From Clostridiales bacterium (GTDB lineage: Bacteria; Bacillota; Clostridia; Christensenellales; UBA1242), in the NCBI GenBank assembly GCA_015055665.1, contig SVHX01000006.1, forward strand, positions 1 to 64,000: a stretch of DNA of 64,000 bases, given 5' to 3'. Within the stretch, counting starts at the first letter, position 1; every line of letters starts with the position of its first letter. The notes below the pieces were generated by a model. It was given only the letters and a program-made list of their open reading frames with translations. It searched no databases and was not told the DNA's origin. Made by a program: the position numbers and the translations under genes. Shown piece by piece: positions 1 to 64,000 of the stretch.

Positions 1-323
1 TTAACAATCTTTTTATATTCAGTTCCGTCTTCATTATATAAAGTTCCTTCAATACTATCTTCTTCAAAATAATGTATTGCCCAACCAAACACTGTTTCGT
101 GATGTATCATAGCAACACCATTTTTAGCAGAACTTTTAGCTTGTTCTTTTGCATAATTTAGAAATCCGTTGAAGTCTTTTTTATTAAGTAATGTTTTATT
201 GTCTTTTATAATTTTTGTTCCATTATTAATCTTTTCAGCAAGAGTTTCACTTGCTGTATTTTCTAAATGTTCTTTTATTAATTTTTCTTCTTCTGTATTT
301 GCTTCAAGATTTAATTTAATCAT
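1..323 (-). CDS. PcfK-like protein (partial, runs off left edge)
   Basis: My translation: MIKLNLEANTEEEKLIKEHLENTASETLAEKINNGTKIIKDNKTLLNKKDFNGFLNYAKEQAKSSAKNGVAMIHHETVFGWAIHYFEEDSIEGTLYNEDGTEYKKIV; matches the recalled PcfK-like pattern (LAEKINNG..., V.GWAIHYFEEDSIEGTLYNEDG). Confidence 0.85.
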   Translation of the reverse strand, partial: MIKLNLEANTEEEKLIKEHLENTASETLAEKINNGTKIIKDNKTLLNKKDFNGFLNYAKEQAKSSAKNGVAMIHHETVFGWAIHYFEEDSIEGTLYNEDGTEYKKIV

Positions 324-360
324 TTCTTACTCCTTATAAAATAAAAATGAGGCTATCCGT

Positions 361-594
361 TTAGAACGGACAACCTCGCCATAAAAATTTATATTCTATA
401 TATGTTTTGATAGGTAATATATACCAAGTAGGTTCTTTTATTAATTTGTGTGTTTTTCTATCTAATTGCTCATGGTTTTCATAATATTGAACTTCCCATT
501 TTGCTAATCTTAAACTATTGGTAATTAAGTGTATTTTTAATTTTGTTTTGCCATATTCTCGATAGCAGATTTTATATCCATATTTGTTTTTCAT
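361..594 (-). CDS. small ICE-associated conserved protein
   Basis: 77 aa ORF ending LWRGCPF, next to the PcfK-like gene; resembles small proteins recalled from clostridial conjugative elements. Confidence 0.6.
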   Translation of the reverse strand: MKNKYGYKICYREYGKTKLKIHLITNSLRLAKWEVQYYENHEQLDRKTHKLIKEPTWYILPIKTYIEYKFLWRGCPF

Positions 595-605
595 ATAGTA
601 CCTTC

Positions 606-806
606 TTAATCTGTTTTATCTATTGAAATTCCGAAGCTTTCAATTTTAAATTGCAATTGTGGATATTTGTTTTTTAAATCTTCTATGATAGGTGAGTAAT
701 CTTTAAAGTTTATTTTTGAAAATCCTGTAGCTATATCATTTTCTATAAATCTATCTATATCTATATAAATTTGTTTAATATCATTTTCTTCTAATTCTAA
801 TAACAT
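606..806 (-). CDS. hypothetical protein
   Basis: Co-directional 66 aa ORF in the compact minus-strand cluster. Confidence 0.5.
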   Translation of the reverse strand: MLLELEENDIKQIYIDIDRFIENDIATGFSKINFKDYSPIIEDLKNKYPQLQFKIESFGISIDKTD

Positions 807-818
807 TATTTCACCTCA

Positions 819-1145
819 TTATTCTATTTTCATTATTCTTAAATCTATAAAAGAGTGGTAATTATAATTGAATTTATCAGTTATATTCCACCAAAGTTCA
901 TGTTCTTGATTATCTTTTAAATCTTCAATATTAGTATCTAGTTCATACCAATTTATTAATTTGTCTTCATCATCAAAAGCATTTGCAACCCAACTCATGT
1001 TTGGATTTTTTTCTTGTTCTATAATTTGTTTAAATCTATTAACTGCTTTTTGATAAGTGTCATATAAATTAATATCTATTCCATTGCAATCGTTTGTAGA
1101 ATAGTCAAAAAGCACTAAATAAACTATTTTTTTATTATTATCCAA
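819..1145 (-). CDS. hypothetical protein
   Basis: Co-directional 108 aa ORF in the compact minus-strand cluster. Confidence 0.5.
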   Translation of the reverse strand: MDNNKKIVYLVLFDYSTNDCNGIDINLYDTYQKAVNRFKQIIEQEKNPNMSWVANAFDDEDKLINWYELDTNIEDLKDNQEHELWWNITDKFNYNYHSFIDLRIMKIE

Positions 1146-1554
1146 TTCTTCTTAAACCTCCGTATAATGTGTTAATTACAATTGTTCCAAATTCGCTACA
1201 ATCGTTATCTGTTTTATTCCATACATAAGCATACGCATATTTTGTTGTGTTATCTCCAATAAGAAGTTCGTCCCAATCTTCTTTATAGCTGGTAACAATT
1301 AAAAAATTGTACAGTTCGCCAAACTCTGCAAAATCATGAGTTACTGCATAAACTGTACAATTATATTTTTCTTCTATTTTATTTATTTTTTCTAACAATT
1401 CTTCATCTTGAAATGCCCAAAATCCTGCATATCTTTCAAAGTAACATACATTGTTTTCTTCTATAAATCCTTCAATATAAGGTTTATATATGTTTAATTT
1501 TTTCATAAGTTTAACTGCATATTCTTTTCTTTGTTCTTTTGTTGCTTGTTTCAT
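1138..1554 (-). CDS. ICE-type hypothetical protein
   Basis: Start placed at MKQATKEQRKEY (internal Met); co-directional with its neighbours. Confidence 0.55.
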   Translation of the reverse strand: MKQATKEQRKEYAVKLMKKLNIYKPYIEGFIEENNVCYFERYAGFWAFQDEELLEKINKIEEKYNCTVYAVTHDFAEFGELYNFLIVTSYKEDWDELLIGDNTTKYAYAYVWNKTDNDCSEFGTIVINTLYGGLRRIG

Positions 1555-1564
1555 TTTACACCTC

Positions 1565-1984
1565 TTAATCTTTGTATTCATCTAATGCTTTTTTTAATCC
1601 CATAACTAGATTTTGATGTTTGTTAATTTCATCTAGTGTTAGTCCTAATGCATCAAGTGTTGGTTCTATATCATATGTAACACAATATTCATGATTAGAT
1701 AATTCATATCTAAACATTTCGTATATAAAACCTGTTCCGTCTTTATCATTTTTAATTTCATTTTCAATTTCTTCTCTATGTCTTTTGAACATATTGTGCA
1801 TTGCTTCTGAGTCTGTTTTTCTAATATATCCACCAGCACCGATAGAATATATTTTGTCTGTGTCTTTTTCTTTAAGACCAAACTTTTTCATCATGTCTTT
1901 AAATTGTTCATTACTAAATGCAAATCCAAAAGGGAAATCATTTATTTCTTTTTGTTGTTTTTCTTTTAATTTTAAATATTTCAT
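1565..1984 (-). CDS. DUF7659-like ICE protein
   Basis: FPFGFAFSNEQF...GFIYEMFRYELSNHEYCVTYDIEPTLDALGLT resembles a family recalled from clostridial ICEs. Confidence 0.55.
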   Translation of the reverse strand: MKYLKLKEKQQKEINDFPFGFAFSNEQFKDMMKKFGLKEKDTDKIYSIGAGGYIRKTDSEAMHNMFKRHREEIENEIKNDKDGTGFIYEMFRYELSNHEYCVTYDIEPTLDALGLTLDEINKHQNLVMGLKKALDEYKD

Positions 1985-1994
1985 TTTTTACTCC

Positions 1995-2252
1995 TTAATC
2001 TAAATTTTCAAAATCTTCTATATAAATTTTGTTAAACTCTGGACCGTATTCAAAGTATAAATTGTTTTCTTTGTCTAAATATAAATCGTATTCTTGTACT
2101 GAAAACTTACCAGCTTTATTAAGTGAACATATTACATAGTTTTCTTTTATTTCTAAAATGTTAAATATGCAATGATATTCACCATCGAAAAAATCATATT
2201 CATTCATGTAATATTCTTTATATTGATTGATTTTTTCTATTGAATTTTTCAT
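1995..2252 (-). CDS. hypothetical protein
   Basis: 85 aa ORF with AAAGGAGG ribosome-binding site just upstream (reverse strand). Confidence 0.55.
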   Translation of the reverse strand: MKNSIEKINQYKEYYMNEYDFFDGEYHCIFNILEIKENYVICSLNKAGKFSVQEYDLYLDKENNLYFEYGPEFNKIYIEDFENLD

Positions 2253-2260
2253 ATTTAATA

Positions 2261-2555
2261 CCTCCTTTTGCCTTTTGGCAGAGGCGTTGTATCATATTTT
2301 GGCACTTATCGTTTTACTTGAAATTCTATTGTAAAAGACAACCGAACAAAATGATAAAATATTGTTCTAAGATATATAACAAAAAATGCCAGGACTTAAT
2401 CCTGACATAAACTAAAATATTAAAGTATTTCAACTGCAATTTTATTAAACAATCTTAAAGATAATATGTTTTCACAACTTACCTCAATATTTTCTCATTC
2501 GGTTGTGTTTTACGAAAAATATGATACAACAGAACAACAAAAGACAAAAGGAGGG
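2261..2555. repeat. Long imperfect inverted repeat (arms 2261-2364 and 2485-2555)
   Basis: Shared blocks in inverse orientation: CCTCCTTTTG-CTTTTG, GTTGTATCATATTTT, GTAAAA-ACAACCGAA, AAATATTG. Confidence 0.7.
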
Positions 2556-2705
2556 TATGATATAATATATAAAAATTTAAGTTTTTAATTTTTTCTCCTA
2601 ACTTTTAAACTTTCTCCTATTTTTAATATGTTTTTAGGAGAATACTTTAATTTTGCATTGTTTTTATAAGAAAATTTGTTAATATATATTGATATTTAAT
2701 AAATA

Positions 2706-2730
2706 AAAAATCCCTAAATATGGGGATTTT
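2706..2730. terminator. Rho-independent terminator
   Basis: AAAAATCCC taaatat GGGGATTTTT hairpin on the 3' side of tRNA-Thr. Confidence 0.6.
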
Positions 2731-2734
2731 TCAA

Positions 2735-2810
2735 TGGAGCTTACAAGCAGATTCGAACTGCCGACCTCGTCATTACCAATGACGTGCGCTACCTACTGCG
2801 CCATGTAAGC
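2735..2810 (-). tRNA. tRNA-Thr(GGT)
   Basis: Reverse complement folds: acceptor GCTTACA/TGTAAGC, anticodon arm CGTCA TTGGTAA TGACG, T-arm GGCAG TTCGAAT CTGCT, encoded CCA. Confidence 0.95.
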
Positions 2811-2967
2811 ATATTAAATTATGTTTTAAAAATTTTTTTGAAATTTTATGCCAGATTTTATGCCAGACCAAAATGGCAACCATATATAGATTTAAAATTT
2901 TAAAAAATGTCTATATATGGTGTATTTTTGGAGTAATTTTTATTATTTTGTCTTGCTGTCGATGTCC

Positions 2968-3007
2968 TTACCAATGTAATGCGCTACCTACTGCGCCACG
3001 TTAGCAT
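2968..3007 (-). pseudogene. Partial tRNA-Thr copy (5' half)
   Basis: GCTAACGTGGCGCAGTAGGTAGCGCATTACATTGGTAA retains acceptor 5' strand, D-arm and anticodon loop; sequence after the loop does not complete a tRNA. Confidence 0.75.
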
Positions 3008-3016
3008 ATTAAATTT

Positions 3017-3040
3017 TTGCAGACTTTTGCCCGTCTGCAA
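3017..3040. other. Perfect 8-bp stem hairpin between tRNA remnants
   Basis: TTGCAGAC ttttgccc GTCTGCAA. Confidence 0.6.
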
Positions 3041-3074
3041 GGGGCTATATATTTACACTTATTCGGTACTCTGC

Positions 3075-3118
3075 GGAGCCTTACCAAGGCGGTGCGCTAC
3101 CGACTGTGCCACATCAGC
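3075..3118 (-). pseudogene. Partial tRNA-Thr-like copy (5' half)
   Basis: GCTGATGTGGCACAGTCGGTAGCGCACCGCCTTGGTAAGGC then unrelated sequence; no T-arm or matching acceptor 3' strand. Confidence 0.75.
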
Positions 3119-3184
3119 GTGTTGTGTGTTTCTTGAGGAGAAACGTGTTGTCTGGTAATGGGAAGCGGTTACAATTGATTTGAG

Positions 3185-3442
3185 TTATTCCTTAGGTGTG
3201 GATTTGTATTCGCGGATTAGCATTATTAGGTGGTATGTATTAACTATTACAAGTCCGCCGTTAAGGATTGCTGTGCTGATTGCTGGAAGTAGGCATCCGT
3301 ATACTACAAAAACAATTGAGCCTACTAGGTTAAGGACTCTCATGCGGATATCTCCTACAAGTGTAGTTGTCTTGAATAACATCGAGAATAGTATTAATAC
3401 TGTTGCGGCTATTCCAATTATCTCAACAACAATATGGTTCAT
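3185..3442 (-). CDS. YgjV-like small inner-membrane protein
   Basis: 85 aa, hydrophobic; MRVLNLVGSIVFVVYGCLLPAISTAILNGGLVIVNTYHL pattern. Confidence 0.6.
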   Translation of the reverse strand: MNHIVVEIIGIAATVLILFSMLFKTTTLVGDIRMRVLNLVGSIVFVVYGCLLPAISTAILNGGLVIVNTYHLIMLIREYKSTPKE

Positions 3443-3571
3443 TGATACTCCTTATGCAATCTAACTTCCTACATTTTGTCGTAAGTAGAACTTATGACTA
3501 CTATATTTTATATATTTTTCATTGTAAAGTCAAGGGGTTAGGTGATGTTTTTTTGTAAAAATACATAATCT

Positions 3572-4531
3572 TTATGGGGTTAATGTGTCAGTGAGGTGAG
3601 GATATAAAATTTCTCTGTTGGTAGAAACGATTGATAGCATTTGATTGTATCTAGAGATGAGTTTGTTAATTATATCGTTTTTATGTGCTAATATTTGTTG
3701 GTGTTCGTGAGCGAAGTCGTTGTTTGTTTTGAAATACTCGTTACTAATTAGGGTGTAGTCATCAAAAATCTTTTTGCTTATATCGTCAACATTAATATCT
3801 TCTGGTATAATGTTGCTATTAACAATTGCACGGGCAAAATCCTTGTCGTGTGCGAAGTAAAGTTTTCTAATATTGTCCATAGTTACCATAGCATAATGTC
3901 TTGCATCATGTTCAATTGGAAATGTAGCGTTATCTCTTACATAATCTATGCATGTGTTGTTATTTCGTAGTGTTTTGTACATACGATCAAATATTACAAC
4001 GAAAAAATCTAAGCAGTTATCTTCTGTTAGGGATGTGTTGTTGTCATAAATTTGGGTGAGCAAATCACTTTGGAAGGTGTGTTTCGATTCATGTAATATG
4101 GTTTCAAGGATTTCGTATTTTATATTCTTGTAACTGCCCATTTGGTCAAAGCAATCTTGATAGCCTAGACTGATGTATTTCTTAATATATTCATACAAAC
4201 ATTGTTCGTATTTAGAGCTGTTGAAAGGGTTATAGTTCGCGTAAAAATCATATAGATTGCTAATGTGATTAGGATCAAAGCAATCTATTTTTAATTCCTT
4301 TAAGGTTTCGATTCGTAATGTGTTTATTTTAATGTGGTATTTATTAACAACCTTGCCCTGATTGCCAAATTTTTCATCTTCTTCGAAGCTAATTTCTAAT
4401 GGCAAATTGCAATTATGAATGTCGTAATTGACTTTGCAAATTTGCAATAGTTGTTTACGGATATCTTCATAAGACTGGTAAGAGTCGTATTGAGTTAAAT
4501 AGTTTTTGCATTGTAAATATAATTGTTCCAT
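3572..4531 (-). CDS. hypothetical protein
   Basis: 319 aa ORF; contains ETILHESKHTFQSDL (HE..H-like) but no family confidently recognised. Confidence 0.65.
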   Translation of the reverse strand: MEQLYLQCKNYLTQYDSYQSYEDIRKQLLQICKVNYDIHNCNLPLEISFEEDEKFGNQGKVVNKYHIKINTLRIETLKELKIDCFDPNHISNLYDFYANYNPFNSSKYEQCLYEYIKKYISLGYQDCFDQMGSYKNIKYEILETILHESKHTFQSDLLTQIYDNNTSLTEDNCLDFFVVIFDRMYKTLRNNNTCIDYVRDNATFPIEHDARHYAMVTMDNIRKLYFAHDKDFARAIVNSNIIPEDINVDDISKKIFDDYTLISNEYFKTNNDFAHEHQQILAHKNDIINKLISRYNQMLSIVSTNREILYPHLTDTLTP

Positions 4532-4691
4532 CTCTTCTCTCTAAATTAAATTTTACGCTGATAATATTATTTGTTTGGCTGTTTTTCTTGTAGTGTAGGC
4601 AGTAATTGATGATAAAATCTTTAATTTGCAACTAATTAATTATAGCACAGGTAGATTGTATTTCAAAATATATGTTTGTTGTGAGGATGTG

Positions 4692-4737
4692 TTTTTTCTC
4701 AAAGGGTATTGAAATTGGAAAAATAGTGTGATATAAT
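4692..4737 (+). promoter_or_regulatory. Extended promoter of the paralogue array
   Basis: TTTTTTCTCAAAGGGTATTGAAA-N10-AGTGTGATATAAT; -35 TTGAAA 4709-4714, 17 nt spacer, -10 TATAAT 4732-4737. Confidence 0.8.
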
Positions 4738-4887
4738 GGTACAACTAAGAAAATGTGTATGGATATTATGGGTTAATATAGGGTTAGGGTAGCATGTTAA
4801 GATATATTCTTGGTGGAGGGATATTGTGTTCAAAGAAAATATCCACTATGATAAAAGATTAATAAAAAACAATAGAGGAGTAAATTC

Positions 4888-5568
4888 ATGAACGAAAAAG
4901 TAAAGCAAATGGTGGAAGAGTACAAGGAGTATAGTAAGAAAGCTTTGCAGACATCTATAAACATAAGTAAAAAGCAGGAAGAGTTCGATAAAGAAATGTA
5001 TAAGCTAGAGAAACAACTCAAACAAGAGCAGGGTCGTGTTGATTACTTGAAAAGACAGCTAATATACGTTGGATTGGAAGAAGTAGTAGAGGAACTTAAG
5101 CATCATCCTTTTGTGCAAAATTTAGGTAAAATGCAAGTAAGTTGTTGGTTAAGGATGAGCTATGGCTCAAAGAGCTCTGGTCAAATAGTTTTATTGGAAG
5201 AGCAGTTAGAAAAAATAAAAAAATATTTGTTGGCTGAGGACTTTGATTTTGATTTAACAATTAGTTTTTCAGACACAAATAAAACTGTTAAAGTGGGCTT
5301 ATTTTCGTTTGCTCACACGATTCAAAAAGACGGTAAATCACTTGTTGAGCATGTTAAAATTCAGCCATTTGAGAATAGAAAAGAATATGGCTGGTATTGC
5401 ATTGATGATTATAGCCAAATAATCGTTCAACATCACCTAGGAGAGATATTTGGGGATAATACAAAAAGGGTTCCTAAAGTTTGGAGAGATTGTGTTCGAG
5501 CAGTACTAGAAAAAGAAAATACTAATAGTGATGAGCTTGATGCTACAAACACTGTTATGGGTGAGTAA
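4888..5568 (+). CDS. VMGD-family paralogue 1, unknown function
   Basis: Coiled-coil N-terminus, TIQKDGKSLVEHVKI, CIDDYSQ, C-terminus NTVMGE. Confidence 0.85.
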   Translation: MNEKVKQMVEEYKEYSKKALQTSINISKKQEEFDKEMYKLEKQLKQEQGRVDYLKRQLIYVGLEEVVEELKHHPFVQNLGKMQVSCWLRMSYGSKSSGQIVLLEEQLEKIKKYLLAEDFDFDLTISFSDTNKTVKVGLFSFAHTIQKDGKSLVEHVKIQPFENRKEYGWYCIDDYSQIIVQHHLGEIFGDNTKRVPKVWRDCVRAVLEKENTNSDELDATNTVMGE

Positions 5569-5590
5569 TATTTATTAGGGGTAAAAGATT

Positions 5591-6280
5591 ATGGATATTA
5601 GACGTGAAATTGCTGGATTGTATAGACGCGAGCAAGAAAATAGAGATATACATAAGTATCTTGCTGAGGCGAGGACTGAAGATGAACTCCGCAAGGCAAA
5701 AGATCATGCAGATTGGAACAAAATGGTCATTGCAATGGTAGGTGGTAGGCAGTGTCTATATACATTGGGGGAGATTCTTGATGAGATTGCTAACATTGTT
5801 GGTACAGATAGAGGAAATATAAGAGCGAGTATAACTATCGAGCCAAGTGGAGATAAGAGAAGGTCTTCTCGAGAATTGAATATTGATCTTGATTTGGTGA
5901 AAATTCTCGAAAAAATCAATGGGGATTATCCTCTGGGGGATATGGTAATAAGTCTATACTTAAATGGCAAAGAGTGGTTTAAGTTCGTACGACCATGTAG
6001 GCTAGGAGATGTCCAAAAAGATGGATCTTCCTTGGCAGATCATATTCGTGTTGAAGATAGCAAGAAAAAGTCTTACTATGGAGAGCCAATGGGCAAATAT
6101 GTGATTGATGATTGTAATAATGTAGTGATGAGCTATACAATACAAGAACTTGCACACGAAGAGCGTGCTAATAACTATGTTCCTGGCTATATTAAGCAAG
6201 CAATACTAAATATTAACGATAGGGAGTGTGGAAAGGTGGTAGATACTGCCGATTCTGCAAAAGAAATGGGAGATAATTAA
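5591..6280 (+). CDS. VMGD-family paralogue 2, unknown function
   Basis: LGEILDEIANIVG, VQKDGSSLADHIRV, VIDDCNN, C-terminus KEMGDN. Confidence 0.85.
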   Translation: MDIRREIAGLYRREQENRDIHKYLAEARTEDELRKAKDHADWNKMVIAMVGGRQCLYTLGEILDEIANIVGTDRGNIRASITIEPSGDKRRSSRELNIDLDLVKILEKINGDYPLGDMVISLYLNGKEWFKFVRPCRLGDVQKDGSSLADHIRVEDSKKKSYYGEPMGKYVIDDCNNVVMSYTIQELAHEERANNYVPGYIKQAILNINDRECGKVVDTADSAKEMGDN

Positions 6281-6301
6281 AATTTTTGGTGGAGGAAATT
6301 T

Positions 6302-6967
6302 ATGAAGAACTTTAAAGAATTTAAGCAAACTTATGCGGATAAGAAAAAAGCGGTGCAAGATGCTAATATTTTCTTGAGTCTAAAGGAACAGGAGTATCTT
6401 AGGGAAATTAGAGATGCAAAAGAGTTGGTTGATGCTTATGGCAAAGATCTCAAAAATATGGAGAATACCGTTTTTGAGGTAAAACTCGCAGATGTTATTG
6501 ATGAGATTGCTAAATTATGGAGAGAACAACCACCTGCTGTTACTGCTAAGATGTCTAGGGTGTTTGATACTCAAACATACGCTAGAATAACATTGGGGAA
6601 TGCACTAAGTGGTATTTGTAATTATAAGGATAAAATTATTGTTGATATTAAAGGCAAAGATTACAAGCACAAGATGCGAATTGAACAGCCTTTTAATCCA
6701 ACTGAGATTCAAGAGGATGGTCGTCCATTGTATCTGCATATGGAACTTAAAAAGGAAGAGATATTGAAACGTGCAGACGGAGATTGGGTGCCGACTTATC
6801 GTTATGTAATTGATGATTATAGTGTAATGACACTTAAATACAAGTACCATGCGTTATTGAACAATGATTTCGCCGGGATAGCCCCTATTCTTAAAGAGGC
6901 GATAATAAATGTTGTTGATAGAGAATATGGAAATTCCGAGTCGGAAGACGTAATGGGTGATGAATAA
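6302..6967 (+). CDS. VMGD-family paralogue 3, unknown function
   Basis: LADVIDEIAK, IQEDGRPLYLHM, VIDDYSVM, C-terminus EDVMGDE; RBS GGTGGAGG. Confidence 0.85.
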   Translation: MKNFKEFKQTYADKKKAVQDANIFLSLKEQEYLREIRDAKELVDAYGKDLKNMENTVFEVKLADVIDEIAKLWREQPPAVTAKMSRVFDTQTYARITLGNALSGICNYKDKIIVDIKGKDYKHKMRIEQPFNPTEIQEDGRPLYLHMELKKEEILKRADGDWVPTYRYVIDDYSVMTLKYKYHALLNNDFAGIAPILKEAIINVVDREYGNSESEDVMGDE

Positions 6968-6997
6968 GGATAAATTATTTTGGTGGAGAATAAAGTT

Positions 6998-7651
6998 ATG
7001 AGTAGTGTTGATTATAAAAGCTGGGCAGCTAAAATAGATAAACTTCAAGAACAAAACCGCGAAGCTGAGGAATTTATAAACGTCGAAAAACAAAAGTACT
7101 TAGAGTCTATAAAAAAGGCAAGTGATTTAATAGATTCTAATAGCAGAATAATAAGAGCTTTTGGTAATACAAAAATTCATGCTAATTTGGAAGATGTTAT
7201 AGATGAAATTGCAAAAAGATTACAGATAGCCAAAGATGATTTGAAGGTGAATCTAGATGTTCAAAGAGGCATGCGTAGCCTTGTTGGAGGTTATGAAGAT
7301 GTGCAAAGAGAACTTGATGCAATAAAAAGAGGCGATCTTTTTGGAATTATCAAAGTGTATATTTTTTCAGGAAAGCATTCTAAATTAATATTCGAATTGC
7401 CATTAAACTTTTATGATAGACAAAAAGATGGCCAAGGCTTAGATAAGCATATTGTTTTTGTTCCGACAGATCAATATCGATATAAAGTAGAGATAGACGA
7501 TTATCGTAATCTGACTATAGGATGTAGTGTCAAAGAACTTATGTCTTCTAGCCAAGGCGAGCGATATCCTTACATAGTTAAAGAAGCGTTTAAGGCTGTT
7601 AATGCAAGGGAATGTGAAGCCGAGTCGGAAGACGTAATGGGAGATAATTAA
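6998..7651 (+). CDS. VMGD-family paralogue 4, unknown function
   Basis: Start at MSSVDYKSW after GGTGGAGA; LEDVIDEIAK, RQKDGQGLDKHI, EIDDYRNLTI, C-terminus EDVMGDN. Confidence 0.85.
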   Translation: MSSVDYKSWAAKIDKLQEQNREAEEFINVEKQKYLESIKKASDLIDSNSRIIRAFGNTKIHANLEDVIDEIAKRLQIAKDDLKVNLDVQRGMRSLVGGYEDVQRELDAIKRGDLFGIIKVYIFSGKHSKLIFELPLNFYDRQKDGQGLDKHIVFVPTDQYRYKVEIDDYRNLTIGCSVKELMSSSQGERYPYIVKEAFKAVNARECEAESEDVMGDN

Positions 7652-7673
7652 AATACAAAAGGTGGAAAGTATT

Positions 7674-8348
7674 ATGGCACAAAGTTGGAAGGCGTTAAAA
7701 GGTGAATATGATGCAAGGTTAGAGTCGATAGGTAAGGCGAAGGTGTTCCTTGCGGAAAAGGAAAAACAATATGAAGCAGAAACTAAGCCAGCTAAAGACT
7801 TTATTAAAAGAGAAAATGTTGAGTTGAGTATATTGCGAAATCAAGAAATATCTATTAATGTAGCGGAAGTTATTGATGAACTTGCTAAGGTTGTAGGGGC
7901 TAGGGATAATGTGATTTTCGTAAAGACCGCAATAGCTGGTTCGCGTAGTTATTCTGGTACACGTGAGAACTTGCAAAATCAATTGTATGTTGACATGAAA
8001 AAGCGTGGGGCAAAAGGAGAGGTAATGTTAACTATCTCTGGTAAGGATAACGAATATTTTACTATTGAGTTTCCGATTGAGTTTTATGCTGTACAGAGGG
8101 ATGGCAGGCTTATGGGAGAGTGTATTGATATTGTTCCTAATAAGTTGATTAATTACAATCGTCCTTGGATGTTTGAGATGAATTGTGGTTTCGGAAATCT
8201 AGTTGTTAAGCATAAAATGTGTGAGTTACTAGGTAGTGGGTATCAAGGATATTGCAAGTATTATCCAGAGGCTTGGCGACAGGCGGTTGTAAATGTATTA
8301 GAAAGACAACACGAAAGCGCTCAAGAATCTGTTATGGGAGATGAGTAA
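7674..8348 (+). CDS. VMGD-family paralogue 5, unknown function
   Basis: Start at MAQSWKALK; VAEVIDELAKVVG, VQRDGRLMGECI, C-terminus ESVMGDE. Confidence 0.85.
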   Translation: MAQSWKALKGEYDARLESIGKAKVFLAEKEKQYEAETKPAKDFIKRENVELSILRNQEISINVAEVIDELAKVVGARDNVIFVKTAIAGSRSYSGTRENLQNQLYVDMKKRGAKGEVMLTISGKDNEYFTIEFPIEFYAVQRDGRLMGECIDIVPNKLINYNRPWMFEMNCGFGNLVVKHKMCELLGSGYQGYCKYYPEAWRQAVVNVLERQHESAQESVMGDE

Positions 8349-8852
8349 ATGCAAGAGGCTTGTGAGGTATTAGTAAGTGTTTCTGATGTTGTTGCTGAAA
8401 TAGCTAAAGAGATGAATTGTAATAAGTTAAATGTTAGTGTTAGAGTAGTTGGACCAGATTGCCTAGAGTCTGGAGAAAAACGACATCTTAAGGCTGGTCT
8501 AGAGTATATGTCTAAATCTGGTAAAATGGGAGAGATTATTCTAACCATATTAGATGGTGAAAGGTGTGTGTGCCCCAATATTAGATTGCCATTTAATTAT
8601 AATTTAATTCAGAAAGATGGAAGATGTCTAGGAGAGTGTGTTGACATAAAACCCATACCTGCTATTTGTGAACATATATCAGAAATAAAGCCAAAAGAGT
8701 GGCGATACTCGATAGCTTGTGAAAATCTAGTTGTTACTCAAAAAATAGAAGAATTGTTAGGTAATTATTACCCAAAAGTTTGGAGTAGGGCTGTTCGTGC
8801 AGTATTAAGGAATCAAAATAAAAACACTCAAGAAAGTATAATAGGTAGGTGA
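8349..8852 (+). CDS. VMGD-family paralogue 6, lacking the coiled-coil N-terminus
   Basis: Starts directly at the DVVAEIAKEM motif; IQKDGRCLGECVDI; C-terminus ESIIGR. ATG abuts the upstream stop. Confidence 0.8.
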   Translation: MQEACEVLVSVSDVVAEIAKEMNCNKLNVSVRVVGPDCLESGEKRHLKAGLEYMSKSGKMGEIILTILDGERCVCPNIRLPFNYNLIQKDGRCLGECVDIKPIPAICEHISEIKPKEWRYSIACENLVVTQKIEELLGNYYPKVWSRAVRAVLRNQNKNTQESIIGR

Positions 8853-8857
8853 AGTAA

Positions 8858-9523
8858 ATGAGTGATAATTGGAAATCTGTAAAAGCTGAATATGATGCAA
8901 GACAAAGTAGAATATTAGAAGCTAAAGATGCCATAAAGAGTAGATATGAGATTTTTCTAGAAGAAACAAAAAAATATAATGAAGTAGTTGAAAATGAAAA
9001 AAAGGAATTAGACTCTCTAGGAAACGAGGTTGTTAGAGTAAATGTTGCTGAAGTAATACAAGAATTGGCTAATATTTGTGGCATAGAGAAGAAAGAATTA
9101 AAAGTGAAATTTTTAATAAGTGGATATAACCCAAACTTTGGTATTTACCATAATACACTTAAAGATTGTACCGCGGGAATGCAACAAATAAAGCGTGGTG
9201 GTGATTGTGGTTTTGTGTCGGTATATGTGCGTTGGGGAGAACGCACTTTATGCACTTCATCTTTCCCATTGAATGGAAATGATATTCAAAGCAATGGAAA
9301 AGAACTTAAGAAGAACGTAGTGATAAAAGAAGAGGACGATTCAACATATTCAATAGCTTTCAAAAATGAATCAATTGTTATTGCCAAACATGAGTTTGGT
9401 GCGATAATGGGGATAAGTGATCGTTTTAAGTGTTGCGTTTCGCGATCATGGTTTGATGCAGTACTCGGGGTGCTAGAGAAACAGAGTGAACACGCACAAG
9501 AAAATGTCATGGGAGATGAGTAA
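8858..9523 (+). CDS. VMGD-family paralogue 7, unknown function
   Basis: VAEVIQELANICG, IQSNGKELKKNVVI, C-terminus ENVMGDE. Confidence 0.85.
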   Translation: MSDNWKSVKAEYDARQSRILEAKDAIKSRYEIFLEETKKYNEVVENEKKELDSLGNEVVRVNVAEVIQELANICGIEKKELKVKFLISGYNPNFGIYHNTLKDCTAGMQQIKRGGDCGFVSVYVRWGERTLCTSSFPLNGNDIQSNGKELKKNVVIKEEDDSTYSIAFKNESIVIAKHEFGAIMGISDRFKCCVSRSWFDAVLGVLEKQSEHAQENVMGDE

Positions 9524-9534
9524 GGGAGAGAATT

Positions 9535-10173
9535 GTGGTTGAATTGAGTTTTAAAAGTATTGTGGAAGAGATAAATAATGCTGAAAAGCGCAAGCTGGAG
9601 GCATCAAAGTACATAATGGAGCAAGAGAGGGCTTATAAAGAAAGAACTGCAGAAGCTAGAAATGTGATTGCGAGTTCGTCTTCTCGTATTATGGATTTGA
9701 AATGTAAGATGTATAAATTTCATCTTGTAGACATTATTAAAGAGATGGAGAAGTTAAAAGGCGAAGATCTTAGTATTAGATGCGATATCGTTTTTGACGA
9801 GCCTCAGTATGGCACACAGAAGGATCTTTGTAATAAATTAACCGAGATGTATTGTGATGATGATCTAGTTAATATAGTTGTAGATATGTATGGATCTAAG
9901 GGGTGTGTAGGAGGGATGGAATTTGCTATGCCGCTAGACACAATTCAGAGAGATGGTAGCGAATTTGTAGAGCATATTAAGGTTAGGCGTGCGGGATGTG
10001 GTAAGGTATTTACATATCTTATTGAAGACTGGAGCCAGTTGACTATACCATTTACTGTATCTGAACTTACTAGTTCTAATATAGAGACTCCGATCCAAGA
10101 TGCAGACTTAAGACCAGCACTCTACAACTTAATGGATAGAGAAGCTTATTATGAAAATGATGATGTAATGTAG
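9535..10173 (+). CDS. VMGD-family paralogue 8, unknown function
   Basis: LVDIIKEMEKLKG, IQRDGSEFVEHIKV, LIEDWSQLTI, C-terminus NDDVM (truncated tag). Confidence 0.82.
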   Translation: MVELSFKSIVEEINNAEKRKLEASKYIMEQERAYKERTAEARNVIASSSSRIMDLKCKMYKFHLVDIIKEMEKLKGEDLSIRCDIVFDEPQYGTQKDLCNKLTEMYCDDDLVNIVVDMYGSKGCVGGMEFAMPLDTIQRDGSEFVEHIKVRRAGCGKVFTYLIEDWSQLTIPFTVSELTSSNIETPIQDADLRPALYNLMDREAYYENDDVM

Positions 10174-10186
10174 GTCGTTGAGATAC

Positions 10187-10258
10187 AAAAAGAAGAGTAA
10201 AATATCTTGAGGTAATTCCTATAAGGATGCTCGAAATAATATTACTCTTCTTTTTTTT
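10187..10258. terminator. Compound bidirectional terminator
   Basis: AAAAAGAAGAGTAA ... TTACTCTTCTTTTTTTT outer stem between convergent genes, small inner hairpin. Confidence 0.75.
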
Positions 10259-10272
10259 CGTTATAAATATAT

Positions 10273-11142
10273 TTATTTCTTACGGATAGTGCCAACGCCA
10301 ACAACTTTAGGGCCTGCATTGATAGCTATTGCTGCTCCAATGCGGAAGATGTCTACTGGTGGGTAGCCAAAGCGTTTTTCTGCCTCTTCTGCCATGATTT
10401 TGCCGTCTTCGGGATTATTACCGCATACTACAAAGTATTCGGCATTAGGTTCCATTTCTGCAGCGATTTTGTCTAGAACGCCAGGGATGATTTTCTTTTC
10501 GCCACGAACTTTTTCTTTGGTTGTAATTTCGTTATCGCAGATACGCATAAGAGGTTTTAGTCCAAGTACATCACCAACAAATGCAGCAGCACCAGATATG
10601 CGACCGCTTTTGCCTGCGTATTTTAGTGTATAAAGTCCTGCGTAGATTAATGATCTACTCATATAATCTTCTAGATATGATACAATCTTCTTGGTGTCTT
10701 CGCCAGCATTAAGCTTTTCTGCAGCAAGAATAACAGGCAGACCATATCCGCCCGAGTAGCTACGGCCATCAATAGGGTAGATATTAATTTTTCCTTTTGC
10801 CTCGGGGGTTTCTTCAATAAATGTTTCAACAGAGTTCTTGGCGTTATTAAATGTTGCAGAGCCTTTGGAATTGATAAGAACCAAGATAACGTCTTCGTAT
10901 CCTTCTTTGAATAGTTCGGTATATAGTTCGACGAACTCGAAAGGTGTTATTTGAGAGGTTGTAGGTAGACTCTTGGCGTTGTCTAGTATTGTATAAAATT
11001 CTTCGTTGCTAAAGTCTACGCGACTGGTGTAAGACTTGCCGTCTACTGATAATTGAAAAGGTAGTATTCTGATGCCTAGCTTTTTCTCAAGTTCTTCGCT
11101 AATATCGCTAGCACTATCTGTAATTATAATTCTTTTTTTCAT
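10273..11142 (-). CDS. DegV family (fatty-acid-binding) protein
   Basis: IITDSASDISEELEKKLGIRILPFQLSVDGKSY...TSQITPFEF...GRSYSGGYG. Confidence 0.92.
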   Translation of the reverse strand: MKKRIIITDSASDISEELEKKLGIRILPFQLSVDGKSYTSRVDFSNEEFYTILDNAKSLPTTSQITPFEFVELYTELFKEGYEDVILVLINSKGSATFNNAKNSVETFIEETPEAKGKINIYPIDGRSYSGGYGLPVILAAEKLNAGEDTKKIVSYLEDYMSRSLIYAGLYTLKYAGKSGRISGAAAFVGDVLGLKPLMRICDNEITTKEKVRGEKKIIPGVLDKIAAEMEPNAEYFVVCGNNPEDGKIMAEEAEKRFGYPPVDIFRIGAAIAINAGPKVVGVGTIRKK

Positions 11143-11161
11143 AATAAAATCTCCTATAATA

Positions 11162-11866
11162 TTAATTGTTTTTTTCTATTGTATTAGTTTGTGCGTGGTT
11201 AATGGAGTAGGCTAGTATGCACTCGGCTGGGTAGTAAGTAGCAAGGCATAGTATTAGTCCGATTGTGCGATCCATTGTGCCGAAGTTTTTGAATAGTAGC
11301 ATAAGATCGCTAAACATAAATAAAATTGTGCCAATTGCTATTATTACATTAAGCGTTGAGCGAGTTCTAATCATATTAGATATAGCCTTACTAACCATTA
11401 TTGATATAATTAGTGCGTATAAAATAACAACAATCTCCATGAGAATACTTTCAAAATTAAACATTGGAGCAAATATAATCATTAGTGTGATAGGTACGAA
11501 TATTGCTCCGGCTATAATAAGGTCTTTCCATTTAAATTCTTGTAGAGAGATAAAACTTACAAAGAAGAATATATGTCCTACCGCAAATAGCAATGCTCCT
11601 AATATGAAGTTGACCTCGATCATTACATCTCCAAGAAATGCAAATGTAAGACCTGTTAGTAAGATTGCGGAAAATCGCAAGTTGGCTTGAGGTATTTTCT
11701 TGAGATTAAGTATATTAATTGCACCTAATAATACAAATAGTCCGCTGGTGATAGACTTAACAGAAACAAGGTTGATCCCTTGAGTGTTGTATCCGATATA
11801 GATAATATCTCCAATCATTACAAGCGTAATGAGGATTATATTGCTAATTAGCATTTTCTTATTCAT
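11162..11866 (-). CDS. YhhN/TMEM86-like membrane protein (lysoplasmalogenase family)
   Basis: Multi-TM; LLGDVM-type motif FAFLGDVMIEVNFILGALLFAVGHIFFFVSF. Confidence 0.75.
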   Translation of the reverse strand: MNKKMLISNIILITLVMIGDIIYIGYNTQGINLVSVKSITSGLFVLLGAINILNLKKIPQANLRFSAILLTGLTFAFLGDVMIEVNFILGALLFAVGHIFFFVSFISLQEFKWKDLIIAGAIFVPITLMIIFAPMFNFESILMEIVVILYALIISIMVSKAISNMIRTRSTLNVIIAIGTILFMFSDLMLLFKNFGTMDRTIGLILCLATYYPAECILAYSINHAQTNTIEKNN

Positions 11867-12324
11867 TAGTTGTCCTCCTCTATTGTGTTAGAGCAAAACA
11901 AAGATAAATTGTTGCTAATAGTTAGCAGACATTTGTAAAATATTTCTCGTTCGCTATCGCTAATGCCAGCACTAGCAATACTTACAATATTGTTGATCTT
12001 ACTAGATATAATCTCTCCAATTTCTATACCTTTAGTAGTTAAAGAAAGTGGGCTATTATAGCGTTTATTTGTCTTGGATGAGCATGAGATTAGCCCCAAT
12101 TTCTCTAGTTGGTCGATTGATCTAGACATAGAGGCTTTGTCCTCGTCGCAGACTTCGCAAAGTTCCTTGGCTGTCATTGTTGCCTTGTGTCGATATAGAT
12201 AATATATGCATGAAACGTGAGGGCTCTTGAGATCGAACTCTTGCATTTCTTGCGTCTTGATCCTTCTGATATTTCGGCTAATCTTGGCTATCTGGACTGT
12301 GAAAGTTTCGAATCTGTCTTTCAT
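11866..12324 (-). CDS. MarR family transcriptional regulator
   Basis: Winged-helix pattern MTAKELCEVCDEDKASMSRSIDQLEKLGLIS; overlaps the YhhN gene start. Confidence 0.85.
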   Translation of the reverse strand: MKDRFETFTVQIAKISRNIRRIKTQEMQEFDLKSPHVSCIYYLYRHKATMTAKELCEVCDEDKASMSRSIDQLEKLGLISCSSKTNKRYNSPLSLTTKGIEIGEIISSKINNIVSIASAGISDSEREIFYKCLLTISNNLSLFCSNTIEEDN

Positions 12325-12551
12325 GCCAAACTCCTAAATTATTTAAAAATTTTTCTTATAATATAAAACTTGTTGATTTTTCAACTACTATATGGTAGCA
12401 TATAAAATATGGTGGTGTCAACGACTTTTGAGTGGTTGGTTAAAAATTATCTTGCAAACTAGAGGTTGTGAGCAGAAAATTGTGATGTTTGTCACTTTTT
12501 GTTTGTGGGGACTGGCTTAAATATGGTAAAATATATCGTTGGAGAGTGTAT

Positions 12552-13040
12552 ATGGATATAGATATTAAATGTGATGAAGGAAGGTTTAAACTAAGGTCGT
12601 GCGGAGCAATTGTGTCTGGCGATTATATGTTAGTTGATAAAGCACGAAACTTTGACGGGTTTGTGTATCTTGGTGGTCATGTAGCACTTGGCGAGAATAG
12701 TAAAGACACGATAATTAGAGAGTCTAGGGAAGAATTGCAAGTAGAGGTAGAGATAGAGAAGCTTATATGTATTAATGAGAATATCTATCCGATATCTAAT
12801 GGTGAGTCGGTTGCACATGAAGTATCGTTCTATTATCTACTGAAGCCTACTACCGAGTTGCCTCTACAAGACATAACAACAACCGAAGTTGACAACGGAG
12901 TGGAAATAACTCATCATTATAGCTGGGTGAAATTGGCTGAAGCCAGAGAGAAAAATGTAAGACCGAGCTGGCTTGCCGAGATGATATTGACTGGTACTGA
13001 GAATTATTATCATCTTAGCGACCAGACGGAGAAGTTATGA
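12552..13040 (+). CDS. NUDIX hydrolase
   Basis: Nudix box GGHVALGENSKDTIIRESREELQVEV; start chosen at MDIDIKCDEG. Confidence 0.85.
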   Translation: MDIDIKCDEGRFKLRSCGAIVSGDYMLVDKARNFDGFVYLGGHVALGENSKDTIIRESREELQVEVEIEKLICINENIYPISNGESVAHEVSFYYLLKPTTELPLQDITTTEVDNGVEITHHYSWVKLAEAREKNVRPSWLAEMILTGTENYYHLSDQTEKL

Positions 13041-13708
13041 ATAGAAATGTTCTGAAGATTATTGCGTTATTGACAATGATAATTGATCATATAGGAGCTG
13101 TGTTCTTTCCTGATGTATTAATACTTAGAATTATTGGTAGGGTGGCATTTCCTATATTTGCGTTCTTTGTAGCAGAAGGATATTACTATACCAAGAGCAA
13201 AGCTCGATACGTTATTACTATGTTAATTTGTATGGTGATATCTTGGGCACCGTTTGTATTATGCTTTAGTCATAGATGGTATGTTGCAAATGTTATTGGG
13301 ATATTCCTCTTGTCGATATTGGGTATGTATCTTATAGATAAAATCAAGACATCCAGCATGAAGGAAATATTTGTAGCGTTATTTATATTATACATAATAG
13401 TTTTGTTTGTATTGGATACATTGCAAGTAATGCCCGAAACTACAATAGGTGTTATGCTACCAATAGCCTTCTATGTGTTTAGGGGGGCTAGGTGGAAACA
13501 GTTGCTCGCGGGAGCGGTTGTGTTGGTTGCAAGAGGACTATTGGATGTGGTGTTATACAGCTCGTGGATACAGATGTTTGCGGTGCTAACGATACTATTG
13601 TTAATACTATACAATGGTGGCAAGGGTAGACTTAATCTTAAGTATCTATTCTATATTGGTTATCCGTTGCACTTGATAGTAATATGGTTAATCAATATAA
13701 TGATTTAA
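13037..13708 (+). CDS. TraX family membrane protein
   Basis: LKIIALLTMIIDHIGAVFFP...RIIGRVAFPIFAFFVAEGYYYTKS; ATGA overlap with the upstream gene. Confidence 0.88.
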   Translation: MNRNVLKIIALLTMIIDHIGAVFFPDVLILRIIGRVAFPIFAFFVAEGYYYTKSKARYVITMLICMVISWAPFVLCFSHRWYVANVIGIFLLSILGMYLIDKIKTSSMKEIFVALFILYIIVLFVLDTLQVMPETTIGVMLPIAFYVFRGARWKQLLAGAVVLVARGLLDVVLYSSWIQMFAVLTILLLILYNGGKGRLNLKYLFYIGYPLHLIVIWLINIMI

Positions 13709-13728
13709 TAAATAATAGGTAATAAATT

Positions 13729-14487
13729 ATGAAATATGAGTTAAGAAAAGAAAAAGAAGTTGTATCAAGCTTGGTTGATATTAATCTTGAGCTAGGGCTG
13801 ATTGGGGCGCAAAGCATAGTACAAGATAATATGTGTGATTACTTTAAGTTAATTGGTGCAGATGGCCCAACAATGGTGCCTAAGTGTAATTGCTTTTTTG
13901 TAGTATCTAAAAGCAAAATAAAGTTTAACAAGATGTGTAAGTGGCAAGACGATCTTATTGCAGAAAGTTTGATTGTTGGCAAGTCAAGAATTAAGCTAAA
14001 TCTATTAACGAGTCTTAAAGATGATGATGGTAAAATTGTTGCAGAGTGTATGCAAGAAATGGTCGCTATTGATGCTACAACAAGATCGATAAAGATGTTG
14101 TCTGACACACTTGTTCCTGAAGACTTGGAAGTGTCTGGTGAGAGCGACATGGCATTTAATAGATTGGTAATTGATTATGAAGATGTGGATGCTTGCAAGG
14201 TTGTTGCAGTGGACTCTGGTAATGTCGACTTTTACAAACATACAAACAATATTGAGTACATAAAGATGATGTTAAGTTCGCTTAGTGTAGAGTACTTGGC
14301 AAGTCATCAAATAGTTGAGTTTGAAATAAATTATGTGACTGAATCGAGAGCTGGTGATGTGTTAACTATATATCGCAAAGAGCTTGATGATGGCAAGATT
14401 GCCTTCCAGCTAAAGAGGGGAAATGATGTAGTTACTAGAGCATTGATTTCTGTATGCGTACGAGAAAATAAAGTTGATTTATTCTGA
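13729..14487 (+). CDS. acyl-ACP thioesterase-like hotdog protein
   Basis: Two-hotdog pattern ending FYKHTNNIEYIKMMLSSL...FEINYVTESRAGDVLTI. Confidence 0.65.
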   Translation: MKYELRKEKEVVSSLVDINLELGLIGAQSIVQDNMCDYFKLIGADGPTMVPKCNCFFVVSKSKIKFNKMCKWQDDLIAESLIVGKSRIKLNLLTSLKDDDGKIVAECMQEMVAIDATTRSIKMLSDTLVPEDLEVSGESDMAFNRLVIDYEDVDACKVVAVDSGNVDFYKHTNNIEYIKMMLSSLSVEYLASHQIVEFEINYVTESRAGDVLTIYRKELDDGKIAFQLKRGNDVVTRALISVCVRENKVDLF

Positions 14488-14549
14488 CGTGTAGCTGTAT
14501 GTAATTGACAATAACATATATAATAATGACAATAATTTGAGGTTTAGGT

Positions 14550-15095
14550 ATGAAGAAGGTTGTTTTGATATTGAGCGAAGGATATGAGGAATTGGAGGCA
14601 ATTAGCGTAATAGATATTCTTCGTAGAGCTGGTGTTACTCTTGAGGTAGTAGGTGTTGGAGATACTAATATTACAGGTGCTCATGGAGTTACAATGGTGT
14701 GTGATGACGTGTATGAGTATTATGGTATGCTTGATTTCGATGGCGTTGTTTTGGTTGGTGGTATGCAAAATGCAACAACACTAAGTCAAGATGAGAGTGT
14801 TATCAGATTGATACAAGAGTATGTGTCTTGTGGCAAGATGGTGGCAGGTATTTGTGCTACGCCAGCATTAGTGTTCTCTGAGGCGGGGATACTTGAGGGA
14901 AGGCGTGCAACTTGTTATCCGTCAGATAGTCTTGTGTCGCAGTTGGGTATGAGTTATGTGGATGAGGCTTGTGTAGTAGATGACAATATTATCACTAGTC
15001 AGAGTCCAGATACTGCTCTCGAATTTGCATTGACAATTGTAGAGTATTTGGGTTATAATGCTAGTGCAGTTTATTCTGATCTGCAAGGAAAATAA
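14550..15095 (+). CDS. DJ-1/PfpI family protein
   Basis: LSEGYEELEAISVIDILRRAGV...VLVGGMQNA...VAGICATPALVFSEAGIL. Confidence 0.92.
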   Translation: MKKVVLILSEGYEELEAISVIDILRRAGVTLEVVGVGDTNITGAHGVTMVCDDVYEYYGMLDFDGVVLVGGMQNATTLSQDESVIRLIQEYVSCGKMVAGICATPALVFSEAGILEGRRATCYPSDSLVSQLGMSYVDEACVVDDNIITSQSPDTALEFALTIVEYLGYNASAVYSDLQGK

Positions 15096-15098
15096 TAT

Positions 15099-15884
15099 AT
15101 GAGATTTTGTTCGCTGGCTAGTTCCTCTAAGGGTAATTGTAGTGTGGTATATTCTGATCAAGAAATACTATTAATTGACATGGGGATTACCCTTAAAGAT
15201 TTGGAAGAAAAATTTAATAGACTTAAGCTTAATATGGAGAACATCATAGGTGTTCTTGTTTCGCATGAACATGGCGATCACACCAAGGGTATTCTTAGTC
15301 TTGTTCGTAAGTATGGTGTGCCGGTGTATACTCATTATAATGCGTGCGACGGAGTTATCAACAAAACAAAAATATCTAGCCTATGTGTTACACGATTTTC
15401 TGATGACACATTTAGTGTGGGCAATTTCCGCGTAACACCATTTAGGGTTAGCCATGATGTTTGTTGTGTTGGATTTAATATAGAGGAATATTGCAACAAG
15501 ATAAGTATTGTAACAGATTTGGGATATACTACTAATGAGATAGTAGAAAGGCTATATGGTAGCAGGTTGGTAGTAATCGAGTCGAACCATGATGAAGATA
15601 TGGTTGTTGCTAGTACCAAGTATCCGCCTGTGCTTAAACGTCGTATACTTAGTGACAAGGGACACCTTAGTAATATTAATTGTGCCAAGGTTGTTGCTAA
15701 GCTTGCACAGAATAATGTAAGGCAGGTACTCTTTGCTCACCTGAGTGAAGAAACTAATACTCCTGCACTTTGTTATAGTACTATTTGTGATTATTTGGAA
15801 TCGGTAGGCATTACTCCTGATGTTAATATCAAATTGGATATTGCTAAGCCTAATGGCGTGGGGCCAATATTCCTTATATCGTAA
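15099..15884 (+). CDS. MBL-fold metallohydrolase (WalJ/YycJ-like)
   Basis: SLASSSKGNCSVVYSDQEILLIDMGIT...VSHEHGDHTKGI...ESNHDEDM. Confidence 0.9.
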   Translation: MRFCSLASSSKGNCSVVYSDQEILLIDMGITLKDLEEKFNRLKLNMENIIGVLVSHEHGDHTKGILSLVRKYGVPVYTHYNACDGVINKTKISSLCVTRFSDDTFSVGNFRVTPFRVSHDVCCVGFNIEEYCNKISIVTDLGYTTNEIVERLYGSRLVVIESNHDEDMVVASTKYPPVLKRRILSDKGHLSNINCAKVVAKLAQNNVRQVLFAHLSEETNTPALCYSTICDYLESVGITPDVNIKLDIAKPNGVGPIFLIS

Positions 15885-15936
15885 TAGCTAAAATATTATG
15901 CCTCTCTACTCAAATATTGGTAGGGTGGTTTTTTTT

Positions 15937-16953
15937 ATGAAAAAATTAGCCATGATTCTGGCTGCGTGTATGATTTGTAGTGGGTGTAGTGTTCTTGATA
16001 TAATGGATGGCGTAGGAGATTATGACAAAGCGATTGAAAGCAAACAGATTACATTATACGAAAATTCTACAACTCAGGAAGTGGCTAGTGCGGTTGGACC
16101 TGCGATAGTGGGTATTAGTGGTAGGTATAGTAATGGAGAGAGTGTTGGGAGTGGTGTGTGTCTAGCCGAAGGCGGATATATACTTACAAATTCTCATGTA
16201 ATCTCTGGTGCTGACAAGATAACGCTATATCTTAGTGACAAGTCTTCGGCGACTGCTAAAATAATCTACGATAACCCTGTTCTTGACCTTGCAATTATCA
16301 AGAGTAGCAAAAATATGCCGTATTTGCCTATTGGCAGTAGTGATGATATCTTGGTTGGAGAAGATGTATTGGCAGTTGGTACGCCATTAACCTTGACTCT
16401 TACGCATACCTTTACCAAGGGGATTGTTAGTGCACTTAATCGCACGCTTAAGGTAGATAGCGATTCTGGCGAGGGGTATATGCAGAATCTAATTCAACAT
16501 GATGCTAGTCTTAACCCTGGTAATAGTGGAGGGCCTTTGCTCAATGGAAGAGGGGAGGTAATTGGCATTAATACTCTGAAGATTGCGACCGGTGAGGGTA
16601 TTGGATTTGCTATTCCTTCCAAGAGCTTTGAAAGTTTGCTGGGTAGTTATGTCAAAAATATTAATTACGAAGTGCCATATTTGGGGCTTTATGGTTATGA
16701 TAGCGAGATAGCAAACTATGAGGATAGTTCTATTAGTAGCCTAGGCTTTTATGTATTGAGTGTCAACGACAATAGCCCTTTAATTAATCTAGGTGTAACA
16801 AAGGGGTGTGTTGTTACGGAATTCAATGGCAAGAAGATTAATAACACTCTCGATCTTAAGGATGAACTATACAAATTAACCACAAGCGATATGGTTGAGC
16901 TGGTTTATGAAAATAATGGCGTTAGTAACAAGGTTAAAGTATGTCTTAAATAG
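15937..16953 (+). CDS. S1C family serine protease (HtrA/DegP-like), lipoprotein
   Basis: Signal with SGC; ILTNSHVI (His), LDLAII (Asp), NPGNSGGPLLN (Ser), PDZ-like C-terminus. Confidence 0.92.
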   Translation: MKKLAMILAACMICSGCSVLDIMDGVGDYDKAIESKQITLYENSTTQEVASAVGPAIVGISGRYSNGESVGSGVCLAEGGYILTNSHVISGADKITLYLSDKSSATAKIIYDNPVLDLAIIKSSKNMPYLPIGSSDDILVGEDVLAVGTPLTLTLTHTFTKGIVSALNRTLKVDSDSGEGYMQNLIQHDASLNPGNSGGPLLNGRGEVIGINTLKIATGEGIGFAIPSKSFESLLGSYVKNINYEVPYLGLYGYDSEIANYEDSSISSLGFYVLSVNDNSPLINLGVTKGCVVTEFNGKKINNTLDLKDELYKLTTSDMVELVYENNGVSNKVKVCLK

Positions 16954-16965
16954 TAGGTTGTTATT

Positions 16966-17023
16966 AAAATAGTGGATATATCTTGGGGCAAGATTGTGGC
17001 TTTGGGGATTATTCCGCTATTTT
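16966..17023 (+). terminator. Compound terminator
   Basis: AAAATAGTGGA ... TCCGCTATTTTTTT with inner hairpin ATCTTG ggg CAAGAT. Confidence 0.7.
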
Positions 17024-17208
17024 TTTGTGCTAAATTCAAGTATTAAGGGGTGCGTAAAGTACTAAAAATTAGGAGAAAATGCATAAATCATTAAAAAATT
17101 ATCTTAGTAGCACTTGATTATAATTATAAATTATAGTATTATATATATAAGCGTAGAAAGTGTAGATAGTTATAAATCTAACACTTTAATTACCAAATTA
17201 TAAGGTAA

Positions 17209-18273
17209 ATGGTTATGAATAAGAAAAATTTCGAAATTAAGGATAATAGATTCTCGGTATTAGATGCGTTCCGATTTTTCTTTTATCTATTCGTAGTAAT
17301 TACGGTATTCTCGTTTGTGTTCTCTGTTGCTTTGATTGTAATATCGGCAGTGACAGGCAAGACAACTGAGGAGCTTAACAGTGGATCTATTGTAGATATC
17401 ATATCTGTGATGGCATCCCCCGTAATTATAATTGTATTTAGTATAGTGTATAGCAAGATTCGTAAGGTTAAGCTATCTAGTACGTTTAATGATGGGCAGA
17501 AGATAAGCCTATTGCCAATCTCTGTATCGATAGTATTAGCAATTATTGCAATATTCTTATTTACTCCTTTCATGGAGTTGGTGGAGTATGGTTTCATGCA
17601 ATTTGGATACAATCCAGATTCGACAATACCTCTCCAGGACAAGATGACAACTAGTCCGGGATTCTTCTTTCTTGGGGTGTTCTTGTACGCAGTTCTTCCT
17701 GCTGTGGCAGAAGAAATTGTGTTCCGCGGAGTTATTCAAACTTCGTTACAATCTAGATTCAAAGGCTATGTGGCAATACTTGTGACTGCTGTGTTGTTTA
17801 CATTAATGCATGGATCTTTGCAACAGACGGTGTATCAGATGGTTATGGGTATAATGCTTGGATATGTAGCTTGTGTTGGCGGATCAATATTATACTCCAT
17901 AATACTGCACTTCCTTAATAACTTATTTGTGTTGTTATTTGGATGTTTTGATATTGTTTCGTATCTAAGCGAAGACGCGATTTATTATAATATTTATAGC
18001 ATGATATTCCCTATATGCTTGTTCCTACTAGGAGTGGGGCTTGTTGGAATATTGTTCTGGGTACTTAAATATCTTAGGACCAAGAATTTCTTTAGGTACG
18101 AAGGTAATAAGAAAAAGAAACCTCCTAAATCTCAAGAACCGGAGAACAAGATTGGTTTGCGTGAAATGTGGAAGAATCTTGATAATAAAGAAAGAATATT
18201 CATGTTATCTGGGCTTGTCTTAGTAGGCGTGCTATGGATAATTGCTACAATTGATGGGTTTGTTATTAAATAA
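17209..18273 (+). CDS. CPBP family intramembrane protease
   Basis: AVAEEIVFRGVIQTSL...FTLMHGSLQQTVYQMVMGIMLGYV...HFLNN. Confidence 0.92.
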   Translation: MVMNKKNFEIKDNRFSVLDAFRFFFYLFVVITVFSFVFSVALIVISAVTGKTTEELNSGSIVDIISVMASPVIIIVFSIVYSKIRKVKLSSTFNDGQKISLLPISVSIVLAIIAIFLFTPFMELVEYGFMQFGYNPDSTIPLQDKMTTSPGFFFLGVFLYAVLPAVAEEIVFRGVIQTSLQSRFKGYVAILVTAVLFTLMHGSLQQTVYQMVMGIMLGYVACVGGSILYSIILHFLNNLFVLLFGCFDIVSYLSEDAIYYNIYSMIFPICLFLLGVGLVGILFWVLKYLRTKNFFRYEGNKKKKPPKSQEPENKIGLREMWKNLDNKERIFMLSGLVLVGVLWIIATIDGFVIK

Positions 18274-18278
18274 AAATT

Positions 18279-19415
18279 ATGAAATACTATAATGTCGAAG
18301 GAAACAAAAAGTCAATAAAAAAAGTATTTGCCATATATTATATATGTATGGCAGTATTTTGCGTATTGAGGGTGCTAGCGAGTGTAATTACTCTGCCTAT
18401 ATCTGATGCTCTCTATAACACATTATTTTCGCTAATAATTCAGATAGGCATATTATGTTTGCTCCCATTTGGCTTGTATATGTTGTTGCTTAAAGTAAAG
18501 CCTAGAGAGGCGTTGCAACATTGTAACGCGTTCCGAATTAACTGGGTAGTTATTCTGATTAGCGTTGTACTAGGAATATTGTGTTTTTTTATTAACATAG
18601 CTGTTTCCTCGTTATTTAACGGGATGTTAGCCTTTACTGGGTACGAATTCCCATCAGGTGGCGGAGAGTCGGATTATTCGGTAGGCAACTTCTTCCTGCA
18701 GATATTTCTTGTAGCTGTAATTCCGGCAATTGCCGAGGAATTCTTACATAGGGGGCTATTACTTCAGGGGATTAAACATATTGGATTTAAGAAAGCTATT
18801 ATAATCTCAAGCCTTATGTTTGCTCTTCTTCACTTTAATATTCAGCAAGTCTTCTATGCTTTCGTATTAGGCTTGATAATGGGATTTGTTTCTGTTGTTG
18901 CCAAGAATATTTGGCCAGCAGTTATTATTCACTTTGTCAACAATGCAATCTCGGTGTATATTGACTTCGCTTCTGCAAAGGGTTGGGTGTTTGGTAATGT
19001 ATTGGATCTGCTAGAGTCTTTCTTGATGAAGAACAATATATTCGTTATATTTGTAGTGATTAGTCTAGTAATGGTTGTTATAGTGTCGTTACTTTGTCTA
19101 TTTATATGGTTATTATATAGACAGGCGTTGGTGCGTAGAGTTCATAAAGCAATTGACAAGGCGTATGAGCAGATGGGCAGTGCGTTTGCATCTCCAATCA
19201 AGGTGAGTGATAGTCATGAGGTAATAGTTGACCTTATCGAGAGCAGTACGCTTATTGATCTTGAGGCTAAAGTCCTTGATAATCCAATCAATGCCGTTAT
19301 GCCTAAAGAAAAATCAAGGTATAAAGCCAGTTATATGGACATGGTGTTCTTGTGGGGCGGTGTAGTACTTGGTGCACTGGTTACCATATTTACGTATGTT
19401 TGGGGGTTGCTATAA
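18279..19415 (+). CDS. CPBP family intramembrane protease
   Basis: AIAEEFLHRGLLLQGI...FALLHFNIQQVFYAFVLGLIMGFV...HFVNNAISVY. Confidence 0.92.
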   Translation: MKYYNVEGNKKSIKKVFAIYYICMAVFCVLRVLASVITLPISDALYNTLFSLIIQIGILCLLPFGLYMLLLKVKPREALQHCNAFRINWVVILISVVLGILCFFINIAVSSLFNGMLAFTGYEFPSGGGESDYSVGNFFLQIFLVAVIPAIAEEFLHRGLLLQGIKHIGFKKAIIISSLMFALLHFNIQQVFYAFVLGLIMGFVSVVAKNIWPAVIIHFVNNAISVYIDFASAKGWVFGNVLDLLESFLMKNNIFVIFVVISLVMVVIVSLLCLFIWLLYRQALVRRVHKAIDKAYEQMGSAFASPIKVSDSHEVIVDLIESSTLIDLEAKVLDNPINAVMPKEKSRYKASYMDMVFLWGGVVLGALVTIFTYVWGLL

Positions 19416-19885
19416 TGAAGATTAATGTAGTTGTGGTGGGAACTCTCAAAGAAAAATACTGGATAGATGCGTGTAAGGAATACGAAAAGCGTATATCTAG
19501 ATTTCATACTCTTAATATTATTACAATAGACGAAGAGAAGTTGCCTAAGGTGGCAAGCGAGGCGGATATTTCTCGTTGTCTTGTCAAAGAAGGTAATAGG
19601 ATTGATAAGTATCTTAAGGGATACATTGTTGTGCTTGATGTTATGGGTAAGTCGGTCGACAGTCCTAAGCTTGCTAGTATTATCGAGAATTCTAGCCTAA
19701 ACTACGATCAGATAACCTTTGTTATTGGTGGTAGCTATGGACTATCAGAAATGATTAAGGATAAGGCGAACTTAAGATTAAGTTTCTCGCCTATGACGTT
19801 TCCTCATCAGTTATTTAGAGTAATGTTGCTCGAACAGATATACAGAGCTTCTACTATTAGCAACAATATTCTGTATCACAAGTAG
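19415..19885 (+). CDS. rlmH: 23S rRNA (pseudouridine1915-N3)-methyltransferase RlmH
   Basis: MKINVVVVGTLKEKYW...FVIGGSYGLSE...LRLSFSPMTFPHQLFRVMLLEQIYRA. Confidence 0.95.
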   Translation: MKINVVVVGTLKEKYWIDACKEYEKRISRFHTLNIITIDEEKLPKVASEADISRCLVKEGNRIDKYLKGYIVVLDVMGKSVDSPKLASIIENSSLNYDQITFVIGGSYGLSEMIKDKANLRLSFSPMTFPHQLFRVMLLEQIYRASTISNNILYHK

Positions 19886-19901
19886 ATGAAGGGGTATTAT
19901 T

Positions 19902-20393
19902 ATGACTGATGAAGAATATATGGCAATTGCTCTTAAAGAGGCCAGCAAAAGTCTAGCTAGTGAGGATGTGCCTGTCGGAGCTATTATTGTACGTGATGGC
20001 AAGATAATTGCTAAAGGCTATAATACTAGAGAAAAATATCAATTGACTACTGCTCATGCTGAGATAAATGCTATTAATGATGCTTGCAAACAAGTTGGTC
20101 GTTATAGGCTAGATGGTGCAATTATATATGTTACCAAAGAGCCATGCCTTATGTGTATGGGAACAATTCTGTCTGCGCATATTGCTAAGATTGTATATGG
20201 TGCTAGTGATTATAGGTTTGGCACTAGTCATCTTGCAGACAACAATAATTTCAATCACAAATGCGAGATTGTTGGCGGAGTTTTGGGGGATAAGTGTGAG
20301 GCTGAACTTAAAAAATTTTTCAAGAATTTAAGGGGTAAAAATGCAAGTACTAGAAAGGTTAAAGATACAACCAACGAAGAAGTCGGAAACTAA
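19902..20393 (+). CDS. tadA: tRNA adenosine(34) deaminase TadA
   Basis: EDVPVGAIIV...TAHAEINAI...TKEPCLMCMGTILSAHIAKIVYGA. Confidence 0.93.
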   Translation: MTDEEYMAIALKEASKSLASEDVPVGAIIVRDGKIIAKGYNTREKYQLTTAHAEINAINDACKQVGRYRLDGAIIYVTKEPCLMCMGTILSAHIAKIVYGASDYRFGTSHLADNNNFNHKCEIVGGVLGDKCEAELKKFFKNLRGKNASTRKVKDTTNEEVGN

Positions 20394-21213
20394 AGTACAA
20401 GCAATTATTGTGCGGGTGACACCATCTAAGAACTCTTACAATGGAGAGATTTTGGGGAGAAGTCTGGTGGACTGGGTGGCTTTTGCTTGCAACAAGCTAA
20501 ACAAAAAAGTTGTTGATTTTAGCCCCAAAAGTTCTTTGATAGAGTTGGCAAAAAACAATATTGATAGTTCTTATGATTATTCAATTATTTTAATGTCGAC
20601 CACACCACTACTAACTGCCGATACAATCGATTCGATTATTGAGTATGCGGTATACAAGGATGTCAACTTGTGTAAATTGCCTGTAGGGTATATTGTTAAG
20701 AATAGTTATATGCTGAGCGGTAATACTCTGGATATTGATAGCCTGTATTCGCAGAATTTGGAAGAATTCTTCCTTGTAGAATCCAAGAAGCAATATGTTG
20801 AAGCCGAGGAGATACTGCAGAGCAGGATTAATAGTTTCCATATGCGAAATGGTGTTGAGATCGAAAGACCTAAGAATACCTATATTGGCCCTGAGGTCGA
20901 TATCGAGCCGGGGGTAATTATTATGGTGGGTAATGTCCTCAAAGGTCATACAAAAATTGGTGCGGGTGTGATACTCAAAGAGAATAATGTGGTTAGTAAT
21001 AGTAAGATAGGTGCGGACTCTTGCGTTGCGGGGGCAAGCATTGAGGAATCTATCTTGGGCAGAGAGTGTTATGTGTCTAGCTATTCGACTATTAAGCATA
21101 GTATTGTCGGGGATAGATGTATAATTGGTGCGGGTTGTCATATTAGTAGATATAATTTGGCTGCAAGTTCCAAACTTAATGCAAACACTATATTGGGAGA
21201 AGATAACAAATGA
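20341..21213 (+). CDS. GlmU-like protein, short and degenerate (left-handed beta-helix)
   Basis: AEEILQSRINSFHMRNGVEIERPKNTYIGPEVDIEPGVIIMVGNVLKGHTKIGAG is GlmU-like; no GxGTRM nucleotidyltransferase motif; about 290 aa. Start uncertain (overlaps tadA). Confidence 0.75.
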   Translation: MQVLERLKIQPTKKSETKVQAIIVRVTPSKNSYNGEILGRSLVDWVAFACNKLNKKVVDFSPKSSLIELAKNNIDSSYDYSIILMSTTPLLTADTIDSIIEYAVYKDVNLCKLPVGYIVKNSYMLSGNTLDIDSLYSQNLEEFFLVESKKQYVEAEEILQSRINSFHMRNGVEIERPKNTYIGPEVDIEPGVIIMVGNVLKGHTKIGAGVILKENNVVSNSKIGADSCVAGASIEESILGRECYVSSYSTIKHSIVGDRCIIGAGCHISRYNLAASSKLNANTILGEDNK

Positions 21214-21764
21214 TAGCTATAATTGGACTTGGAAATCCAGGAAAAAATTATGAAAAAACCGTTCACAATCTAGGCTATATGGCACTAGATTATTTTGCCG
21301 ATAGACATAATTGCCAGTTCTCGAAATCCAAGTATTCGGGCAAGGTTGCAGAAGTTGTAATCGGTGGAGAGAAAGTTATTCTTATTAAGCCAGAAACTTA
21401 TATGAATCTTAGTGGTAAGAGCGTAGTAGAAGTAATGAATATGCATAAGCTTGATCCTAGCATGATTCTGGTACTATCTGATGATATTGATCTTAACTTT
21501 GGTGCAATTAGGGTAAGGTCTAAGGGCAGTGCAGGCACTCATAATGGATTAAGAGATATTGTAGGTAGGATTGGCGAAGGGTTTCCTCGTATAAGAATTG
21601 GTGCTGGCAGACCAGAAAGTGGCGATCTTGCAAGCTATGTGCTTAGTAGGATAAGCGATAATCGTTTGCAAGAACTTGATGTCACAATGGATAAGGTTGC
21701 AAATATAATAGAGTTATTTGTTAAGAATAAGACTGTCGAAGGGATTGACGTAAATAGGGTATAG
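21210..21764 (+). CDS. pth: peptidyl-tRNA hydrolase
   Basis: IIGLGNPGKNYEKTVHNLGYMALD...PETYMNLSGKSV...SAGTHNGLRDI. Confidence 0.96.
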   Translation: MIAIIGLGNPGKNYEKTVHNLGYMALDYFADRHNCQFSKSKYSGKVAEVVIGGEKVILIKPETYMNLSGKSVVEVMNMHKLDPSMILVLSDDIDLNFGAIRVRSKGSAGTHNGLRDIVGRIGEGFPRIRIGAGRPESGDLASYVLSRISDNRLQELDVTMDKVANIIELFVKNKTVEGIDVNRV

Positions 21765-21767
21765 ATA

Positions 21768-24700
21768 GTGTTTAGCAAATTTATAAGAGGTGGCAATTTC
21801 GAATTGCTTAAGAGCTCAATAGAAGAGGGAATTAACACAAGTGTGTTTGGTCTTAACCTCGGAGAAAAATTAGCACTAGTTGGGGATAGTGCGTTTCTTT
21901 TTTATGTTGTTGAGAGCGAAGATAATGCTGCTACTGTTATTGAGAAACTGCAGGGGATGGGTAGAGCTCCAAGATTCATGGGTAATGTGCTAGATCCTCT
22001 AGATAGTGATTTCGAGTCTAGTATAGACGAGTCTACAATACTTAGAGATATTGTATCGGGTAAGTGCGATACGCTTGTTATAACTCCTGTAATTATTGCT
22101 AGTAGATTTCCAGACAAATCTCGTTTGGCATCTATTCAAGTATCTGTTGGAGATACTATGGAGATGTCAAATATAGGTAAGTTGTTATCTGGGTACGGAT
22201 ATCGCAGAGTGGATATTGTATCAAGTATGGGCGAATATGCTCTAAGGGGAGATGTTCTTGACGTCTATCCGCTAGGTGGAGAACCGATAAGAATAATGAC
22301 AGACTTTGATGTGGTAGAAAGTATTCGAAAGTACAACCTTGTAACTCTTCTGACATCAGAAGCTATCAACTCGTGTGAGATTCTTAGTGGCAATCTTATT
22401 AATGTTAGTGGTGCTGATATCGAGGATGTTTATGCCGAGCGTAAGATCAAGCATGATGATCTGTATCACGACCTTATATCGGGCGAAAAAAATGACCCGA
22501 GATTAATTGTATTTGACAAAGGATATAAGTCAACTATTTTTGATTACGCGGATGATGCTGTAATTGTCTTTGATGGGGCTAAAGGTATATACGACAAATT
22601 AGAAAAATATATATCAGAGTACAATGCTAGATTAGAAGATAGTTCTTTGCGAAAAATAGCAACTATGCAAAGTGTCAAAAATTGCCTAAACTTTCCTAAT
22701 AATCACACTTTGGTCGCCTTCCATTATATTAATCAGAATAATAGGATATTTGCTCCCAAGAAGGTCTTTAATATAAGGACGTTGCCGGCGGTTAATTATA
22801 CTGGTAATTCTAGTGTGCTAAGGCTGGATATAGATAATTTCTTGAGTAATGGGTATACAGTTATTTTGTGTGCGGGTAGTAACGAAAATACTAATAGGCT
22901 TACTTCTCAATTGGGTGATCTTGCTAGCAAGGCAAGAGTTTCTGGAAGAATATCTCAGTGCGACAAGGGGCTCAATATTGTTTCGCGAAAGTATCCGCTA
23001 GATATTATTCTGCCTGAAGAGAAGTTAGCGGTAATATCTGACACAAGTTTGTTTGGCAGACCTAGAAAGATTATCGGAGCTAGCAACGCTCTATCGTTCC
23101 TTGATGGTCAAGTCCCTGAAGAAAATGATTATGTTGTTCACAACACACATGGAATAGGTAGGTGTCTGGGGGTTAAAACATTAACGCTTGGACAAGCTCC
23201 GAGAGATTATGTTGTTATTGAGTACAAGAACAGTGATAAGGTATATCTGCCTGTTGAGAACATGAATCAAATAAGCAAATACGTCGGCTCGGACAAAGCA
23301 CCTACAATTAACAAGCTTGGCGGAACGGAATTTGCCAAGACTAAAGAGCGAGTGAAGTCGGCCGTCAAGAAGATGGCTTTTGACTTGGTTGCACTTTATC
23401 GTGAGCGTATGAACAAAGAAGGATTTAAATATAGTGCAGATGACGAAATGCAGATTGACTTCGAGCGAAGTTTTGGGTTTGACGAAACGGTAGATCAGCT
23501 TAAGGCTATTAATGATTGCAAGTCGGATATGGAATCGGGCAAGGTAATGGATAGGCTGGTTTGTGGAGATGTCGGATTTGGTAAGACTGAGGTTGCTTTG
23601 CGTATAGCATTTAAGACAATCCTTGGTGGCAAGCAAGTGGCACTTATGTGTCCGACTACAATACTTAGTGAGCAACATTTCAATACGGCTAAGGCTAGGA
23701 TGTCGAGCTTTGGCGTTAAGATTGCTGTACTTAATAGATTATGTTCGTCACAAGATGAGGCAAGAATTAAGAAGGACTTCAGTGATGGTAAGATAGATAT
23801 GTTGTGCGGAACACACAAATTATTATCGAGTGATATTAATTACAATAATTTGGGACTTCTTGTTCTTGATGAGGAGCAGAAGTTTGGTGTTTCGGATAAA
23901 GAAAAAATTAAGAATTTTAAGAAAAATATTAATGTGCTTACTCTTAGTGCAACGCCAATTCCTCGTACTCTTAATATGTCTTTGATGGGGGTAAGGGATA
24001 TATCTGTAATCGAAACTCCGCCAGTGGAGAGGCTACCTAGTGATGTTCAGGTAGTGGAATATAACGAGCATATCATAAGATCTGCAATTGCACGAGAATT
24101 AGAGCGAAATGGACAAGTGCTAGTTATCTATAACAAGGTAGAGAAGATATACAACTTTGCTTCGCGAATCAAGATGTTGTCACCAGAAGATGCAACCATT
24201 TCAGTTGCTCATGGACAGATGGATAAGAAAGAACTGGAGAAAGAGATATTTAACTTGTATAACGGCAAGACGCAGGTGCTTGTTGCAACAACGCTTATCG
24301 AAAATGGCGTAGATCTTCCTAATGCTAATACGTTAATTGTTATTAATGCTGATATGTTGGGTCTATCTCAGCTATACCAGTTAAAAGGTCGTATCGGAAG
24401 GTCGGATAAATATTCTTATGCTTATTTCACTTTTGACAATCGCAAAGAGTTAAATGAAAATGCTTATAAAAGATTGCAAGCAATCAAAGAATTTAGTCAG
24501 ATGGGTAGTGGCTTTAAGATTGCAATGCGAGATCTTGAGATAAGGGGAGCTGGTAGTCTGCTTGGTGCAGAGCAAAGCGGACATATCGAGAAGATTGGAT
24601 ACAATATGTATGTGGATCTTATCTCTGAGAGTGTTAGCGAGATCAAGGGCGAGAAGGTGACTGCTCGAACTGATATCAAGGTAGAAACTATGTTACCTGC

Positions 24701-25103
24701 GTTCTTGCCACATGATCTCGAGCCTAGTACAAGTAGAAGGATGGCTATATACCGAGAGATTTCTAATATCGAAACTGAAGAGACTGCAACTCAGTATAAG
24801 GATAAGATAATTGAAATATATGGCTATATTCCTCAGGAACTTGACAATCTAATTGAGATAGCTTGGATGAAGAACTATCTTAGTAAATTGGGCGTTGTAA
24901 GGCTTGTGGCGGGTAAGACAAGCAAAATATATCTAGAGTCTAGAGAATTTCTTAACGCTAATATTACAAAGGCGGTGGCGGAATACGGAGATAGTGCAAG
25001 TATCGAGGTTTCGACTATCCCTTGTGTTGTATTAACAATATCTTCTGGAGAGCAAATACTAGACGGCATTGCAAAATTTGTGAGATTATTGGGAGATTTT
25101 TGA
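21768..25103 (+). CDS. mfd: transcription-repair coupling factor Mfd
   Basis: 1111 aa; VCGDVGFGKTEVALRIAF, DEEQKFGV, LSATPIPRTLNMSLMGVRDISVIETPP, LKGRIGRSDKYSYAY. GTG start. Confidence 0.97.
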   Translation: MFSKFIRGGNFELLKSSIEEGINTSVFGLNLGEKLALVGDSAFLFYVVESEDNAATVIEKLQGMGRAPRFMGNVLDPLDSDFESSIDESTILRDIVSGKCDTLVITPVIIASRFPDKSRLASIQVSVGDTMEMSNIGKLLSGYGYRRVDIVSSMGEYALRGDVLDVYPLGGEPIRIMTDFDVVESIRKYNLVTLLTSEAINSCEILSGNLINVSGADIEDVYAERKIKHDDLYHDLISGEKNDPRLIVFDKGYKSTIFDYADDAVIVFDGAKGIYDKLEKYISEYNARLEDSSLRKIATMQSVKNCLNFPNNHTLVAFHYINQNNRIFAPKKVFNIRTLPAVNYTGNSSVLRLDIDNFLSNGYTVILCAGSNENTNRLTSQLGDLASKARVSGRISQCDKGLNIVSRKYPLDIILPEEKLAVISDTSLFGRPRKIIGASNALSFLDGQVPEENDYVVHNTHGIGRCLGVKTLTLGQAPRDYVVIEYKNSDKVYLPVENMNQISKYVGSDKAPTINKLGGTEFAKTKERVKSAVKKMAFDLVALYRERMNKEGFKYSADDEMQIDFERSFGFDETVDQLKAINDCKSDMESGKVMDRLVCGDVGFGKTEVALRIAFKTILGGKQVALMCPTTILSEQHFNTAKARMSSFGVKIAVLNRLCSSQDEARIKKDFSDGKIDMLCGTHKLLSSDINYNNLGLLVLDEEQKFGVSDKEKIKNFKKNINVLTLSATPIPRTLNMSLMGVRDISVIETPPVERLPSDVQVVEYNEHIIRSAIARELERNGQVLVIYNKVEKIYNFASRIKMLSPEDATISVAHGQMDKKELEKEIFNLYNGKTQVLVATTLIENGVDLPNANTLIVINADMLGLSQLYQLKGRIGRSDKYSYAYFTFDNRKELNENAYKRLQAIKEFSQMGSGFKIAMRDLEIRGAGSLLGAEQSGHIEKIGYNMYVDLISESVSEIKGEKVTARTDIKVETMLPAFLPHDLEPSTSRRMAIYREISNIETEETATQYKDKIIEIYGYIPQELDNLIEIAWMKNYLSKLGVVRLVAGKTSKIYLESREFLNANITKAVAEYGDSASIEVSTIPCVVLTISSGEQILDGIAKFVRLLGDF

Positions 25104-25174
25104 TAATTTTATTTGCAATTTGGATATTATTATAGTACAATAGATAAGTACAATTATATTTGAGAGGCTTTATT

Positions 25175-26887
25175 GTGAAAAAATTTACTAAAAAAATATT
25201 GACTGTAGCATGTGCATTAGCAATGTGCATTATATGTTTGACTGGCTGTAGCTGGCTTAAGGTAGACAATTATAAGTATTATTACGAAACTGTTGTTGTT
25301 TCTGTAGATAAGAAGAATTTCTATAAGAAAGATCTTGTAGAAGCATTTAATAATTACGGTTACCAATACTACGAATCTTATGGATATACTCTTGAGGACT
25401 CGGTTAATCAGACAATCAATACAATGGTTGATAGATGGTTGTTGCTAGATAGTATTATTACTAGTGGCAAATATGAGATTTCTCCTGAGGAAGAGCTAGA
25501 GATTAAGGCTCAGGCATTTGATTATATGCAAGATTCGATCTTCACCTTCGAAACACAGGTTAGAGAAGAGTGGGAGCTAATGGCCGAAACTGAAGAAAGC
25601 GAGGAAGAGAAGAAATCTCTTAGAGTTGAGGAAGAGGTTTATGAGCCATCAACTTATTACGAAGATGGTATGGTAATTAGAGCTGGTCATGTTCATGATG
25701 ATAACGAAACTTTCTTGGATGGAACTATTGCTAAGGATTCGCACTTCACTAAGGATAGACAGGTGATTACTGATCCTAAAGTTTCTAACGAAGCTTGGGC
25801 TAGATATATTACTAGTCTTCAGAAGGCTGCAGAAGGCGAGGGTAGAAGTACTACCGAGGCTGACGTTCTTAGATTTGAGGAAGATAGATTAATCGAACTT
25901 CTTACTAATAACTTGTATCTTGAGAAGTACGAACACGATTTCTTTAACAACCTAGAGGTTGACACTAGCAAGATTGTAGAATATTACAAGAAACAATACA
26001 AGGCTCAGAAGGATAGATTCCTATCTGACGAGAGCTTGTATCATACTGCTATGAAGGATGCTGCTAAGAATTATATTTATTTCCATCCAAATAGTGGTAA
26101 TGAGTATGTTAATGTTAAGCATATCCTAATTAAATTTAGTGATGCTCAGACGCAAGCATTGACTGCTCTTGAGAAAGAGAAAGAGAACGGCTCAATTACT
26201 GAGGCTGCTTACAATGCAAAAAAGCGTAATATTGTTAACCAGACAACTTCTACATTTGAAATGGATGGAGAAACTAAGACTTGGAACGCAATCGTATCTA
26301 CTGATGATCAGACGTCTGTATATGAGTATGTTCAGTCCAAGGTAACTGGTGCGACTCTTAAAGAAAGATGTGCACAGTTTAATGAGCTTATGTATATCTT
26401 CAATGATGACGAAGGTAGCATGAATAGTGAATTTGATTATGTTGTTAATCTAGATACATCTGTAGCAGATCAAATGGTTAAGCCTTTCGCTAATGGTGTT
26501 AGAGCATTGGATAAGAGTTCTAATGGCGAGCAAAGTGAGTGGTTAAATGATACCAAGGGCGGCGAAGGTGCAGGATCAATGGACTATATTGTTAGCGAAT
26601 ATGGTATACACATTATATTCCATGCTGGCAATGCCGTTAATCTTGTAGATGAAAATAATATTGATAATATTGCAGATGAGGAGATCTTGAGATTGTTGTG
26701 TACTACAATGACTACTCCAGAGTCTAATAAATCAATATTTAATCTAATATATGATACTCTTAAGCTTGAGGAAAATGCTTATAATGTAAAATCTCAAGGA
26801 GATATTAATACTATTAGGACTGAGCTTGCTAGCAAGGGTATCAAGATTAAGATCTACGAAGACAATATCAAGGATCTATGGAAGTAA
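25175..26887 (+). CDS. PrsA/SurA-like foldase lipoprotein (divergent parvulin)
   Basis: Lipobox LTGC; N-terminal SurA_N-like region; VKHILIKF ... EYGIHIIFHAGN parvulin hallmarks. GTG start. Confidence 0.7.
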   Translation: MKKFTKKILTVACALAMCIICLTGCSWLKVDNYKYYYETVVVSVDKKNFYKKDLVEAFNNYGYQYYESYGYTLEDSVNQTINTMVDRWLLLDSIITSGKYEISPEEELEIKAQAFDYMQDSIFTFETQVREEWELMAETEESEEEKKSLRVEEEVYEPSTYYEDGMVIRAGHVHDDNETFLDGTIAKDSHFTKDRQVITDPKVSNEAWARYITSLQKAAEGEGRSTTEADVLRFEEDRLIELLTNNLYLEKYEHDFFNNLEVDTSKIVEYYKKQYKAQKDRFLSDESLYHTAMKDAAKNYIYFHPNSGNEYVNVKHILIKFSDAQTQALTALEKEKENGSITEAAYNAKKRNIVNQTTSTFEMDGETKTWNAIVSTDDQTSVYEYVQSKVTGATLKERCAQFNELMYIFNDDEGSMNSEFDYVVNLDTSVADQMVKPFANGVRALDKSSNGEQSEWLNDTKGGEGAGSMDYIVSEYGIHIIFHAGNAVNLVDENNIDNIADEEILRLLCTTMTTPESNKSIFNLIYDTLKLEENAYNVKSQGDINTIRTELASKGIKIKIYEDNIKDLWK

Positions 26888-26900
26888 TTACAAGCTAAAG

Positions 26901-26925
26901 AAAGTTCACATCTAATGTGAACTTT
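26901..26925 (+). terminator. Rho-independent terminator
   Basis: AAAGTTCACAT cta ATGTGAACTTT followed by TT. Confidence 0.75.
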
Positions 26926-26969
26926 TTGCATTAAAGAACTAAAATAAAAAATAAAACGGGAATAATTAA

Positions 26970-27701
26970 GTGACTAAACATAATTTCGATATTAACTATC
27001 ACGCAAAAGTTGTGTCGAGGGTTGTTAATGGTATTAGCAACCTATTCTTTGTTTATTGTATGATAATTATGCTTGCTTTGATATTATTCTCCTCTGCTAC
27101 TTTAGAGTGTACTGTTGTGGGGGAGAGCATGATTCCTACCTACAATGCAGACACTCACAAGGGTTCGGATTATGTGTATGTTAATAAGTATGTGGATGAC
27201 TATCAATATAGCGATATAATAGTTATTGATATTGGCGAAACAGATCCAATTATTAAGCGTGTAATTGGCTTGGGTGGAGATGTAATTGATATAGTAAAAC
27301 TTGATAAAGTTGGATACAGGTTAGAAATTAATGGCGAGATTATCGAGGAAGATTATATAGAGTACAAGTTTTATGATACTGTGGACGGGAGGAAAGTTCC
27401 ATTGCATCTAACAGAGCAAAATGGTATTTACAAGTCCTACGAGGCTTTTAACACATTACGTTCTACTCATAGCGAATTGTTTGTTAATGGTAAGCTTGTA
27501 GTTCCAGAAGGGCATATATTTGCTCTGGGGGATAATAGGCACGTTAGTCGGGATAGTACTTATTATGGTACATTTGCAAGTGAGAATATATTGGGTGTTG
27601 TAGAGAGTTCTCGAAATGCGGACGATAGCGAGTTCTGGTTTTATGTAGAGTATATTCTTGAAGGCAAATTTGTATATACTATAAAAAATTGTTTGTACTG
27701 A
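26970..27701 (+). CDS. signal peptidase I
   Basis: VVGESMIPTYN (Ser), IIKRVIGLGGDVI (Lys), GHIFALGDNRHVSRDSTYYG. GTG start. Confidence 0.9.
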   Translation: MTKHNFDINYHAKVVSRVVNGISNLFFVYCMIIMLALILFSSATLECTVVGESMIPTYNADTHKGSDYVYVNKYVDDYQYSDIIVIDIGETDPIIKRVIGLGGDVIDIVKLDKVGYRLEINGEIIEEDYIEYKFYDTVDGRKVPLHLTEQNGIYKSYEAFNTLRSTHSELFVNGKLVVPEGHIFALGDNRHVSRDSTYYGTFASENILGVVESSRNADDSEFWFYVEYILEGKFVYTIKNCLY

Positions 27702-27762
27702 TTAAATATTTGTAAGAAATGATAATTTGTAGTAAACTATAAATACCTAAGTTGTTAGGAGG

Positions 27763-29280
27763 ATGAAGATGTTGTCGAAAATAAGTAAATATAATATATT
27801 ATGTATCATAGCAATATTAATGATGGCGTTTATGCTAGCACCTAATGTGGCAGTAGCTAATGCGTCAACTGGTGATCCTGTTGTTTTAGAAGAAGGAGTT
27901 GACGGAGAAGGTGGCGAGTCAGGTTCTGGAGAAGGTGAAGGTGCTGGCTCTGGAGAGGGGGAAGGCTCTACCGAGGAAGAGCCTCCGTTTGTGTCCAAGA
28001 TAGAATTTGAAGGCCCAGCTGTTACAACTTCTATGATAACAGATAGCAATCTATACGAAGCACTATTAGAGATCTTTAGAGATTATTATGAGGGGTTATT
28101 TGGTGAGACGTATCAGGGGGATAAGATCTATACAGATATGTTTAGAGATATCTCTATAATTAATCTTGATCGCAAAGGCATTGCGTCTTTTAGCGGTATG
28201 GAAAGATTAGAGCTAGACTCATTAACAACATTTAGTGCTAATATTAACGAAATTAAATCTTTCGATCAGACTATATTTAGATATACTGATGAGGATATCT
28301 TCGAAAGTTTGTCTTTGGCGGGTAATGATCTAGGCAGTATTGATATCTCTAACCTTACGGGGTTAACTTATGTAGATCTTAGTAGTAATAGATTGACACA
28401 TGTGGATTTTGGTAATATCGTTGGTAAGGTAAAGGATGCTAGTGTGGAATTTAATCTAGCTAATAATAACTTTTCTTCTATCGAAGATATTGTTCTTCCT
28501 AATCGTAGGATTGGTCATGTAACGCTTAATATAATCAACAATAATATAACTAACTTTAATGAGTCGCACTTTTCTTCGTACTTTACTATGAGAATAGGTG
28601 TTCAGGGGTTAGTTGGAAGTGATAGTGTTGTTAATGTTGATACTGGTAATAATCTTAAAGTTTATAAGATTGGCGGAGGTCTTGCTGTTAGGATTAGGAA
28701 GACAGACTCAGAGAACCCTAACGATTGGGTTAAGACTATAACAGATGATCAGATAGAAGATGATTATATAATGGTTGATCTACCAGTAGGCGAGTATGAG
28801 TATATATATGCTATCAATAATGGTGTTGTAGATGGCGAAATTGATTGGATAGATGCTTTCAAGCATAATGATGCAAGCAGGAGATATCTTAACGGCGAAG
28901 ACTTTGGGGTGTTGCCTCAGAAGGTTGGATACTACTTTACTCACAAAGGCAAAGATTACGAAACCCTTAACAAGGTAACAGGTAAGGTAACGGTTACTCT
29001 ATCTGCTAAGGATGAAGGAGCTGAGATATACTATTCGGTTAATGGTGGCGAGTGGGTTAAAGGAAATGTTGTTAACTGTGATCAAGGTGGTAGCTATTCT
29101 ATTAAGGCGAAAACTGTACTTGATGGTGTAGAGAGCGAGGAAGAAAGTATCTGGGTAAGAACATCTCTTAACTTGTATATCTCAGACTGGTTAATGTTGG
29201 TATTACTTGTATTGCTAGCTCTTGTTTTGTTCCTAGTTGTACTACCAATTATTAGTAAGAAATATTTTAAGAAAGATTAA
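27763..29280 (+). CDS. Surface-anchored leucine-rich-repeat-like protein with C-terminal TM
   Basis: Signal peptide, Gly/Ser/Glu-rich linker GESGSGEGEGAGSGEGEGSTEEE, LRR-like LAGNDLGSIDISNLTGLTYVDLSSNRL, chitobiase-like EIYYSVNGGEW, C-terminal TM and basic tail. Confidence 0.75.
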   Translation: MKMLSKISKYNILCIIAILMMAFMLAPNVAVANASTGDPVVLEEGVDGEGGESGSGEGEGAGSGEGEGSTEEEPPFVSKIEFEGPAVTTSMITDSNLYEALLEIFRDYYEGLFGETYQGDKIYTDMFRDISIINLDRKGIASFSGMERLELDSLTTFSANINEIKSFDQTIFRYTDEDIFESLSLAGNDLGSIDISNLTGLTYVDLSSNRLTHVDFGNIVGKVKDASVEFNLANNNFSSIEDIVLPNRRIGHVTLNIINNNITNFNESHFSSYFTMRIGVQGLVGSDSVVNVDTGNNLKVYKIGGGLAVRIRKTDSENPNDWVKTITDDQIEDDYIMVDLPVGEYEYIYAINNGVVDGEIDWIDAFKHNDASRRYLNGEDFGVLPQKVGYYFTHKGKDYETLNKVTGKVTVTLSAKDEGAEIYYSVNGGEWVKGNVVNCDQGGSYSIKAKTVLDGVESEEESIWVRTSLNLYISDWLMLVLLVLLALVLFLVVLPIISKKYFKKD

Positions 29281-29289
29281 AATTTTATT

Positions 29290-29356
29290 AAAAAAGAACT
29301 CTATAAAAAAGCAACACCTATTGAGGTGTCACTTCGTAATTAGAGTTCTTTTTTTT
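29290..29356. terminator. Compound terminator with inner hairpin
   Basis: AAAAAGAACTCTA...TAGAGTTCTTTTTTTT enclosing ACACCT attg AGGTGT. Confidence 0.75.
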
Positions 29357-29380
29357 GTGAATAAAATATTTATTCTAGCG

Positions 29381-30589
29381 TTAATTGCTAAACTTTTTGC
29401 CAACGCGAGCAGTTATGTGGTTCTTTGCAATTTTTCTCTGCATTTTAGGATGATATAGGGCAAAGAAATCGCCACAATTAATAGTTTTTAGGGTATTGAG
29501 GTAATCAACTGGGTTGTGGGCAAAATCGTGATTGATAGCCTCTTCGGTAGCGAGAGCTCCTAGTATATAACTCATATAATGTCCCGGGTATTGAGTGTAG
29601 TCTAGCATATAATTAATTGCTTTGTCCTTAGGGTATCTTCCTAGTAGGAATACGTACGCATCTTCGCAACCTTTGTCAAGATTCTTCTTAAGTAGATGGT
29701 GGACGATATTAGCTCCCTCATACATCATATCGCTAGAGTATGCAGAATTTTTGCTATGACACATAGCGTACATTGCCCAGCCGTTAATAAGGAAGGTTGC
29801 TCCATTGTCAAAGCAGATATTATATTCGCCATCTGCAACCGTATTATAGAAGTATCCGTAGCCGGGGTACACATTAAAGTATATCATGTGTTCCAGCTGA
29901 ACATCAGTTAATTTGTTGTGATTGGAATAGATAAAAAGTCTATTGGTATTAAATGATACATTTTTGCTAACCCACTCGCCATAACCATAATCATCTACTA
30001 TAGATATTGGAACGGTTTTGCGAATATTACTTCTTCCATAGATATGGGATAGTCCTACATTATTCTGCAATCCCGCAATGATATTTCTTGCAGTATTTTC
30101 GTAACCGGCAGGAGGGAGGGTTCTTCCTCTCACTCTAATTGTTTCGCTCTTGCGGTGATGATTGAGTTTGTGCAAAACAGGCTTGTAGTATGCTCCTAAT
30201 ATTTGCTTGATCATAGGAATAAGTGGGTTTTTATTGGATTGATGTGTTGCATGGTCAAGCATTATTTCGAAGAACGCTTTGTATTCGGCGAATTCTGTTT
30301 TGATTTTGTTTTTGAAATATCCAACAAGGCAGTGAGGTATGTATAAGATATTGTCTTGTCTTTTTAGAACTGCCTTGATAAAAGTTTCCTTGAATTTGGC
30401 TGTTTTTAATACTTTAAACTGATTCATTACTTGGAGTAGGGAGAATCGGTTACGGTAGAATTCGATCTCAGTGTCCATAATTGCTCGCTCATACGAGTTG
30501 AGCTTAAGGCTATGGCGTTTGACATCCTTATATACGATATTATCAAAAGGAAGTTTTTGCTTCCAGTTTGCATAAGTTAAAGTTTTCAT
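29381..30589 (-). CDS. DUF885-like protein with altered metal-site motif
   Basis: FNVYPGYGYFYN ... TFLINGWAMYAM ... TQYPGHYMSYILGALATEEA follow DUF885 architecture (HExYPGHH / FVEGWALYAE / PGQALSYKLG). Confidence 0.6.
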   Translation of the reverse strand: MKTLTYANWKQKLPFDNIVYKDVKRHSLKLNSYERAIMDTEIEFYRNRFSLLQVMNQFKVLKTAKFKETFIKAVLKRQDNILYIPHCLVGYFKNKIKTEFAEYKAFFEIMLDHATHQSNKNPLIPMIKQILGAYYKPVLHKLNHHRKSETIRVRGRTLPPAGYENTARNIIAGLQNNVGLSHIYGRSNIRKTVPISIVDDYGYGEWVSKNVSFNTNRLFIYSNHNKLTDVQLEHMIYFNVYPGYGYFYNTVADGEYNICFDNGATFLINGWAMYAMCHSKNSAYSSDMMYEGANIVHHLLKKNLDKGCEDAYVFLLGRYPKDKAINYMLDYTQYPGHYMSYILGALATEEAINHDFAHNPVDYLNTLKTINCGDFFALYHPKMQRKIAKNHITARVGKKFSN

Positions 30590-30639
30590 AATATTTTCCT
30601 TTTTCCATTTTTCTTTAGAAATATAATGATATATAGTTA

Positions 30640-31239
30640 TTATTTTGTTTTCTTGCGTCGTTTGGGTATGCGGATTTTCTTAAGTTGTGACCAGAACAAA
30701 ATCATTAATTGTCCGACAATTCCTATAATAAATATAAACCAGAGGCTAGATGAATTGACAAACAGGTAAATATTAATTATTGTACTCCAGAATAATCCAG
30801 ATACCGCAAGTGTGGTGATGATCTTATTAAACCAAATGGCTGAGAATACAACTAGTATTATCATAGACACCGTAGCGGTAACAGTAAATGTAAGCCAAAT
30901 CCTAGGTAGGTCAGTAGACTGTTGAAGTATTAGATATACTACTGTTGCTAAGAACCATGCCAGGCATACGCTTAATGACGTAATTACAACGTGGTTGTGA
31001 GGGAACACTTTGTGCAGTTTTCTCTCTGGATAAATTAGGTCGTTAACTGTTATGCCAAAGAAGTCTGCAATATGTGACATTGTTTCGACATCAGGAAGGA
31101 CGCTTCCCACTTCCCATTTGGATACAGCCTTGTCGGAGTAGTTAAGTTTCTCGGCAAGAGCTAGTTGGGTAAGGCCGTTAGCTTTGCGTAAACGTATAAG
31201 ATTGCTACTAAAGTTGTTCCTTATTTCGTCTTGAGTCAT
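30640..31239 (-). CDS. XRE-type HTH regulator with membrane-spanning C-terminus
   Basis: LIRLRKANGLTQLALAEKLNYSDKAVSKWEVGSVLPDVETMSHIADFFGI followed by several TM segments. Confidence 0.88.
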   Translation of the reverse strand: MTQDEIRNNFSSNLIRLRKANGLTQLALAEKLNYSDKAVSKWEVGSVLPDVETMSHIADFFGITVNDLIYPERKLHKVFPHNHVVITSLSVCLAWFLATVVYLILQQSTDLPRIWLTFTVTATVSMIILVVFSAIWFNKIITTLAVSGLFWSTIINIYLFVNSSSLWFIFIIGIVGQLMILFWSQLKKIRIPKRRKKTK

Positions 31240-31443
31240 ATCTTCTCCTTAAATAGATACAATATTGTACCACAAAAAATTACTTTTTTGCAAATGATTT
31301 TAAGACTCTCTTGGCAGGAGAGTCGAAAAATAATTAAGAGAGTCTCCTTAGGTATAATTAGATTGGCAAAATAATAAATTTGTATTACAATGTATATAGT
31401 TAAAGCGAGTGTGTGCTTGGCAAGATAATTAAGGAGAGATTTT

Positions 31444-32280
31444 ATGAAGATTGCAATTTCTGCAGAAAGTACAATTGATTTGCCTCAGGAGTTACTGGAC
31501 AAATATAATATATCTACAATACCATTTGGTATTACATTTAAAGATGCCCTTACCAGCGATCACTTTGGTATAGCGGAAGAAATATTCGAATTTGTTAACG
31601 AAACCAAAGTTTTGCCTAAGACATCTGCTATTCCGCCAGAGGGGTATAGGGAATATTTTGAAGAATTAAAGGGCAAGTATGATGCTGTAATTCATATCTG
31701 TATTAGTTCGCTCATGAGTAGTTCGTATAATAACGCAAGACTAGTTGCCGAAACCATGGAAAATGTATGGGCAATAGATAGTGCTAATTTATCTACAGGT
31801 ATAGCATTGGTTGCTATTAAGGCTAGTCAGATGGTCAAGACAAAGGCAACTCCTGAGGAGATTGTTGCCGAGATCGAAAGTTACAAAGAGAAAGTAAGAG
31901 TAAGCTTTGTGCTAGACAAGCTTAATTATATGTACAAAGGCGGTAGATGCAGTGCAGTAACGTTGCTAGGTGCTAATATTCTTAAGATTAAACCTCAGAT
32001 TGTTGTAACATCTGGAAGGATGGGGGTTGGCAAGAAGTATAGGGGTAATCTTAATAAAGTTATAGAGAATTACGCTAATGATGTAGTTGCCGAGTCTGCT
32101 AATGCAGATAAGTCAATTGTATTCATCACACACTCCTCACCAATGCCAGAGTGTGAGAAGATTATCGAAGAGCGTTTAAAAGCTGCTGGTTTCGAAACAA
32201 TATACAATACGTTTGCTGGTGGCACAGTTAGTAGTCACTGTGGACCTAATTGTATAGGAATTTTATTTGCAGATAAATAA
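31444..32280 (+). CDS. DegV family protein
   Basis: AISAESTIDLPQELLDKYNISTIPFGITFKD...PKTSAIPPEGYREYF. Confidence 0.92.
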   Translation: MKIAISAESTIDLPQELLDKYNISTIPFGITFKDALTSDHFGIAEEIFEFVNETKVLPKTSAIPPEGYREYFEELKGKYDAVIHICISSLMSSSYNNARLVAETMENVWAIDSANLSTGIALVAIKASQMVKTKATPEEIVAEIESYKEKVRVSFVLDKLNYMYKGGRCSAVTLLGANILKIKPQIVVTSGRMGVGKKYRGNLNKVIENYANDVVAESANADKSIVFITHSSPMPECEKIIEERLKAAGFETIYNTFAGGTVSSHCGPNCIGILFADK

Positions 32281-32410
32281 TAACACGAAAACTTGGTGCG
32301 TAATTGCATTAAGTTTTTTTGTTAATTAAAGCTATATTCACATAATTAATTGTTAAAAAGCGGGTATTGTGTTAAAATAAATTAAAATATTAAGCATTAG
32401 GGGATAGTGT

Positions 32411-33610
32411 ATGAATTTATTTCAGAAGATATATTGTAGAACTTATCAATTGGGTATGAGGGTGGCTATGCCTATGATGCCTTATCGTGAGCCAGAAATC
32501 CTTAATAGCGTGGCAGAAATTCCTGCTATATTGGAAGGCAAGGAGATTAATAAAGTCCTAGTTGTAACAGACGCAGGCATTAGGGGACTTGGTCTTGACA
32601 AAGGGTTACTGAGATCGTTAAGAGATGCGAAGGTTAAATACGAAGTATTCGAAGATGTTATGCCTAACCCTACAATTGATGTAGTAGAGAAGGGGGTGGA
32701 ATTGTATAACGCTTCATCTTGTATGGCTATTATTGCTCTTGGCGGTGGAAGTGTAATAGATTGTGCTAAGGCTATAGGTGCAAGAATTGCTAATCCTAAT
32801 AAGTCTCTCAAGAAGATGAAAGGTCTACTTAAGGTTAAAGGTCCGTTGCCATTGTTCTTTGCTATACCAACAACAGCTGGTACTGGTAGCGAAACCACGG
32901 TAACAGCAGTAATTACAGATGGTACCACACACGAAAAATATACGATTAACGATTTTGACCTTATCCCTAATTATGCAGTCCTTGATGCTAGTCTTACATT
33001 GGGCTTGCCTATTAATCTAACCGTAACAACTGGTCTTGATGCACTTACTCATGCAATCGAAGCGTATATTGGGGGATCAACAACTAACGATACTCGCAGA
33101 CACGCTCTCGAAGCTGCAAGACTAATATTTGAGAATTTGCCAAGGGTGTGCGAAGATGGCAAGAATGAAAGAGCAAGAGCTAATATGCTTAAGGCGTCAT
33201 ATCAAGCTGGACTTGCTTTTACTAAGTCTTATGTGGGTTATGTTCACGCTGTTGCCCATACTCTAGGGGGGAAATATGGTATAGCTCATGGGCTAGCAAA
33301 CGCAGTATTGTTACCATATGTATTGGGTGAGTATGGTACCGTAATCCATAAAAAATTGAAGGTGATGGCTGTATATTGTAATATTGCTAGACCATATGAT
33401 AACGAACAAATTGCATCCAACAAATTAATTAACAAGATAATTGAGATTAATGAGCAATATGGTATTCCTAAGACGTTTGATTGTATAGTTGAGCAGGATA
33501 TCCCTATGCTTGCTAGGATTGCTAGTGCAGAGGCTAATCCGCTATATCCAGTACCAAAGCTTATGAACGCCAAAGAATTAGAAAAGTTTTATTATAAGGT
33601 CAAAGCATAA
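32411..33610 (+). CDS. iron-containing alcohol dehydrogenase
   Basis: ALGGGSVIDCAKAI, PTTAGTGSETT, GLDALTHAIEAYI, HTLGGKYGIAHGLANAVLLP. Confidence 0.94.
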   Translation: MNLFQKIYCRTYQLGMRVAMPMMPYREPEILNSVAEIPAILEGKEINKVLVVTDAGIRGLGLDKGLLRSLRDAKVKYEVFEDVMPNPTIDVVEKGVELYNASSCMAIIALGGGSVIDCAKAIGARIANPNKSLKKMKGLLKVKGPLPLFFAIPTTAGTGSETTVTAVITDGTTHEKYTINDFDLIPNYAVLDASLTLGLPINLTVTTGLDALTHAIEAYIGGSTTNDTRRHALEAARLIFENLPRVCEDGKNERARANMLKASYQAGLAFTKSYVGYVHAVAHTLGGKYGIAHGLANAVLLPYVLGEYGTVIHKKLKVMAVYCNIARPYDNEQIASNKLINKIIEINEQYGIPKTFDCIVEQDIPMLARIASAEANPLYPVPKLMNAKELEKFYYKVKA

Positions 33611-33613
33611 AAT

Positions 33614-33653
33614 AAAAAAGACTGAGGTTACATATTTATGCCTTAGTCTTTTT
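33614..33653. terminator. Bidirectional terminator
   Basis: AAAAAAGACTgAGG ... CCTtAGTCTTTTTT between convergent genes. Confidence 0.8.
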
Positions 33654-34386
33654 TGTTTTTGGTGTCGTTTGAGTCAGTGCTTGTCTTGTTGCTTTTAAGT
33701 TGCTTTTTCTCAAGTTTTCTGGCTCTTTTTTCTTGTTTGCGAAGTACTTTGCGTTCTTTGCGTTTTGCTTTCTTTTTTAGTTTTTCCTCGCTGACAGGAG
33801 CTTTTGGCTTTGGTTTGACGAAAGCCCAAATTGCAAGTCCTACTTCGATTGGAATTCCAAGTATAAATATCATCCACATCCAAGGTGTAAGGTGGAATAG
33901 AGTAACGAAGATGGATGCTAATAATGTCCACAAGAAAATTGTGATTACGGTAAACTTGTAGATGTGTCTACCCCAATATTTATGGAAAGGTAGCATTACA
34001 AGACTAATGATTGGCAAACTCCACACATATACTTGCCATATAGCTTTGCCCATAAGTAGCTGTGTTGCAACGAAGATTACTGTGGCAATTAGCCATACAG
34101 CAGATGCTGCAATAAGAATCTTGGCAAGGCTATTAATTAGCTTCTGTTTGTCGCTAATATCAGACTGCTTAACTGCGTTATCCTCTATTAATGCCCTAAG
34201 TGGAACATTATAGATGATTGCAATTTGTTCAAGCGTTTCGATACTAGGTGTAACCTCTGCGTGTTCCCATCTGGATATAGCGTTGTCGGAGTAGTTGAGT
34301 TTAGCTGCTAAATCGTTCTGGGTGAGATTGTGTTTCTTGCGCAAATTTATTAAGTTGTCCGCTATTATCTGCTTAATATCTTTCAT
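33643..34386 (-). CDS. XRE-type HTH regulator with membrane-spanning C-terminus
   Basis: LINLRKKHNLTQNDLAAKLNYSDNAISRWEHAEVTPSIETLEQIA then TM segments and a Lys/Arg-rich tail. Confidence 0.88.
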   Translation of the reverse strand: MKDIKQIIADNLINLRKKHNLTQNDLAAKLNYSDNAISRWEHAEVTPSIETLEQIAIIYNVPLRALIEDNAVKQSDISDKQKLINSLAKILIAASAVWLIATVIFVATQLLMGKAIWQVYVWSLPIISLVMLPFHKYWGRHIYKFTVITIFLWTLLASIFVTLFHLTPWMWMIFILGIPIEVGLAIWAFVKPKPKAPVSEEKLKKKAKRKERKVLRKQEKRARKLEKKQLKSNKTSTDSNDTKNKKD

Positions 34387-34473
34387 ATTAATATTATAAA
34401 ATATTAAAATATTAATGTCAAATTGTATAAGCCAATTTTAGTTGCGAATAACCGATCTTTGTCAAAATTCTAC

Positions 34474-34926
34474 TTAATCGTCTTTGTTTTTGTTTTTGCA
34501 AGATTTTGATGATCCGCTCTTGTTGCAATGGCAACCGTTTTGGTCGTTATTGCCCATTTCTTCTGCACTTTCGGTAGTGTAGAGGTTATGATTCTTTTCT
34601 GATTTTAGTTTGTTAGCTAGAGAAAAGTCTTCTGCACTTTCTGTTGATGCAAGAGCTGCATTGTGGCTGTGGATTCTTTTGTTTTCCTCAGCTTTGGATA
34701 ATTCTTTGTCATCTTTTTTAAATGATACAACGAATTTTCCTTTGTTCATTATAAAGTTAACTACAACTACAATACTTGCTACTCCTACAAGTGTGTAGAC
34801 TAGTCGGCTAAATACATTGCTTTGAGATCCGAAAATTCCAGCAACGAAGTCGAATTGTAGTATGCCTATGCAGAACCAGTTGATACATCCGACACAGACT
34901 AATAAAAAAGATATAAATGATAACAT
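34474..34926 (-). CDS. DUF378-like membrane protein with extended polar C-terminus
   Basis: FLLVCVGCINWFCIGILQFDFVAGIFG...RLVYTLVGVASI; polar tail with CHCNKSGSSKSC. Confidence 0.7.
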   Translation of the reverse strand: MLSFISFLLVCVGCINWFCIGILQFDFVAGIFGSQSNVFSRLVYTLVGVASIVVVVNFIMNKGKFVVSFKKDDKELSKAEENKRIHSHNAALASTESAEDFSLANKLKSEKNHNLYTTESAEEMGNNDQNGCHCNKSGSSKSCKNKNKDD

Positions 34927-35072
34927 AATTTCTTTGCCTCCATGTTTTTAATACTCTTAGTTTGTGCTGAATATCACGGAATATGTACGAAATAATCTGA
35001 AATTTACTTTTTGTTAGTGTACAGGTGTTGGTGGGGGTGAAATTACCTGTTATTTAAGGTGAAAATTCGCAT

Positions 35073-35116
35073 ATTCCCGCCGAGCGGGAATTGAAAAATA
35101 GGATTCCCGCTCGGCG
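35073..35116. repeat. GC-rich nested inverted repeats
   Basis: ATTCCCGC cga GCGGGAAT overlaps CGCCGAGCGGGAAT tgaaaaatagg ATTCCCGCTCGGCG (perfect 14-bp arms). Confidence 0.85.
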
Positions 35117-35188
35117 AAAACAACTCGGGAAATTATTTGTTATAATTCACTTGAATTCTTGCGTAAAATAGGGTAAATTAGTGATGTA

Positions 35189-35229
35189 ATAAATCGGAGG
35201 CGAGTCCTCTACTAATAAAAATGATTTAT
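35189..35229 (+). promoter_or_regulatory. Structured 5' leader of the glycosyltransferase gene
   Basis: ATAAATC ... GATTTAT outer stem enclosing GAGG cgagt CCTC, directly before GGGAG ribosome-binding site. Confidence 0.45.
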
Positions 35230-35243
35230 GGGAGAAAATAATC

Positions 35244-36257
35244 ATGCCAATTAAAAATGTAAAGAGAAACAAAAAGTTAATACCTATCTTCTGTGCAACA
35301 GATGATAATTATATGCCTTACCTTGAGGTGGCACTTAGGTCACTCAAGGCTAACGCAAGCAATCAGTATAATTATATAGTTCATGTACTTAATTCTGGAT
35401 TAAGAAGCGACCTAAAGGAAATCGTATCAAGACTTAATGATGATAATTTTACAGTAGACTTTTATAATGTGTCCAAATTCGTAGAGCCATACAAGAAATA
35501 TTTTAAGAATCTATATCACTTTACTGTAGAGATGTACTATCGTATCTTTATTGAGAAGATGTTCCCTCAGTACAAGAAGGCTATTTATCTTGATTGTGAT
35601 ATCACTGTGCTTGGAGATATTTCTAAGCTATTTAATATTAATCTTGGTAACAATCTAGTGGGAGCTATTCCTTGCAAGATAATTGCAGATCATCCAGTAT
35701 TTAGTAGATATTCTACAGAAGTATGCGGAGTAGAGCATGGCAAGTACTTTAACTCTGGTGTATTGCTTATGAATCTAGATAAATTTAGACAAGAGAAGTT
35801 GGTTGAGAAATTTATTTATCTTATCAACACTTACAACTTTGATGTTATTGATCCAGATCAAGCGTATCTTAATGTATTAACCAAGGGTAAGGTTAAGATT
35901 CTTCCTAACGGTTGGAATAAGCAGTCAATAGATATTCCTACAGAGGGGGATCTAAATCTTGTACATTATGCGTTGTACAAGAAACCTTGGCAATATGATG
36001 ATGTAATCAATGCTGAGTACTTCTGGCAGTATGCTAAGGAATCTCCTTTCTACCATACTATTCTTGAGAATAAGGCTAACTTTAATGATGTTAAGCGTGC
36101 TCAGAAAGAGAAAGCTAATATTGAAATTGTAGAACATGCTGCAAGACTACTTGATGTAGAGAAAACATTTAATAATTGTTTGTTCAAGGAGAGCAACTTG
36201 CTTGACAAATTGGATCTAAATGGTGTATATAATATAGAGGTGCCTAGCGAGGTATAA
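35244..36257 (+). CDS. glycosyltransferase family 8
   Basis: IPIFCATDDNYMPYLEVALRSL...KAIYLDCDITVLGDISKLF...YFNSGVLLMNL...DQAYLNVL...HYALYKKPW. Confidence 0.93.
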   Translation: MPIKNVKRNKKLIPIFCATDDNYMPYLEVALRSLKANASNQYNYIVHVLNSGLRSDLKEIVSRLNDDNFTVDFYNVSKFVEPYKKYFKNLYHFTVEMYYRIFIEKMFPQYKKAIYLDCDITVLGDISKLFNINLGNNLVGAIPCKIIADHPVFSRYSTEVCGVEHGKYFNSGVLLMNLDKFRQEKLVEKFIYLINTYNFDVIDPDQAYLNVLTKGKVKILPNGWNKQSIDIPTEGDLNLVHYALYKKPWQYDDVINAEYFWQYAKESPFYHTILENKANFNDVKRAQKEKANIEIVEHAARLLDVEKTFNNCLFKESNLLDKLDLNGVYNIEVPSEV

Positions 36258-36259
36258 TA

Positions 36260-37108
36260 TTGTATATTAGTGAGGAATTAATGGATAAGAGTCCAGAAAG
36301 ATTGGAAGTTCTTGCTAAAATAGAAGATAATGAACGAAATGGGCGTTGGTACGAGCCGGTCGAGAACGATCCCGAAGCTCTAGAGCTATTGCCTAACAAA
36401 GTCGATTATCTTAATAAGAAGCTAACTAGCAAGATTAAGACTTTCTTTGCCAATAAGGGAGCGACCAAATTCTACGAAGATATGATTAAGAAAGGTCAGT
36501 TTATTATTAAAGGTGTAACTGGCATTGAGAATTTTCTAAGCGTAGAAGGTGGAGCAATTCTTACTTGTAATCACTTCAACCCATGTGATAACTATGCGGT
36601 GTGGAGATCGATTAAACCTTATATGGGCAAAAGATTGCTTTATCGTGTTATTAGAGAAGGCAATTACACGAATTTTCCTAATCCTATTGGATTCTTTTTT
36701 CGTAATTGTAACACATTGCCACTTAGCCGTAATACGGAAACTATGAAGAAGTTTCTTTCTGCAATGAAGGTTCTTCTTGAACGTGGCGAGAAGGTGTTGG
36801 TATTCCCCGAACAGGAGATGTGGTGGAATTATCGTAAGCCAAGACCGCCTCAGCCTGGTGCTTATAGATTCGCTGTAACTAGTAGTGTTCCGGTAATCCC
36901 TGTATTTATTACAATGGAAGATAGCGAAACTATTGGGCAAGACGGGTTCCCAATTCAGGCGTATACTGTTAACTTCTTACCGCCAATTTATCCAAATAGC
37001 GAATTGTCTAAGAAGGATAATATTCAGTATATGGCAGATGCTAACTATAAGGCGTGTGTTAAGGCGTACGAAGAGGGGTATGGTATTAAACTTAAGTATC
37101 TCAAGTAA
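36260..37108 (+). CDS. 1-acyl-glycerol-3-phosphate acyltransferase-like (PlsC domain)
   Basis: LTCNHFNPCDN (HX4D variant), VFPEQEMWW, PVIPVFITM. Start TTG 36260 or ATG 36281. Confidence 0.8.
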   Translation: MYISEELMDKSPERLEVLAKIEDNERNGRWYEPVENDPEALELLPNKVDYLNKKLTSKIKTFFANKGATKFYEDMIKKGQFIIKGVTGIENFLSVEGGAILTCNHFNPCDNYAVWRSIKPYMGKRLLYRVIREGNYTNFPNPIGFFFRNCNTLPLSRNTETMKKFLSAMKVLLERGEKVLVFPEQEMWWNYRKPRPPQPGAYRFAVTSSVPVIPVFITMEDSETIGQDGFPIQAYTVNFLPPIYPNSELSKKDNIQYMADANYKACVKAYEEGYGIKLKYLK

Positions 37109-37125
37109 TCTCTCCGGGAGTATAT

Positions 37126-37767
37126 ATGGCTCTATATTTGACCATAGTGGCTCTAGGTGTATCATTGTTAGCGTCGGCTAATCTGATATTTTTCCCTGAG
37201 TCGTTTGATAATTATGCAATATGGATTATAGTTGTGTTGCTACTTAGTGTTGTTGCCGAAATTGCAATAACAGCAACATTTTCTTTCCTTGCAGAATTAT
37301 TGCCAGAGAAGTGGTTTAACCCTAAGAAAAAGCTATTCCAAGTTTCTAGAAGAGAGCAAAGATTCTACGAAAAGCTTGGTATTAAGATATGGAAGGATAG
37401 AATTTGCGAATTGGGAGATTTGATTGGACACAACAAGAAGAAGGTTAAAGACCCTAAGAGCGTAGAGTATGTGCAGATGTTTATCCTTGAATCTAACCGA
37501 GCAATGGTAGGTCATTATATGGATGCAATTGCCTCATTTGCTATAGTGTTTATGTTACCATTTAAGTATTTTTGGCGAATATCCATGCCAGTTGCAATAA
37601 TTGCAATGATACTTAATTTGTTGCCAACAATGATACTTAGATATAATTTGCCTAAATTTCATATAATACTTAAGCGACTCAAAAGACTGGAAGGTAGGCT
37701 TAAGATTAAGCCTAGCGAACCTAGCAATATTGTTAGCGATAAGGTAGTAGAAAAACAACCCGAGTAA
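37126..37767 (+). CDS. hypothetical membrane protein
   Basis: 213 aa, multiple TMs; co-directional with the GT8/acyltransferase genes. Confidence 0.7.
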   Translation: MALYLTIVALGVSLLASANLIFFPESFDNYAIWIIVVLLLSVVAEIAITATFSFLAELLPEKWFNPKKKLFQVSRREQRFYEKLGIKIWKDRICELGDLIGHNKKKVKDPKSVEYVQMFILESNRAMVGHYMDAIASFAIVFMLPFKYFWRISMPVAIIAMILNLLPTMILRYNLPKFHIILKRLKRLEGRLKIKPSEPSNIVSDKVVEKQPE

Positions 37768-37807
37768 TATATAGAGATTTCGTGAATCTATATTGTACTC
37801 AGGTTGT
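37755..37807 (+). terminator. Compound terminator overlapping the upstream stop codon
   Basis: ACAACCcGAGTA ... TACTCaGGTTGT then ATTTTTG, with inner ATATAGA-type hairpin. Confidence 0.65.
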
Positions 37808-37836
37808 ATTTTTGTAATATGATTTTTGTAATATTG

Positions 37837-38100
37837 CTATACTTGTTTGTTGTTTTCTACAATTAGTTTGTCAAAGTGAACGGTTTCGACAAAGTCATCT
37901 TCTCTAAATGTAACCGTTCCAAACATGATATAGTCGCGGATATGTTTGGCGAGAATAATTGGTGTTGGACTATCAAAGTGCTCGCATATTGTTTTGATAT
38001 AGAATTCAAAGTGGTCAATCGTGAAGTCTTCCTTGAAGGCACATTTGTAGCTAGCTGTCATTTTAGTTTCTTTTAGAGTCTTTGCGTATAACCTAACCAT
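37837..38100 (-). CDS. hypothetical protein
   Basis: 87 aa ORF, no family recognised. Confidence 0.5.
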   Translation of the reverse strand: MVRLYAKTLKETKMTASYKCAFKEDFTIDHFEFYIKTICEHFDSPTPIILAKHIRDYIMFGTVTFREDDFVETVHFDKLIVENNKQV

Positions 38101-38394
38101 TTATATAATCCTCGGTGTTTAAATTTATCCTAAATATTTTAACATAATTCGTGTTAATTTGCATACAAATTTTACACATATTTGCATACAATATATCTGT
38201 ATTAATTAGATTTTATTAATACTTTCGAAACAACTTTTTGAAACTATTATTACAATATTTCAGGTTAAAAATTTTTGTAAAATCTATATAAAAAACTCTT
38301 GACAAAAATTATAGATTGTTGTAATATATTGTACGTTGATGAACTTGCAAAGCAATTTGCGAGTTCTAATTTTACTTTTTGATACAAGGAGAAA

Positions 38395-38868
38395 ATGAAA
38401 ATGGCAGAGGTATTTTTAACAAAGGAAGCATACAAAGAATTAGAGGAAAGGCTTGCTTATCTCAAGAGTGACGGAAGAGTTGATGTTGCTGAGAAGATAA
38501 GAGTTGCTAGATCCTTTGGCGATATTAGTGAGAATAGCGAATATGATGCAGCTAGGGAAGAAGAGGCTCTTCTTGAGCAGGAAATTGTTCAGATAGAAGA
38601 GAACTTGAGAAACGCTAAGATTATCAAGGGCAAGGGTGATACTTCTAAGGTTGGTGTAGGATGTACTGTTGAGGTATTAGATATGGAATTTAACGAGAAT
38701 CTTACACTAAGAATTATGGGAAGTATCGAAAGTGATCCTACTATTGGTCAAATTAGTAACGAAAGCCCAACTGGTAGAGCCCTAATTGGTGCAGAAAAGG
38801 GTGATGTTGTGGAAGTTACTACTCCTGCTGGATCTATTAAATATAAAGTACTAGCTATTTCTTATTAA
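38395..38868 (+). CDS. greA: transcription elongation factor GreA
   Basis: FLTKEAYKELEERLAYLKSDGRVDVAEKIRVARSFGDISENSEYDAAREEEALLE...SPTGRALIGAEKGDVVEVTTPAG. Confidence 0.96.
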   Translation: MKMAEVFLTKEAYKELEERLAYLKSDGRVDVAEKIRVARSFGDISENSEYDAAREEEALLEQEIVQIEENLRNAKIIKGKGDTSKVGVGCTVEVLDMEFNENLTLRIMGSIESDPTIGQISNESPTGRALIGAEKGDVVEVTTPAGSIKYKVLAISY

Positions 38869-38879
38869 TATTTGAGATT

Positions 38880-38912
38880 AAAAGTTTGCAAGGAATCTTG
38901 CAAACTTTTTTT
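38880..38912 (+). terminator. Rho-independent terminator
   Basis: AAAAGTTTGCAAG gaat CTTGCAAACTTTTTTTT. Confidence 0.85.
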
Positions 38913-39035
38913 TATTGATCATATCTGATTTTGTTTTTATTAAATAAGACAAAAAACAACAAAAAGCCATGGTGTAATTAAGGAATAATAACAAGGATAT
39001 ACATTAGTTATATTATACAATTATTATATATTATT

Positions 39036-41357
39036 ATGATATGTGAGGATTGTATGTGGCAGTTAAGCAAAAATGACTTTGTAGTAAGTAAGATTAATAC
39101 ACGCTTTCTTCGAGTTCTTGTAATGCTAGCGATATATGTGTTGTTATTAGGAGTAAACAATACATATATTTATAATTCTAGCTTGATGCCGTTTGGGGTG
39201 AGTGTTGTTTTTGCATTGTTATTTATGAAATTTAATGGTTACATACTTGCTATAATCTATCTTGTGTCTAGGGTATATCCTTGGCAACTTGGAGGTGTTG
39301 TTGAGGCTGCAGTTGTATCCTTGGTATTGGTATTTATAGAGTGGTTGGTATGTAGTGGTAAAATTAGATTAAACAAAACAAAAGTACTAATATGTATGTT
39401 GCTATCCATGATAGGTTTTTTGGTTAGAGGTTTTGGGGATTCTAAACAAATACTTGCAACAATTATTGCGATGGTATTGGCGGTATTCTTTCTATATTCG
39501 TGTATGTGTTTTTTTGAGGCAACGATAGGAAGAGGTTTCGCTAATGGTATTAATCTAGATGAGAAAGTATGTGGTGCAGCGTTGCTAATTATCTTCAGTA
39601 TAGGCATGGGTAATGTATATATAGGCGTTGTGAGTATAGGTCTACTATTTGCAACGATTATATTATTGCTTGTATCGCGTATATGTAATGCGAGTATTGT
39701 ATTGGTTAGTTCCTCTCTTATGGGTATTGGGATGGCAATTCTTAATGCGGATCCGATTTACATATCATTGTTCGTGTGTATGAGCGTTGCTGCAATTGGG
39801 TTTAAATGTAGTTGGCGTGTTTTAACTGGAGTGGCTGTACTTTTGGCGTATGTTTTGTTTGGGTTGCTTTTTGGCATAGGACTGGATCTTGGCAGTGTAT
39901 TGGGAGTATTGATTGGTGCAATAGTTGCAGTTTGTATTCCTAGTAAACTGTTGCTATCCATATCTGGCTTGCGACAAAATATCAAACAGTCTATGCTTGA
40001 TTCTGTTTATGTAACTTCTCGAAAGGAGATGGCGATTAGGATTGGCGAGCTTAGTAAAATATTTGCACGCATGGATAATGTATATAGGCAAATGATTAAA
40101 GGTAAATTATCTGTAGAAGACTCTAAAGATATCTTAAAGTCTGAGCTTATTGCAACAGCTTGTGATGGCTGCGATAATAGGGATAGATGCTTTAGAAGTA
40201 GTGGCGTTTATATGGATAATTGTTTTGATTCGATTGTCGATATTGGATATGCGAAAAAACGTTTAACACTTGTCGATCTGCCCGAGTATTTGACGATTAA
40301 TTGTGCCAGGGTTAATGAGGTTGTGCAAGTGTTTAATAGATTGCTTGAATCATATAATGACTATAGTGAGTCTGTCAATAATCTAGATACAAGTAGGGCG
40401 TTGATTGCTGATCAGTTAGGTGGTGTTAGCGTACTACTGCACTCGTTGGAAAGCAGCTTGTCTGAAGATGTTGTTGTAGATAATAAATCCTCTGAGCTTG
40501 TAAAAGAACGATTGATATACAATAATATTGCATGTATAGATTGTGTGGTTTGTGTTGGGGAAAATGGCGTAATAATATCAGCAATTGTCAACAACGATAG
40601 CGGTAATGACAAAACAATTGTAAATACGATATCAAAAATGTTTAAGCACAAATACAGGATTATGTCGCAAGAGGAGCTTGTTGGGGGTGTACGCGTTGTT
40701 ACTCTTGAAAGAGCGGATAACTATGAGATTGCTTTTGGTTGTGCGGTGCGAACAAAGTCCGGCAAAGTTGTGTCAGGAGATACGCACTCTATTGTTTCCA
40801 TTGGCGGGGGAAGGTATATGGCGTCAATATGTGATGGCATGGGGAGTGGTGCTGGGGCTCGTGATATTAGCCTGCTCACTCTTGATTTGATTGAGAATTT
40901 TTATCAGGCAGGATTTGATAACGAGATCATTTTAAGTTCTGTTAATAAATTACTCAGCCTTAATGAGAGTGAAAGCTTTTCTACAATAGACTTGTGTGTA
41001 ATTGACTGCAAAAAAAACTATTATGATTTTGTTAAGCTTGGTGCGACTAACGGTTATGTAATAAGAGCAAATAAGGATATCGAAGTAATATCTAGTAGTG
41101 GATTGCCGGTAGGTGTGCTTGAGAATATTTGTCCGCATATCACTAAGTTGTGCATTAGCAATATGGATATTGTAGTGATGGTGTCGGATGGTGTAGGTGA
41201 TGTCTTGGGAGATATGTCTGGATACTTAAGATCTATAGATATTATTAACCCTCAAACGTTGGCTAACGACATAATTAATTTGGCAATAGCTAAGTCGCAA
41301 GGAGAATCTTGTGATGATATGACTGTGGTTTGTGTAAGAGTGTTAGAAAATGTGTGA
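39036..41357 (+). CDS. spoIIE: stage II sporulation protein E (SpoIIE) phosphatase
   Basis: N-terminal multi-TM, CDGCDNRDRCFRS, C-terminal PP2C domain SICDGMGSGAGARDIS...VMVSDGVGD...DDMTVVCVRV. Confidence 0.92.
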   Translation: MICEDCMWQLSKNDFVVSKINTRFLRVLVMLAIYVLLLGVNNTYIYNSSLMPFGVSVVFALLFMKFNGYILAIIYLVSRVYPWQLGGVVEAAVVSLVLVFIEWLVCSGKIRLNKTKVLICMLLSMIGFLVRGFGDSKQILATIIAMVLAVFFLYSCMCFFEATIGRGFANGINLDEKVCGAALLIIFSIGMGNVYIGVVSIGLLFATIILLLVSRICNASIVLVSSSLMGIGMAILNADPIYISLFVCMSVAAIGFKCSWRVLTGVAVLLAYVLFGLLFGIGLDLGSVLGVLIGAIVAVCIPSKLLLSISGLRQNIKQSMLDSVYVTSRKEMAIRIGELSKIFARMDNVYRQMIKGKLSVEDSKDILKSELIATACDGCDNRDRCFRSSGVYMDNCFDSIVDIGYAKKRLTLVDLPEYLTINCARVNEVVQVFNRLLESYNDYSESVNNLDTSRALIADQLGGVSVLLHSLESSLSEDVVVDNKSSELVKERLIYNNIACIDCVVCVGENGVIISAIVNNDSGNDKTIVNTISKMFKHKYRIMSQEELVGGVRVVTLERADNYEIAFGCAVRTKSGKVVSGDTHSIVSIGGGRYMASICDGMGSGAGARDISLLTLDLIENFYQAGFDNEIILSSVNKLLSLNESESFSTIDLCVIDCKKNYYDFVKLGATNGYVIRANKDIEVISSSGLPVGVLENICPHITKLCISNMDIVVMVSDGVGDVLGDMSGYLRSIDIINPQTLANDIINLAIAKSQGESCDDMTVVCVRVLENV

Positions 41358-41497
41358 TTGAATTATTGATGCACGGGTGTTTTAGTGGTATCTATTTATT
41401 GGGTTATCTCTGTTTATTTAGTTCGTTGTATTTATTTGGTTTTTTAGTTTAAGTATGTTATCATTTAGTTAATGAAATACATTTAGAGGTAATTATA

Positions 41498-42724
41498 ATG
41501 GCGGAAGAAGATAAAAAGAATTGGCAAAAGACCAAAGAAGAAAGAGAGAAAGCTGCCCAAGGTGTTATCGATCATTTTAAGGATTTAAGAGGATACAATT
41601 TATCTAATGATGCATTTACGCTTGGTCATGATGCTAATGATACTCCCGTACTTAAGCACAAGACCAACTTTAAGATGAGCGAATTGCCTGAGGGCTGGAA
41701 GTATGGCGTGTATTATTTAGATACTGCGTATCCAAGAGTAGGTATTTGGAACGAGGAAGGGGTTTTTATTCCTACCGAGAGCGAGTTGGATAAAAGTCAA
41801 GTAGCGACATACCGAGATGCAGACGATCTTGCTAATATGCTTAAGGCGACAAATGAACGAGTAGCTGGTACTAATGTTACATTCCCAGGCAACAATACAA
41901 TAAGAATAGATGGTGTGGATAAAATAGATTTGCCAACAGCAGATCTAGTAATGCGAAAAAATTCATATGGCGAAACTGTAATTATGTCCACTCTTAATCC
42001 AGAGATTGAGTTTAGGGTTGAGATTGTAAGATCTGCTGAGCAAAACAATGAAAACGCATCTCTTGATGCTGGTGGTGAAGGTCACGGAATTGGTAATGAA
42101 ACTGTTATGGGAAAAGACGCTTATGCAAGTGTTGACAATACTCTGAATAACCCTTCTTATAAACCATTAAATGTTCGTGTTGATGAGTTGGATCTCAATA
42201 TGTTGGATTGGGATCATATGAGTTATGCGGATGCTAATTATCAGTGGACTCAAGACGGAAATGTGGTTCGCAAAGAAGAGTATGGGGATAATCAATCATT
42301 GAATACTCGCAGGGTGGAGACTAATAGGAATCTGATTGCAATAATGAACGTAAATATTCTTTGGAAAAAGGCTTATGTGTTGGGCAAGGGAGGGGATTCT
42401 AGGAGTGTGGATGCCTTGCAAAATAGGACAAATGCGGAGTTTTTTGATCATGTTATGCAAACGTTGCGAAATGTTATTGGTGACGAAACCAAAAATAGAG
42501 CTCCTAGATTTAGTAATATAGCTGCAGATATATACAATTCTAATATGCAAGACAAAGATCTATGCAAAGCGATTATGCATTTTATTCATATGCCAGAGAT
42601 TGCTAAACTTTATGGAATTTATGTTGATTCAACTGTTCAAGAGGCTATTGATAAGGCTCAAGAAAGAAGTGATGAGATGGATGATGAATCTGTCATGACA
42701 AGGAAGTTTCCTCCTCACAATTAA
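41498..42724 (+). CDS. hypothetical protein
   Basis: 408 aa ORF with GGTAATTATA leader; contains NETVMGKDAY and C-terminal DDESVMTRKF. No family recognised. Confidence 0.7.
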   Translation: MAEEDKKNWQKTKEEREKAAQGVIDHFKDLRGYNLSNDAFTLGHDANDTPVLKHKTNFKMSELPEGWKYGVYYLDTAYPRVGIWNEEGVFIPTESELDKSQVATYRDADDLANMLKATNERVAGTNVTFPGNNTIRIDGVDKIDLPTADLVMRKNSYGETVIMSTLNPEIEFRVEIVRSAEQNNENASLDAGGEGHGIGNETVMGKDAYASVDNTLNNPSYKPLNVRVDELDLNMLDWDHMSYADANYQWTQDGNVVRKEEYGDNQSLNTRRVETNRNLIAIMNVNILWKKAYVLGKGGDSRSVDALQNRTNAEFFDHVMQTLRNVIGDETKNRAPRFSNIAADIYNSNMQDKDLCKAIMHFIHMPEIAKLYGIYVDSTVQEAIDKAQERSDEMDDESVMTRKFPPHN

Positions 42725-42792
42725 ATGAGTCATATATTGAGGTTTGTTCCTCTTAAATGGTATCTAAATTGGCGTGCGTAAATAAACAAACA

Positions 42793-42836
42793 AAAAGAAC
42801 AGCACAATGATTAATACATTGTGTTGTTCTTTTTTA
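42793..42836 (+). terminator. Rho-independent terminator
   Basis: AAAAAGAACAgCACAATG attaata CATTGTGtTGTTCTTTTTT. Confidence 0.8.
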
Positions 42837-43046
42837 CAAGAAAGACAAGTTGTTACCTGATTACTTTCTTACATGTTAAATTTAAACAATCATTTCGGAT
42901 AAAGTTTTGTGGCGGGGTGTGTGTAGCGTAAAAAAAATTAATATTAGCTTGGATTTGTTTGAATAAGAATTTTAAATTTTTAATTATTAATCTTTGTTAT
43001 TACTTGTACTTGTGGTATAATTATAAAAACAACATGAGGAAATACT

Positions 43047-43679
43047 ATGAAAAAAATTTTAAGTCTAATATTTGCTGCATGGTTAATATTTATAGGTTCA
43101 TTTTTTATAGAAGCATGTAAAGACGAAGATATTAAAAATAAAGTTGTGTTCTATGTTGATGGACAAGAATATGCATATTTTGAGACAAACGGAAATGAAG
43201 AAATAAAATTGCCTGATGATCCTACAAAAGATGGATATGTGTTTAATGGATGGTATTTATTTGAAGATAAATTTAATGAAAAAGCATACACAGAAAAAAC
43301 AATTTCAACAGATATTTCAGTATATGCAAAGTGGGAAAAGTTATATTCAATAACCACTCAATGCACCAATGGTGGGTCAATTTATATTACTAATACAAAT
43401 AGTCTCAATAATATTAAAGCTCTTGAAGTCATAGAATTTATTATTATACCGGAAACTAAGACAAATATGCCTGGAGGAGATTGGGGAGCATCTGGTTCAA
43501 TTGAAGTAGAATATTATTCATATATGCTTCTAGGATTGAACATACAAAGCGAAAATGATTCTATTTTGTATGTGCAAGATGGAGTTTATCAATATAATAA
43601 TTGGGAATTTACAAAATATAAGTTTGTTATGCCTCGTGATAATGTAAATATAAGTGCAATGATTGTGATAATCAATTGA
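43047..43679 (+). CDS. Secreted protein with InlB B-repeat-like domain
   Basis: Signal peptide MKKILSLIFAAWLIFIGSFFIEACKD; VVFYVDGQEYAYFETNGNEEIKLPDDPTKDGYVFNGWYLFEDKFNEKAYTEKTISTDISVYAKW. Confidence 0.75.
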   Translation: MKKILSLIFAAWLIFIGSFFIEACKDEDIKNKVVFYVDGQEYAYFETNGNEEIKLPDDPTKDGYVFNGWYLFEDKFNEKAYTEKTISTDISVYAKWEKLYSITTQCTNGGSIYITNTNSLNNIKALEVIEFIIIPETKTNMPGGDWGASGSIEVEYYSYMLLGLNIQSENDSILYVQDGVYQYNNWEFTKYKFVMPRDNVNISAMIVIIN

Positions 43680-43851
43680 GAAATAGATTGCATAAATTAA
43701 TTTGGCACTCACGCGTGTGCTTGTCTTGATACAAGTGGTGTCGCTACGCTCCACAAAAACAAATTTAATGATTGAATCAAAAAATAGAGCAATGAAACTT
43801 GTTCAATTTTTATAAAAGTCTAAATAAAATAAAAATTTCGATTTAGCTTAC

Positions 43852-43875
43852 GCTTAGCGGAGTTGGAGAGATTCG
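43852..43875. repeat. Duplicate of tRNA-Ser 3' end (direct repeat copy)
   Basis: GCTTAGCGGAGTTGGAGAGATTCG versus GCTTGGCGGAGTTGGAGAGATTCG at 43984-44007 (23/24). Confidence 0.85.
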
Positions 43876-43954
43876 GAGCCGAGCGAAAGCGAACGCCCTC
43901 ATGCAGAGCATGAGTACACTGAAAGAGTGAGAATCTCGATATGATAAAAAAATA

Positions 43955-43978
43955 GTAAAACGAAAAAATTCGTTTTAC
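43955..43978 (-). terminator. Terminator of tRNA-Ser
   Basis: GTAAAACGAA aaaa TTCGTTTTAC; on the minus strand followed by TATTTTTTT. Confidence 0.75.
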
Positions 43979-43986
43979 ATATTGCT

Positions 43987-44077
43987 TGGCGGAGTTGGAG
44001 AGATTCGAACTCTCGTGCCGATTGCTCGACAAACGCATTTCGAGTGCGTCCCGGTACGACCACTTCGGTACAACTCC
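43987..44077 (-). tRNA. tRNA-Ser(CGA)
   Basis: Reverse complement: GGAGTTG acceptor, anticodon arm ACGCA CTCGAAA TGCGT, long variable arm, T-arm GAGAG TTCGAAT CTCTC, CAACTCC G CCA. Confidence 0.95.
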
Positions 44078-44202
44078 ATATTGTTAACTTGTATATTTTA
44101 GCACAAAAATTGGCTATTGTAAAGATATATGGGTTGATTTTTGCTTAGCTGTTTCAAAAATATTTTGGTTATATAATATTGCAAATAATGTAATAATTAA
44201 GT

Positions 44203-44760
44203 ATGGTGAAAATAATATTATATATATCGGCATTTGTTCCTATGTATCTACTATTTATACTTAATCTTGTAATTGAGTTGATTAATAAAAATTTAACATT
44301 AAATATAACTAATACTGTGGTGTTGGTAAGTCTTACCATATTAACATTAATTGGTTTCGTGGGGTTGATGTGGGTGGTAAAATCCAAGTCGGATACTCGG
44401 GGAAAGATTACTATTATTAGCAAAAAGAACCTGACTGATCAGCACTTTCTTAATTATTTTTCGTTGTTTGTTTTGCTTGCATTGGCATTTGATCTATCTA
44501 AAATCTGTTTTGTAGGAGTTTTTGTTGCGATACTAATATTTATAGGTGTCGTATATATAAAGAATAATATATATTATGTTAATCCTTTACTTAATATATT
44601 GGGTTATAGCTTTTATGACATTGTATATTTGGATGAAAGCGGCAAAGAGGGGGAGTTGAGGATATTTTACAAAGGTGAGCTAGAAACTAATGGTAAGGTG
44701 TATCTATTGAGTCTTAAGAAAAAGAATCTCAATTTTCTTGAAGATGATAAGAGCGTGTAA
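44203..44760 (+). CDS. hypothetical membrane protein
   Basis: 185 aa, several TM segments. Confidence 0.65.
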   Translation: MVKIILYISAFVPMYLLFILNLVIELINKNLTLNITNTVVLVSLTILTLIGFVGLMWVVKSKSDTRGKITIISKKNLTDQHFLNYFSLFVLLALAFDLSKICFVGVFVAILIFIGVVYIKNNIYYVNPLLNILGYSFYDIVYLDESGKEGELRIFYKGELETNGKVYLLSLKKKNLNFLEDDKSV

Positions 44761-44858
44761 TATATTCGAAAATTAAAATTATTTAAAATAAAGTTATATT
44801 TGGTGCTCCCCTGTAATATATTAAAGTAGAAAGAATTGTTCGAGGGGGTAATGGCGAG

Positions 44859-46376
44859 GTGTTTGAGCCAAATTTTACAAGGATTGTTAGTAGTGTAAGA
44901 AGAAATATTGGGAGAACTCAGTCGGTGGTGGAATTGAAATTGCCGGCGGTAGACGGTGATGTAAGTAAGATTTTTTCGGTTGGTGCTAGGTCGCATATAA
45001 AATCTTGCGAGCCTATTGGTAAAGAGGTATCGTTCTTTGGAGTAGTGGACTTTCAGGTGGTTTACCAAGGGGATATTATTTCTGCAGTGGATTATAGTGC
45101 AGACTTCAAAGACAGGTTTGTTGATGATGCAGATGTTGTTGGAGAGGTGGTTGCCACTAGTAATGTTATTGATGTGAGTAGTTCTATTGTGGCTGGTACT
45201 ATTCGTGTAACCGCTGTTATAGAGGTGTGCTTGTCTGTTATTGAGTCAAAAGACATTAATGTTTTAACGTCTGTAGGTGGTGATGGGGCGCATATTCTTG
45301 CGAGCGATATTGCGTATACTACCTATCTTGGCAAAGCGTATGAAAAGCTTGACGTTAGTGATGAGTTGAGTCTTGATGGGGTTGGTAATATATTGATGGT
45401 TACGCCTTGCGTTTCGTTAACAAGTGTCAATCCTCAAGAAAATTACATATCTATAAGTGGAAAGATTTGTCTAGATATATGCTATCAAGGGGTGCAAGGC
45501 GAAAAAGACTTGTGTTCTCATTACCATGAAATTGATTTTGGCGGAGAGGTTGCGTACGACGGCGTTAATGGCGAGTCTATAGTTCAAAGCTTGGTAGGCG
45601 TAATTACTAATGAGATGCGAGTGTCTACTGAGATAGAAGGTAGTTCTGCGCGTATGAGTGTATACGTTCCTATTGCGTATACTGGTTATGTGTATGATGA
45701 AAATAGGCTTAGTGTAATTGATGACTTGTATTTGGAGCGAGAGTATTTGTCTGTAACGTGCGAAAACTTTAGCACAGTGTCTAGTGGTTCTTCGATATTT
45801 TTCAAAGATAACATTGGTGGAACGGCAAGCATTGGAGAAACGGCACCTTTTATAGATAATGTGCTTGGAGTGTGCACAAATAATATAATGCTTGCAAGTG
45901 CTAGAATTGAAGATGGTAAATTATTTGTTGAGGGAGTTGCGAGTAGTACTGTAATGTATTATACGAAAGAAACAGAAGATATTACGGCAACAGAAGTTGA
46001 GATGCCATTTGCAATAGAGCAGAAGGTAGATGCAGAAAGAGCTGAGGTTGTATCTCTTAGTTTGGGAAATGTATCTGCTCGCAGTAGAAGGGGCAAAGAA
46101 ATTGAGGTGTCTGCAACGCTAGGTGTTATGGCTGATGTTTATTCTGAGTCGCAGTCTTGTGTGATAAGTGCCGTATCTGTAGGGGATGCAAAGACAGAAG
46201 ATGATTGTCAATTGTATTTGTATGTGGCAAGGCAAGGACAGTCGTTATGGGATGTTGCAAAAGAAACAAGCGTTCCCGAAAATGTGTTGCTTGAGCAAAA
46301 TGCAAAAATTGAATTGCCAATAAAGGCTGGTGATAAGCTGGTTGTTTACAAGCCAAGTGTTGCAAGATTTGAATAA
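44859..46376 (+). CDS. SPOCS (DUF3794)/LysM spore protein, SipL-like
   Basis: Repeated SPOCS-like domains and C-terminal LysM: LYLYVARQGQSLWDVAKETSVPENVLLEQNAKIELPIKAGDKLVVYK. GTG start. Confidence 0.85.
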   Translation: MFEPNFTRIVSSVRRNIGRTQSVVELKLPAVDGDVSKIFSVGARSHIKSCEPIGKEVSFFGVVDFQVVYQGDIISAVDYSADFKDRFVDDADVVGEVVATSNVIDVSSSIVAGTIRVTAVIEVCLSVIESKDINVLTSVGGDGAHILASDIAYTTYLGKAYEKLDVSDELSLDGVGNILMVTPCVSLTSVNPQENYISISGKICLDICYQGVQGEKDLCSHYHEIDFGGEVAYDGVNGESIVQSLVGVITNEMRVSTEIEGSSARMSVYVPIAYTGYVYDENRLSVIDDLYLEREYLSVTCENFSTVSSGSSIFFKDNIGGTASIGETAPFIDNVLGVCTNNIMLASARIEDGKLFVEGVASSTVMYYTKETEDITATEVEMPFAIEQKVDAERAEVVSLSLGNVSARSRRGKEIEVSATLGVMADVYSESQSCVISAVSVGDAKTEDDCQLYLYVARQGQSLWDVAKETSVPENVLLEQNAKIELPIKAGDKLVVYKPSVARFE

Positions 46377-46380
46377 AATT

Positions 46381-46418
46381 AAAAAAATGTGATATGTGTC
46401 ATACGTATCACATTTTTT
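46381..46418 (+). terminator. Rho-independent terminator
   Basis: AAAAAATGTGATA ... TATCACATTTTTT. Confidence 0.75.
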
Positions 46419-46519
46419 GTTGTAAAACAATGGGGTTATGACAAAAATCGACACAAAATTGAAATTGTTGAGTTTTACAGCATTGCGCAATAGGTAATAA
46501 TTGTACTAAGGAGAAATGT

Positions 46520-47053
46520 ATGTGTAAGAAGATATTGATTGTAGTGTTGGTGTTTGCTAGTTTAATGTTTAGCGGGTGTTCTATGAGCTCGGCTTCAAAG
46601 AGTGATGTCGTAAGAATACATATCAGAGCAAATTCAAATGAAGGAATTGATCAAGATGTCAAACTAATTGTTAGGGATAATATAATAGATTATATTACGC
46701 CGTTGATTGCTTCGTGTAATTCTTCCAATGAGGTTAAAAGTGTGTTGGGAGATAATTTAAATAATATTAAACTAGTAGCTAGTGATACGTTGACAAGGTG
46801 TGGCTTTGAGTATGGTTGCTCGGTTGGGCTTAGAAATGAATTTTTTCCAAGTAGAGATTATGATGGAGTAACTTTCGGTGCTGATTATTATGATGCGTTA
46901 ATTGTTGAGCTGGGAACGGGTAAAGGTGATAACTGGTGGTGTGTGGCGTATCCGCCGTTGTGTTTCGTTGGTGAGGATATTGAAGGTGATAATGTAAAGT
47001 ACAAGAGTAAGTTGTTAGAGTTGATTAATGGTTTCTGGGGAGGAGCAAAATGA
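46520..47053 (+). CDS. spoIIR: stage II sporulation protein R
   Basis: VVRIHIRANSNEGIDQDVKLIVRDNIIDYI...GKGDNWWCVAYPPLCFV. Confidence 0.88.
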   Translation: MCKKILIVVLVFASLMFSGCSMSSASKSDVVRIHIRANSNEGIDQDVKLIVRDNIIDYITPLIASCNSSNEVKSVLGDNLNNIKLVASDTLTRCGFEYGCSVGLRNEFFPSRDYDGVTFGADYYDALIVELGTGKGDNWWCVAYPPLCFVGEDIEGDNVKYKSKLLELINGFWGGAK

Positions 47054-47691
47054 ATAAAAAGTGGTTTGCGTTAATGTGTATGATAGTACTACTTTGCACT
47101 TGTGTAATATGCTTTGTGGCTATTAAAGAAGAACCAGTTGATGCTAGTGCTCCCGATATGGCTGAAATTCAGACTAGGTTAAGAGATCTAGGGTATTATA
47201 ATGGTGCAATTAATGGTCTATATGATGATGCAACTGTTGTGGCTATCAAGAATTTTCAAGCTGATAATGGGATATATGTATCGGGGGCTGTTGGTGGTGT
47301 CACGGCTAATGCTTTAGGGATATATATGTCGCAACAAGAAAGCAATGATCTCTATCTACTTGCAAAGTGTATACATGCGGAGGCAAGGGGAGAAAGTTAT
47401 GTGGGGCAGGTTGCTGTAGGTGCGGTAATTCTTAATAGAGTTGCTAGTCCGGATTTTCCAGATACTATTTATGGTGTAATATATCAGCCTTGGGCGTTTA
47501 CCGCTGTGCATGATGGTCAGATTAATCTAGAGCCAGAGGCGAGTGCGTATCAAGCAGCCACAGATGCTCTTACTGGTTGGGATCCAACATATGGTAGTCT
47601 ATATTATTATAATCCTGTAACGGCTACATCAAGTTGGATATTTGATAGACAGCCAGTTGTAACTATCGGTAAGCATATATTTGCTATATGA
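47050..47691 (+). CDS. sleB: spore cortex-lytic enzyme SleB
   Basis: Peptidoglycan-binding domain LRDLGYYNGAINGLYDDATVVAIKNFQ plus CIHAEARGESYVGQVAVGAVILNRV...YQPWAFTAV. Confidence 0.9.
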   Translation: MNKKWFALMCMIVLLCTCVICFVAIKEEPVDASAPDMAEIQTRLRDLGYYNGAINGLYDDATVVAIKNFQADNGIYVSGAVGGVTANALGIYMSQQESNDLYLLAKCIHAEARGESYVGQVAVGAVILNRVASPDFPDTIYGVIYQPWAFTAVHDGQINLEPEASAYQAATDALTGWDPTYGSLYYYNPVTATSSWIFDRQPVVTIGKHIFAI

Positions 47692-47707
47692 AATTGGGGA
47701 GAAGTGT

Positions 47708-49042
47708 ATGAAAAAAACTATTAGAGCGTTGGCTATTCTTTCGACGGTATTGGGGTCGCTGATGGTTGTATTTGCAATGCTATTTATAAGCTTCTGGGTG
47801 ACGTCTAACACGTATAAAACACAGCTCGAAAATTCTTATATGCGAAGCTTTTATGAAGTAGTAGACACCATAAATACTCTTGAGGTAGATCTGTCAAAGA
47901 TTGTTGCAACTAATGAATTAGGCAGCCAGCGTGAGTTGCTCGGAGATATATATAACAATTGTGCTCTTGGTGTTGCTAACTTGGGTCAATTGCCATTAAG
48001 TGGCAACAAAGTGTCAGAAATCAATAAGTTATTGAACACAACAAGTGGTTTTGCTTATAGTTTGTTGCTTGAGAATTATGTTGGTAATAATATAGGTGAT
48101 GAGGACTATGATCAGATAGAAAGTATCTATAATAATGTTAAAGCTATCCAGTATGATATCAATGAATATATGCGAAAGCTTAGATATGATTATAGTATAT
48201 TGGATGATGTAAATTTTGGAGAGGAAAGCGAGGCTAACTTTTCGGCTGGTATAGTGGGGACAGAATCTTCTAATTCCGAAGTGCCGACGCTTATCTATGA
48301 TGGACCGTTCTCAGATAGTGTTCTAAACAAAGAAATTGTTGGGCTTGAAGATGCTTTAGTTTCGCAAGAGGAATCTTACGAGGTAGTGTCTAGATTGTAT
48401 CCGGATGGCGAAATTGCTTATCTTGGAGACACTTCTGGTAAATTCGAAACATACAATTACGAAGTTGTATTAGACTCAAGCAATAACAATCTTGAGCTAT
48501 ATGTGTCTATCACTAAGAAGGGAGGATTCTTGCTTAGTATAACATCTTTTGGCTCTGGTGTTGGTGAACCTATATCTATTGAGTCGGGTGTAGAACTTGC
48601 TGAAGATTGGGCAAAGGATGTAGGTATAACTAATATGTATAGTGTCTGGTATCAGCAGTCGGGGAATATGTTGTATGTCAATCTTGCGCCGATCGTAGAT
48701 AGGGTGATTCATTATAGTGATCTCATTAAAGTAAAAGTTGATCTATGTCTTAATACTGTGGTTGGTTGGGAGGCAGCAAGTTATGCAACTAATCACACAA
48801 CACGTAGCTTTGAGAGTAGTATAGGTATAATAGAAGCGGGTAGTAAAATTAGCAACTTGCTTACTATCGTGGAGCGAAATTTATGTATAGTTCCTAATGA
48901 GTTTGTGGGGGAGTCTTCGGCGTATGAGTTTATATGTACATGGAAAGATTACACTTATTATATCTATATAGATAGCCTTACTGGGGAGGAACTTAATATA
49001 ATGCGTGTTATAGATACAAGCAATGGTCAATTGCTTATGTAG
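47708..49042 (+). CDS. ypeB: germination protein YpeB
   Basis: Directly after sleB; single N-terminal TM; PepSY-like C-terminal repeats; YDGPFSDSVLN. Confidence 0.88.
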   Translation: MKKTIRALAILSTVLGSLMVVFAMLFISFWVTSNTYKTQLENSYMRSFYEVVDTINTLEVDLSKIVATNELGSQRELLGDIYNNCALGVANLGQLPLSGNKVSEINKLLNTTSGFAYSLLLENYVGNNIGDEDYDQIESIYNNVKAIQYDINEYMRKLRYDYSILDDVNFGEESEANFSAGIVGTESSNSEVPTLIYDGPFSDSVLNKEIVGLEDALVSQEESYEVVSRLYPDGEIAYLGDTSGKFETYNYEVVLDSSNNNLELYVSITKKGGFLLSITSFGSGVGEPISIESGVELAEDWAKDVGITNMYSVWYQQSGNMLYVNLAPIVDRVIHYSDLIKVKVDLCLNTVVGWEAASYATNHTTRSFESSIGIIEAGSKISNLLTIVERNLCIVPNEFVGESSAYEFICTWKDYTYYIYIDSLTGEELNIMRVIDTSNGQLLM

Positions 49043-49049
49043 GTAAATA

Positions 49050-49085
49050 AAAATACAACCACAATAATTTTGGTTGTATTTTTTG
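49050..49085. terminator. Rho-independent terminator
   Basis: AAAAATACAACC ... GGTTGTATTTTTT. Confidence 0.8.
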
Positions 49086-49103
49086 TGTTTGCTTTAATAA
49101 ATA

Positions 49104-49649
49104 TTAATTGTTTGTAAAGTCATCCTCGTGAGGTTCTGGCCATACTCGCTTGCCAGTGATCTTCTCGGCTAGCATTGCTTGTGCTTCTAGTTCTTTTTCG
49201 GCGTCATGTACTTCTTCGTATGCTCTATCTAGTTTTCTTTGAATCCATTTGCTTCTAAAGGATTTGCTTGTAAGTTTTGTTCCGATTCCGCAACCTACTA
49301 ATGCGGAAGAAATTGTCCCAAAACTAGTAGCGATAACTCCCGAATCAAGATAATTATCTAAAGCTGTTCCTACGGCGAGCCCAGCAGCTGTAATTGCAGT
49401 TGTGATTCCTAAGCTTAAGACTTTATCCCAATCAGACCTGTATCTTGGGTTGGTGATAAGACTTTGTCTTGCTTTGATGTCTTCGACCTTCATGTGGGCT
49501 TTGTCAACTCTACGAACAGTGCGTTTAACATCTGCTAAGAATTGATCGTGAAATGTCTGCTTGCCTTTTTCGGAAGACTCGTTATATGCTACTGCGTTTT
49601 TGTTTGCCCATTTAATATATCTTGAATAAGTATTATTATTTTGTTCCAT
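49104..49649 (-). CDS. hypothetical protein with glycine-rich hydrophobic segment
   Basis: 181 aa; ITTAITAAGLAVGTALDNYLDSGVIATSFGTISSALVGCGIGTKL; strong promoter upstream (TTGACA-N17-TATACT on minus strand). Confidence 0.65.
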   Translation of the reverse strand: MEQNNNTYSRYIKWANKNAVAYNESSEKGKQTFHDQFLADVKRTVRRVDKAHMKVEDIKARQSLITNPRYRSDWDKVLSLGITTAITAAGLAVGTALDNYLDSGVIATSFGTISSALVGCGIGTKLTSKSFRSKWIQRKLDRAYEEVHDAEKELEAQAMLAEKITGKRVWPEPHEDDFTNN

Positions 49650-49880
49650 AACTATTTACCACCTTTTTTAGTTATATGCATAGTATATCACAAAATCAAG
49701 ATTTTGTCAATATTTTGTATATTCTCATTTTAATTGCAACAGTTTTTGTTGTAGACTATGCAAGTAGGATTCTTTTAGTTCTTTCTTTTTTTGTGTAAAA
49801 CAAGATATACGAGTTCTTTTCTTTGTGTCCAAAAATAAAAGATATCCTAGTGTAGGATATCTTTTAACAATATTGTCATT

Positions 49881-50387
49881 TTATTTTTCAAATTGAGAAT
49901 CAATACTTTTTTGCTCTGCAATATTTTTAAGTCTATTATCTACTTTAATGTTATTATATCTGTCGGTTGCTTTTGCCACTTCATAACCAGTCATATTGTG
50001 ATTATTTAACCAACATTCATCTAAACAACTAGAAGAACTAATTCTATATTTAATTCCACCTTCTTGAATATATAGAATTACTCCACTAGAATCGCCAATT
50101 TTCCAATTGTCATATTCTTCAACAAATACTGGAGTTCCATCGAGATTTTCTCCTGTTAATCTTATAAATCTTTTTATTGAACTGGGATACTTATTGTCTG
50201 CAAGAAAACATTCACTGTGTGGATAGGTTATGTTTTGTCCATCAACTTCAATAGTTCTATCTGTGTCTCCATAAAAGAGAAAAGCACGATTGTATGTTTT
50301 AGACAATAACTCTTTTCTTACTTTAACTTCTTCACTTTCTTCTTTCTTTACAATTTTATTTTTTAAAAAATCTAATATTTTCATAAT
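49881..50387 (-). CDS. hypothetical protein
   Basis: Start chosen at MKILDFLKNKIVKKEES (internal Met of ORF 49881-50405). Confidence 0.6.
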   Translation of the reverse strand: MMKILDFLKNKIVKKEESEEVKVRKELLSKTYNRAFLFYGDTDRTIEVDGQNITYPHSECFLADNKYPSSIKRFIRLTGENLDGTPVFVEEYDNWKIGDSSGVILYIQEGGIKYRISSSSCLDECWLNNHNMTGYEVAKATDRYNNIKVDNRLKNIAEQKSIDSQFEK

Positions 50388-50603
50388 GGTTTCTCCTTTA
50401 ATCATTATATCTTAATAGTGTAAACCTGGTTCGGTACTGTTATTAATCTTAAATTACACATATTCTAACACACTTGATTTGAGATTTCAAGATCTAATTG
50501 AAAATTTAAGTGGTTTTTTGTGTGCCTAAGTGAGTTAGGTTGAGGCGTGTGATTTATTTGCAAATAGTGACTCATTATGATAAAATATTTTTAGAGGTTA
50601 TTT

Positions 50604-51218
50604 ATGGAATTAAAAGAAGTTATTAAAAATAGGCATTCATGCAGAGCATATCTGCCAACGCCAATATCGGATAATGTGATTAGAGATATAATTGAGTCGG
50701 CAAGACTTGCTCCATCGAGTAAAAACGCCCAGCAATGGAAGTTTGTGTGTATTAAGACAGATAAAGAAAGCAAAGATATAGCGCAACTGCTCGAAAACTA
50801 TTATATTGAGAATAAAAACAAACCAGATAAGATGCAAGGTGCGAGTAGTGTGTTTGCAACTGGCAAAATCTTGGAGCAGTGTCCGGCAATAATCTTGGTC
50901 TTTGAGGATAGTGAGTGGATTAATAGAGTGCGTTGCGAAGATATTTCTGCTATGCTAAGTATAGGCGCGTCGGTTGAGCATATGATGTTGACTGCTACCG
51001 ATCTAGGTCTTGGATGTTTATGGATATGCGATACGTTCTTCGTCCATAATGAGCTAGCGGATTATGTGCTAGATAAATTAAAGGGTACTGAGTATGAGAA
51101 ATTCATCAATCGAAATAATCGTCTTGTTTGTGCAATGGCACTAGGGGAGATGGGTGAGCCAAGATATGACGTTCCTAGAAAGTCAATTGAGGATATATTG
51201 TGTATAATTAACAATTAA
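50604..51218 (+). CDS. nitroreductase family protein
   Basis: IKNRHSCRAYLPTPISDNVIRDIIESARLAPSSKNAQQWKFVCI...LGLGCLWICDTF. Confidence 0.93.
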   Translation: MELKEVIKNRHSCRAYLPTPISDNVIRDIIESARLAPSSKNAQQWKFVCIKTDKESKDIAQLLENYYIENKNKPDKMQGASSVFATGKILEQCPAIILVFEDSEWINRVRCEDISAMLSIGASVEHMMLTATDLGLGCLWICDTFFVHNELADYVLDKLKGTEYEKFINRNNRLVCAMALGEMGEPRYDVPRKSIEDILCIINN

Positions 51219-51229
51219 GAAAAATTAAA

Positions 51230-51258
51230 GAAAAAGAACAGCGAGTGCTGTTCTTTTT
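51230..51258. terminator. Bidirectional terminator
   Basis: AAAAAGAACAGC gagt GCTGTTCTTTTTT between convergent genes. Confidence 0.8.
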
Positions 51259-51270
51259 TGAGTTTGCAAA

Positions 51271-52668
51271 TTATTCTATTGTGCAGACTTTCATAACATT
51301 GCTGATTGTGTCTGTTGTTCCGGTTGTAACAATTATATCGTCACCAGTTTTTGCAAGTTTAACGCCTTTGGCAACTGTTGTTGCTAGACTAAATATATCT
51401 ACGTTGCTAAGCTTGGAGAATATTGGCATAACGTTCCACTCCATGCTTAGGTAATGGTATGTCTGAGGGTTGTCTGTAATTGCTACTATTGGGGCAGAGG
51501 GTTTAAATCTGTTCATTACACTAGCGGTTTTGCCAGAGTGGGTGTATAGAATAATTGCCTTAGTATCTAGTTTAAACGAGCAATTGGTTGCGCTATGGCT
51601 AATAACTTCGGTCATATCGTTGGTATGAAAGTTGGTTGTAAAGAAGTTCTTCTTAAATGGAATATCTTTCTCTGCTTGGGTACAGATCTCTGCCATTGTT
51701 TTGACAGCTTTGTCTGGGAAACTACCAACGGCTGTTTCGGCAGATAGCATTACTGCAGACGCTCCGTTATATACCGCATTGGCTACGTCGACAGTTTCGG
51801 CTCTGGTAGGGCGGGGGTTACCAATCATGCTCTCTAGCATCTCGGTTGCGACGATTACAGTCTTGCCTTTCTCGTTGGCATAATTAATTAAATCCATCTG
51901 AATTTTTGGTAGTCTACTAGCTGGCAATTCTACGCCTAAATCTCCGCGGGCTACCATTATGCCGTCTGATATATCTAAAATTTCTTGAATATTTTTAAGT
52001 CCCGTGCCATTTTCGATTTTTGAGATTATTCTACAAGAATATTTGTGCTCGTGCATGAGTTTCTTAAGTTCTCTTACATCATCTGCAGAGTTAACAAAAC
52101 TTGCAGCTATCATATCGCAATTGTTCTCGAACGCCCAGATAAGGTCTTCTTTGTCTTTCTTACTAATAAATGGTAGGTTGAGAGGGGTGTCTTTGAGGGT
52201 TAGCCCTTTGTTATTGCTAAGTACGCCACCGGCTTGGACTTTGCATATAACTTCGTAGCCTTTGTTCTCTACTACACTGAGTTTAATTAGTCCATCATTG
52301 GCAAGTATGGTGCTGCCTTTCTTAAGAGCTCCTAGACACTTAGGCTCGGTAACGGCCACACCTTGATCGGATCCTTCCTTGGCGTAGCCATATAGTGTAA
52401 ACAGCTTGCCTTTTCTTAATATTCCGCTTCCGCCCTCGAAAGTCTTAACTCTTACTTCTGGACCACGAGTGTCTGCCATGATGGCAACTGGGAGTTTAAG
52501 TTCGTTACGCACTTTCTTGATAAGGTCGATAGATGTTTGTCTATCTTCTTTGTTTCCGTGGCTAAAGTTGATTCTGATTACATTAGCACCGGCTTGGATA
52601 ATACTTTTAAGTGACTTGTAGTCGTTGGTAGCAGGGCCTAATGTTGCTACAATTTTTGTTTTTCTCAT
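51271..52668 (-). CDS. pyk: pyruvate kinase
   Basis: MRKTKIVATLGPATNDY...INFSHG...MADTRGPEVR...MVARGDLGVELP...VIVATEMLESMIGNPRPTRAE. Confidence 0.96.
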   Translation of the reverse strand: MRKTKIVATLGPATNDYKSLKSIIQAGANVIRINFSHGNKEDRQTSIDLIKKVRNELKLPVAIMADTRGPEVRVKTFEGGSGILRKGKLFTLYGYAKEGSDQGVAVTEPKCLGALKKGSTILANDGLIKLSVVENKGYEVICKVQAGGVLSNNKGLTLKDTPLNLPFISKKDKEDLIWAFENNCDMIAASFVNSADDVRELKKLMHEHKYSCRIISKIENGTGLKNIQEILDISDGIMVARGDLGVELPASRLPKIQMDLINYANEKGKTVIVATEMLESMIGNPRPTRAETVDVANAVYNGASAVMLSAETAVGSFPDKAVKTMAEICTQAEKDIPFKKNFFTTNFHTNDMTEVISHSATNCSFKLDTKAIILYTHSGKTASVMNRFKPSAPIVAITDNPQTYHYLSMEWNVMPIFSKLSNVDIFSLATTVAKGVKLAKTGDDIIVTTGTTDTISNVMKVCTIE

Positions 52669-52912
52669 TTTTCCATTTTTCCTTAATATTAATTTTTCAG
52701 ATTTTACACAATTTGCTATGCAAAAGGAGTAAATAAACATATATACATATTCATTATATACCAATTCGTTGCTAAAATAAAATAAATTGATGCATTTGAA
52801 AAAATTTTTGTGAATTTTTCAAAAATATCAGTAAGTATGCGTTATCCAATTGCATAAAAATCCTAGTTATGATACAATAACATTAGTAAATTTTTTGACC
52901 GAGGAGATAATT

Positions 52913-53320
52913 ATGAGTATTTGTGATAAATTAATAGATTTGAGGATTATGCTAACGACTGCCTGTGATGGTTTTTCGGTTGAAAATGGTAGTAAAGACA
53001 CAATACTTTCGACTAGGACGAAGGTATTGCATTTGTTGAGCGGTAGGGACATGACTCCTGCAGAGCTAATAGATGTATTGGGAGTAGCTAAGAGTAACTT
53101 GGCTAATCTTTCGAAGTCTATGATTGAGGATGGCGTAATCGAGAGTTATAAGAACGCGGATAATATGCGTAATGTGTATTATAGGGTGTGTGATAAGGGG
53201 CTAGAAGAATTGCGTGATTACAAGAAGGCTCTATCTAATATTCTATGCGGCAAGCTAAAAAACTGTATAGACGTTGAGGAAAATATTGATAGGATTATAA
53301 TGGCTCTAAGAGGTGAATAA
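52913..53320 (+). CDS. winged-helix (MarR-like) transcriptional regulator
   Basis: VLHLLSGRDMTPAELIDVLGVAKSNLANLSKSMIEDGVIESYKN...YYRVCDKG. Confidence 0.75.
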   Translation: MSICDKLIDLRIMLTTACDGFSVENGSKDTILSTRTKVLHLLSGRDMTPAELIDVLGVAKSNLANLSKSMIEDGVIESYKNADNMRNVYYRVCDKGLEELRDYKKALSNILCGKLKNCIDVEENIDRIIMALRGE

Positions 53321-54703
53321 ATGATTAAATTATATAATTCTTTGACTAGAAGAAAAGAAGAATTTAAGCCAATTAATGAGGGGATTGTTAAGATGTATAC
53401 TTGTGGACCTACAGTGTATTATTACCCTCATATTGGTAATATGCGTGCTTATGTATTTATGGATACATTAAGAAGAGTGCTTAAGTACAATGGCTACAAG
53501 ATAAATGGCGTTATGAATATAACTGATGTAGGGCATCTAACAGATGATTCGGATAACGGCGAAGACAAGATGGAGAAGATGGCTAAGTCTACTAATACTT
53601 CTCCTTATGAGATAGCTGCAAAGTATACGAAAATATTTTTTGATGACCTTAATTCTCTTAATATAGATGTACCAGAACATATAACCAAAGCAACTGAATA
53701 TATAGATCAGATGATTAACTTTGTTAAGAAGTTGGAAGACAAGGGGTATACGTACATAATTGATGATGGTGTGTACTTTGATGTAAGTAAGTTCCCAGGG
53801 TATGGTCAGCTTAGTCAGAAGGATATGGAATCGATAGGGGTTGCTAGAGTAGAGGAAAACGACCAAAAAAGGCATCCTTTTGACTTTGCGTTATGGAAAT
53901 TTGTTGAGCCTTCGCACATCATGAAGTGGGATAGCCCATGGGGCGTTGGTTGTCCTGGCTGGCATATAGAGTGTTCGGCAATGAGTGGGGATATATTAGG
54001 AGAACACTTTGACATCCACACTGGTGGAATAGACCACAAGTCTATACACCACGAAAACGAGATTGCTCAGAACGATTGTGCATGGGGGCATAGGGTCGTT
54101 GAGTGTTGGATGCATAACGAGTTCTTGCAGGTTGATGGCGGCAAGATGAGTAAGAGTCTAGGCAATATATACACTATTAATCAGCTAAGTGATATGGGGT
54201 ATGAACCCCTTGCGTATAAGTATTTTTGCTTGAATACAAGTTATTCTAAGAAGATTAATTTTACTTTTGATGCAATTAAGGCTGCTCAAAGTGCTCTTAA
54301 TAGTATTAGAAAAATTTTGCAAGAGCACAAAAACGGCAGTGCAAAGGTTTCTGCAGAGGTGATAGCCGGTTACAAAGAAGAATTCCTTAATGCTATTAAT
54401 GATGACCTTAATACACCACTTGCACTTGGTGTGCTATTCAAGATGATTAAGTCCGAGGCAAAAAGTATTGATATATACAATCTTGCACTCGATTTTGATA
54501 AGGTATTTGCAATTGGTCTTGATAGAGTGGTTGTGGAAGAAGTTGTAGATATCCCTGAAGAAATCCAAGAACTTGCTGAGCTTAGATGGCAGAGCAAACA
54601 GGCTAAAGACTGGACAAAAGCAGATGAGTATCGCAAGATAATTACAGACAAGGGGTATGCTATCCTTGATTCGAAAGACGGATACAAGATAGAGAAATTG
54701 TAG
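53321..54703 (+). CDS. cysS: cysteinyl-tRNA synthetase
   Basis: MYTCGPTVYYYPHIGNMRAYVFMDTLRR...GWHIECSAMS...DIHTGGIDHKSIHHENEIAQ...KMSKSLGN. Confidence 0.97.
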   Translation: MIKLYNSLTRRKEEFKPINEGIVKMYTCGPTVYYYPHIGNMRAYVFMDTLRRVLKYNGYKINGVMNITDVGHLTDDSDNGEDKMEKMAKSTNTSPYEIAAKYTKIFFDDLNSLNIDVPEHITKATEYIDQMINFVKKLEDKGYTYIIDDGVYFDVSKFPGYGQLSQKDMESIGVARVEENDQKRHPFDFALWKFVEPSHIMKWDSPWGVGCPGWHIECSAMSGDILGEHFDIHTGGIDHKSIHHENEIAQNDCAWGHRVVECWMHNEFLQVDGGKMSKSLGNIYTINQLSDMGYEPLAYKYFCLNTSYSKKINFTFDAIKAAQSALNSIRKILQEHKNGSAKVSAEVIAGYKEEFLNAINDDLNTPLALGVLFKMIKSEAKSIDIYNLALDFDKVFAIGLDRVVVEEVVDIPEEIQELAELRWQSKQAKDWTKADEYRKIITDKGYAILDSKDGYKIEKL

Positions 54704-54704
54704 T

Positions 54705-55310
54705 ATGCGACATTATTTTGTAGCAAGAGAGCATAATAGTGATGAGTTCTTCGAGTTTGGTGAAGTATTCAGGGGAGAGAATTTCCTATTTAAGAGTTGT
54801 TCGGATGTCTTTAGTAAGAACGAGCTTGACTATGGGAGCAAAGTTCTAGTTGGTAGTATACTTAATCACTCAGATATATTCTCGGGCAAAATTATGGATA
54901 TGTGTTGTGGATATGGCACGATTGCAATATTGCTTAGCAGATTTATAGATGCAGAGTATTATATGTGTGATGTTAATTCTACTGCTGTAGAGTTAGCGAT
55001 TAATAATGTCACTCTGAATAAATCCAATATAGATACTGAGAAGATTTCTTGCGGTAATATGTTTGATGGTATTGAGATGGAGTATGATCATATAGTTTCT
55101 AATCCGCCTATCAAGGCTGGCAAGAGCAATTTGTTAGCCTTTGTAGATGGTTCGTATAGCCACTTAAAGGTGGGGGGGACTCTGACTATTGTAATTAAGA
55201 AAAATCTTGGTGCCGATTCATTGAAGAAGTACCTAATTAGCTTGTTTGGCAATGCTGAAGTTTGGGAACGCGACAAGGGGTATTATATACTTCATGCAAT
55301 GAAAAAGTAA
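54705..55310 (+). CDS. class I SAM methyltransferase (RsmC-like)
   Basis: KIMDMCCGYGTIAILLSRF...HIVSNPPIKAGKS. Confidence 0.88.
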   Translation: MRHYFVAREHNSDEFFEFGEVFRGENFLFKSCSDVFSKNELDYGSKVLVGSILNHSDIFSGKIMDMCCGYGTIAILLSRFIDAEYYMCDVNSTAVELAINNVTLNKSNIDTEKISCGNMFDGIEMEYDHIVSNPPIKAGKSNLLAFVDGSYSHLKVGGTLTIVIKKNLGADSLKKYLISLFGNAEVWERDKGYYILHAMKK

Positions 55311-55382
55311 GTATTATGCAATAATTATTTTGTTGTGAAATTTTGTCTATATTAAGCGGATAAATCAATGTATGCATAATAC
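55311..55382. repeat. Inverted repeat GTATTATGCA ... TGCATAATAC
   Basis: Arms 55311-55320 and 55373-55382; the same arm sequence recurs at 62003/62054. Confidence 0.7.
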
Positions 55383-55419
55383 ACGCAATAACGAAAGAAA
55401 AGGTGAGGTAAGGTATTAA

Positions 55420-57870
55420 GTGATTAAGATGTTAAAGGTTGTGATGCTTGCATTAGTTGTGATGCTTGGTAGTCTTACCATGACTGCGTGTTGCGGAGCT
55501 AATGACAAGACATTGAGTATAGTTTTTAAAAATGCTGACGAGAGATTAGAACTTGTCAATTACAAAGAAAGTGTTGGTAACGGTGGTCAGGTTGATGTGG
55601 AATTTACTATACCTAAAGGCTATGAACACGAAACAATGACAGCTGTGATTGATGACACATGGGAGATGAAGTATACTACAACTTTTAGTGGTGAATTTGA
55701 TGAAGGTTATTCCTATACTGTTGACAAGAAGATAAGCTTTAGTTATTTCAATCTCAGAAGAGATATGACGTTGGTATTTGACATGACTAACGTTACCAAG
55801 AAGGTTTTTGATATAGAGATTGATGAGGATCTAAGTAGGCTCGCAACCTCTAAAGATGGCGGCAAAGATGTTGTTAAACTTAAGGCTATTACAATAGACC
55901 AAGAATACCAAGGCAACCTTATGAAGGTTGATGAAGAGATTGCTACGGGTGAGTATTATATTAATGATGGCAAGATTGGTATTGAGTACGGCGAAGAAGT
56001 AGTACTATGTTACACAAGAGGTGACGGAAGTCCCGAAATTACGGATATATATGGTAGTGTGGGTAAGTTTACTAATAAACAAGATATTGTTACTAATGGC
56101 AATAATCAATTCCTTCACTTTGAGGTAGCTAAGCGTGGAGCAACTTATTACAATGTTTACTCCAACGGACATGCCAATACAACAACAAGACTCTTCTATA
56201 TTGGGCAGATTGTAGAGCCGATTAAATTATCATCCAATTTGCCAGGATACGAGGCGACCTACGGCTTTGAATTAGAGAATAACGAAAATAAATTTGCAAT
56301 CCTTACCAATAGGCAAGATTTTGCTTCTGATTTGCTTACCATTAATATGTATAGATCTATACCAGCAACTAGTTATGATGCCAATAATCCGGATATGGTA
56401 AGGCAGTTGGTAGATAGTGGCGACCCAGACGATGACACGGATGATGTATACAATGTGTACGAAAGAATTACAAAGTATAAGGATGATAATGGACAGAAAG
56501 TCCTAAAATCCGAGCCTTTGCTATACGATTATTACAATAGATATGATGTTTATAGTATGTATTTGGGTGATGTTGATGATATCGATAATGACATATTTAT
56601 TGATAATAATGAAAAGAGCGCCAATTTACCAACTGAGTTATATTTTAGCATAGATAGCACAGAAAGTTTGGACAACTTTAAATTTAAATTATATAGTTAT
56701 GAACGTCAGGAGTATTTAGAACAGCATGGCGGACATGATAAGGATACCGCAAAGTATCCTATGAAAGAATTAGACATCAACAATGCTTTGGCTTTGACTA
56801 ATGGTAAAAAATTATTTAAGCTAGATAGCACTGTTCTTGAAGATTTTATCAAAAATAGGTCAGCAACCGTAGGTGGTACTACTTATGAATATAAAACAGG
56901 TATGGCTATATTATATTGCCAGATGGTAAGTCCTACTTATATAAAAAATAGTGATGATACCAATAAATACACTGTTATAAATTATCCAACAGTTTATAAT
57001 ACTGCTCAAGCAATAGATTACAATTATCAAACAATATTCTATATAGATGATGGTGTGTCTATAGACTATGGTTATGTGGATATGCATGCCTTTGATGAAG
57101 ATCTTGTAGTATTTGACAATACTAAACTTTGGATAAAAAATGGTAATAAATTTGATTATCTATATGATCCTGAGGATAATGATGGTTCTAATCTTAAGGT
57201 AGATGCTATAGGGATGCCTTATAACGAATACTATAACCCAATAATAACTCAAATGGTATTTGATTGTGTTCAAACTAATAAGGCTATAAGGACAAATATT
57301 ACTCTTGAGCAAGCTAAGGTCAGTAATCATCTATTGGGAACGGCACTGGATTTGCGGTCATGGAAATATAATAATAGCAATTATCCGGGATTTCAATATA
57401 CGTTTACTGTTACATATAATTTGACTACTGAGAATAGGTCTAATATTGCGATGGATTACTCTAATAAGGAATTTGCTAAGGCTCAAGATGTCATTTATGT
57501 TACTAACAATGTGTTATTCAAAGACTACAAAGACTTTAATGTTGTTAATATGAATACCAATGATATTGATATTACCGACAAGGCAACTCCGCCTCATAGT
57601 TATTTTGGTATAAATTCGGATGTTTTTTACTTTGCAACAGCTAAGTATCTACAGAATATAGATGTTTATGTGGGTACATATAATTCTGGTACGCAAGAGT
57701 ATGAAGGTGAAGCCAATGAGAAACGCCAGATTTCATCATATCACGAATTGTATGATATACGAGGCAAGGCTGTATTTGTATTTGTTAATGCATCCAGATT
57801 CCAAGTATATGTATTGTATCAAGATAGTAATGTATATGGAGATGTAGGCTCTGCGTATTTTGCATTTTAA
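55420..57870 (+). CDS. large lipoprotein of unknown function
   Basis: 816 aa; lipobox LTMTAC; no family recognised. Confidence 0.75.
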   Translation: MIKMLKVVMLALVVMLGSLTMTACCGANDKTLSIVFKNADERLELVNYKESVGNGGQVDVEFTIPKGYEHETMTAVIDDTWEMKYTTTFSGEFDEGYSYTVDKKISFSYFNLRRDMTLVFDMTNVTKKVFDIEIDEDLSRLATSKDGGKDVVKLKAITIDQEYQGNLMKVDEEIATGEYYINDGKIGIEYGEEVVLCYTRGDGSPEITDIYGSVGKFTNKQDIVTNGNNQFLHFEVAKRGATYYNVYSNGHANTTTRLFYIGQIVEPIKLSSNLPGYEATYGFELENNENKFAILTNRQDFASDLLTINMYRSIPATSYDANNPDMVRQLVDSGDPDDDTDDVYNVYERITKYKDDNGQKVLKSEPLLYDYYNRYDVYSMYLGDVDDIDNDIFIDNNEKSANLPTELYFSIDSTESLDNFKFKLYSYERQEYLEQHGGHDKDTAKYPMKELDINNALALTNGKKLFKLDSTVLEDFIKNRSATVGGTTYEYKTGMAILYCQMVSPTYIKNSDDTNKYTVINYPTVYNTAQAIDYNYQTIFYIDDGVSIDYGYVDMHAFDEDLVVFDNTKLWIKNGNKFDYLYDPEDNDGSNLKVDAIGMPYNEYYNPIITQMVFDCVQTNKAIRTNITLEQAKVSNHLLGTALDLRSWKYNNSNYPGFQYTFTVTYNLTTENRSNIAMDYSNKEFAKAQDVIYVTNNVLFKDYKDFNVVNMNTNDIDITDKATPPHSYFGINSDVFYFATAKYLQNIDVYVGTYNSGTQEYEGEANEKRQISSYHELYDIRGKAVFVFVNASRFQVYVLYQDSNVYGDVGSAYFAF

Positions 57871-57882
57871 TTTTTAATAACA

Positions 57883-57912
57883 AAAAAAGAAAGCTTGAGG
57901 CTTTCTTTTTTC
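57883..57912. terminator. Bidirectional terminator
   Basis: AAAAAAGAAAGC ttgag GCTTTCTTTTTT between convergent genes. Confidence 0.8.
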
Positions 57913-57918
57913 TGTTTT

Positions 57919-58581
57919 TTAGTAGTTCTCGTGTCTTAATTCGAAGTATGCTTGAGCGTGGTTGCATACTGGGCAGGTTTCTGGGGCTTTCGTTCCAACG
58001 CAGATGTGTCCACAGTTGCGACACTCCCATACCTTAACTTCAGACTTCTCAAATACAGATTTGGTTTCTACATTATTAAGTAGTGCTCTGTATCTTTCCT
58101 CGTGAGCCTTCTCAATAGCTGCTACGCCTCTGAATTTCTCAGCAAGTTCCTTGAATCCTTCTTCGTCTGCAACTCTAGCGAACTCGTCGTACATATCTGT
58201 CCACTCGTAGTTCTCGCCTTCTGCTGCAGCTAGTAGGTTAGCTGCAGTATCGCCAAGTTCACCAAGTTCCTTAAACCACATCTTAGCGTGTTCTTTCTCG
58301 TTATCTGCTGTTGTTAGGAATAGGGCAGAGATTTGTTCGTAACCTTCCTTCTTAGCAACGCTAGCAAAGTATGTATATTTGTTGCGAGCTTGGCTCTCTC
58401 CAGCGAAAGCTGTTCTAAGGTTTTCCTCTGTTCTAGTTCCGGCGTATTTGTTAGCAGGTTTCTCACTAATAAGCTCTAAGTTATCGCCTGTAGCTCCACA
58501 TATAGGGCATACTGCAGGAGTGCCTTCTGGAAGCTCGAAAGTCTGACCGCATAATTTACATTTGTATTTAAGTGTTTTCAT
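57919..58581 (-). CDS. rubrerythrin
   Basis: Two rubredoxin-like zinc/iron sites ([45 protein letters not shown]) around a ferritin-like domain. Confidence 0.95.
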
Positions 58582-58781
58582 ATTGTATCTCCTATGTAAT
58601 AATTTACATTGTAAGTATAACAAAAAATTATTAAACGTGCTAGAGATTTGTTGAAGGTTGTTAAAAATTTTTTAAATGAGATTAATATATTATGGTACTA
58701 TGCAAAAGTCTAATTGTTGAGTAAGCATAGGATTTTAAACAAAATATCCAGACGTGGGGGTCTGGACGTAGAAACATATAT

Positions 58782-59339
58782 TTATTTTGACATATCAAGG
58801 TCGTCACTATCGATAACAATTTTGCCACACTCTGGGAATAGTCCAGAGATGGTAGTGTTTTTGCTGCGAAAATATTGTTCGTCTAATGATTGAGGAGCGA
58901 ATTTAAATCCGTTAGCTTTCATGAATTCAATTCTTTCATCTTCGGACATTGCTCCGAATTTAAGTTTGAAATCGTCTACAATTTTTTGTGCTGAGCAGCT
59001 AGATTGTTGAGCGTCTTCAATTGGATTAGAGCCAAAGTCGAAGCCAAAAGATTGTAGATAAGACTCTCTTTCTTCATATGTCATATTCTGAAAGTCGCGT
59101 CTAAAAGATTCGACAATAGTTTCTGCACGAGTAGGGGTGTCTTCTAATACGAGAGTGGTGCGTAGTTGTGTTAGGGCGTCTTTGGCATTATTAATATAGA
59201 TTAGTGCTACTTCGGCATTTTTGCTATAATCTTCGCTAGTAAGTAGCGGGTTGTTCTTATTCTTGTTGTAGTAATAACTCGCAAGAGCTAGGCTATTAAT
59301 TTGTTCGTTGATGATTTTAATTAGTTGTTCGTTAGTCAT
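58782..59339 (-). CDS. hypothetical protein with internal duplication
   Basis: IVESFRRDFQNMTYEERESYLQSFGFDFGSN and IVDDFKLKFGAMSEDERIEFMKANGFKFAPQ. Confidence 0.7.
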   Translation of the reverse strand: MTNEQLIKIINEQINSLALASYYYNKNKNNPLLTSEDYSKNAEVALIYINNAKDALTQLRTTLVLEDTPTRAETIVESFRRDFQNMTYEERESYLQSFGFDFGSNPIEDAQQSSCSAQKIVDDFKLKFGAMSEDERIEFMKANGFKFAPQSLDEQYFRSKNTTISGLFPECGKIVIDSDDLDMSK

Positions 59340-59578
59340 GTTCCACCTCATAAGATATTATTTCAATAATTTGTACTAAGAGTATAGCATACGTAATTTT
59401 CAATTGCAATACCAATTAGAAAAATTTTTCAATAATTTTTGAGCGAGAATGCTTGCATTTGTTAGCGAGAAATACAAGTTCAAGTCCTTTTCGTTGGAAA
59501 AGATGCCGTTGCTAACGGCATACAGATATCTGCACACACAAAAAAATTCGAACTGGTTGTTCGAATTAGTTTTTTGTA

Positions 59579-59599
59579 TGGTGCGGATAACTGGACTTG
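59579..59599. repeat. Duplicate of tRNA-Leu 3' end (direct repeat copy)
   Basis: TGGTGCGGATAACTGGACTTG identical to 59741-59761. Confidence 0.9.
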
Positions 59600-59716
59600 T
59601 CAATGTGGCGGAGCCATATTTGCCGAGCGTGTCTCGGCTACACAGCTGGTTCAAAGAAAACAAGCAATTGTTTTCTGGCAGATAAAATCTGCCGGTACAG
59701 TTATAAAGAAACAAAA

Positions 59717-59735
59717 ACGACACTTTACGTGTCGT
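59717..59735 (-). terminator. Terminator of tRNA-Leu
   Basis: ACGACAC tttac GTGTCGT; on the minus strand followed by TTTTTG. Confidence 0.7.
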
Positions 59736-59740
59736 AATTT

Positions 59741-59824
59741 TGGTGCGGATAACTGGACTTGAACCAGCACGGGTCGCCCCACAAACACCTCAAGCTTGCG
59801 CGTCTGCCATTCCGCCATATCCGC
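59741..59824 (-). tRNA. tRNA-Leu(GAG)
   Basis: Reverse complement GCGGATA...CAAGC TTGAGGT GTTTG anticodon arm, long variable arm, T-arm CTGG TTCAAGT CCAG, TATCCGC A CCA. Confidence 0.95.
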
Positions 59825-59986
59825 ATATTATTTTTTTGATTACTTAATTAGTATATCACATATGGAAGACTTTTTCAAGTTATTTTTGATGAAAAGTAAA
59901 GAGGGAATATGTTTTTTGCTGTTAATTTGTTTTTAAAAATTGAAACTGATATTGTAGACAAGATGAGGTTGGGTTAGTAGGATGAA

Positions 59987-60031
59987 TTTTTTCCAAAGGG
60001 TATTGACAAGTGGGTAAGAGTGTGATAAAGT
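59987..60031 (+). promoter_or_regulatory. Extended promoter, second copy
   Basis: TTTTTTCCAAAGGGTATTGACA-N10-AGTGTGATAAAGT, same spacing as 4692-4737. Confidence 0.75.
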
Positions 60032-60064
60032 ATGGGTACTTTAATGAACGGAGGAAAAGTTATA

Positions 60065-60598
60065 ATGGTTAAAAATAAGCAACCCGTTGTATATGTTGCA
60101 AGACGTATATTTGATAAATCTGGCAGATTTTATTGTGTAGGGTACTTTGTTTCGAAAGCATATCTCTTACATAAGGAGACTACTTATAAGAAAAATGGGA
60201 TAGCTAATACTAATTATACTGTAGATATTGGCCCAGAAAGATATGAAGAAACATGGAATGGCGAGCTAAGACATATGGATCAACTTCTACCTAGAGATGT
60301 AATGGATGAAAACTATTGTATTATTTATGATAGTGCCGAGACTTGCCATAGAGTATTCTCAAATTATCAGGATTGTTATAAATACACAGGTAAAGAAAAT
60401 AAAAGGCTACATGCTGAGCGTCTTAAAGAATTTTCTAAAGGATCTCAAAAATATAATGAGGCTAAGGCTATATATGATGGAGCTCTTGAATTCGCAGAAA
60501 ATATTGAGAGAAAATATATTTCAGAGGCTGGAGAAATTAGAGATAGACTTGCTGAAGATGAGATAGGCTTGATGGATGCTGAGGAAGCAACAAGATAA
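60065..60598 (+). CDS. hypothetical protein
   Basis: ORF from MVKNKQPVVYVARRIF after GGAGGAAAAG ribosome-binding site. Confidence 0.7.
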   Translation: MVKNKQPVVYVARRIFDKSGRFYCVGYFVSKAYLLHKETTYKKNGIANTNYTVDIGPERYEETWNGELRHMDQLLPRDVMDENYCIIYDSAETCHRVFSNYQDCYKYTGKENKRLHAERLKEFSKGSQKYNEAKAIYDGALEFAENIERKYISEAGEIRDRLAEDEIGLMDAEEATR

Positions 60599-60696
60599 TA
60601 AATGTTGATATTAACAACGCCAATAGCATGAAAATGTATGTTAGAGGTGTTGTTTTTTTGTACAAAAACTTAGAATTTTGTGCAAAAAATTGAAAG

Positions 60697-60742
60697 TTTT
60701 TTCTAAAAGGGTATTGAAATTTGATTTTAAGTGTGTTATACT
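60697..60742 (+). promoter_or_regulatory. Extended promoter, third copy
   Basis: TTTTTTCTAAAAGGGTATTGAAA-N10-AGTGTGTTATACT, same spacing as the other two. Confidence 0.8.
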
Positions 60743-60785
60743 CTTGATACTAAAAAATTTTGAAATAAAAAGGTGGATTTATTTT

Positions 60786-61466
60786 ATGGGTAAAAATATT
60801 TTTGAATTAATTGATGAGCAGGTAGCAACTACCAAGAGTATTGACGAGGCTATCGCTGATGAAAAGAAAAACTACGAAGAAGTAATGAGTGTTCTTCTAG
60901 GTGCAAGAAGAGAAAGTAATGACTTGGCTAAAACTTACATGAGAACTGCTGTAAGAGCAAATATTGGCGATATAGCTGATAATCTTGCTGCTATTTGGGG
61001 TTGTAGCCCTGATGATATCCAAATTACTAGTCACACAGATTTTGCTAAGACTACTGGTGTGGATTACACATCAAGAGATTTTGGTTTAAGAATTGATCAA
61101 AAGGATAACGGATTACGTGCTATATACGTGGAATTTACACAAAGAAATAAAAATGGTGAAGTTGTAAATTCTGAAGAGCTTATGATGCGTTATAATGGTT
61201 ACCTTGGACAAAGTAAAGGTAGGATACTAAAAGATTGTGTAACATATGGAAGAACTCAAATAAATGAAAATACATACGTATGGGATATGCGTCTAGTTAG
61301 ACCTAGACATGTAGATATGGAATTCCCTGCAGGTATAGTATACAATCTTTCTAAAAACAATGGACTCAAAAAAGATTCTCATATTGCAGTAAGAGATGCT
61401 GTAATTAAGTATGCAAACGAGCATGAATATGTTAGTCTAGAGCTAGAGCTAGCTGATGAGGAGTAA
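60786..61466 (+). CDS. Distant homologue of the VMGD-family array proteins
   Basis: Coiled-coil N-terminus, VRANIGDIADNLAAIWGCSPDDIQI (compare IHANLEDVIDEIAKRLQIAKDDLKV), GRILKDCVTY (compare GRLMGECIDI). Confidence 0.75.
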   Translation: MGKNIFELIDEQVATTKSIDEAIADEKKNYEEVMSVLLGARRESNDLAKTYMRTAVRANIGDIADNLAAIWGCSPDDIQITSHTDFAKTTGVDYTSRDFGLRIDQKDNGLRAIYVEFTQRNKNGEVVNSEELMMRYNGYLGQSKGRILKDCVTYGRTQINENTYVWDMRLVRPRHVDMEFPAGIVYNLSKNNGLKKDSHIAVRDAVIKYANEHEYVSLELELADEE

Positions 61467-61479
61467 TTAGAGGTCATTT

Positions 61480-62001
61480 ATGTCAATATTTAAAGATTTT
61501 TTGGAATTCCGAAAATCAAAAAAAGAGGCTAAAAACACTACTTTGCCAGAGAAAAAGGTTTGGGATATTAATACTCTATACTTTTGTAACGTTGGCGATA
61601 TGGATAAGCAGAAAGAGAGGGGAAATTTATACCATTGTAGGTTTAGATTTCATGCTTACAGGTTGTTCGAGGAGTTGACTCCTAAAGAGATTAAACAACA
61701 CCTAGAAGATACCTATGGTAAGAGTGTCTACTTTGATTGGCCCCAATACCAAGAAGGTAGGGCGGATACAATTAGATATTTTAGAGATCCGTTTACAGGC
61801 AAGGTGATACCTTTGCTCACGTTTGATGATATAGTAAAAACTGAGAGCTGTAGTATTTCTTGTGTGTATAAAGCGGTGCCAATGATTTATGCAATAAAAA
61901 ATAAAGATGCAGTTAATCAGTATCTAACCGAGCAGGACATTAAAGACTGGGAAACTGCTTATACAGAGGCTTCTAATGGTTATGGTAACCCAGAAAAATA
62001 A
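61480..62001 (+). CDS. hypothetical protein
   Basis: 173 aa ORF 13 nt after the homologue, probably same operon. Confidence 0.65.
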   Translation: MSIFKDFLEFRKSKKEAKNTTLPEKKVWDINTLYFCNVGDMDKQKERGNLYHCRFRFHAYRLFEELTPKEIKQHLEDTYGKSVYFDWPQYQEGRADTIRYFRDPFTGKVIPLLTFDDIVKTESCSISCVYKAVPMIYAIKNKDAVNQYLTEQDIKDWETAYTEASNGYGNPEK

Positions 62002-62002
62002 A

Positions 62003-62064
62003 GTATTATGCAATTATAAAAAGCAGGGCTAAAAGCCTTGCTTTTTTCGTGTTTTGCATAATAC
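62003..62064 (+). terminator. Compound terminator: GTATTATGCAA/TTGCATAATAC stem around a U-tract hairpin
   Basis: Inner AAAGCAgGGCT aaa AGCCttGCTTTTTT, outer perfect inverted repeat. Confidence 0.75.
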
Positions 62065-62273
62065 TTATTTTGAGTGTTGTGTGCGATATTAATTTGAATA
62101 GAAAAGTATGTAATATGAGCAAGTTGCGTTGGTGGTTGCTTATGTAAAAATGATATTTGATTACTATTAAATCTAGGTAGCATAGTCAATTCGTTTGCCA
62201 AAATGTCAAAAAAATATTATCATATTATCAGTAGTATTCATCTCTATAAGAGATGAAAGGATAACTAGGTAGT

Positions 62274-64000
62274 ATGATTAGGAAAAAAATTCACAAAATA
62301 ATTCTTGCGGTTGTTATGATGTTGCTATTAGTAACAACTTTTTGTGTGTTTGTAAAAACTCGCAAAGAGGATTCTGGTGTATCAGAGGAATTTGAAGCTT
62401 TCGCAAGTAGTTATATTAATATTAAAGAGGCTGAACAATGTTCAGATACGGGAGTAGTTGTTCCGAACGAAGAAATCCACTCGATAGGCGAGGGGTACAT
62501 TGATGCATCTGGTCTTGCAAATGTATTAGGTGGAAGTGTTGCTATTGATGGTACATCTGCTAAGATGATTATTGGCAACCGAGAGTATCTATTCGAAAGC
62601 GATAGTTATATGGTTAGCTCTCAGTCGACTATTAAAGCCATGGATAGAGTTGCAAGCGTAGATGGCTCTAGTCTTGCTATATCTCTTAATTCGGTCGAAG
62701 ATGTTCTTGGATATAGGTTCACTCAATCTGACGATAGTATAACATTTAAACACAAGTTCGAAACTAAGAGGTTGATTGTAAGATCGAGCAATGCGTCTTT
62801 AAATTATTGCAATGAGGTTGCAGTTGCCGAAGGGTATGATGATCTACATATATTGCAGTATGCAAGTATTGAGGATGCAGAATTGGCATACGAATTTTAT
62901 TCTTGTCAAGAATATGTGGATAGGGTTATTGTGGATTCTTATATCTATACTTCCAGTACACTAGAAGACTCGGAAGTTGATGGCTCGTATAACGAAACTA
63001 CCGGAGAATTTTCGTATACTTCGTGGGGAGCTGGTGCAATGGGTGTTAATGAGTACTCTAAGTATCTCAAAACATTGCAGGGTAATCTGCCAGAAGTAGT
63101 GGTTGCTGTACTAGACACAGGCATAGATAGTGATCATGCATGGTTCGAGGGAAGGATAGCAGAAGGAGGCAAGAACTTTAGTGGTCAGAAGGTAACCTCT
63201 ACTGCAGAGTACGAGGACGGTCATGGACACGGTACGCACGTATCGGGAATAATAACTGATCTTACATTGGATAATGTTAAGATATTGCCAATTAAGGTTA
63301 TGAAGGATAATGGAACGGGCGACCACTCTTGTATTGTGCTTGGACTTGAATATATTAAGGAAATTAGCAAGACTCTTAATATTAAAGTTATTAATATGAG
63401 TATTGGTGGGCCGTATGGCGAGGGGAGTAGTGCACAGCAGGAATACATAGATATAATTGACGAGCTATACGACCTAGGAATACTTACGGTTGTTGCTGCG
63501 GGTAATGATTCGCAAGATGCGAGTAACGACTCTCCTGCCAATGTAGAAAATGCTATTACAGTATCGTCAATTTCTCAAGATTATAGTGGTAATGGTAAGT
63601 ATATATTTAGTTATTTTTCCAACTATGGCAGTTACATAGATTATTGTGCTCCTGGTGGAGCTGTCACAAGTGCAAGAGTCGGTGGGGGAACTGTGGCGGA
63701 TAGCGGGACTTCGATGGCAGCTCCTCACGTTTCTGCGACTGTTGCACTACTTTATACAGACAAAGACAAAAATTATCACATATCTCAAATAGAACCCATG
63801 CTTGATCTTAATGCCACTGACCTAGGTACTTCTGGTTGGGATTTTGAATTTGGTGTAGGGCTTGTTAACTTGAGTAAGGCTAATGTCTTATTGCTTGAGG
63901 AAGTTACTTTCAGTACAACTGATGGAGCAGATGGTAGTATAGAATTAACGTTAAGCCACTCGAACCCTGATGCAAAAATATATTACACGCTAGACGGAAG
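62274..64000 (+). CDS. S8 family (subtilisin-like) serine protease, partial at right edge
   Basis: My translation from ATG 62274: signal anchor, copper-amine-oxidase-N-like region, VAVLDTGIDSDH (Asp), DGHGHGTHVSGII (His), DSGTSMAAPHVSATVALL (Ser), then IYYTLDG chitobiase-like start. Absent from the ORF track because it has no stop in the window. Confidence 0.92.
   Translation, partial: MIRKKIHKIILAVVMMLLLVTTFCVFVKTRKEDSGVSEEFEAFASSYINIKEAEQCSDTGVVVPNEEIHSIGEGYIDASGLANVLGGSVAIDGTSAKMIIGNREYLFESDSYMVSSQSTIKAMDRVASVDGSSLAISLNSVEDVLGYRFTQSDDSITFKHKFETKRLIVRSSNASLNYCNEVAVAEGYDDLHILQYASIEDAELAYEFYSCQEYVDRVIVDSYIYTSSTLEDSEVDGSYNETTGEFSYTSWGAGAMGVNEYSKYLKTLQGNLPEVVVAVLDTGIDSDHAWFEGRIAEGGKNFSGQKVTSTAEYEDGHGHGTHVSGIITDLTLDNVKILPIKVMKDNGTGDHSCIVLGLEYIKEISKTLNIKVINMSIGGPYGEGSSAQQEYIDIIDELYDLGILTVVAAGNDSQDASNDSPANVENAITVSSISQDYSGNGKYIFSYFSNYGSYIDYCAPGGAVTSARVGGGTVADSGTSMAAPHVSATVALLYTDKDKNYHISQIEPMLDLNATDLGTSGWDFEFGVGLVNLSKANVLLLEEVTFSTTDGADGSIELTLSHSNPDAKIYYTLDG

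Follow-up and report, generated by a model that had tools for sequence, protein, structure and literature searches.

Why does the genome of a gut Clostridia bacterium carry eight diverged versions of an unrecognised gene in a row, and what might their products do? Within the window (the whole 64,000-nucleotide stretch of DNA that was analysed), positions 4888-10173 hold eight consecutive open reading frames on the plus strand, each coding for 167-229 aa and separated, in order from W1 to W8, by spacers of 22, 21, 30, 22, 0, 5 and 11 nt. An initial annotation had described them as eight same-strand genes with short gaps that form one family, and the list of open reading frames and leave-one-out profiles bear this out. 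Eight was, however, not the full number of members in the window: a ninth copy at 60786-61466 had been missed. The members are the following:

4888-5568, plus strand: copy W1, 226 aa
5591-6280, plus strand: copy W2, 229 aa
6302-6967, plus strand: copy W3, 221 aa
6998-7651, plus strand: copy W4, 217 aa
7674-8348, plus strand: copy W5, 224 aa, the most central copy
8349-8852, plus strand: copy W6, 167 aa, domain only, without the N-terminal helix
8858-9523, plus strand: copy W7, 221 aa
9535-10173, plus strand: copy W8, 212 aa
60786-61466, plus strand: copy W9, the dispersed ninth member, 226 aa, flanked by two orphan genes

Judged by the placement of Shine-Dalgarno-like sequences, W4 probably starts at ATG 6998, which is preceded by GGTGGAG, the longer form from TTG 6980 being unlikely, and ATG 7674 is the likely start of W5.

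Pairwise identity among the array copies is 15-36%. Despite this the family is real, since a profile of any seven copies recovers the eighth (E 3e-20 to 9e-47). W9 was found by a search of the own genome, with E 1e-6 for the profile of the eight alone and 9e-12 for the wider family. The alignment has a constant order: a charged N-terminal helix, a helix resembling D-V-I-D-E-I-A-K, a beta-rich middle, a segment I-Q-K-D-G-x-x-L-x-E-H, two or three further strands and a C-terminal helix. The ordered motifs of the initial annotation thus hold as tendencies but not as strict motifs, for only E69, Q141 and G144 (numbering of copy 5) are invariant in the domain of the array copies. The proposed W-x-x-A/C-V helix is present in copies 1, 5, 6 and 7 but not in the remaining array copies. 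Conservation is evenly distributed along the chain (0.41-0.53 per segment), and no hypervariable face is visible in the sequence of the array copies. The N-terminal helix, described before as common to all, is retained in seven of the eight array copies and in most relatives but is missing from W6. Not all copies show a clear heptad-like moment (z 2.6-4.5 for W1, W3 and W4; -0.8 for W2 and 0.7 for W5), so oligomerisation through this helix remains putative. No export sign (signal peptide or transmembrane segment) is visible, which supports the earlier view that the proteins are probably cytosolic.

The claim that the family is an unrecognised one stood up to the library searches. Neither Pfam, NCBIfam, PHROGs, PADLOC nor the PDB sequences gave a credible match, and the same was true of Foldseek. 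The best library scores arise from the N-terminal helix and all lie below the curated cut-offs. An example is the ATP synthase b subunit, a coiled-coil stalk (PF00430), which matches the N-terminal helix of W8 weakly (E 0.0024). This match reflects helix composition only, and the C-terminal domain differs.

Structure models were made with AlphaFold2 from window sequences only, the same nine sequences serving for W5 and W4. The full-length model of W5 (pLDDT 83) shows an N-terminal helix some 50 residues long (5-55) followed by an alpha/beta domain; the domain model of W4 reached a pLDDT of 88 and a pTM of 0.81. The order of elements is alike in both domains: beta-alpha-beta-alpha-beta-beta-(short helix)-beta-beta-beta-alpha. 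A common fold of the copies is therefore supported for the two that were modelled. Foldseek found no significant match (E <= 0.001) for the W5 model in PDB and BFVD, and none for the W4 model in PDB. Matches to ERF/RAD52-like proteins were rejected (TM about 0.2, E above 0.1). The models predict a helix-armed alpha/beta architecture whose fold has no match among solved (PDB) or, for W5, viral (BFVD) structures.

The array is framed by signals that fit joint expression. The signals and the gene upstream of the array are:

3572-4531, minus strand: divergent neighbour, a 319-aa orphan with an HExxH motif (HESKH), no Pfam match, putative link to the array
4639-4666, minus strand: divergent promoter-like site TTGAAA-16-TATAAT facing the 3572-4531 gene, 11 of 12 consensus positions matched
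4709-4737, plus strand: promoter-like site TTGAAA-17-TATAAT with extended -10 (TG), 11 of 12 consensus positions matched
10187-10258, no strand assigned: terminator-like hairpin with U-tract after W8, z -4.1, on which a DegV gene converges

The site at 4709-4737, which precedes W1, is the best plus-strand promoter-like site of the region. We regard both sites as consensus matches only, since the region as a whole has no more such sites than shuffles do. Each array gene is preceded by a Shine-Dalgarno-like sequence. W5 to W8 are closely coupled (gaps of 0, 5 and 11 nt); the start codon of W6 abuts the stop codon of W5, and the last codons of W5, GGGAGATGAG, form the Shine-Dalgarno-like sequence for W6. 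One strong promoter-like site together with the terminator hairpin suggests that the array may be one transcript.

The 3572-4531 gene and the array are separated by a gap of 356 bp; the two strong promoter-like sites in it point away from each other at a distance of about 43 nt. This layout would suit copies that serve the HExxH protein as regulators or adaptors, linked to it through the shared intergenic region. We consider such a link very unlikely, because in the loci read nothing related to the HExxH protein was noticed next to other family members, and searches of plasmids and IMG/VR gave no homologue of it.

A tail VMGD(E/N) had been proposed as the common end of the proteins. It is found in copies 3, 4, 5 and 7, but copy 2 ends EMGDN and copies 1, 6 and 8 end VMGE, IIGR and VM. 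Codons for MGD(E/N/D)-stop also end two unrelated proteins of the own genome in frame (control 0). In both cases the next ATG lies 2-3 nt past the stop, so GGGGGAT is the ribosome-binding sequence of the next gene, and a species-specific C-terminal sorting peptide was rejected. Hence the acidic tail of the array copies need not be a peptide motif. In the related genome G574 the ending -ERDRG is shared by three adjacent genes from two families, since the Shine-Dalgarno-like repeat GAAAGAGATAGRGG is translated in frame in all three. As a peptide motif ERDRG was discarded too, a fourth instance in G574 following an in-frame stop in seemingly non-coding DNA. Of the three adjacent genes, at L063:4416-6432, two are neighbouring paralogues with 33% identity from another orphan family, and the third is the family member that follows directly downstream of them. 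A broader DDDFxF-like acidic tail, a post hoc find in small numbers only, was set aside.

Profile searches covered 311 genomes of the GTDB family to which the window belongs. Credible relatives are confined to this Clostridia family, where about nine of the 311 genomes have 1-4 copies each. Full-length relatives occur in the same genus (G053, G075) and in another genus (G549, G567, G574); those in G125, G133 and G606 are weaker but reproducible in leave-one-out searches. G574 has four members, two of them adjacent. G075 corresponds to the public record JAFTKS010000004 (Clostridia bacterium RGIG3907, roe deer cecum, same genus). In a class-wide survey of 392 genomes only coil matches and no credible relative appeared outside the family, and a scan of GTDB contigs returned nothing for W4 and only G075 itself for the query G075b. 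Since detection is limited by divergence, absence of relatives here means that they are not detectable. Copy number differs between species from 0 to 9, with one strain of the window's species included.

Several candidate members were rejected. Profile matches in G149, G059, G164, G974, G960, G846 and others concern only the N-terminal coil of larger proteins, and the orphan genes next to W9 and next to the G053 member are not hidden members (hhalign probability below 1%). A 224-aa protein of the own genome (about C18:68073-68747, minus strand; L029:10074-10748) has a similar outline with a helix, an LGDLI-like helix and a PDG loop. It was not accepted as a tenth member (HMM E 0.3-1, hhalign probability 14%).

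The distribution bears on the question whether the eight copies are subunits of one heteromer held together by their N-terminal helices, with W6 as the helix-less part. The co-directional, closely coupled genes would fit such a complex, as would a helix that is kept by all copies but one and by most relatives. However, relatives in the same and in the other genus have one to few copies, the ninth copy is unlinked and the heptad signal is uneven. The low copy number of the relatives and the unlinked W9 mean that the family does not require a fixed eight-part complex, and the one to few dispersed copies argue against an obligate one. A heteromer is therefore rather unlikely. The one or few copies per relative make it most likely that the unit is self-sufficient, with the array as a diversified set of such units.

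The contig begins with a cluster of small genes (361-2252, minus strand) that is phage- or element-like, which raises the possibility that the array is part of a prophage or another mobile element. Yet W5 had no match in phage or plasmid records and W5 and W7 had none in IMG/VR, these being single-copy queries that reach close relatives only. No copy matches PHROGs, and the genes around the relatives are core genes, rpsJ being the neighbour of two (the members in G125 and G549, of other genera). Furthermore, in GC content the array agrees with the chromosome around it (0.34-0.38), whereas the cluster has 0.25. Membership in a mobile element is thus very improbable. The cluster itself contains DUF7659 (E 3e-53) and a 147-aa gene (1138-1581) that matches the human gut phage MT835493 with 50% identity, and a similar cluster occurs in G125 (L068:645-2870). 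The cluster probably represents a piece of a phage or mobile element without connection to the array. No family member lies beside rpsJ in the own genome, so the positions of the family are not fixed.

In a tree of 19 family members the eight array copies lie on one side of one branch (91/94 support, 92% of bootstraps), whereas the other forks are mostly unresolved and the end branches long. As the eight copies form one clade, the array is a lineage-specific expansion. Together with the identity of 15-36% this agrees with the earlier proposal of duplication followed by deep divergence. The expansion can be old even within the genus, because the genus itself is deep: presumed orthologues in congeners have a median identity of about 42-49% in the small stretches read. 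The nearest congener, G149, has the DegV closest to the array's DegV neighbour (45% identical), and the array is missing beside it. Stepwise tandem duplication found no support in the relation of identity to gene distance (r -0.20, p 0.16). Judged from the sequences, the array is a single-gene unit that was multiplied and diversified in this lineage, while relatives have one, few or no detectable copies.

Such an expansion could also have added little or no function, under loose constraint, in a lineage that multiplies orphan genes. The own genome holds a second tandem array (C9:1253-6979, L075) of five adjacent same-strand HipA-like genes of 363-387 aa, of which four are evident paralogues and the fifth is remote; similarity to HipA_C is weak (E 3.5e-5) and stays under the cut-off. 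The lineage thus builds tandem arrays more than once, and there are other adjacent pairs of orphan paralogues in this genome. The even distribution of divergence along the protein points the same way. On the other hand, the reading frames of all eight copies are intact, no pseudogene copy was found, and the Shine-Dalgarno-like sequences and fold-defining positions survive at such low identity, which they would not do under free decay. We therefore regard an expansion with little function as rather improbable. In G075 a remote HipA-like relative (L017:3409-4536) lies about 3 kb from an array-family member. In contig C2 of the own genome a zeta-toxin-like P-loop protein (L061:5198-6925, minus strand; PF06414, E 6e-11) lies directly behind a 156-aa orphan gene, possibly as a toxin-antitoxin-like pair.

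Our leading guess, held tentatively and at less than even confidence, is that the array encodes self-sufficient binding proteins armed with a helix, which together form a repertoire with a logic like that of polyimmunity. It leads because the genes are arranged as in homogeneous polyimmunity loci, in which distant tandem paralogues lie on the same strand with small gaps and no interrupting toxin, as in SUKH, Imm6, Imm11, Imm33, Imm36 and Imm41 arrays (PMC3482391). The array shares all these features. Its two modelled copies have one alpha+beta fold, as have many immunity families; there is presumably one transcript and one main locus in the genome, and copy number differs between related genomes. 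In contrast to polyimmunity loci, the family is none of the known immunity families and has a long N-terminal helix. It matches no Pfam immunity model, and none of 13 members matches the anti-phage defence models of PADLOC. No recognised toxin lies beside members in the loci read (G053, G075, G125, G549, G567, G574), although orphan neighbours could be unrecognised toxins. WXG100 proteins, which a type VII secretion-linked system would have, were found in none of the 13 genus genomes, a control search being positive in Bacillus subtilis. The even conservation with no hypervariable face and the uneven heptad signal also speak against the guess. Given the negative results for recognised toxin neighbours, WXG100 and immunity models, we do not file the array as a polyimmunity locus, but it may work like one. 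It also resembles the families of the FESNov catalogue (PMC10849945) in having intact frames, no match in curated libraries and, so far, uncultivated relatives only, but differs from them in its patchy occurrence even among genomes of one bacterial family and in having grown into a tandem array.

The repertoire reading builds on the observed family, order of fold elements, operon-like layout and lineage-specific expansion, from which we infer co-transcription, oligomerisation, binding and diversity of partners. One operon would encode a self-sufficient cytosolic protein in eight diverged versions, its parts being an N-terminal helical arm, probably for oligomerisation, and a compact alpha/beta domain. 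The unit, in relatives one or few mostly dispersed genes, would here have been duplicated in tandem and have diverged with its fold kept. The domains may have diverged to recognise different partners, and the copies would be expressed together as a repertoire, in the manner assumed for homogeneous polyimmunity loci. The more specific proposal of an undescribed helix-armed alpha/beta family, possibly with a new fold, that serves a lineage of small-genome gut Clostridia as a diversified intracellular recognition repertoire (immunity- or defence-like) and comprises eight co-expressed specificities in this species appears quite unlikely.

One genome of 1.26 Mb spends about 6 kb on nine copies of a family that none of the curated libraries searched contains. 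Should these copies recognise different partners, uncultured gut bacteria would possess an intracellular repertoire system that is new. If there is no diversity of partners, the array shows by what route orphan genes are multiplied in a small genome.
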